This document shows positions 1 through 26,179 of a DNA stretch of 26,179 bases, in pieces. The notes under the pieces are model-generated. The model was not told the DNA's origin, did no database searches, and saw only the letters and a program-made list of their open reading frames with translations. The stretch is from positions 1 to 26,179 of the IMG/VR virus record IMGVR_UViG_3300032087_002743, one strand, 5' to 3'. The translations under genes and the position numbers were made by a program. The stretch is from a virus. The first letter of the stretch is position 1. Every line of letters starts with the position of its first letter.

Positions 1-225
1 ATAGAGCTTTTTGCTCTTGAGCTTGAACTTAGTGCCTTCTTGGGTATTACCTACAACTCCCCCAGCTTTATCATACACAGGCACTTCTTTTTTGCCCTTT
101 TCGATTTCGTATTCAATCTCTAGAGCCTTTGGGTTATCGACAACGTATTTGTCGATGTTTGGTTTGCCGCTGGTAGATTTGCCTGTTAGTGTGGCTTCCG
201 TTAGGTATTCTTTGAAAGTTCTCAT
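1..225 (-). CDS. N-terminal part of an unknown protein with a capsid-targeting-like leader
   Basis: The first 75 codons of a gene run off the window edge. The start ATG at 225-223 overlaps the upstream stop by one base (TAATG), so translation is probably coupled. The protein begins MRTFKEYLTEA. This resembles the capsid-targeting sequence of T4 internal head proteins (MKTYQEFI type) and contains L-T-E, which fits the (L/I)-x-E cleavage motif of the T4 prohead protease gp21. The rest of the visible part is charged and lysine-rich, and I do not recognise it. It is the third gene of a run (2454 to 1) in which all three products carry this leader behind one late-type promoter. Inference: an internal head protein or other virion-packaged protein. 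The full length and fold are unknown because the gene is cut. Confidence 0.8.
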   Translation of the reverse strand, partial: MRTFKEYLTEATLTGKSTSGKPNIDKYVVDNPKALEIEYEIEKGKKEVPVYDKAGGVVGNTQEGTKFKLKSKKLY

Positions 226-968
226 TAGAATATAATTTGTCCTCTTGATTTAGAGGGTTTATCTGTTACAACCAATCGACCTGCCGAATCCCCTCTAGAA
301 GGAGATTTACCATAAATCTTTGGAATCCCATTCTTATCAGAAGCCTCTGGATCGAATGTTTGATCTATTCTTCTCGCTCTCAGCCTAAAGAATAGATCAT
401 GCTCATCTGAATATTTCTTTGAATCAATCAATTTACCATTTACTGATACGACACCATTCTTGAAATCAGATACGACATCCATTGGGCCAATGTACATAAA
501 ATCAATTGGTCCACCCATTGCTTTATTCCCAATAACCAATAGCTTTTTATCTTTATCATTCAATTTGGCAAAGGTATCTGGAATCTTATCACCGAACTTC
601 AGACCATTTTTGATATGATTATCATATGCAGCTCTAAAGAAACGTGCACCAATCCCTGGAATAATTTCTTCAATACCTCTTAGACCACCACCAGCAAGAG
701 AAGGTGCTGCTGGACCCTTCATAGAGATATTCAGAATTCCCTTTGAGGTGAAGATCTGTACATCAGTATATGGTTCTGAACCAGAAGCTTGTCGGCCACC
801 ATACTTCTCAGCCTTGATAACACCCTTGACAGTTGTATCCTTTGATTTGATACTGATGGGTTTGCCATCATTCATCTTTACCGCATTATTGATAGCATCA
901 ACAAAACCAGTCTCTTGGCGTTCGGCTGATTTTCCCGCTTCGGTGAGGTATTGAGAGAACTTAAGCAT
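225..968 (-). CDS. Phage protein of unknown function with capsid-targeting-like N-terminus; possible nuclease fold
   Basis: The product has 247 residues and starts MLKFSQYLTEA, again matching the M-x-x-F-x-x-Y-L-x-E pattern with an L-T-E|A site for a gp21-type protease. A helix with RQETGFVDAIN (about 17-27) is followed by SEPYTDVQIF (64-73) and GILNISMKG (77-85). The order E, then D69, then a strand ending in K84 recalls PD-(D/E)XK nucleases, but the acidic residue before the lysine is serine, so this is only a suggestion. Glycine-rich and basic stretches follow (GGGLRG, KSPSRGDSAGR). The start overlaps the upstream ATPase gene by 8 bp, and the stop forms TAATG with the next gene. It resembles conserved hypothetical proteins of marine T4-like phages. 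The function is not established. Confidence 0.85.
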   Translation of the reverse strand: MLKFSQYLTEAGKSAERQETGFVDAINNAVKMNDGKPISIKSKDTTVKGVIKAEKYGGRQASGSEPYTDVQIFTSKGILNISMKGPAAPSLAGGGLRGIEEIIPGIGARFFRAAYDNHIKNGLKFGDKIPDTFAKLNDKDKKLLVIGNKAMGGPIDFMYIGPMDVVSDFKNGVVSVNGKLIDSKKYSDEHDLFFRLRARRIDQTFDPEASDKNGIPKIYGKSPSRGDSAGRLVVTDKPSKSRGQIIF

Positions 969-2454
969 ACATTGAAATCATGCGTTCCATCTCTGATTTA
1001 GAAACATCGACTCCAGCCTTCAAAGAGCCGGCGTACATGTTCAGACCACGAGATAGTTTTCGTAGGTTGGCAGATTGTTTGGATTTACCTTCACGCAGTA
1101 GTTTTACAACATACTTACGATCCTTGGAATCGAGGTACATACCATCATCAAGTGGCATTTTATCGACGATCTTTTCCATGAAATCATAAATCTCTTCTTC
1201 TGTTGGATCGATATTCACCAAGAAGGCACGTGTACGAAGAGCACCATCTGGATCGAGTTTATCAGGCTTCAGGTTAGAGATAAAGATGATCTTTCCAGTG
1301 AACTCAAAGTATCTTGGAATCAGACCTTGTTTCTCCATTTCCTCGTCAGTATATTCACCGGGTTCCACGACATCGGAGCTCCTCTTGGAATAAACCATCT
1401 TACGAATCTTCTTGGTATCAGTAGCAGCTTTCAAGATGTTTCGGCTCTCTTGATCAGCAAAGACATTATCTGAATCATCAAAGAACACAATCTGATTACG
1501 ATATTTGAAGAGAAGACGGTAAAGACCTGCAGCAGAGATTGAACCGGTGTTCTTGAAGTAGTCTCTGTTATCCACAAGACCAAGAGCATCAAGTTCTTTC
1601 TCGGCAGTGAATGTCTTACCAATACCACCACGTCCAGCAACAAAGAGGGCATTAGATGCACCGGAATGCATCAGCTTCAGGAGATTGGCATAGTCTTCAA
1701 GTTGTTTCTCAAAGACCAGACGATCTGCATTTGCCTCTACTGCTTCCAGCTCAGGATCTACCGAAATCATTTCCTTGGCGCTACCACGGGAGACCGAGGC
1801 ACGAACAGCACCAATAGAAGAGAGAATATCTGCACTGGAACCCTTGATATCCTTATCCAATGTATTACCACCGGTCCAGACATATTTTCTACCGGATTTC
1901 TCAAATGCACCGGGATAACGATTTCTGAGTTCACGATGAACTCTGTATCCGGCATTCGTGAATTTGTTACCGATCTCTGTGGCACTATGCTCTGACTTCT
2001 TCTTCATATAATTCAGGATCTGAACCGGAAGTGATTCGTCAACGGATTCACGAATTGCCTCTTCTTCTGGTTCGATATAAAGAGTCTTGCTCTTGGCACC
2101 GGTCTTCACAAAATTTGCAAATGCAGGAAGCGCACGAACAAGTGAGACCTGTGTATCGAATTGAACATTCAGTGGTGCCTTACTCTTACCATCCCAATAG
2201 TCAATGGAATCGAGGTTCATGGAAGATACAGAACCGGCACTTTTCCAGTTGAATCGAAAACACCGGTTACCTTTGGGGACATAGAATCGAATACCGAATC
2301 TTTGTCCGGCCTTACCGGTGTATTTTTCGACCGATGGATGGGCGAAGAGTTTAACCTTGAGTTTCTTGGAGAGGTATTTGGCAATGACCGTTGAGGCTCT
2401 TCCAAATTCTGAAGCTGAGATAGATTCTGATAGATATTCGCTGAATTTTTGCAT
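961..2454 (-). CDS. AAA+ ATPase with capsid-targeting-like N-terminus
   Basis: The product has 497 residues from the ATG at 2454. An in-frame ATG three codons upstream (2463) is possible, but only the 2454 start puts the motif MQKFSEYLSES at the very N-terminus, with L-S-E|S as a candidate gp21-type cleavage site. A middle segment (about 142-195) looks like a winged-helix domain. The AAA+ core has Walker A GRGGIGKT (274-281), Walker B IVFFDDSD (322-329), a sensor-1-like strand IIFISNL and a possible arginine finger in the LRTRAF segment. It lies alone with its two downstream partners behind a TATAAATA box at 2496-2503. Inference: a late-expressed ATPase that may be packaged in the head. Its substrate is unknown. 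The ATPase assignment is firm; the packaging idea rests on the leader only. Confidence 0.9.
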   Translation of the reverse strand: MQKFSEYLSESISASEFGRASTVIAKYLSKKLKVKLFAHPSVEKYTGKAGQRFGIRFYVPKGNRCFRFNWKSAGSVSSMNLDSIDYWDGKSKAPLNVQFDTQVSLVRALPAFANFVKTGAKSKTLYIEPEEEAIRESVDESLPVQILNYMKKKSEHSATEIGNKFTNAGYRVHRELRNRYPGAFEKSGRKYVWTGGNTLDKDIKGSSADILSSIGAVRASVSRGSAKEMISVDPELEAVEANADRLVFEKQLEDYANLLKLMHSGASNALFVAGRGGIGKTFTAEKELDALGLVDNRDYFKNTGSISAAGLYRLLFKYRNQIVFFDDSDNVFADQESRNILKAATDTKKIRKMVYSKRSSDVVEPGEYTDEEMEKQGLIPRYFEFTGKIIFISNLKPDKLDPDGALRTRAFLVNIDPTEEEIYDFMEKIVDKMPLDDGMYLDSKDRKYVVKLLREGKSKQSANLRKLSRGLNMYAGSLKAGVDVSKSEMERMISMYA

Positions 2455-2495
2455 AGTTCCCATATATTGTGAGTGAACACAGTTTGTATATGTTC

Positions 2496-2503
2496 TATTT
2501 ATA
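2496..2503 (-). promoter_or_regulatory. T4-type late promoter (TATAAATA)
   Basis: An exact TATAAATA on the minus strand sits in the 54-bp gap between the gp41 stop and the AAA+ ATPase start. T4 late promoters, read by RNA polymerase with gp55, gp33 and the gp45 clamp, consist of just this box. No good -35 was seen. The predicted start is near 2490, giving a leader of about 36 nt. Confidence 0.7.
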
Positions 2504-2508
2504 CAATT

Positions 2509-3888
2509 TCAGACCTTGAAATCAGAGAAATCTTGTCGGGCACCAACAGAGAATGGACTGGAAGCCACCGGTGCTGCAGCGGTATCATCGACCAGATCAG
2601 CCGTGGCATCTTCTACATCAAAGAGTCGCATGTGTGACCGATCAACACCCACGGTGAATCTCTTGTTGCTCGAAGGATCATTGTACCGATTCTTGAGCTG
2701 CTTGATCAAGAGTTGACCAGACTGTTCTAGTTTCTCGTTACTGATTGCAGCAATCATGAAGTCAGCCGTTGCGGGAAGACCAAATGATTCACTGGTATCA
2801 GTCAGGTCGACATCAGAACTCTTGTAACCCTCTCGGTTCAACTGTGTGGCAGACCAGATAGGGACATTGAATTCTACAGCAAGACCACGAATCTCTTCAG
2901 CGATTGCCTTGACAAATGAGTAGGTATTGACAGAACCGCCCAGACCACGAATACGAGCCGAAGAACAGATATTCAGGTAATCGATAAAGATCAGGTCCGC
3001 CTGAAAATCTTTCTTGAGCCGGAGTTCATTCAACAGGGCACGAAAATGCCCAACATGTGCAGACCCAGTGGGATATTCCTTGATCACCAATTTGCCATTG
3101 GTCTTTGCCTGGATCTTTGCAATCTTGGAGTCAAAGATCTCTTTGCTGACATGACCAAGTTGATCAAGTGAGATATCAAAGAGGTTGGCATCAATACGCT
3201 CGGCGATTCTTTCTTCTGCCATCTCCATTGTGATATACAAGACATTCTTTCCATGTGAAAGAGCGGCAGCGGCAAAGTGACACATCATTAGTGATTTGCC
3301 AACACCAGTACCGGCAAGAATGATATTCAGAGTCTTGTTTGGCACACCACCCTTCGTGATGGTATTGAACATCTCAAGGTCAAAGGGCATTCTTTCCTCA
3401 TGTTCATGGTAGAATGCATATCGATCATCGGCATTCTCAAGGTAATCGTGCCCGACATTGGTATCGAATGTCACAGAGATGGCATTCTTGAGGATATCTA
3501 GGATTGCACCCTTGCTCTTATCTTTCGATTTGCCATCAATGATTTCAATCGATTCGATAATCGCAAGGTGGACAGCTCGATCTTGGCACCATTTCTCAGT
3601 TGAATCCAGTAACCAATCTTCTTGGCAATCATCTTCTTTGGCAAGGGTCTGAATCGTCGAGAGGACCTCGGCGGATTTGAGTTTATTGAGGTCTGATTCT
3701 TCATACTCAACCTGCAGTGATGGTGAATTGGGGAGCTTGTTGTATTTTGTGATGAAGGAGAGAATCAGTTCATATACAATACGATCTGTTCCCTCGAAGT
3801 ATTCTGATTTGATATGTGGAAGAGCCTTGCGGCAAAAAGACTCTCGTTGAATAAGGTTTCTAAGGATTAGATTCGGTAGGTTTGTCAT
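2509..3888 (-). CDS. 41: Replicative DNA helicase, T4 gp41 (DnaB-like)
   Basis: This is the hexameric 5'-3' replicative helicase that unwinds the fork and works with the primase. The product has 459 residues, close to the 475 of T4 gp41. The N-terminal helical domain (1-150) shares segments such as SEYFEGTDR and GHDYLEN with T4. The RecA-type core has Walker A GTGVGKS (193-199), the gp41-typical LYITMEMAEERIAERIDAN, Walker B LIFIDYLNI (299-307), then ATQLNREG and ESFGLPATADFM, which match T4 gp41 closely. The start overlaps the upstream small gene by 29 bp. The cognate gp61 primase is not in the window. It is the last early-type gene before the late operon. Confidence 0.97.
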   Translation of the reverse strand: MTNLPNLILRNLIQRESFCRKALPHIKSEYFEGTDRIVYELILSFITKYNKLPNSPSLQVEYEESDLNKLKSAEVLSTIQTLAKEDDCQEDWLLDSTEKWCQDRAVHLAIIESIEIIDGKSKDKSKGAILDILKNAISVTFDTNVGHDYLENADDRYAFYHEHEERMPFDLEMFNTITKGGVPNKTLNIILAGTGVGKSLMMCHFAAAALSHGKNVLYITMEMAEERIAERIDANLFDISLDQLGHVSKEIFDSKIAKIQAKTNGKLVIKEYPTGSAHVGHFRALLNELRLKKDFQADLIFIDYLNICSSARIRGLGGSVNTYSFVKAIAEEIRGLAVEFNVPIWSATQLNREGYKSSDVDLTDTSESFGLPATADFMIAAISNEKLEQSGQLLIKQLKNRYNDPSSNKRFTVGVDRSHMRLFDVEDATADLVDDTAAAPVASSPFSVGARQDFSDFKV

Positions 3889-4153
3889 TCTTTGTTTGTT
3901 CTTCCAAGATATTGATCAGGATCTTTCCAACTGTATCTTGTAATTCTAACACATTCTCTGCCTCTTGTACAGACATATCTTTAGGTGGTGTGATAACTTC
4001 AAAGTTAAAGGTGACCTTACAGTTATCTTCTTCATCGTGTTCGCCAAAGGAGACATTTCCAAATGCAAATTCAACATTCTTGAATGCACCTTCAGTGATT
4101 TGAATAATGGCAAGACCATTACCTGAGTTCTTATCTGTCAGTTTGTATTTCAT
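3860..4153 (-). CDS. Conserved small phage protein of unknown function
   Basis: The product has 97 residues and is acidic, with predicted beta structure in the first 60 residues (alternating hydrophobics in GLAIIQITEG, NVEFAFGNVSF, KVTFNFEVI). A charged helix follows (MSVQEAENVLELQDTVGKILINILEEQ). There is no catalytic motif I recognise. Its ATG overlaps the stop of the tiny upstream gene (ATGA), and its end overlaps gp41 by 29 bp, so it is probably co-translated with the helicase. Confidence 0.8.
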   Translation of the reverse strand: MKYKLTDKNSGNGLAIIQITEGAFKNVEFAFGNVSFGEHDEEDNCKVTFNFEVITPPKDMSVQEAENVLELQDTVGKILINILEEQTKNDKPTESNP

Positions 4154-4257
4154 ACCAGTTTCAGTAGTTGCATCATATCTATTACCACTTCTCCGAGATG
4201 GAGAGTGATTTCAATGAGGAGTAGGGCGACGATGATTTTACTTTTCTGCTCTTTCAT
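4150..4257 (-). CDS. Tiny hydrophobic peptide (35 aa)
   Basis: This short ORF begins MKEQKSKIIVALLLIEITLH. It starts 2 nt after the preceding small gene and ends in a 4-bp ATGA overlap with the next gene. The segment from about residue 8 to 20 is hydrophobic, and the peptide has a basic N-terminus, so one membrane-associated helix is possible. The only support for it being real is that it fills the gap exactly, with coupling at both ends, in an operon where nearly every junction is built this way. The function is unknown. Confidence 0.55.
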   Translation of the reverse strand: MKEQKSKIIVALLLIEITLHLGEVVIDMMQLLKLV

Positions 4258-4259
4258 AT

Positions 4260-4439
4260 TCACAACTTCACATCCTCTGGATCAAGTGAGCCTTCAACAA
4301 TTTGAATTGCAATATCAATCGCATAAAGCATTCCAAGCTGATGTTCATTCTGATCCACAATCTTGTAGAGCCTGTCATACAAGCATTCCAGATCCCTCTG
4401 TATTTCGTAACGTTCAACACTCATTTCTTTAACACTCAT
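4260..4439 (-). CDS. Small acidic phage protein (59 aa), unknown
   Basis: The ORF has 59 codons and starts MSVKEMSVERYEIQRDLECL. Its ATG overlaps the thyX stop (ATGA at 4439-4436), and it ends 2 nt before the next tiny gene. A second in-frame ATG is at 4424. The sequence is likely all-helical and charged, with the heptad-like stretch YEIQRDLECLYDRLYKIVDQ, so it may form a coiled coil. No family is recognised. Placement and coupling make it a credible gene. Confidence 0.65.
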   Translation of the reverse strand: MSVKEMSVERYEIQRDLECLYDRLYKIVDQNEHQLGMLYAIDIAIQIVEGSLDPEDVKL

Positions 4440-5059
4440 AGTCCAAAAGCAGCAATGGTATGTTCAAAGGGATTGCCGGGAATCATCTTCACTGAGTCAA
4501 GCATCATCTGAGCAATCTCACGAATCTCTTTCTGGGCATCCGGTTTGTTTCGCAATCCCTGAAAGTGATAGAAGCTTCTCCAGTTGAACATCACATCCGA
4601 AGTTATCTTGCTGTTGTATGTCTTGAAGAATCGAGCAGATTCCTTGGCACGTTTGCGACCCAGAACATCAGTCAGTTCACCAACGCATTGATGATAAAGC
4701 TCATTCCCTTGTTGAGTATAATGAGCCAGTTTATCTTGCCAATACTCATCCCAATCATCCGGCACGAAAAACTTGTCTTCCTTCAGTTCCTTGTAACGGG
4801 CAGATTCGGCATTGATGGAGACTCCGATACGATGTTTAAGAAGGTGAATGTGAGAAGCAATATCGCAATCAACCAGAAAGTGAATTGAAGACTTCTCGAA
4901 AGGTGTGTGGTGACCCGCTTCAGCGAGGAAGCTGAGAAGTTTTGGTATTCGGTTTCGTTTTTCATCTGTAATTTCTCGACTGGTGGAAGTCCATGCGCTA
5001 CAGGCATGAAGTTCGTCTGATCCGTAGTGTCCGATTAGTTCTACTGTGTTATTATTCAT
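4436..5059 (-). CDS. thyX: Flavin-dependent thymidylate synthase ThyX
   Basis: It makes dTMP from dUMP using methylene-tetrahydrofolate, FAD and NADPH. With dCMP deaminase and dUTPase elsewhere in the window it completes a phage dTTP supply route. The product has 207 residues, usual for the family. HHTPFE (50-55) is the conserved N-terminal histidine segment, and the signature is LLKHRIGVSINAESARYKEL (73-92). Two deviations stand out: the usual RHR is KHR, and eight rather than seven residues separate it from the conserved Ser. The C-terminal segment WRSFYHFQGLR matches the ThyX pattern (WxxFxxLR type). The ATG and stop both lie in 4-bp ATGA overlaps. Confidence 0.93.
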   Translation of the reverse strand: MNNNTVELIGHYGSDELHACSAWTSTSREITDEKRNRIPKLLSFLAEAGHHTPFEKSSIHFLVDCDIASHIHLLKHRIGVSINAESARYKELKEDKFFVPDDWDEYWQDKLAHYTQQGNELYHQCVGELTDVLGRKRAKESARFFKTYNSKITSDVMFNWRSFYHFQGLRNKPDAQKEIREIAQMMLDSVKMIPGNPFEHTIAAFGL

Positions 5060-5691
5060 TTCAAAAGATCTGCGTTCTCATAGATGTTTCCGATAACTTC
5101 GCTACATCTAGCATTACTGAAAAACCTATCACCAAATTGGGGGTAATGGTGTGGGTGGTAATAAGGGCATGAAGCATTCCATTTCCATTCATCCCAAAAG
5201 ACTTTGTAGTTCAAGTCTGCGAGTTTAACAATGTCACCCTCGTAGATCTCAACCCCATTTTTGTCCATGAGTCCGGTGTATTGTTGAAAATGATATCCAT
5301 CATGCTTAAGAGCAAAGTCTATAAGAACAAATCTAGAATCAGATTCAAATGATTCACTTTCCGCATCCCAGATACGAAATTTCAATAATCTCTGTCTTTC
5401 ATTGACTGCCTTCTTTCTTTCCTTTACCAGACGCCGTTCCTTCATGCTCTCAGTTTCCCATTTTGGCAAATCGACTCTATCGGGAAACTTAACCGTTCCA
5501 ACAACCCACCACCAAGATTCGTCATCTTTCACGATCATCAAATTCAGATCTGACATCTGAAAGCTATGACCTTCTTTCTCATGGTGCTTCACGAAGGGAA
5601 TATTAAGCAGTTCATCCACTGTTTCAAATTCAGCTACTTCTGGAGTGAATCCAGAGCAATAGTTTGGAATGTGTTGAATTATTTGATTCAT
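5056..5691 (-). CDS. YopX-domain phage protein
   Basis: The product has 211 residues from the ATG at 5691, chosen because it makes an ATGA overlap with the ORF before it. The open frame extends further up, but only with a non-ATG start. Residues 1-75 form a separate N-terminal domain with ETVDELLNIPFVKH and an unusual WWWVVG. A basic helix follows (84-105, ERRLVKERKKAVNERQ). From FRIWD (105) on it is a YopX domain, with QYTGLMDKNGVEIYEGDIVK (137-156) and SEVIGNIYENADLL (197-210). YopX proteins are common in phages and their function is unknown. The two-domain form is the notable feature. The end overlaps thyX by 4 bp. Confidence 0.85.
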   Translation of the reverse strand: MNQIIQHIPNYCSGFTPEVAEFETVDELLNIPFVKHHEKEGHSFQMSDLNLMIVKDDESWWWVVGTVKFPDRVDLPKWETESMKERRLVKERKKAVNERQRLLKFRIWDAESESFESDSRFVLIDFALKHDGYHFQQYTGLMDKNGVEIYEGDIVKLADLNYKVFWDEWKWNASCPYYHPHHYPQFGDRFFSNARCSEVIGNIYENADLLK

Positions 5692-5753
5692 TCTACAGGT
5701 ATCACTTTCGTATCGAGGATCTCGTCTATTAGTTGTTGTTGTGTGATAGTCAT
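5688..5753 (-). CDS. Possible 21-residue mini-ORF linking two genes
   Basis: ATG at 5753 overlaps the preceding stop (ATGA), and the TGA at 5690-5688 overlaps the YopX start (ATGA). The peptide begins MTITQQQLIDEILDTKVIPV. It may be a real microprotein, a coupling leader that hands ribosomes to the YopX gene, or the remnant of a larger gene. No family can be assigned to so short a sequence. Confidence 0.35.
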   Translation of the reverse strand: MTITQQQLIDEILDTKVIPVE

Positions 5754-5899
5754 TCTTCGATCTGTTCGTATTGTTCAGGTGCTTCTGGATACAACTCCCA
5801 AAGCATACCGCACTTTTTGAGTTCGTCAAACTCTTTTTTTGTCAAAGAGTGAAGTGGTCGTTGTGAATTTAAAAAGGCGTTCCACCAGCCGTCATTCAT
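5750..5899 (-). CDS. Small phage protein (49 aa), unknown
   Basis: The start is set at ATG 5899 (MNDGWWNAFLNSQRP), 19 nt after the upstream stop. The longer open frame to 5962 would need a TTG start. The sequence has an aromatic N-terminus, a KKEFDELKKCG helix and a tail ending QYEQIEE before an ATGA junction. The last 24 nt closely match the end of the gene at 6300-6470 (TYDQIEE, same ATGA), suggesting a duplicated gene boundary. No function is recognised. Confidence 0.6.
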   Translation of the reverse strand: MNDGWWNAFLNSQRPLHSLTKKEFDELKKCGMLWELYPEAPEQYEQIEE

Positions 5900-5918
5900 C
5901 TGAGTCTTACCAACTTGC

Positions 5919-6116
5919 CTAGCGATGTGATTTACATTCTTCACAATAAAAGTTTCCTTCAAATGTCAACTGTATAGGGTAGCTTTTGTGTTCATCGCAG
6001 AACCTTTTGGTGATCGGGAACCAATCTCTACAGGCTTCGCACATCTCAATCGTGCTGTGATTCGATATGAAGCATTCTTGTTCAAGAGTATAGCTATCAT
6101 CAAGCAGAAAGTTCAT
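5919..6116 (-). CDS. Small putative zinc-binding protein (65 aa)
   Basis: The product has 65 residues with two CxxC-type pairs: CEAC near residue 26 and CEEC near 58, with FCDEHK between them. This layout suggests a zinc ribbon or knuckle. The acidic N-terminus reads MNFLLDDSYTLEQE. The ATG at 6116 lies inside the end of the upstream gene (17-bp overlap). Small zinc proteins of this kind in phages are often regulators or partner proteins, but no specific family is recognised. Confidence 0.7.
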   Translation of the reverse strand: MNFLLDDSYTLEQECFISNHSTIEMCEACRDWFPITKRFCDEHKSYPIQLTFEGNFYCEECKSHR

Positions 6117-6303
6117 TGGTCATTGCCTCCACGACACTTTTCAGTTCGTCGAATCCCATGAAGTATTCACATTCATCCGGCAACAAGATTCTCACACGAT
6201 CACCCACTTTTGAAAATGTGATTGTTCCAAAATGGCGACGTTGGGTCGGTCTGATTTTCTTGGTCGGGTCATCCTTCTCTTCGATTTTGTATTCAATTAT
6301 CAT
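6100..6303 (-). CDS. Small phage protein (67 aa), unknown
   Basis: The ATG at 6303 overlaps the previous stop (ATGA). The sequence begins MIIEYKIEEKDDPTKKIRPT and continues with a beta-like stretch (FGTITFSKVGDRVRILLP), then an acidic helix with FDELKSVVEAM. It looks like a small alpha/beta fold. No motif is recognised. The end overlaps the zinc-protein gene by 17 bp. Confidence 0.7.
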   Translation of the reverse strand: MIIEYKIEEKDDPTKKIRPTQRRHFGTITFSKVGDRVRILLPDECEYFMGFDELKSVVEAMTNELSA

Positions 6304-6470
6304 TCTTCAATCTGATCGTATGTCTGGAGGATCATCCCAGCCTTGAGGCAGGAGGGGCGAATTGGTTCGGTTTTCACTTCAAACCAAGTTGAGATGTTCT
6401 GGGTATACCGTTTCCGAAAGAACGGCAACTGCATTCGCCTCTTGATGAGTGTGATAGGGTTCTCTTTCAT
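6300..6470 (-). CDS. Small basic phage protein (56 aa), first gene of an operon
   Basis: The start is set at ATG 6470 (MKENPITLIKRRMQLPFFRK) because a near-consensus promoter lies just upstream. Predicted transcription would begin about 3 nt before this ATG, leaving no room for a Shine-Dalgarno. The N-terminal half is basic (KRRMQLPFFRKR). The C-terminus ends TYDQIEE and matches the end of the gene at 5750-5899. The function is unknown. Confidence 0.65.
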   Translation of the reverse strand: MKENPITLIKRRMQLPFFRKRYTQNISTWFEVKTEPIRPSCLKAGMILQTYDQIEE

Positions 6471-6479
6471 TATGGTAAT

Positions 6480-6508
6480 ATTATACCATAAATGAAATAC
6501 TTTTTCAA
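6480..6508 (-). promoter_or_regulatory. Sigma70-like promoter, near-leaderless
   Basis: Minus strand: TTGAAA (6508-6503), 17-bp spacer, TATAAT (6485-6480), with TGG just before the -10 (extended -10 type). Predicted +1 is 6473, 3 nt before the ATG at 6470. Layout and sequence resemble the promoter at 14182-14210. Confidence 0.7.
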
Positions 6509-6512
6509 CCAA

Positions 6513-7205
6513 TCATTTCTTACGAGAAAAGAGGCAAAAACGCTTGTCTTTCATGTATTGGACTTGAAATTCATTGAAGCCATATTGAGACAGTATCCGC
6601 CGAAGAACATCTGGTCCTGTTGGAAGCCAATTGATTCCAAAATCTGTTTCTCCAATTCCAGAGAGACAGTGCTGCTCTTGTTTTGATTCTTCCGACAAGA
6701 CAAACCCAGAATAGTTGCATCCCGGTTGGTATGCAGTATTGATCACCAATAGGTCTTTGGTGACTTCGGCAACAGTCTTGAGATGCAAGAATGGATTCTC
6801 AAGGTGATACAGAATTCCATTGAAGAACACGATGTCATAACTACAGGGAATGAACTCACTGAGGATTTTCATATCCGCAACCTGAAAGTGTAGGTTGCTG
6901 GTATCCATCAGATCAATTTTGTCCTTTAACCAGTTTGCCTGATCAATCCAGTATTGCCTGACATCAAATCCAAAACCAGACTTGATGCCAAACATCTGAC
7001 ATTCAAATAGGTGTGCCCCGGCATTACAGGCAACATCAAGGACTTTCTTTTCAGAAAAGGAATCACCATACAATTTCTGAACATCATTCACAACGTGTTC
7101 TTTACGAACCATGAAGCCGCCATTGTAAGGTTCAAACAAATCAGATGTGCGTGTGTCTTTCGTGATACGCACATCGTGATGCCACTTATCGCTTGGTTCT
7201 TTCAT
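6513..7205 (-). CDS. Class I SAM-dependent methyltransferase (CmoB-like fold)
   Basis: The product has 230 residues. SAM motif I is KVLDVACNAGAHLFE (54-68), followed by an acidic strand end, GFGFDV. Motif IV-like DIVFFNGILYHLENPFLHLK resembles CmoB and related tRNA or small-molecule methyltransferases (LYHxxxPxxHL). The N-terminal ~45 residues are an extra segment with several aromatic and basic residues. The substrate is unknown. Nucleic acid, tRNA wobble uridine or a glycan are all possible. The ATG overlaps the nucleotidyltransferase stop (ATGA). Its stop lies just upstream of the promoter at 6480-6508, so it is probably the end of one operon. Confidence 0.88.
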   Translation of the reverse strand: MKEPSDKWHHDVRITKDTRTSDLFEPYNGGFMVRKEHVVNDVQKLYGDSFSEKKVLDVACNAGAHLFECQMFGIKSGFGFDVRQYWIDQANWLKDKIDLMDTSNLHFQVADMKILSEFIPCSYDIVFFNGILYHLENPFLHLKTVAEVTKDLLVINTAYQPGCNYSGFVLSEESKQEQHCLSGIGETDFGINWLPTGPDVLRRILSQYGFNEFQVQYMKDKRFCLFSRKK

Positions 7206-7753
7206 TTGAAAATTCTGCGAATGTTTTCGTCATCAATATCAAATCCCTTTTTCAAGTATGTCACCATTCTTCTTGCCTCAATGATATTTCGATTCACATT
7301 CTCTGGCATTCCAGTGAACCACTTTTCACGTTTGCTCCCACCAGTATAGATCAATTTCTTAGCATGAAGGTGAGTGAAAAAGTCGGGATGGTGATAACAT
7401 TCTCCAAGACTGTCTATGGCAATACTGCAAACAGTATAATCAAAAGCGTCAATGGTTTCTTGTGGCGTGACTCCCATGTGAAGCAAATCATACTTCATGT
7501 CATTGAACTTAACAGACTCACCTAATCTCAACTTCTTAAAATGCTTTGCGCCTTTATCCAGCAATGTCTTGACTGCTCTATCTCTATCAGATTCAGTGGT
7601 AAAGAAGACATCAATGTCCTTTGATGGTGCTCTTAAAAACTCTGCAAGAACAGCACCACCGGCAACCCAACAGTAAGAATCAAAATGGCTTAGGAGACTC
7701 TGAATCATCAACAATCGATCTTCTGAAATTTCAGGTCTTTGATGTATTTCCAT
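7202..7753 (-). CDS. Nucleotidyltransferase-fold protein (pol beta superfamily)
   Basis: The product has 183 residues from ATG 7753. The motif WVAGGAVLAEFL (29-40) followed by SKDIDVFF (44-51) is the GG...DxD signature of the polymerase-beta nucleotidyltransferases, similar to the head of CCA-adding or poly(A) enzymes. Lysine-rich strands follow. There is no C-terminal tRNA-binding domain, so it is a minimal catalytic domain. An alternative start at 7708 would make a TGATG overlap with the upstream stop and remove 15 residues; the usual coupling pattern here slightly favours it. The substrate is unknown; transfer of an NMP to RNA, protein or an antibiotic-like molecule are options. Confidence 0.83.
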   Translation of the reverse strand: MEIHQRPEISEDRLLMIQSLLSHFDSYCWVAGGAVLAEFLRAPSKDIDVFFTTESDRDRAVKTLLDKGAKHFKKLRLGESVKFNDMKYDLLHMGVTPQETIDAFDYTVCSIAIDSLGECYHHPDFFTHLHAKKLIYTGGSKREKWFTGMPENVNRNIIEARRMVTYLKKGFDIDDENIRRIFK

Positions 7754-7902
7754 CCCTTACGTTTCTCTACCCACTCAACAAAACTAACATCTGGTCGAAT
7801 GTAGTGAAAAGCAAGGTCATGTGCATATTCAAAAATCCAGTGACGATAATTGTTGATGAGTTCGCAACACTCGCTACCAATACCTTTTGCATCAACAATC
7901 AT
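7708..7902 (-). CDS. Small phage protein (64 aa), unknown
   Basis: The ATG at 7902 overlaps the dUTPase stop (ATGA). The sequence contains GSECCELINNYRHWIFEYAH and VEWVEKRKGWKYIK, so it is likely helical and rich in Trp and Tyr. A double cysteine is present but no second pair, so a zinc site is unlikely. The end overlaps the nucleotidyltransferase frame by up to 46 nt, or by one base if that gene starts at 7708. Confidence 0.65.
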   Translation of the reverse strand: MIVDAKGIGSECCELINNYRHWIFEYAHDLAFHYIRPDVSFVEWVEKRKGWKYIKDLKFQKIDC

Positions 7903-8330
7903 TTACCAGAAGATCCAAATCCACCCATTCCACGGTGAGTGTTATCAAAAAACTCCGATACTTCTTCGAGTTCAAAAGGGTCAACTCGCTCAAAGATGAT
8001 CTGAGCAATTCGATCTCCTTTGGCAATTGGAAACTGTTTATCAAAATGGTGATTGATCAATACAACTCCAATCTCGTTTCGGTAACCAGCATCGACCACA
8101 CCAGCAAGAACATTGATACCATTCTTGACTGCCAATCCAGAACGTGGAGCAATCCTTCCGTAATATCCACGGGGAATCGCCAATGCAATACCCGTTTTGA
8201 TGAGCATTGTGTCATCTGGATAGATAACAGCATTCTCGTTTGCATAGAGATCCCATCCAGCATCATCTTTGTGTGCCTTGGTTGGGATGTGTGCGTCTAT
8301 ATCTAATTTCTTTACTGATACTGTATTCAT
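7899..8330 (-). CDS. dut: dUTP diphosphatase (dUTPase)
   Basis: It hydrolyses dUTP to dUMP, which keeps uracil out of DNA and supplies ThyX. The product has 143 residues, typical for the trimeric family. All five motifs are present: DDAGWDL (22-28), PRSGLA (62-67), GVVDAGYRNEIGV (77-89) with the catalytic Asp, GDRIAQ (105-110), and the C-terminal RGMGGFGSSG (133-142). The ATG overlaps the upstream stop, and the stop overlaps the next ATG. Confidence 0.96.
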   Translation of the reverse strand: MNTVSVKKLDIDAHIPTKAHKDDAGWDLYANENAVIYPDDTMLIKTGIALAIPRGYYGRIAPRSGLAVKNGINVLAGVVDAGYRNEIGVVLINHHFDKQFPIAKGDRIAQIIFERVDPFELEEVSEFFDNTHRGMGGFGSSGK

Positions 8331-8563
8331 TTAGATTCAAGTAGTGTCTTCAGGTCACGAATTTCTTGACGGATATCTTCTATGAAGAGGTTGTAGGTAT
8401 TCTTTTCATATAAGAGTTCAAGATATTCATCAATCTTCTGCTCTATTGCATCTACCCTTTTTTCCAGTTCTTGTATTTGGTCTTTCTTCATCTTCTTTCT
8501 TTCCAAAGATTGTATCATAGTTGTCTCGAAACTTCTGGCTGAAACAATTTCGTGGAGAATCAC
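8327..8563 (-). CDS. Small coiled-coil protein
   Basis: The open frame starts with GTG at 8563, which overlaps the previous stop as GTGA and fits the coupling pattern. An ATG at 8491 after a purine-rich stretch (GGAAAGAAAGAAG) would give a 54-residue protein starting MKKDQIQELEKRVDAIEQK and may be the true start. Either way most of the protein is a charged coiled coil with heptad leucines and isoleucines. The function is unknown; an oligomerising or partner-binding role is plausible. Confidence 0.65.
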   Translation of the reverse strand: MILHEIVSARSFETTMIQSLERKKMKKDQIQELEKRVDAIEQKIDEYLELLYEKNTYNLFIEDIRQEIRDLKTLLESK

Positions 8564-8745
8564 CCTTGCCGTTTGTTGCCTTGCTCATTTAACAGAACCT
8601 TTTTGTCCCAACATTTGTCTTCAAACAACTCATAGGTCAGACCACAAATATCACATTGCGATACCAAGTTACACAAAGATTGTGACCCTTCTTTCAATTT
8701 CCATCCTCTCTTGATGGCACACGTTTTACAATAGTTTTTTACCAT
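8560..8745 (-). CDS. Small putative zinc-ribbon protein (61 aa)
   Basis: The sequence begins MVKNYCKTCAIKRGWKLKEG and later has CNLV and CDIC, so CxxC pairs near residues 6-9 and 31-34 could bind one zinc. Start and stop both overlap neighbours (7 bp with the lipoprotein gene, 4 bp GTGA downstream). No named family is recognised. Confidence 0.65.
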   Translation of the reverse strand: MVKNYCKTCAIKRGWKLKEGSQSLCNLVSQCDICGLTYELFEDKCWDKKVLLNEQGNKRQG

Positions 8746-8972
8746 ACAGCTACAAGTGCTTTGTTTGTTCCAATTACCACCTGAATGTCAAGCGGTGGCG
8801 GTGCATTGGTGATTTTGAAATTCTTGGGAATAATCATCTCCTCTTTCGTAGGATCGACTTTCCTCTCATCTCGGTTTAGCCAGTCATTCACTCCAATCTT
8901 CTTGAGGACAACACATCCACAGGACATGACAAGAATGATGACCAAGAACAGTAATGCTAGTTTGTTTTTCAT
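8739..8972 (-). CDS. Small putative lipoprotein (77 aa)
   Basis: The N-terminus is basic then strongly hydrophobic (MKNKLALLFLVIILVMSCGC), with a lipobox-like VMSC, so signal peptidase II cleavage before Cys18 is likely. The mature part is about 60 residues with a proline cluster (NAPPPLD). Small proline-containing phage lipoproteins are often outer-membrane spanin subunits. The gene for a short membrane coiled-coil protein lies two genes upstream (9412-9567), which would fit an inner-membrane partner, but this pairing is inference. The ATG overlaps the peptidase-like gene stop. Confidence 0.7.
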   Translation of the reverse strand: MKNKLALLFLVIILVMSCGCVVLKKIGVNDWLNRDERKVDPTKEEMIIPKNFKITNAPPPLDIQVVIGTNKALVAVW

Positions 8973-9415
8973 AGGAAGAAGAAGTAAGGCTTCACGGTGC
9001 CATTCTCGACAACAGGTTCAGCGATTTCGATTTTCTGATTTTGCGGTTCATAGAATACAACTCGACCATCATCAAGGCGAACGATATTGGTGGCATGGTT
9101 ACCATCACGAACACCATTCAATTCTCCATTGATAAAGGCATATGCAATACCAATAGAGTGACCACATCCAATAAGTGAATCGGTTGCATTCAGTGCCTCA
9201 GTGCCCAGCACAACGGTCTTGAGTGCGAAGTCGTCACAGTCGAATTTCTCAGTGACATAGTGTTGCATATTGTCACGAACAAATTCACTGAATGGTCCTT
9301 CCAACCACTCATAACTTGGGCAAGCAAGCTTACCATCTCGCATCGGTGAAATCAATGCCGTGGGCGATAGTTTGTAACAATCACTGATGAATTCTTTACA
9401 GTCTACTACTTTCAT
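8969..9415 (-). CDS. Putative papain/transglutaminase-like cysteine hydrolase
   Basis: The product has 148 residues. FDCDDFALK (58-66), GVRDGNHATNIV (101-112) and VVFYEPQN (119-126) give a Cys60, His107, Glu123 order with spacing like small papain-fold or transglutaminase-like phage proteins of the agglutinin-C-like type. No signal peptide was seen. A protease, amidase or peptidoglycan-related activity is possible. It lies between a one-helix membrane protein and a lipoprotein with 4-bp overlaps on both sides, which hints at an envelope role. The family-level call is moderate; the activity is not established. Confidence 0.65.
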   Translation of the reverse strand: MKVVDCKEFISDCYKLSPTALISPMRDGKLACPSYEWLEGPFSEFVRDNMQHYVTEKFDCDDFALKTVVLGTEALNATDSLIGCGHSIGIAYAFINGELNGVRDGNHATNIVRLDDGRVVFYEPQNQKIEIAEPVVENGTVKPYFFFL

Positions 9416-9567
9416 TTCTTATTACGGAGTCTTGTTTTTAGTTGTTCGATATAATCCTCATACACCATAACTTTCAATTTTAGCTTATCATTCTCAATCC
9501 ACAGGCGAACAAGTTGTGTCCAAAATATACCTAAGCTTAGGTAAAAGATTATGTCGTTTATTGTCAT
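9412..9567 (-). CDS. Small membrane protein with coiled-coil tail (51 aa)
   Basis: The start is set at ATG 9567, one base after the uvsX stop (TGATATG). The longer frame would run into uvsX. It has one hydrophobic N-terminal segment (about 5-23, DIIFYLSLGIFWTQLVRLWI), then a charged helix (ENDKLKLKVMVYEDYIEQLK) like a short coiled coil. The topology matches an inner-membrane spanin or another small membrane anchor. It is short for a spanin. Confidence 0.65.
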   Translation of the reverse strand: MTINDIIFYLSLGIFWTQLVRLWIENDKLKLKVMVYEDYIEQLKTRLRNKK

Positions 9568-9568
9568 A

Positions 9569-10600
9569 TCAATCGTCAAGCATTGGTGAATGTGCAACAG
9601 TGAATTTCTGACGAATCACTTCGGCAAAGTCTGTATTATCTATAATGGGCTTCCAGAAGTCTCCCTTCATGGTATCTGCTGCTCGACAATTGCTGGCAGC
9701 AAGTTCCTTCTTGGTTGCAGGGTCAATGGGCATATACCAACCATTCTTTGGTTTGATGACATGACCAGTCTGTAGTGCAACATCCAGAAGACCAGACCAT
9801 TTTTCAATTCCACCTTCCCAAGAAACTGAAATTGGAATCTTGGACTTCTCACGAACAAAGCGAGACTTCTCGACATTGACCACAAAGTGATAACCCTGAA
9901 TCTCAGTTCCAACCTTATCCTGCTGGCGACCAATGATCCAGATGTTATCAGCGGAGTAGTATGCACCAGTGCCACCGGATACGATGTCCTTGGGGAACAT
10001 ACCCTGTTCCTTGTAGGTATGGTTGATCGTCAGGAGAGGAATGTCCTTCATTGCCAAGTGAGGAGTCAGCATACGAAAGAGAGACTTCAATGCCTTGGCA
10101 CGGGTCATGTCAGCAACACTCTTTTCATTCAGGGCATCTTCAACTTCCTTCTTGGAAGCGACATTACCAATAGAGTCAATGACAATGACAACCTTCTCAT
10201 CACGCTTGAGTTCATTCAACTGATGAATCAAGTCGAATTTCAGTTCTTCGATATTCGTGATTGGTGTATGAAGAACACGGTCGGTATCAATACCAAAGGA
10301 TTCAAAGTATGATTTCGGTGAACCAAATTCACTATCATAGAACAGCAATGCTGCATCATCATACTTCTTGAGATATGCAGATGCCATTAGCAGTGCAAAG
10401 GATGTCTTGAAATGTTTGCTTGGTCCTGCCAGCATTGTGTGACCGGGAGCAAGACCACCATCAAGTGAACCAGACAATGCCACATTGATCATTGGAACTG
10501 GAGTTGGAATCATGTCCTTCTTGGTGAAGAACTTGGAATCAGTGAGAACAGAGACGTTCTCGACCCTACTTGACTTCTTGAGTCTATCGATTAGTGACAT
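9569..10600 (-). CDS. uvsX: UvsX recombinase (RecA-like)
   Basis: This is the T4 UvsX homologue: it forms a filament on single-stranded DNA, exchanges strands and supports recombination-dependent replication. The product has 343 residues (T4 UvsX 391). Walker A is the UvsX-type GPSKHFKTS (59-67), with Phe and Lys instead of the bacterial GxxGxGKT pattern. Walker B VVIVIDSIGNVAS and the LLTINHTYKEQGMF segment also fit UvsX. C-terminal residues are acidic (SPMLDD). It starts 3 nt after the dCMP deaminase stop. Confidence 0.96.
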   Translation of the reverse strand: MSLIDRLKKSSRVENVSVLTDSKFFTKKDMIPTPVPMINVALSGSLDGGLAPGHTMLAGPSKHFKTSFALLMASAYLKKYDDAALLFYDSEFGSPKSYFESFGIDTDRVLHTPITNIEELKFDLIHQLNELKRDEKVVIVIDSIGNVASKKEVEDALNEKSVADMTRAKALKSLFRMLTPHLAMKDIPLLTINHTYKEQGMFPKDIVSGGTGAYYSADNIWIIGRQQDKVGTEIQGYHFVVNVEKSRFVREKSKIPISVSWEGGIEKWSGLLDVALQTGHVIKPKNGWYMPIDPATKKELAASNCRAADTMKGDFWKPIIDNTDFAEVIRQKFTVAHSPMLDD

Positions 10601-10603
10601 AGT

Positions 10604-11056
10604 TTAGATATTGATTTTACGGTATTCTACTTTTGCTTCTTTGAAAAATTCTGCTGCTTTCATTGTGGATGCCATCCACTGTTCAGGGGCATCCATTGTA
10701 TTTACAATGACTCTCTTGATACCTGCCTGAATGACACCCTTGGCACATTCATGGCAAACAGGAAGACCATACACATAGAGAGTTGTGTCGTTGAGATATT
10801 TACCTTCCCGTGCAGCAGTGAAGATTGCATTCATCTCTGCATGAACAGTGTATTTGTATTTCTCCACACGGTTTTCAAACCGTTCTCCAGTATCTTGAAA
10901 TCCACGGGGAAAGCCATTGTATCCAATAGAGACAACATCACGACTTGGACCGGCTTCGGCAATCACAGCACCAATCTTGGTTGTATCTTTAGACCAAGAC
11001 GAGATGTGTTTTGCAAGTTCAAGGAACCTACGGTCCCACTTCTGGTCAGAGGTCAT
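10604..11056 (-). CDS. cd: dCMP deaminase
   Basis: It deaminates dCMP to dUMP, the substrate of ThyX, so it feeds dTTP synthesis. The start is set at ATG 11056 (MTSDQKWDRRFLELAKHISS), giving 150 residues. The open frame upstream is covered by another small gene. Zinc site: VHAEMNAIF (His72, catalytic Glu74) and PVCHECAKGVIQAG (Cys101, Cys104). The family's usual SxGYNGFPRGF stretch is present (43-53). The start overlaps the preceding small gene by 11 bp. It probably belongs to the transcript from the promoter at 11224-11252. Confidence 0.94.
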   Translation of the reverse strand: MTSDQKWDRRFLELAKHISSWSKDTTKIGAVIAEAGPSRDVVSIGYNGFPRGFQDTGERFENRVEKYKYTVHAEMNAIFTAAREGKYLNDTTLYVYGLPVCHECAKGVIQAGIKRVIVNTMDAPEQWMASTMKAAEFFKEAKVEYRKINI

Positions 11057-11216
11057 TGGTGTTTCGGTGTTCTTCACAAGCTTCGGCAATATATTCACAG
11101 TATTCTTGAAGGGATTTGAGGTTAACGGATGAGACGACGGAAAGACCATGCTTATCAATCAAGGTTTTCAATTCATTTGCCTTGATCATAATTTCACGAT
11201 GAGGTGTTTCTTGCAT
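11046..11216 (-). CDS. Small helical phage protein (56 aa), unknown
   Basis: A short ORF begins MQETPHREIMIKANELKTLI and includes LKSLQEYCEYIAEACEEH. It is charged and likely all-helical. Its ATG lies about 1 nt downstream of the predicted start of a TATAAT promoter, and its end overlaps dCMP deaminase by 11 bp. So it would be the leaderless first gene of the transcript that carries cd and uvsX. No family is recognised. Confidence 0.65.
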   Translation of the reverse strand: MQETPHREIMIKANELKTLIDKHGLSVVSSVNLKSLQEYCEYIAEACEEHRNTNDL

Positions 11217-11223
11217 TTCAAAT

Positions 11224-11252
11224 ATTATACACTATTTTGAGGTAGAAGTAAA
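11224..11252 (-). promoter_or_regulatory. Sigma70-like promoter, near-leaderless
   Basis: Minus strand TTTACT (11252-11247), 17-bp spacer, TATAAT (11229-11224). Predicted +1 is 11217, one base before the ATG at 11216. The -35 lies in the last codons of the upstream gene. It would drive the small gene, cd and uvsX. Confidence 0.65.
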
Positions 11253-11783
11253 CCACTTAGGTGTAGGGCGTTTTGTCCAGACCATCTTGAATCGATTCTG
11301 TTTGGTCCTGTAGAAAGAACGGTAGGATTGAATTGGGTCTGGTCCCATGCATTCTGGATTTGAACCCATTGCCAATCGAAATGGTGTGGCAGGAGTATTG
11401 GGAATGTTATTTGGAAAGCGAGACAATGGAATCTGAAGCTTCTTCTGAGTAACATGAACCTTGCCGTATCGGTGAGTGTATTCTTCACAGAGTGCCATGA
11501 AGAGTTCAAAATGCCATTTGTAATTTGCAAATGTCTCTCTTGTCCAAATCGTGCAAGGGTGATTCATATGGACTGCTTGATACATTTGATTCTCACGGGC
11601 ATCAGGAAGAACCCATGTGCGATGTTTGCGACCATTGCGAACCTGAATCTGCTCAGTGCCATCCAGCATACGATGAGCAGTAGAAAGCATTTGACCAGAC
11701 TCTAGGATCATCTTGACAACATGCTTGTCGCAATGTTCACGGGCAGCAATCACAGGGTTTTCATTCAAGACAAAGATATTCAT
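11232..11783 (-). CDS. Conserved phage protein of unknown function (183 aa)
   Basis: The sequence begins MNIFVLNENPVIAAREHCDK and has the stretch HVVKMILESGQMLSTAHRML, a combination I associate with a widespread uncharacterised phage and cyanophage family. Conserved His and Cys residues (HCDKH, HMNHPCTIW) suggest a metal or active site. The C-terminus is Arg/Lys and Trp rich (KMVWTKRPTPKWF), so nucleic-acid binding is possible. It has its own strong promoter just upstream and a predicted 4-nt leader. No catalytic function can be assigned. Confidence 0.8.
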   Translation of the reverse strand: MNIFVLNENPVIAAREHCDKHVVKMILESGQMLSTAHRMLDGTEQIQVRNGRKHRTWVLPDARENQMYQAVHMNHPCTIWTRETFANYKWHFELFMALCEEYTHRYGKVHVTQKKLQIPLSRFPNNIPNTPATPFRLAMGSNPECMGPDPIQSYRSFYRTKQNRFKMVWTKRPTPKWFTSTSK

Positions 11784-11793
11784 AATAAGGGAT

Positions 11794-11822
11794 ATTATAC
11801 ACTACTATCAGTCATCAGTCAA
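11794..11822 (-). promoter_or_regulatory. Strong sigma70-like promoter, near-leaderless
   Basis: Minus strand TTGACT (11822-11817), 17-bp spacer, TATAAT (11799-11794): 11 of 12 consensus bases. Predicted +1 is 11787, 4 nt before the ATG at 11783. A short direct repeat, GACTGAT-GACTGAT, spans the -35. Confidence 0.75.
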
Positions 11823-11831
11823 TGACTAGTT

Positions 11832-12044
11832 TTACAACTCAACCAATTCAATTTCAGTAGAGTTGGGTGGAAACCAGACTTGACACCAGACTTGATCCTC
11901 GACTTGATTCCTGACTTGATCCTCGACTTGATCCCAGACTTGATTCTCGACTTGATCCTCGACTTGATACCAGACTTGATTCTCGACTTGATCCCAGACT
12001 TGATCCCAGACTTGATCCCAGACTTGATTGCTAAGATTTTTCAT
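11832..12044 (-). CDS. Q-V-x-x tetrapeptide repeat protein, copy 1 (70 aa)
   Basis: The protein starts [15 protein letters not shown] and continues as a run of four-residue units Q-V-(W/E/R)-x to about residue 56. It ends in a unique acidic tail ([13 protein letters not shown]). Almost all of the gene is the 12-bp repeat. The ATG overlaps the stop of copy 2 (ATGA). Trp, Gln and Val dominate the composition, with Asp, Glu, Asn, Arg and Tyr at the fourth position. No signal peptide is seen. The fold is unknown; regular extended or solenoid structure is only a guess. It may be a real protein family, or coding may be secondary to the DNA repeat. Confidence 0.6.
11877..12032 (-). repeat. 12-bp tandem repeat array 1, 13 units
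   Basis: Thirteen 12-bp units, in plus-strand terms GACTTG followed by a variable hexamer (ATCCCA, ATTCTC, ATCCTC and similar). GACTTG is invariant in all 13, while the hexamer varies mainly at the two positions that change the residue after Q-V. Period 12 keeps the reading frame open on both strands. Confidence 0.95.
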
Positions 12045-12277
12045 TGTTCAATTTGATCCCTGACTTGACTCCTGACTTGATTCAAGACTTGACACCAGAC
12101 TTGACTCCTGACTTGATTCCAGACTTGTCTCCAGACTCGATCCCAGACTTGAGACCCGACTTGATCCCTGATTTGATCCCAGACTTGACTCCTGACTTGA
12201 GACCCGACTTGATCCCTGACTTGATTCCCGACTTGATTCCTGACTTGATACCAGACTTGGCTTTTAAGATTTTTCAT
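12041..12277 (-). CDS. Q-V-x-x tetrapeptide repeat protein, copy 2 (78 aa)
   Basis: It starts [15 protein letters not shown] and runs as Q-V-x-x units to its end, QVRDQIEQ, without a unique tail. The DNA around its ATG (TTGAACAATGAAAAATCTTA) recurs almost exactly at the start of copy 1, so the copies arose by duplication of a whole gene unit, leader included. The start overlaps the end of copy 3 by 14 bp, and the stop overlaps copy 1 (ATGA). Confidence 0.6.
12062..12265 (-). repeat. 12-bp tandem repeat array 2, 17 units
   Basis: Seventeen 12-bp units in phase; 15 have the exact GACTTG core (plus strand) and two have a single change (GACTCG, GATTTG). Variable hexamers include ACTCCT, AGACCC, ATCCCT and ATTCCC. 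Several neighbouring unit pairs recur (for example ACTCCT then AGACCC then ATCCCT), which suggests expansion by multi-unit duplication. Confidence 0.95.
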
Positions 12278-12473
12278 TGTTCAACTGTCTCCAGACTTGA
12301 CCCCCGACTTGATTCCAGACTTGGCTCCTGACTTGAATCTCGACTTGAATCCCGACTTGAATCCCGACTTGGCTCCTGACTTGATCCCAGACTTGATACC
12401 AGACTTGATACCAGACTTGATCCCTGACTTGATTCGAGACTTGTCTCCAGACTTGATTCCTAAGATTTTTCAT
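12264..12473 (-). CDS. Q-V-x-x tetrapeptide repeat protein, copy 3 (69 aa)
   Basis: It starts [15 protein letters not shown] and consists of Q-V-x-x units with Gly, Ile and Ser variants ([17 protein letters not shown]). It ends QLNNEKS after reading through the duplicated start signal of copy 2. The ATG overlaps the stop of the upstream 199-residue gene (ATGA). As first in the trio it would be translated by coupling with that gene. Confidence 0.6.
12294..12461 (-). repeat. 12-bp tandem repeat array 3, 14 units
   Basis: Fourteen 12-bp units, all with exact GACTTG (plus strand). Hexamers include AATCCC twice in a row, GCTCCT twice, ATACCA twice. The array ends at the shared 13-bp start signal TAAGATTTTTCAT (plus strand), which also follows array 1 and, with one variation, array 2. 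Confidence 0.95.
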
Positions 12474-13069
12474 AGCAGAAAGACCTCAAGATCCTGATCC
12501 GTGTCATCCTCTTGAGTTGTTTCAACCACATGCCTCCCAACAATCTCACCTTCTACGATATAGACATTGGATGGATCATCCTTTCCAAAGTCGATTGCAG
12601 GACCATTGATAGAGTGGCAGACCTGAATGTCTCCAGCGACAATCTCAGAATGAGGAACCTTGAAGTGGACCTTTGGTTTTTTGCTGACAATACAAACCTC
12701 GTCATAGAACAGCGTCCAGCCGAGTTTGGTCATGTCACATATCAGATCGGTCTTGTGCTCGATTCCAGTCACTTCAGGAACCTCATTTTTGAAAAAATCA
12801 AAAAAGGCTGCTGAGTCGCAATGATGGTACATCCAAGAAAAAGACACATCTGTTGCTCCGTATTTCTCTTTAGCGAGCCTAACCGCTTTGGCTGGAGAAT
12901 CCACCACAACAATTGGTGGTGTTTCCATTTCCAATTCGGCATAGACTCGACCAATGATGTCCTCGATCTCAGGCATCTCGGGCATCGTGTCGTCAATACC
13001 CTTTTGAATCCATTTGTTTGCGTAATCAGCCATCTTGGCATTCTGTTCGTTTGTTAGCTTTTTAACCAT
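12470..13069 (-). CDS. DUF6745-like protein (199 aa)
   Basis: The N-terminal part has an early Trp (NKWIQKG), an [21 protein letters not shown] stretch and a helix, in the same order as the DUF6745 family found across phages and actinobacteria. The segment [13 protein letters not shown] resembles the 'H..dGPAiefrdG' repeat of that family, here present once. The C-terminus is acidic ([14 protein letters not shown]). The family has no established function. The gene lies directly upstream of, and overlaps, the Q-V-x-x repeat trio. Confidence 0.7.
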
Positions 13070-13080
13070 ATTGTTTTGTG

Positions 13081-13221
13081 TTATTTCTGTTTGAGAATTT
13101 TACGGCACCATTCAGTGAGTTCCAGCAACAATGTAAGTGGAAGCAGTAATGTGATTATGACGATCTCTGGTGCCACAACCCAGACCATAAGAAACAATAG
13201 AGTATATGCAAATATTTCCAT
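13081..13221 (-). CDS. Small membrane protein (46 aa)
   Basis: The start is ATG 13221, one base after the upstream stop. The sequence MEIFAYTLLFLMVWVVAPEI is followed by VIITLLLPLTLLLELTEW and a basic tail (CRKILKQK). It is strongly hydrophobic with a central Pro-Glu turn, so one or two transmembrane helices are likely. A holin-like or superinfection-type membrane role is possible, but there is no specific evidence for either. Confidence 0.65.
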   Translation of the reverse strand: MEIFAYTLLFLMVWVVAPEIVIITLLLPLTLLLELTEWCRKILKQK

Positions 13222-13222
13222 G

Positions 13223-13471
13223 TCACTTGTCAACCCTACGAACAACACCCTTTGCATCCTTGACATACTTACGACCCTTGAAGTCCTCGTAAATTTGACC
13301 ACGGGGAACACCCCATGAATTGTCAATGCCACGTTTGGAATACTTCGATGGCTTTTGGTCATATGCACCGGTATCCATCATTCGTTTCATCATCTTCCGA
13401 ACCTGAACCTGTTGTTCAGGAGTCAGCTTCGGTGTTTCAGTTTTGGTTTCTTGTATTTCTTCTTCACTCAT
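13223..13471 (-). CDS. Small charged phage protein (82 aa), unknown
   Basis: The N-terminus is acidic (MSEEEIQETKTETPKLTPEQ), the middle is a basic helix (VRKMMKRMM), and the C-terminus is Lys/Arg and Gly rich (GRKYVKDAKGVVRRVDK). It is probably partly disordered and may bind nucleic acid. The ATG overlaps the upstream stop (ATGA). No family is recognised. Confidence 0.7.
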   Translation of the reverse strand: MSEEEIQETKTETPKLTPEQQVQVRKMMKRMMDTGAYDQKPSKYSKRGIDNSWGVPRGQIYEDFKGRKYVKDAKGVVRRVDK

Positions 13472-13731
13472 AATTCTTGTATGTATTTCAATGCCAGTTC
13501 TTTGGAACCGCAGACGTATCGATCTTTGTGACCACCCTTCATAAATCGAAACAGAATCCAGTTGGGTCCATAGACACGAACCTCACCATCAAGGGTTCTG
13601 GCACGACAGAATGTAGCCCACCGGTATTTCTTGTCTTGGCTGAGTCCGGTATCAATTCCATAAACCTGATCAAGGTCTGCTCCTTGCAGTGCCTCAACCA
13701 AGTCTTCTAGGATTTGTTCACGCTTGCTCAT
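13468..13731 (-). CDS. Small phage protein (87 aa), unknown
   Basis: It opens with a helix MSKREQILEDLVEALQGADL, followed by a beta-like stretch (RWATFCRARTLDGEVRVYGP, NWILFRFMKG) and a final helix (KELALKYIQEL). A compact alpha/beta fold is likely. Both ends overlap neighbours: 14 bp upstream, ATGA downstream. No motif is recognised. Confidence 0.7.
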   Translation of the reverse strand: MSKREQILEDLVEALQGADLDQVYGIDTGLSQDKKYRWATFCRARTLDGEVRVYGPNWILFRFMKGGHKDRYVCGSKELALKYIQEL

Positions 13732-13999
13732 TCACTGATTCTTTCAGGAATTCAATTTCCTTCTCGACATCCTCTTCCGTGAGACAACCATTCACCTGAC
13801 TACCCCATTCAGGAACTTCTTCAAAGTCACCAGAGGGACCAATGAAACCAATCTCGTAGAGACCCTGTTTACCGCCATAAGAAAACTCATGTTGAATCAC
13901 AGAAGCTTCATAACCATTGCCCAGATCGACAATGGCTTGAATACCATCTAGACCAAATGCCGAACCCATCTTTTCAAATTTCAATTCACTGAATTTCAT
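13718..13999 (-). CDS. Small acidic phage protein (93 aa), unknown
   Basis: The sequence has an extended middle (IQAIVDLGNGYEASVIQHEF, GLYEIGFIGPSGDFEEVPEW) and a charged C-terminal helix (EEDVEKEIEFLKESV). The pattern resembles small phage proteins that describe or bind another protein's surface, but no family is recognised. The ATG overlaps the upstream stop (ATGA). Confidence 0.7.
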   Translation of the reverse strand: MKFSELKFEKMGSAFGLDGIQAIVDLGNGYEASVIQHEFSYGGKQGLYEIGFIGPSGDFEEVPEWGSQVNGCLTEEDVEKEIEFLKESVNEQA

Positions 14000-14175
14000 G
14001 CTCGATAAAATACATCTTCGTTAATCCACTCGGTTGTCGTGAAGTCACCCTTCACGAATTGCACAAAAGGGCAATTCTTTTCCTTACAAAAAGCAATTGC
14101 CTTTTCCCGATCTTCAAATTCGACAACCACAGGGATATTTCCTGCAGGATCGAAAACCTCATAGTGACCTTTCAT
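13996..14175 (-). CDS. Small phage protein (59 aa), leaderless first gene
   Basis: The start is set at ATG 14175 (MKGHYEVFDPAGNIPVVVEF), because a near-consensus promoter predicts transcription from this very base. The upstream extension would run through the promoter. A beta strand, then EDREKAIAFCKEKNC, then FVQFVKGDFTTTEW suggest a small alpha/beta fold of the kind seen in many phage accessory proteins. The function is unknown. The stop is in an ATGA overlap. Confidence 0.65.
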   Translation of the reverse strand: MKGHYEVFDPAGNIPVVVEFEDREKAIAFCKEKNCPFVQFVKGDFTTTEWINEDVFYRA

Positions 14176-14181
14176 AGATAT

Positions 14182-14210
14182 ATTATACCATAACACAATT
14201 ACTCTTTCAA
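14182..14210 (-). promoter_or_regulatory. Sigma70-like promoter, predicted leaderless
   Basis: Minus strand TTGAAA (14210-14205), 17-bp spacer ending TTATGG, TATAAT (14187-14182), extended -10. Predicted +1 is 14175, the A of the next ATG. The -35 includes the stop codon of the upstream gene. Sequence and spacing closely match the promoter at 6480-6508 (shared GTTGAAA, ATGGTATAATAT, ATGAAAG). Confidence 0.72.
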
Positions 14211-14437
14211 CGGTTATTCTTATTTTTCTGATACCAATACTTTCCGGAATCTCGAAGCATATCATTACTGTTTCGGATATGCTCTAACTCTGCTTTGATC
14301 GTCTCATAGAGCGATTCTGCAAACCGTAGTTTGTTCTCTTGAGCGAGATCCTTAAGTTCATCAACCATATGAATGACGTGATCGATGTAGGGACACGTGT
14401 TTGTCGGGATGGGCGGTGATTCATTTTTTCTAGGCAT
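14207..14437 (-). CDS. Small helical protein (76 aa), unknown
   Basis: It starts MPRKNESPPIPTNTCPYIDH and then forms a long charged helix (DELKDLAQENKLRFAESLYE, IKAELEHIRNSNDMLRDSG), probably a coiled coil. It ends with a basic Tyr/Lys tail. It starts 8 nt after the primase-like gene stop. Its stop codon lies inside the -35 of the next promoter. Confidence 0.7.
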   Translation of the reverse strand: MPRKNESPPIPTNTCPYIDHVIHMVDELKDLAQENKLRFAESLYETIKAELEHIRNSNDMLRDSGKYWYQKNKNNR

Positions 14438-14445
14438 GTTTTTAT

Positions 14446-15369
14446 CTATTGATTTTTCAGGACGTATGAAATTGCTCTTTCCGCCTCTGCACGAATTGGT
14501 CGATTTTTGTAGTGCAGTCCAGTCTCTTGGTCTATCTCACGACACAGTGTTTCGATCATCTCTGCCGTGATTGGATAACCTCGTCGAACTGCATTACCTG
14601 CAATACTTGAAATGATACGATACATCTGTCGATACCATCCAGTCTCAGTGATAGAAAAGTATTCACGAACCATTTGCTGATTCACGAATGGGCAATCTCG
14701 CCATCCACTCCAGGCATAATTTGTATTCTGCAATCTCTCTTTTCGATACTTTAGCAATGCCTCTTCAATCTCTGGTGGAAACCCACTGCTCGTTGGTTCA
14801 ATGAACTCGTGTTTGTTCATCAGTTCATGGGGATTGATATGCCGATTCTTTTTATTCGTGAAGATAAAGTTATTTGCTCCTGGGTATTTCGCCGGGACAT
14901 AATAGATTCGGCACAGGTCTTTGGTCTGTTTATCACCCAGTGAATTGAATTCTGTATTCAGTGCGAACCAGAAGTGACGGACCTTATCTGCCGAGACATT
15001 ATCAGTCAATGGAAGTACGATACGATACTTTGGTTTTTTCTTTGATGATGATGCAGAAGAATAGCAAATGAAATAGTAGTCTTTGAAGGTCATCAGTGAT
15101 TCTTCAAAGGTACAATTGTAATCATCAACATCAAGTGCAGCCCACCGATTCCACTGAACAACATTGACATTCTTTCGACCTTCTTTTGTCGAAAATGTAG
15201 CAGGAGTAATCAGAGGAGAACCTGCCTTGAATTCACCCTTCTTTGGTTTATACCCAGGCTTTTTGCTCAGATTGTAAAAGACCTTTTCAAAGTCCTCAAG
15301 ATTCTGATAGGTATGAACCTTCGTAGTATCTTTATCGTAGATTGTATCAAACTGCGTGAGTGTATACAT
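14446..15369 (-). CDS. Archaeo-eukaryotic primase (AEP/PrimPol)-like protein
   Basis: The product has 307 residues. AALDVDDYN (78-86) supplies the DxD of AEP motif I. CYSSASSSKKKPKYRIVLPL (102-121) aligns with motif II, normally S-x-H followed by a basic R-x-R-hhP; here the His position appears to be Ser. DLCRIYYVPA (151-160) fits the motif III region (D..R.fY.P). A C-terminal helical part (about 200-307) includes GNAVRRGYPI and may be a primase-C-like accessory domain. It could be a primase-polymerase, or a degenerate AEP with a binding role. T4-type phages normally use the DnaG-like gp61, which is not in the window. The start overlaps the upstream stop (TAATG). Confidence 0.72.
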   Translation of the reverse strand: MYTLTQFDTIYDKDTTKVHTYQNLEDFEKVFYNLSKKPGYKPKKGEFKAGSPLITPATFSTKEGRKNVNVVQWNRWAALDVDDYNCTFEESLMTFKDYYFICYSSASSSKKKPKYRIVLPLTDNVSADKVRHFWFALNTEFNSLGDKQTKDLCRIYYVPAKYPGANNFIFTNKKNRHINPHELMNKHEFIEPTSSGFPPEIEEALLKYRKERLQNTNYAWSGWRDCPFVNQQMVREYFSITETGWYRQMYRIISSIAGNAVRRGYPITAEMIETLCREIDQETGLHYKNRPIRAEAERAISYVLKNQ

Positions 15370-15536
15370 TACTCAAAGAAGTTTTCAAGCGTATTCTTGC
15401 CCTCGGGAATCAAGGGATAATCAATTGATTTTGTTTTGTTGGTGATATTAGGACGATTCACAAGTTCGGCGAATTGACGAAGGTCTTCTTCATTCCGAAA
15501 TCGAATTCGAATGTATCTTTTATTGTCTTGTTCCAT
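15369..15536 (-). CDS. Small phage protein, paralogue of the gene before it (55 aa)
   Basis: The start is ATG 15536 (MEQDNKRYIRIRFRNEEDLR), one base after the upstream stop. The core Y-I-x-I-x-F plus E-E-D-L-R-Q-F-A-E-L-V and N-K-T-K-S-I-x-Y-P matches the C-terminal half of the neighbouring 93-residue protein, so the two are tandem duplicates. This 'ED..FA.L....KTK..w.P' module occurs in many phage proteins, sometimes near ParB-like nuclease domains. Its function is unknown. Confidence 0.7.
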   Translation of the reverse strand: MEQDNKRYIRIRFRNEEDLRQFAELVNRPNITNKTKSIDYPLIPEGKNTLENFFE

Positions 15537-15537
15537 A

Positions 15538-15819
15538 TCAATCCTCCAGGACCCATCGGGTGATTCTTCTCTTTCTTTCTGATTTGGGAAACCATGTGTG
15601 TTTGGTCTTCTCGTTAATGAATTCCTGATCAATCAGTTTGGCGAATTCAGTGACATCATCTTCACTCTCAAAGTATACATCAATTGAGGCATATGGTTTT
15701 AGTTTAGGTTGAACGAATTCAGGCATTCCCCACCAATCGTGTGGGATCTTTCTTTCTCCACCAAGTCGTGTGAAGATACTATTCGTGACATCATCTACGT
15801 TATTAACAGGTTTCTTCAT
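15538..15819 (-). CDS. Small phage protein with ED-FA-KTK module (93 aa)
   Basis: The N-terminal half has the odd aromatic stretch HDWWGMPEFVQPKLKPYASI, typical of phage proteins with the 'W.gmPef.q' motif. The C-terminal half (SEDDVTEFAKLIDQEF then NEKTKHTWFPK) repeats in the next gene. The tail is basic. The ATG overlaps the glycosyltransferase stop (ATGA). No activity is known for the module; a nucleic-acid or substrate-specificity role is conceivable. Confidence 0.72.
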   Translation of the reverse strand: MKKPVNNVDDVTNSIFTRLGGERKIPHDWWGMPEFVQPKLKPYASIDVYFESEDDVTEFAKLIDQEFINEKTKHTWFPKSERKRRITRWVLED

Positions 15820-16754
15820 TTCCAGTATTTGTTTTCTTCATCAAGTTCTTGTTCATTAAGGTCTTTGATCACCATACCATGTTCATCATATGAATCAGTA
15901 GGTACGATACCATCTCTGTATATGGGCTGTTGTCGAAAACCGGTATAGTCTACCCAATGATGATTTCGTTTCTCACCCGTGCGTCCCTCATATCTCTTGA
16001 CAATGCTTGCAACGTCGGGATGTTGATCATGTAGTGATTTGGCAAAGGCATACCGATTGTCGAATTCTTTTTGGTCTTTGGAATATACCACCTCTGTATT
16101 ACCACCCTTCATAATCATCGTGCCCTGTTTACCGCAACAGAATGCATTGAAGAGCATTGTACAATGACCCTCTTTGAGAATACGAAGACTGAGATCGGTA
16201 TCTTCATTGTACCTACCACGCCATCTCAGTTTCAGGGAATTACTGAGTAGAATACAACTGTAGATACGTGTATTCAATCGGTAGGGTGAACACGCAGAAA
16301 TCTCTGGCAAGAAATAGTCATAATTCATACCAGACATCATCACGTTCTGGTACCGATCAGTGAAGTCTTCAAGCAACTTGAATGTGATACCAGAAGAAAC
16401 ACGAATCTTTCTGTTTCGATTCAATCGGTAGAAGTGACGAATATTGTCGTCAATGATCCAATGTCTTTCATGCCCTTCCGAGATAGAATGTTCCCATACC
16501 CAATTACGGGCAGGAATAGAACCGCCGAGAAGACCAGTGGCATCACACCGAATTGCCCATTTTGGATTCTCTCGAAAGTCTTTGGGCATCACGAGAATCT
16601 TCTCCGAATCGATTACAGCAGAATAGTCTTTGTATTCTGATTCCTCGATCACGATCCGATATGGAACTCCAAGCTGTTCAAGTGACCTTGAGGTAAATCG
16701 GGTATCTGCCCGACCTTTACTGATGATGTAGATTGGATATTTTGGATTTGTCAT
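15816..16754 (-). CDS. GT-A glycosyltransferase, probably TET-associated type (TAGT)
   Basis: The product has 312 residues. YPIYIISKGRADTRFT (6-21), QLGVPYRIVIEESEY (27-41) and KILVMP (52-57) form a nucleotide-sugar-binding start typical of the TAGT family, which in phages is linked to glucosylation of modified bases. HWIIDDN (98-104) is a likely DxD-type metal site, and RYNEDTDLSLRIL (181-193) the acidic catalytic region. Known family biology: sugar added to hydroxymethyl- or other modified pyrimidines in DNA. No TET/JBP or hydroxymethylase is in this window, so the acceptor is uncertain; a protein or glycan acceptor is the alternative. It is transcribed just after gp43 from its own promoter with a ~10-nt leader. 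Confidence 0.75.
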   Translation of the reverse strand: MTNPKYPIYIISKGRADTRFTSRSLEQLGVPYRIVIEESEYKDYSAVIDSEKILVMPKDFRENPKWAIRCDATGLLGGSIPARNWVWEHSISEGHERHWIIDDNIRHFYRLNRNRKIRVSSGITFKLLEDFTDRYQNVMMSGMNYDYFLPEISACSPYRLNTRIYSCILLSNSLKLRWRGRYNEDTDLSLRILKEGHCTMLFNAFCCGKQGTMIMKGGNTEVVYSKDQKEFDNRYAFAKSLHDQHPDVASIVKRYEGRTGEKRNHHWVDYTGFRQQPIYRDGIVPTDSYDEHGMVIKDLNEQELDEENKYWK

Positions 16755-16770
16755 GTAAGTATATAGCTAT

Positions 16771-16799
16771 ATTATAGATGAATTCCGTCGTATCTTCAA
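16771..16799 (-). promoter_or_regulatory. Sigma70-like promoter upstream of the glycosyltransferase
   Basis: Minus strand TTGAAG (16799-16794), 17-bp spacer, TATAAT (16776-16771). Predicted +1 near 16764, giving a 10-nt AU-rich leader with no Shine-Dalgarno. The -35 overlaps the gp43 stop codon. Confidence 0.6.
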
Positions 16800-19303
16800 C
16801 AAAAGAAATCTTCCAGTGTCACTCTCTTCTCGGTACTCCACCCGATGGCATCAAGGATGATCTTCAGTGGCGCAAGAAAGGTCTTTTCAAATTGAGTATT
16901 GTGATCGATGTATTTGTGCAGACCTAGTTCTTCTGGTAGATCTTCAGGAAAGCCAATCACGTTTTCTTTGATTGGATTTGGGTAATGCAGATACACATAC
17001 CGAATCTTGTCACCATTCTGAATCATTGGATACTTTCTGCCTAGACCATTTGCCTTGACATGATGATTGTAGAGTAGAGAAGCACGAACATGGATTGGAG
17101 TACCCTTGGAATAGATTTTCTCTGAATCACGATAATTGGTGATGTTAGAAACACCTCGAGGACATGCCACAGCCTTTGGTGCAAGTTTTGCAAATTCTTC
17201 TTTGAATCTTGCAATCTCCTTCTGCGTGGTCTCTTCGTCTGTGCCAATGATAACCTTGAACATCTCCTTCAGTGCAACTCGACATACAGCCGGTGTCGAT
17301 GATTTGATTGCCTCAATACCCATGATCTTCATCTTTGGCTGGGCGTATTGAACACCTTCAGAGTTATGGACATTCAGGATATAGCGTTTCTTGGCCGTCC
17401 AGATGCCACGATCGGCAATGACCTCTCGTTTCATCACCATTCTGGAGTTGTATCCCTGAGTGATTTCAAAGAGTTCTTGGAATGCCTTCTCTAGTACTGG
17501 TTCGATTGCCTTGGAACCAAACTGATCAAGAAAAGCCACCGGATCTTTCCCCTTGAATTTTGATACGATATCATTGGCGTTGACATAAACAGAATCAGTA
17601 TCAATTGCAATCACACGGTCTTTTGTAATGCCGAGTGCCCTGTCCAGGTAGGAATTCAATACCTTTTCTGCCCACCGAATCACGGTCTGACCTGTAAGTG
17701 TCACACCCTCGGCAATGCGAAGATCATAGTAACGGAAATGACAATTACCCATGGCACCATACAGAGAGTTGAGTAGAATCTTGATTGCCATCTGTTCGGT
17801 CTCACATCGAGCGATTTCTTTCTCAATGGCATTTGTAGAACCCTCTCGTTCTTTTCTTTGCTGTGCCGCAAGCATTTGGTTCTTGGTGATCACACGTTTA
17901 TCATATAGCTCTTCAATGATTTCAGGAATGATTCCGGTCTTGTCTTTTCTGTAACAGGAACCATTTGCCGCAACAGCGACATCAACATCAATGTCAACCT
18001 TACCATCTTCAAGTATTCGATCTGGGTTCAGACCATCAACTCGAGTATGAGGAATCAATGTCTCTGGTGACATGTTCCACTGGATCAGGATATTGGGATA
18101 CAAAGAGTTCAAGTCAAAAGACATCACCCAATCATGCATACCAACATGTGGATCTTTGACATACCCACCGGCAAAAGATGTCTTTGATGAATTCTCATTT
18201 GGTGGAATCGCAATCTTTTGTTTGGCCAATCGGCGATAGATGATTGAATCCCAGATTGCAGTCGTACCAAGAGTATCTGAATAGTTTACACCACCGAGAT
18301 ATGCCATGGTCTGCACAAGATTGATGAAACCAACCTTGTCTTCCATTCTCTCTAGTAGATTCACATCAACTACATTATAGTCCACGAATCTTCGGTAATC
18401 ATTCTCGTACATGTTCTTCAGTGAACCCAGGTCAGAATAATCGACCTTCGTCTCACCAAGCACAACCTGTGCAATATGACCAAGACGATAAGATTCTTGA
18501 TTGCCATATTTGTAACCAAATTTCTTGAACAGATCCATGTAGTCGAGTTGTTCAAGACCCATGATGTCATAGGCAAGTTGTTCACGATTCAGGATACGAA
18601 TCGTTCTCTCATTGATCTGTCCCCAGGGAGAAAATCGTCGGGCCTCTTTTTCACCCAAGACACGAGCGACACGATTCAGCAGGTATGGAATATCAAAGAA
18701 ACGAGAATTCCAGCCAGTGATAATGTCAGGCATGTTTTCATCTGCCGACCACCAATTGACAAAAGACTGAAGCAATTCTGTTTCGTTTCGCCATTCATAG
18801 TATTCAACTGGAATACCATCTTCGGTCTTGTCATAGGGATACGGATTGGTTCCCCAGACACGATAGACATCTTCTCGACTGGATTTGTAAGCGATCGTCA
18901 GAATCTCTTGTGAGGCAACACTTGGTTCAGGAAACCCATCATCGTACGCAGTCTCAATATCAAAATACCCAATGTCAATATTACGTGGTTCAAATTTGAT
19001 GTCATTGGGAAATTGTGATTGAACAAAAGAAGCAGTGAAACGATCATTGCCATAGACCTTGAAGTTTGGAACATCTTTGTAGGTAGAGAGGAAATCTCTG
19101 GCTTCTTTCATGGAGTCGAACTGCATTGGTTCGACCGGAGTGCCATCAAGAGCATGCCAATTTGTATTTTTGTGTTTTGATTGAAGATAGAGTGTGGGTT
19201 TGAATTTGATCCTCTTGGATAGCCGTTTGCCCATCTCATCGTATCCACGGTAGAGGATAGAATTACCATATTTGATCACCGAAGTGTAGAAACCTTGCAT
19301 CAT
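16796..19303 (-). CDS. 43: DNA polymerase, T4 gp43 (family B)
   Basis: This is the replicative polymerase with 3'-5' exonuclease. The product has 835 residues (T4 gp43 898). Exonuclease: DIGYFDIET (110-118), IITGWNSRFFDIPYLLNRV (194-212), DYNVVD (308-313). Polymerase: motif A SFDLNSLYPNI (395-405), motif B KILLNSLYGAMGN (508-520), motif C IDTDSVYV (567-574). FRYYDLR and KKRYILNV match T4. The last residues, VTLEDFFC, resemble the clamp-binding tail of T4 gp43 (SLDFLFG). Two adjacent ATGs (19303, 19300) are possible starts. The promoter predicts transcription from the first, so its mRNA may be leaderless. Confidence 0.98.
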   Translation of the reverse strand: MMQGFYTSVIKYGNSILYRGYDEMGKRLSKRIKFKPTLYLQSKHKNTNWHALDGTPVEPMQFDSMKEARDFLSTYKDVPNFKVYGNDRFTASFVQSQFPNDIKFEPRNIDIGYFDIETAYDDGFPEPSVASQEILTIAYKSSREDVYRVWGTNPYPYDKTEDGIPVEYYEWRNETELLQSFVNWWSADENMPDIITGWNSRFFDIPYLLNRVARVLGEKEARRFSPWGQINERTIRILNREQLAYDIMGLEQLDYMDLFKKFGYKYGNQESYRLGHIAQVVLGETKVDYSDLGSLKNMYENDYRRFVDYNVVDVNLLERMEDKVGFINLVQTMAYLGGVNYSDTLGTTAIWDSIIYRRLAKQKIAIPPNENSSKTSFAGGYVKDPHVGMHDWVMSFDLNSLYPNILIQWNMSPETLIPHTRVDGLNPDRILEDGKVDIDVDVAVAANGSCYRKDKTGIIPEIIEELYDKRVITKNQMLAAQQRKEREGSTNAIEKEIARCETEQMAIKILLNSLYGAMGNCHFRYYDLRIAEGVTLTGQTVIRWAEKVLNSYLDRALGITKDRVIAIDTDSVYVNANDIVSKFKGKDPVAFLDQFGSKAIEPVLEKAFQELFEITQGYNSRMVMKREVIADRGIWTAKKRYILNVHNSEGVQYAQPKMKIMGIEAIKSSTPAVCRVALKEMFKVIIGTDEETTQKEIARFKEEFAKLAPKAVACPRGVSNITNYRDSEKIYSKGTPIHVRASLLYNHHVKANGLGRKYPMIQNGDKIRYVYLHYPNPIKENVIGFPEDLPEELGLHKYIDHNTQFEKTFLAPLKIILDAIGWSTEKRVTLEDFFC

Positions 19304-19309
19304 CGTATT

Positions 19310-19338
19310 ATTATAACAAAAAAGGGGAGAGGTGTAAA
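19310..19338 (-). promoter_or_regulatory. Sigma70-like promoter of gene 43, nested in a terminator
   Basis: Minus strand TTTACA (19338-19333), 17-bp spacer, TATAAT (19315-19310). Predicted +1 is 19303, the first ATG of gp43. The -35 lies in the loop and 3' arm of the hsp20 terminator hairpin. Confidence 0.7.
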
Positions 19339-19353
19339 CACAAACCTCTCCCC
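19318..19353 (-). terminator. Rho-independent terminator after hsp20
   Basis: A perfect 10-bp inverted repeat, GGGGAGAGGT/ACCTCTCCCC, with a 10-nt loop is followed on the minus strand by TTTTTT. It lies 15 bp after the hsp20 stop and would keep late hsp20 transcripts out of gene 43. Confidence 0.9.
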
Positions 19354-19368
19354 GATGTGTTATCTCAT

Positions 19369-19809
19369 TCAGTCTTGAATGAAGGAAGGTTCTCCAGAAC
19401 GAATGTTCAGTTTCTTCGGCTTCTCGGATTCAGGAACGATACGCTGAAGCTCAACACCAACAATACCATTCTTGTAATAAGAACCAGTAGGAGTAATGTG
19501 CTCACCCAAACGAAAGCACTTAGTGAACTTACGTGCAGCAATGCCTTTCGTTTGATATTTGCGATCATCCTTCTCTTTCTTATCACCAGTAATGGTCAGT
19601 GTATTGTCTTTCCACTCAACATCCAAATCCTCTGGTCCGAAACCAGCAACTGCCAATTCAATGGCGGAATTGTCGTCATCAATATTTATGACGTTATAAG
19701 GAGGGAATGAAGTGGATTCGTCTCTGGATTGAGAGTAGGAGAGTGAATTGAAGAGATCTTCAAAACCAATCCAGTTAGACGGATACGATGAATACTTACC
19801 TACGGTCAT
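19369..19809 (-). CDS. hsp20: Small heat shock protein, Hsp20/alpha-crystallin family
   Basis: The product has 146 residues, typical for IbpA-type chaperones. The alpha-crystallin domain runs from about NVINIDDD (39) to LQRIVPE: AIELAVAGFGPEDLDVEW, NTLTITGDKKEKD, FTKCFRLGEHI and the family-end motif NGIVGVELQRIVP. It would hold unfolding proteins in an ATP-independent way. Hsp20 is common in T4-like cyanophages. It differs from its neighbours in having a leader of about 85 nt with a clear Shine-Dalgarno (AAAGGT) before the ATG, a TATAAATA late promoter and its own terminator. So it is a single-gene late transcription unit, which suggests a role in virion assembly stress. Confidence 0.95.
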   Translation of the reverse strand: MTVGKYSSYPSNWIGFEDLFNSLSYSQSRDESTSFPPYNVINIDDDNSAIELAVAGFGPEDLDVEWKDNTLTITGDKKEKDDRKYQTKGIAARKFTKCFRLGEHITPTGSYYKNGIVGVELQRIVPESEKPKKLNIRSGEPSFIQD

Positions 19810-19898
19810 TTGTTTACCTTTCTTTCGACAAGGTTATTGTATTACGACTGACCCCATCATTGGGCATCAGAAGTTTGTTCCCATTCGGGCAACAAAAT

Positions 19899-20702
19899 TT
19901 ATTTATACCAGATATTTGGCTTAGAATTGAAAAGTTTTGTCTTCAGTGACTCGTATCCCAGATTCCTGAGTTCATTATTGAAGATCCTGCTAATCTTCTC
20001 TTGTGGTATTTCTTCAACACCGATCTCCCGATTGATCTTATATGTGTTGAAGTGTCCGATCGACCAAGTATTGAATGCATTAGCGATCATGAAGTATCTT
20101 GGATTCACGGCGTTCACGATGTCTCGTACATGATTGATTGGGTCAATGATGTGCTCGAAGTATTCAGAGGCAAAGACAATATCAGCCCTCTCTGGGACTT
20201 CTGATATATCACCGACCATTTCAAATCCATGTCTCTTACCCATCTCGGCACAAAACTTCCACTGATCTGTTCCTCTTAAATTGATACCATAGACCTTGGC
20301 ATTTGGGTAGAGTTCTTTCAGTGCTACAGTTGAATATCCAATCCCACAACCAATGTCAATGATGACCTTTGCATCTTTGGTGGTTTCTAGGAAACTTCTA
20401 TCATCACCCATTCTTGGTCTCCGAAGTGCCCTCAGGTAGAGTCTGCTGTAATTTAGGAAACAGTGAATGACGTCAACGAAATAGTATGGATCACCATACA
20501 CAGAATATGCTTCTTCTAAGCCCTTAGTCTCTAGTAGATCATACCATCGCTGAGTGAGTTCACGAAAGAATGCTGAATTGTGGTCTTCATACCCATAATC
20601 GAGTACACGATCACATATAGAATAGTAATCGAGTTTCAGGATATCTGAGTATTCTCGTATGAATTGTTTCTTTAGGTCTCTCGGGACAATATCAAGTATC
20701 AT
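19899..20702 (-). CDS. Class I SAM-dependent methyltransferase
   Basis: The product has 267 residues from ATG 20702. The frame extends only to a GTG six codons up. The N-terminal ~110 residues are an aromatic, charged domain (FFRELTQRWYDLL, GDPYYFVDVIHCFLNYSRLY). SAM motif I is VIIDIGCGIGYST (113-125), then VYGINLRG, ADIVFASEYFEHIIDPINHV as motif IV/post-I region, and PRYFMIANAF. The acceptor is unknown; similar phage proteins may act on a sugar, lipid or small molecule. It overlaps the HAD gene by 11 bp and ends in the hsp20 late promoter. Confidence 0.85.
   Translation of the reverse strand: MILDIVPRDLKKQFIREYSDILKLDYYSICDRVLDYGYEDHNSAFFRELTQRWYDLLETKGLEEAYSVYGDPYYFVDVIHCFLNYSRLYLRALRRPRMGDDRSFLETTKDAKVIIDIGCGIGYSTVALKELYPNAKVYGINLRGTDQWKFCAEMGKRHGFEMVGDISEVPERADIVFASEYFEHIIDPINHVRDIVNAVNPRYFMIANAFNTWSIGHFNTYKINREIGVEEIPQEKISRIFNNELRNLGYESLKTKLFNSKPNIWYK
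19900..19907 (-). promoter_or_regulatory. T4-type late promoter (TATAAATA) for hsp20
   Basis: TATAAATA on the minus strand overlaps the last codons and TAA stop of the upstream methyltransferase. Predicted +1 near 19894. The leader (19893-19810) contains a short CCCA-ATGA-TGGG hairpin and an AAAGGT ribosome site 7 nt before the ATG. Confidence 0.7.
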
Positions 20703-21297
20703 ATCGCTGTATTTTGCCACCCTGTTTTACAAGGTAGGCTTCAAAATCAATTCCATCATATCCGGGACGCATGTTCAGAAATCCATCAAGGTTTGATTTA
20801 GCATCATCATAAAGTCGAACTCTACCATAGACTCCTGTATCTAGGTATTTTGCAATGATTCTTGTTTTCTTCTCAGCAGTAGTGCCGGTCTTTAGATTCC
20901 CTGCACGATGAACATAAACACTATTCATGTCGATGCCGTATCGTTTGAATGTGGCAAGAAATGTCTTCTTGTCGTCGAAGTCTTCTCGGGCAGTCAACAT
21001 GATGATACGACCACCTTTGGAATTACGAATGATTGCCTTGAGTTTGGCAAGCATTGGTCGAATAGGTTGACTCTTCTTGTTAAAGAGTTCTGCATTCTTG
21101 AATTCACCAAAATCAAACGATTCACCGGCACCGAGCTTATATGTATTGAATTGTTGGTTATCGAGTTTACGAATCACATTACCAGCTTGATCGACAACGG
21201 AAATCTTTGCCGTGGTGTGGAATAGAGTTTCATCGATATCGAATATCGTCAGGCTTTTACCTGTAGTAGATTCTCTGATTTCCCAAAAGGTCTTCAT
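20692..21297 (-). CDS. HAD-superfamily phosphatase with capsid-targeting-like N-terminus
   Basis: The product has 201 residues from ATG 21297, fixed by an ATGA overlap with regA. HAD motifs in order: SLTIFDIDETLFHTT with DxDxT (20-24), IIMLTARED with motif II Thr102, EKK (142-144) as motif III Lys, and VRLYDDAKSNL with DD (164-165). It resembles the polynucleotide 3'-phosphatase-type HAD proteins of T4-like phages (the phosphatase half of T4 PseT is HAD), but the kinase half is absent. The N-terminus MKTFWEIREST matches the M-x-x-F leader with I-R-E as a possible gp21-type cut. Inference: a nucleic-acid end-processing enzyme that might be packaged. Confidence 0.88.
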   Translation of the reverse strand: MKTFWEIRESTTGKSLTIFDIDETLFHTTAKISVVDQAGNVIRKLDNQQFNTYKLGAGESFDFGEFKNAELFNKKSQPIRPMLAKLKAIIRNSKGGRIIMLTAREDFDDKKTFLATFKRYGIDMNSVYVHRAGNLKTGTTAEKKTRIIAKYLDTGVYGRVRLYDDAKSNLDGFLNMRPGYDGIDFEAYLVKQGGKIQRYDT

Positions 21298-21719
21298 GTC
21301 GTTTTCTTTACATTGCCAATTGTGTATTTGGCTTCTAGATTCCACACCTTCTTATCTCGGTGAGGAATGATCTTAATCTGTCTCAGTGTAGTTGTCTCTG
21401 TTGGTCTCTCTTTGATTTCAAGCAGACCCCAATCAGAAAGCAATACAGCAATGGTGTTACGACGGGCAAAGTCATCCTTCGTGAAGTTGGATGGTTTACC
21501 ATCGAGCATAAACAGTTCTTTGAAATGCACAATGAAGTATCGCCCTTGTTTGTGAAGGATATGACAACTCTGATACAGAGTGTTTTCTTCTTTCCTTGAG
21601 GCAACCCCAATACGAGTAAGTGTCTCTCGTATCTTGAGAAAGTCATCAGGGTCACCAAGCGATACCTCCAGCATATCGGCTGGAGTCCATTTCATAATGT
21701 CTTCGTCGTTATTCACCAT
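21294..21719 (-). CDS. regA: RegA translational repressor
   Basis: RegA binds ribosome-start regions of early phage mRNAs and blocks translation. The product has 141 residues (T4 RegA 122). DDFLKIRETLTRIG and LYQSCHILHKQGRYFIVHFKEL (in two adjoining segments) match T4 RegA almost residue for residue. DFARRNTIAVLLSDWGLL also fits. T4 RegA begins MIEINL, corresponding to the MLEVSL here at residue 16. So there is a ~15-residue extension if translation begins at 21719, and the true start may be 21695 or 21674. It lies between gene 62 and the HAD phosphatase, in T4 order (44-62-regA-43). Confidence 0.95.
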   Translation of the reverse strand: MVNNDEDIMKWTPADMLEVSLGDPDDFLKIRETLTRIGVASRKEENTLYQSCHILHKQGRYFIVHFKELFMLDGKPSNFTKDDFARRNTIAVLLSDWGLLEIKERPTETTTLRQIKIIPHRDKKVWNLEAKYTIGNVKKTT

Positions 21720-21726
21720 ATATTTC

Positions 21727-21734
21727 TATTTATA
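21727..21734 (-). promoter_or_regulatory. TATAAATA box before regA (late-type)
   Basis: Exact TATAAATA in the 15-bp gap between the gene 62 stop and the regA ATG, with no recognisable -35. A T4-late-like start would fall near 21721, 2 nt before the ATG at 21719. It could provide late expression of regA, the HAD phosphatase and the methyltransferase. Confidence 0.55.
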
Positions 21735-22157
21735 CTATTTGCCACCTTTATCTGTGGCTTTGACCAATGACTGCAATTGGTCTGGTGATAACAACCCATA
21801 TGCTTCTCGGGCACGATGAGCCGAGTATCCGTAGTATTCCATGATGGCAGAAATCTCTACTGGGTCTGGTGACTTCTTTGCCCATTTGGAAAACCTCTTT
21901 CTGGGTCGAACCATAGAACACAGAAAATCATACTGCATCTTGGGAGGCAATGCATGATGACGATTCATCTCATTTGCAATCAGGATGGTATCCTGGAAAT
22001 AGGATAGTGACCGATTGATCACAAATGGCACATATGCCTTGGAAGGTGAATCAGGATCAAGTGACTCTTCTAGGGCATCATACCCATCGAATAGATTGGC
22101 CTTCTCCACCGGACCATTGATCGATTTCACAAAATCGAATGGTGATAGCTTCTTCAT
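21735..22157 (-). CDS. 62: Clamp loader small subunit, T4 gp62
   Basis: The product has 140 residues from ATG 22157 (T4 gp62 187), set by the ATGA overlap with gene 44. The open frame two codons higher needs TTG. It begins MKKLSPFDFVKSIN, and the segments YVPFVINRSLSYFQDTILIA and MQYDFLCSMVRPRKRFSKWA are typical of gp62 of T4-like phages. It forms the 4:1 complex with gp44 that loads gp45. The position after gene 44 and the length support the call. Confidence 0.95.
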   Translation of the reverse strand: MKKLSPFDFVKSINGPVEKANLFDGYDALEESLDPDSPSKAYVPFVINRSLSYFQDTILIANEMNRHHALPPKMQYDFLCSMVRPRKRFSKWAKKSPDPVEISAIMEYYGYSAHRAREAYGLLSPDQLQSLVKATDKGGK

Positions 22158-23092
22158 TTCCAACTCAGATTCGCCATCAATTCAGTGAGACATGCGACCA
22201 GATTCAACTCTTTGTCTGCCATGAAACCAGACTTGTAGGAGTATTCAGCCAGAATCAGAACTGCATTGGGAATACTTTGTGGTGCAACATGGTCACCCAT
22301 AGAATCATACAGCGCACGAAATGTCACGGTAGAATCAAGGTCTGCATTATTGGTGACCCAAGACCGAACGGATTTGAAATCTTTCTGGCGAAGAAAGGTC
22401 AGCACCTGTGCAAGATTCTGATCAGAAAGACCAACCAGGATATCTGGTGTGATTTCACCAGAAGGGCTATAGCGTTGGCATTCATTGATCACTCGACGCC
22501 AATCTGGTGCGTGTTTGATAATCAATTCGGCAAGAATCTTCTCGGCATACTTGATTCCCTCTTCTTTCAGGATCGGAATCAGCCGATCTTTCATAAAGGT
22601 CATCGACAGTTTTGCCATTTCTTTCTTGGACGTATTGAACTCATGGACCGAACACCGTGAATGCAATGGTACGATGATTCGATTCTTGAAGTTACAGGTC
22701 AGAATAAAGCGACAATTGGCACTGAATTCTTCAATGAAACCACGAAGGGCGGGTTGTGTCGATTGGGGATTTAGATAATCAGCCTCGTCAAGAATCACGA
22801 CCTTGTAGTCTGAACCCATTGAGACTGTAGATGCATATCGTTTGATTTTGGTACGAAGAACATCAATGCCACCATCTTCAGATGCATTGATCATACAATG
22901 ATCAAGTCCAAGTTCTTTACACAAGGCCTTTGCCACCGTAGTCTTACCAAGACCTGCCGTTCCGGCAAAGATCATATTTGGCAATTCACCAGATTTGATA
23001 ATCTCCCGAAAGGTCTTTTTCAGAACGGGAGGGAGGACGATATCATCGATTTTTTGAGGACGGTATTTTTCAACCCAGAGGAATTCTTTCAT
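22154..23092 (-). CDS. 44: Clamp loader large subunit, T4 gp44
   Basis: AAA+ ATPase that, with gp62, loads the gp45 clamp on primer-template. The product has 312 residues (T4 319). WVEKYRP (6-12) is the universal clamp-loader start. Walker A GTAGLGKT (44-51), Walker B VVILDEADY (98-106), sensor 1 FILTCNF (129-135), and arginine-finger SRC (145-147) are all present. The ATG is preceded at 9 nt by TATAAT, so the predicted mRNA leader is 2 nt. The stop overlaps gene 62. Confidence 0.97.
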   Translation of the reverse strand: MKEFLWVEKYRPQKIDDIVLPPVLKKTFREIIKSGELPNMIFAGTAGLGKTTVAKALCKELGLDHCMINASEDGGIDVLRTKIKRYASTVSMGSDYKVVILDEADYLNPQSTQPALRGFIEEFSANCRFILTCNFKNRIIVPLHSRCSVHEFNTSKKEMAKLSMTFMKDRLIPILKEEGIKYAEKILAELIIKHAPDWRRVINECQRYSPSGEITPDILVGLSDQNLAQVLTFLRQKDFKSVRSWVTNNADLDSTVTFRALYDSMGDHVAPQSIPNAVLILAEYSYKSGFMADKELNLVACLTELMANLSWK

Positions 23093-23100
23093 AGTATAAG

Positions 23101-23129
23101 ATTATATCAGAAGTTTGGTGGCTTGTCAT
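23101..23129 (-). promoter_or_regulatory. Sigma70-like promoter of gene 44, near-leaderless
   Basis: Minus strand ATGACA (23129-23124), 17-bp spacer, TATAAT (23106-23101). Predicted +1 is 23094, 2 nt before ATG 23092. The context around the -10 (TGATATAAT) is shared with the gene 45 promoter. Confidence 0.65.
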
Positions 23130-23164
23130 CCATTCGGTTCACAAGTAACGCTACCACCATCACG

Positions 23165-23185
23165 GAGAGACATCTTTCGTCTCTC
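23165..23185 (-). other. Intergenic hairpin between the small acidic gene and gene 44
   Basis: GAGAGAC-(7 nt)-GTCTCTC, a perfect 7-bp stem on the minus strand, 4 bp after the stop of the 81-residue gene. No U-tract follows, so it is not a classic terminator. It may stabilise or process the gene 45 transcript. Confidence 0.55.
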
Positions 23186-23189
23186 AACG

Positions 23190-23435
23190 TCAATCAGCAC
23201 CCTCGGGTGTGACTTCTCCCCCCTGATCAGTTTCTTCAACATCTTCCAGATCAGTTGATTCGGGTTTATTCGCCTCTACAAAAGCAGAGAGTCTTTCACC
23301 TAGTTCTCCAACTGATTTCAGTTCGTTGAGTTCAAATGCACCCCTACGAGATGCAACCTTAAGGACCTCTACTGCAAAGGCAATATCTCGAAGTCCGATT
23401 TGTGGTTTCTGTTCTTGTGTATTTTCTTCAGCCAT
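23190..23435 (-). CDS. Small acidic protein between genes 45 and 44 (81 aa)
   Basis: The start is ATG 23435 (MAEENTQEQKPQIGLRDIAF), just after the gene 45 stop. The middle is helical (VEVLKVASRRGAFELNELKSVGELGERLSAFVEANK). The C-terminal tail is very acidic (TDLEDVEETDQGG) and likely disordered. Proteins of this kind lie next to the clamp in other T4-like marine phages, but I know no function. Clamp association is conceivable from position only. Confidence 0.75.
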   Translation of the reverse strand: MAEENTQEQKPQIGLRDIAFAVEVLKVASRRGAFELNELKSVGELGERLSAFVEANKPESTDLEDVEETDQGGEVTPEGAD

Positions 23436-23439
23436 AGTA

Positions 23440-24111
23440 TTATTCGTTGAATGATGAATGGTTTGCGTCAAGTGCGATATAGTATGTTACCGCATCGGAT
23501 TTATTTACCCACTTACTTATGAATTTCTTGGATAGAATCACCTCATAATCACCCGACAAAACCTTGATTTCAGCGGCCTGAAAAGTGAGCTTAAACGTAT
23601 GATTCGTCGGTATACCAAGATCTATTTCTAGGGCATTACTAGATGTGTCGGCCGGGTCATGGACCACAACCTTGATACAATTACCATCACCAACGAATCT
23701 GACATATTCTGTATGATCAAGGACAGATATGGCAGAACGAATTGCAGCAATCTGATTTTCCGTAAGGTTCAATGTCACGTCACCTTCATCGAGTTGAACA
23801 TTCTTCGTTGTTGTGGTGAGATTGCCAATTTCTGAAAACCGATATGTCAACACACAATTGCCAGATTTCAGTTTCAGATGATCATCGTTGAATTCCACTT
23901 CGGGATCTTCCAGCAGAGTATAGACATTCAAGAATTGATTCAGGTCATAAAGACCAAATGTCTTATCAAATGTCTCAGTGACCTGAGCCTCTGCAAGAAT
24001 CGATTTAGATTCAGCGATTGTTTTGATTACAGAACCCGGATTGATAACCAAATTAGGTTGGATCGTCGCAAAGTTCTTGAGGATGTTTAGTGTATTAGGA
24101 CTTAGTTTCAT
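23440..24111 (-). CDS. 45: Sliding clamp, T4 gp45
   Basis: This is the trimeric processivity clamp, also needed for T4 late transcription, which fits the TATAAATA boxes in this window. The product has 223 residues (T4 228). MKLSPNTLNILKNFATIQPN is the conserved N-terminus (T4 MKLSKDTTALLKNFATINSG type), followed by ILAEAQVTETFDKTFGLYDL, FLNVYTLLEDPEVEF and the C-terminal VILSKKFISKW. The ATG overlaps the upstream stop (ATGA). A consensus promoter 21 nt upstream lies within the end of the upstream gene. Confidence 0.97.
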   Translation of the reverse strand: MKLSPNTLNILKNFATIQPNLVINPGSVIKTIAESKSILAEAQVTETFDKTFGLYDLNQFLNVYTLLEDPEVEFNDDHLKLKSGNCVLTYRFSEIGNLTTTTKNVQLDEGDVTLNLTENQIAAIRSAISVLDHTEYVRFVGDGNCIKVVVHDPADTSSNALEIDLGIPTNHTFKLTFQAAEIKVLSGDYEVILSKKFISKWVNKSDAVTYYIALDANHSSFNE

Positions 24112-24518
24112 ATGTTAAATGTTAATTGATCAGGATCTATTATATCAGAATTGCGGGTTTTGTCAATCTCAAGCATGAAGAGCAAACAACAAGCAGCATG
24201 TGCAGCGTGATGATATCCAGATTCGGGATCGTTCTCTTCATCTTTCTGTAGTGCCCACATATGTCTTTGTGCAGCAGCAAAGTATCGAGCCGATGCACTA
24301 TTCAGTTTCTTCCAATTGCCGGGCGAATACTTATTAGCACCAAAGGTCAGAACCTTAACGGTTTCTTCCAGAGCGTTCGGCGGTAGTAGTGAGTAGTCGG
24401 GTTTCTCCGAATCATACTTCATGCCCACCTCATCGACTTTTGCCCACACACCATCTTCATCATCACGAATAAATTGCGTGATGCTAGTGATGATTTGGTC
24501 TTCTTGTTCTTTGGTCAT
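24108..24518 (-). CDS. dATP/dGTP diphosphohydrolase (MazG-like, DUF5664 type)
   Basis: The product has 136 residues. KYDSEKPDYSLLPPNALEET (34-53), TFGANKYSPGNWKK (58-71), YFAAAQRHMWA (79-89) and DPESGYHHAAHAACCLLFML (97-116) match the phage dATP/dGTP diphosphohydrolase N-terminal family, which hydrolyses deoxypurine triphosphates. Relatives (MazZ) act with PurZ in phages that replace A with aminoadenine; no PurZ is seen here. A general pool-balancing role is the alternative. The ATG directly follows the terminator of the preceding gene, and the end overlaps gene 45. Confidence 0.82.
   Translation of the reverse strand: MTKEQEDQIITSITQFIRDDEDGVWAKVDEVGMKYDSEKPDYSLLPPNALEETVKVLTFGANKYSPGNWKKLNSASARYFAAAQRHMWALQKDEENDPESGYHHAAHAACCLLFMLEIDKTRNSDIIDPDQLTFNI
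24139..24166 (-). promoter_or_regulatory. Sigma70-like promoter of gene 45
   Basis: Minus strand TTGACA (24166-24161), 16-bp spacer, TATAAT (24144-24139), both hexamers exact. Predicted +1 near 24132 gives a leader of about 21 nt, the longest among the early-type promoters here, though no clear Shine-Dalgarno is present. It lies inside the 3' end of the diphosphohydrolase gene. Confidence 0.75.
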
Positions 24519-24521
24519 AAC

Positions 24522-24549
24522 AAAAAGGTGGGGGATTTACTCCCCCACC
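24522..24549 (-). terminator. Rho-independent terminator after the small basic protein gene
   Basis: GGTGGGGGA/TCCCCCACC, a perfect 9-bp stem with a 5-nt loop, then TTTTT on the minus strand. It lies 15 bp after the stop at 24565 and directly before the next ATG (24518). The diphosphohydrolase then depends on read-through or on an unseen promoter. Confidence 0.88.
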
Positions 24550-24564
24550 ATGATTCGATTATCG

Positions 24565-24831
24565 TTAAACCACAGTGGCTTCAATACCGAATGGTGCGAA
24601 CATCTCACGATATCCAACTCGCAGTCCAAGCTTATAGCGAGTCTTCTGGTTCTTGCGCTTGTTGGAGTAGACATCCACAACCGCATTCTTCTCAGCAAGA
24701 ACATCACGAAGGTTGGCAATCACCGCAGTGGGATTCTTGATCTTCAACCGAGTGCGAAGTTCGCCTTCAGTTGGAGTTGCGCCGGATGCCAGGTAGGCAT
24801 ATACCTTCTTGTTCTGTGTAGTATTAGTCAT
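24565..24831 (-). CDS. Small basic protein, possible winged-helix DNA-binding (88 aa)
   Basis: After an N-terminal tail (MTNTTQNKKVYAYLASGATP) comes EGELRTRLKIKNPTAVIANL, which looks like a helix-turn-helix. VLAEKNAVVDVYSNKRKNQKTRYKLG, in two parts, would be the wing. An aromatic tail follows (VGYREMFAPFG). The basic charge and topology fit a small transcription or DNA-binding factor. The leader holds the purine-rich stretch AAAGGTAAAAGTAAGAA before the ATG. The gene ends in a strong terminator, so it and the CobS-like gene form one transcription unit. Confidence 0.72.
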   Translation of the reverse strand: MTNTTQNKKVYAYLASGATPTEGELRTRLKIKNPTAVIANLRDVLAEKNAVVDVYSNKRKNQKTRYKLGLRVGYREMFAPFGIEATVV

Positions 24832-24870
24832 TTCTTACTTTTACCTTTTGTTTTTGTTTCTGTTGTATAT

Positions 24871-24887
24871 TGATACGCCGGGTATCA
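24871..24887 (-). other. Inverted repeat overlapping the CobS-like gene stop
   Basis: TGATAC-CCGGC-GTATCA on the minus strand, perfect 6-bp arms. The first arm contains the TGA stop. No U-tract follows. It may be an operator for the adjacent small DNA-binding protein or a simple RNA hairpin. Confidence 0.45.
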
Positions 24888-26087
24888 AAAGTGGGATTCT
24901 TCTTTCGGTGCCTCAGTCTCGGCATCTTCTTTAAGGAGTTCGGTACCATCACCGATCTTGTCGAACATATCCATCCACGATACACGAGAAACCTCATCGT
25001 ACCGATTGATGCAGAGCTCAACCGCTTTGCGTTCGTCACCGAAGATTGAAAAGGTGTGGATGATATGGCAGAGGCGGCGGGTCGAGATGAAGTCGTCACC
25101 AACACCCTGTTCAAAGGTCTTGCGAATCGATGTACCCCAGGCGATCAGTTTGGTCACAAACGAGTCGTTCTCGATGTCGTATTTCTCCATATGCTTTTTG
25201 AGAATCTTTGCCTCGATCATAGCAGATGCATAGGGTTGCTCGATCGTGGCCTCAAATCGCTCCAGGAATGCCTCGTCGATAATACCGGCAGCGGTATACC
25301 GCCCATCATCCGAACCCCGGCCCTTGGTATTCGCCGTCGCAATGACAGTGAATCCTGGGGCCGGGGTGATGACCTCGCCTGTTTTCTTGACCAAGACCGG
25401 TTCACCTTCCAGAACACCTTGGAGGCACATGATCTTGTTCGTTCCGCGATCCAGCTCGTCGATGAGTAACACCGCACCGTGTTCCATCGCCTTCAGGACT
25501 GGACCCTTCTGGAACACAGTCTCACCATTGACGAGCCGAAAGCCACCGATCAGGTCATCCTCATCGGTCTCGGGCGAAATCTGTACCCGAATGTATTCCC
25601 GCTTCAACTGAGCGCAAGCTTGTTGAACCATCAGAGTCTTTCCGTTGCCGGAGTGACCGCAGATGAAGACCGGGTAGAATTGATGGGATTGCAGCGCTTT
25701 CTTGATGGTGGAGTAATCACCCCAGGGGACAAATGATGCATCCCGAGGCGGGACATAGACACTGTCATTTATTGAAGACGAGACAGTCGTCGCAAGATTT
25801 GCTGGAGGTGCAGGCGCAGGGGATTCAACAGCCACGGGCTGTTCGGTGACCTTCTTGGGGAAAGAGGCCTTCAGGATTGGTGCCGCAGCTTTGACGGACA
25901 TATCGAAAGAGTATTGTCCCCGACCGACCTTCCTGATTTCTCGCATCAGGCGGTCAGCGATCTTGCGGGGTTCACCCAGCTCAGAAACCGCATCGTAAAT
26001 CTCTTGGTTCCTGTAGAAGGGCTGGTCACCGAGGTTGGACTTGAGTTGGTCGTGGATTTTGGTGTTCATCATGTCGGTGTTCTTCAT
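24885..26087 (-). CDS. CobS-like AAA+ ATPase (MoxR/CobS family)
   Basis: The product has 400 residues. The N-terminal ~75 residues form a small helical domain (QEIYDAVSELGEPRKIADRL). A Pro/Ala linker follows (about 80-100, VESPAPAPPANLA), then the ATPase core: VFICGHSGNGKTLM (140-153), ISPETDEDDLIGGF (170-183), VLLIDELDRG (206-215), TVIATANTKGRG with sensor 1, EAFLERFEATI with Arg finger. It is close to the 'CobS' proteins of T4-like cyanophages, whose role is not cobalamin synthesis for certain. The base composition looks more GC-rich than the neighbours, which might mean a different origin. Its own promoter lies directly upstream. Confidence 0.92.
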   Translation of the reverse strand: MKNTDMMNTKIHDQLKSNLGDQPFYRNQEIYDAVSELGEPRKIADRLMREIRKVGRGQYSFDMSVKAAAPILKASFPKKVTEQPVAVESPAPAPPANLATTVSSSINDSVYVPPRDASFVPWGDYSTIKKALQSHQFYPVFICGHSGNGKTLMVQQACAQLKREYIRVQISPETDEDDLIGGFRLVNGETVFQKGPVLKAMEHGAVLLIDELDRGTNKIMCLQGVLEGEPVLVKKTGEVITPAPGFTVIATANTKGRGSDDGRYTAAGIIDEAFLERFEATIEQPYASAMIEAKILKKHMEKYDIENDSFVTKLIAWGTSIRKTFEQGVGDDFISTRRLCHIIHTFSIFGDERKAVELCINRYDEVSRVSWMDMFDKIGDGTELLKEDAETEAPKEESHF

Positions 26088-26096
26088 TGTGTAGAT

Positions 26097-26125
26097 ATAC
26101 TATCAGGTTTTTTGAATTCTGTCAA
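26097..26125 (-). promoter_or_regulatory. Sigma70-like promoter of the CobS-like gene, near-leaderless
   Basis: Minus strand TTGACA (26125-26120), 17-bp spacer, TAGTAT (26102-26097). Predicted +1 near 26090, 3 nt before ATG 26087. The -10 is weaker than in the other promoters (4 of 6). Confidence 0.55.
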
Positions 26126-26138
26126 TAGGTTTTTCTCG

Positions 26139-26179
26139 TTAGGCGATGATTTCTGTGAATTTGTTCACAAAAACCCGGG
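26139..26179 (-). CDS. Possible 3' end of an upstream gene
   Basis: From the window edge one frame reads RVFVNKFTEIIA then TAA at 26141-26139. The composition and position, ending 14 bp before the next promoter, fit the tail of a gene. Only 12 codons are visible and another frame stays open longer, so this is weak. Confidence 0.3.
   Translation of the reverse strand, partial: RVFVNKFTEIIA
26154..26169. other. Short inverted repeat near the window end
   Basis: TGTGAA-TTTG-TTCACA, perfect 6-bp arms around 4 nt, about 30 bp upstream of the promoter of the CobS-like gene. It may be an operator or belong to the coding end of the preceding gene. Confidence 0.35.

Follow-up and report, generated by a model that had tools for sequence, protein, structure and literature searches.

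The window, i.e., the whole stretch of 26,179 nucleotides analysed here, is a 26-kb virus record carrying a T4-like DNA polymerase, for which the nearest named phages are ~49% identical and are mostly Synechococcus phages. On its minus strand, between positions 12473 and 11832, three overlapping ORFs hold 44 in-frame Q-V-x-x units (QVxx hereafter), the exceptions to the motif being one R-V and one Q-I. An earlier note had described three tandem overlapping ORFs made of a 12-bp repeat and sharing a start signal, and this description was confirmed, including the unit counts of the individual genes (Table 1). All three array ORFs begin with the same module, ATGAAAAATCTTA, and genes 2 and 3 have a longer start module, TTGAACAATGAAAAATCTTA, in common. 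Array genes 1 and 2 overlap by 14 bp and genes 2 and 3 by 4 bp; array gene 1 in turn shares 4 bp with the upstream gene (13069–12470). Purine-rich stretches (GAGG, GGAG, and AGGGA) are located 10–15 nt 5' of the three starts; among 177 stand-alone array genes, 28 have a Shine-Dalgarno-like match of at least five bases, compared with 4 at within-array positions. The array was scored at 429 by Tandem Repeats Finder (period 12, 48 copies), while the next-best repeat in the window reached a score of 60. Its downstream border is marked by a promoter-like consensus match belonging to the next gene. A weak second tandem repeat (24 bp, 1.9 copies) was observed at positions 14063–14107, in the small genes upstream of the array.

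Table 1. Coordinates of the QVxx array genes and associated features in the window.
Feature	Position	Strand	Remarks
Array-less partner	12470..13069	-	199 aa; homologue of array-bearing DUF6745 proteins over both their flanks; last ~100 residues missing
QVxx array gene 1	12264..12473	-	69 aa, 14 units; purine-rich GAGG 5' of start
QVxx array gene 2	12041..12277	-	78 aa, 17 units; predicted single helix
QVxx array gene 3	11832..12044	-	70 aa, 13 units; ~14-residue non-repeat tail
Complete 12-bp tandem repeat	11874..12460	-	~48 copies, Tandem Repeats Finder
Gene 1 start module ATGAAAAATCTTA	12461..12473	-	
Gene 2 start module TTGAACAATGAAAAATCTTA	12265..12284	-	
Gene 3 start module TTGAACAATGAAAAATCTTA	12032..12051	-	
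Promoter-like site of next gene, TTGACT-17-TATAAT	11794..11822	-	consensus match only; 4 found vs 5.2 expected in the region

Little weight can be given to an open frame here: a 12-bp repeat without stops stays open in more than one frame, and ORFs of 58, 95, and 66 aa were found on the plus strand as well. The coding strand and frame were accepted because of the in-frame fused homologues, the varying Q-V hexamer, and the pattern of variation by codon position. The same array is found in frame within larger proteins of the Pfam family DUF6745 (PF20530; E 3.7e-47 for locus L006). For the dominant hexamer encoding Q-V, seven versions were found in different phages (CAAGTC, CAGGTC, CAAGTG, CAAGTA, CAAGTT, CAGGTT, and CAGGTA), and the Q-V codons are near-uniform inside one phage and different between phages. 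In all 52 arrays with at least 15 units, base 7 (the first base of codon 3) had a higher entropy than the third base of the Q codon and than that of the V codon. The variable residues are mainly the third and fourth of the unit, with W, R, G, or E predominating at the third; within fusion proteins, these four residues occupy position 3 in 549 of 631 units. The restriction can be extreme: only bases 7 and 8 vary across the 23 and 25 units of L010 and L052, and only bases 7 and 11 across the 31 units of L157. In L152, where codon 3 ends in C, position 3 is occupied by R, G, Y, S, and D, which represent nearly the same chemical classes, and this argues for selection on the amino acid. Judged from these sequence patterns, the QVxx array is a real protein, and the earlier suggestion of selection on a protein pattern combined with array expansion was supported.

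The repeat could not be placed in a named family: no curated repeat model from Pfam, PHROGs, NCBIfam, or PADLOC matched the window over its cut-off, in line with the earlier statement that the unit is neither a pentapeptide repeat nor any class that could be named. The best sub-threshold match of the window array proteins was to DUF4816 (21.3 bits vs. a cut-off of 29.4), and a sequence search of the PDB returned nothing useful. A structure prediction for the array products, which had been proposed earlier, was run for array protein 2, and AlphaFold2 returned one continuous helix (best-model mean pLDDT 89, pTM 0.41), with mean pLDDT ranging from 68 to 89 over the five models. A single helix is a common AlphaFold output for low-complexity repeats. 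In the model of the fusion protein of L010, the flanking domains were confident (mostly 75–95) and the array had low confidence (pLDDT ~45); for this reason, we regard the helical form of the array only as plausible. The fold of the fusion model had no credible match in the PDB, and in BFVD it matched only the DUF6745 protein of Microcystis phage LMM01 and a few proteins of uncultured phages.

The distribution of (QVxx)n proteins and the identity of their neighbours, which the earlier note had proposed to establish, were investigated by pattern and protein searches of viral contigs. Diversified QVxx arrays were found at 77 loci, of which 20 are fusions and 57 have stand-alone arrays, the latter including some truncated fusions at contig ends and some repeats of one contig. 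In the fused form, the array interrupts a DUF6745 protein: an N-terminal domain of ~80 residues precedes it and the DUF6745 domain follows, and it consists of 8–65 units in all fusions except one; eight array-bearing proteins pass the PF20530 cut-off (>27 bits, up to 160.7). In the stand-alone form, runs of up to ~60 QVxx genes lie beside an array-less DUF6745 gene. PF20530 was detected over the cut-off in 22 of 37 records with stand-alone arrays, compared with none of 38 control contigs, i.e., contigs with simple repeats matched by the same DNA pattern (Fisher p 1.8e-9; whole records), and when only records of at least 20 kb were considered, the counts were 18/26 and 0/15, respectively (p 9e-6). 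DUF6745 was not found in 15 of the 37 stand-alone-array records, many of which are short, while four have a length of 76–103 kb.

At ~16 independent loci possessing both components, the DUF6745 gene and the array gene closest to it share their strand without exception and are -22 to 1,874 bp apart. The co-located DUF6745 proteins have no QV units, and a linker of 13–61 aa is found where the fusions hold at least 6 units. Conversely, in 24 of 24 fusion records, every QVxx match among the matches listed falls inside the fusion ORF. The array is thus supplied either in cis or in trans, and no clear case of both together was seen.

Some of the loci detected deserve separate mention. In L020 (368,758 bases), 63 matches to the QVxx model are spread over ~20 kb (~337–357 kb) around a single DUF6745 gene, so that one gene family has expanded to a very large size; this record also has a reverse transcriptase at 117430–118020. 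L033 (1586–5860) encodes a DUF6745 fusion of 1,425 aa with ~150 degenerate QVxx-like units, which far exceeds the other fusions in length and divergence. A loose-pattern scan of genome contigs, overwhelmed by simple repeats (QVQV, QVTE, and the like), yielded one array of the QVxx kind in a cellular contig (L227). Matches on Aeromonas and Enterococcus plasmids were rejected, as they represent other frames of NQPG and PSTE repeats.

At most trans loci, the array-less partner passes the PF20530 cut-off. For the 199-aa protein encoded upstream of the window array, no Pfam match over the cut-off was obtained, PF20530 included, a large part of the domain being missing. This protein is 45% identical to that of L039, a DUF6745 protein (PF20530 1.4e-34) with three QVxx genes downstream, and a profile built from the two aligned with both flanks of the fusion proteins, leaving the array as a gap (hhalign 99.6, E 6.6e-24). 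No remnant of its absent ~100 C-terminal residues was found in the window, and the protein may be either a shortened working form or a decaying copy. By its gene content, the window arrangement, with stand-alone arrays and an array-less DUF6745 relative, fits the trans form. The closest relative by neighbouring gene is L286, where the downstream gene product is 85% identical to that of the window; in the same place, it has only 2 units in a short ORF and no such partner. The interpretation offered in the earlier note was supported in part: it had missed the upstream DUF6745 relative, as well as the published analogue Tweety gp54.

Length variation in related phages, for which the earlier note had proposed a check, was found, as near-identical contigs differ by whole units (12 or 24 bp). 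The contigs L143 and L153 can be aligned over 9,605 bp with zero mismatches and a single 12-bp gap, which falls in the array; L108 and L129 differ over 2,144 bp by 2 substitutions and one 24-bp gap, again in the array; and L018 and L134, with flanks ~95% identical, have six and two array genes, respectively. Gaps of whole units in metagenome contigs can be assembly errors; their pattern is as expected from recombination between near-identical units. The order of residues at position 3 is close to random, with equal neighbours no commoner than in shuffles, and by itself this order does not suggest a defined target. We saw no clear sign of coupling between positions 3 and 4 and no clear helical periodicity of position 3, the fusions being weakly raised at lags 3, 8, and 11 (z ~3), a signal of which block duplication could be the source. 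No support was found for two other roles considered earlier, a phase-variable switch and a surface function.

Arrays of a comparable kind have been described in the mycobacteriophage proteins Tweety gp54, Che8 gp57, and PMC gp51; each 12-bp unit encodes four residues, two of which are fixed (PMC2884959). In this repeat, A-A is fixed, residue 3 is G, W, or Q, and residue 4 is S or Y; the third codon positions are near-invariant, and codons 3 and 4 vary at their first and second positions. The array is flanked by unique N- and C-terminal parts and is present in 48, 26, and 15 copies among relatives (PMC2884959). In Tweety gp54, there are 40–48 tetrapeptides, and mutants that have gained or lost repeats evade other prophages' defences, the counter-defence being retuned by repeat number (PMC9262239, PMC8549241). 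The QVxx arrays resemble gp54 in their 12-bp tetrapeptide units, two fixed and two variable residues, and differences in copy number, but their fixed residues are Q-V instead of A-A, and no stand-alone multi-gene form has been described for gp54. No Pfam family matched Tweety gp54, which by this test falls outside DUF6745, and comparison of its ends with the fusion proteins by reading revealed no obvious similarity. Since these ends give no sign of homology, any functional inference from gp54 is an analogy.

Among DUF6745 proteins themselves, gp38 of the Mycobacterium prophage prophiGD102-1 (L040:5437–6882) and a protein of phage cta39025 (MW202476; L281:4353–5630) contain a QLxx and an SLxS array, respectively, at the same place as in the QVxx fusions. 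Position 3 is again W, R, and G (E too in cta39025), whereas the fixed residues differ from those of the window and the array is in the fused form. TAL effector repeats, which are much longer and read DNA, also combine near-identical DNA with variation confined to a residue pair; their likeness to QVxx is one of evolutionary pattern only, with no homology. VR2 of Bordetella phage bbp36, as far as it is described where cited in PMC2884959, comprises in-frame variable-number repeats of a 24-bp element in a non-essential phage gene; it is similar to QVxx in having in-frame variable-number repeats and differs in the 24-bp element and the unrelated sequence. No described function was found for DUF6745 (PF20530), and none of the searchable open papers, against which novelty was judged, was found to name QVxx sequences or DUF6745.

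We propose that the QVxx arrays are a tunable interaction module of a DUF6745-based two-part phage system, supplied in cis or in trans and plausibly serving counter-defence, and we consider this proposal evenly balanced between being right and being wrong. According to it, the three window genes would produce stand-alone QVxx proteins, the in-trans part of the system, and the other part would be a DUF6745-type protein, here the 199-aa product of 12470–13069; in other phages, the array is supplied in cis, lying within the DUF6745 protein after its N-terminal domain. Q and V would probably be the constant scaffold of a long helix along which the residues at positions 3 and 4 vary. As near-identical 12-bp units recombine, array length and order would change quickly and in frame, and selection would hold the scaffold and keep position 3 a mixture of aromatic, basic, small, and acidic residues. 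Its likely role would be that of an interaction module tuned against a changing host or rival-phage target, similar to the array of Tweety gp54. A tunable module linked to DUF6745 is drawn from this likeness and from the partner association; a physical interaction of QVxx with DUF6745 we infer, and its role would most plausibly be in counter-defence. The variable binding scaffold suggested in the earlier note remains the best functional guess. It is doubtful, though conceivable, that phages of many kinds combine a constant DUF6745 protein with a set of variable helical QVxx chains, or with one built-in chain, whose positions 3 and 4 spell the recognition of changing partners; if true, this would be a modular recognition helix able to evolve and distinct from every known repeat-code protein.

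Other explanations have to be weighed against this proposal. It seems unlikely that the QVxx helices are a structural or filament module, which self-assembles or coats something and in which the mixture at position 3 serves only helix solubility. The helix prediction, the random order at position 3, and the many array genes of some phages are all in keeping with such a module, but by itself it explains neither the tie to DUF6745 nor the cis-or-trans layout. A molecular ruler, in which the array is only a spacer setting the distance between domains and residues 3 and 4 are irrelevant, has been proposed for Tweety gp54 (PMC9262239). It would suit the position of the fused array between two well-predicted domains and the length changes in whole units; however, a pure spacer leaves unexplained the mixed position 3 amid near-uniform other positions, and arrays supplied in trans are proteins of their own, whose partners have the linker of 13–61 aa. 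As such a protein cannot space the domains of its partner, the array would not be merely a spacer, and we regard the ruler as quite unlikely.

That the repeats have expanded neutrally or selfishly, with no function, is very unlikely: repeats grow easily, and an array is missing beside many relatives of the neighbouring gene, yet such expansion would not account for the partner association (22/37 vs. 0/38), for the like residues at position 3 in phages with different hexamers, or for variation that is non-uniform by codon position. Targeted hypermutation of codon 3, by a diversity-generating retroelement or similar, is highly improbable as the source of the variation, although the random order and the near-zero variation elsewhere are what it would produce. 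The adenines of the Q codon are invariant across the array units, and a reverse transcriptase was found in 1 of 42 records, being absent from the window record, which may be a fragment; a retroelement is unlikely for these two reasons. The lowest probability of all is given to a DNA-level element (iterons, an origin, or a recombination sequence) with the ORFs as a by-product, which the earlier note had listed among the possible roles. The core hexamer is indeed near-uniform within one phage, but the DNA-level element is disfavoured because the hexamer differs between phages while Q-V is kept, and the in-frame fusions within DUF6745 proteins and the start modules with purine-rich leaders also speak against it.

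The QVxx arrays extend what was known from a few mycobacteriophages, in which the repeat number of tetrapeptide-array proteins tunes an unexplained counter-defence. The finding is a widespread two-part phage system that is undescribed in searchable papers: such arrays occur in a different protein family, across many metagenomic phages, within or beside a DUF6745 protein, and DUF6745, an uncharacterised domain, gains a partner. The loci provide natural experiments on array-tuned counter-defence, including cis vs. trans forms, one gene vs. ~60, and near-identical phages one unit apart.

Cellular DUF6745 genes on Deinococcus and Streptomyces plasmids (L283:7389–8399 and L284:5740–6828) adjoin STM4011–4015 radical-SAM clusters, and in the Deinococcus plasmid protein a leucine-rich-repeat-like sequence is joined to the C-terminal part of the domain. 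An unannotated 12-bp array, GTACGTACGCAG, was observed in the Blattabacterium plasmid pMADAR_001 (NC_016150; L276:62–400); all three of its forward frames are open, one of them reading RTQV, and it is probably a DNA-level repeat of this 3-kb plasmid, unrelated to the QVxx arrays.
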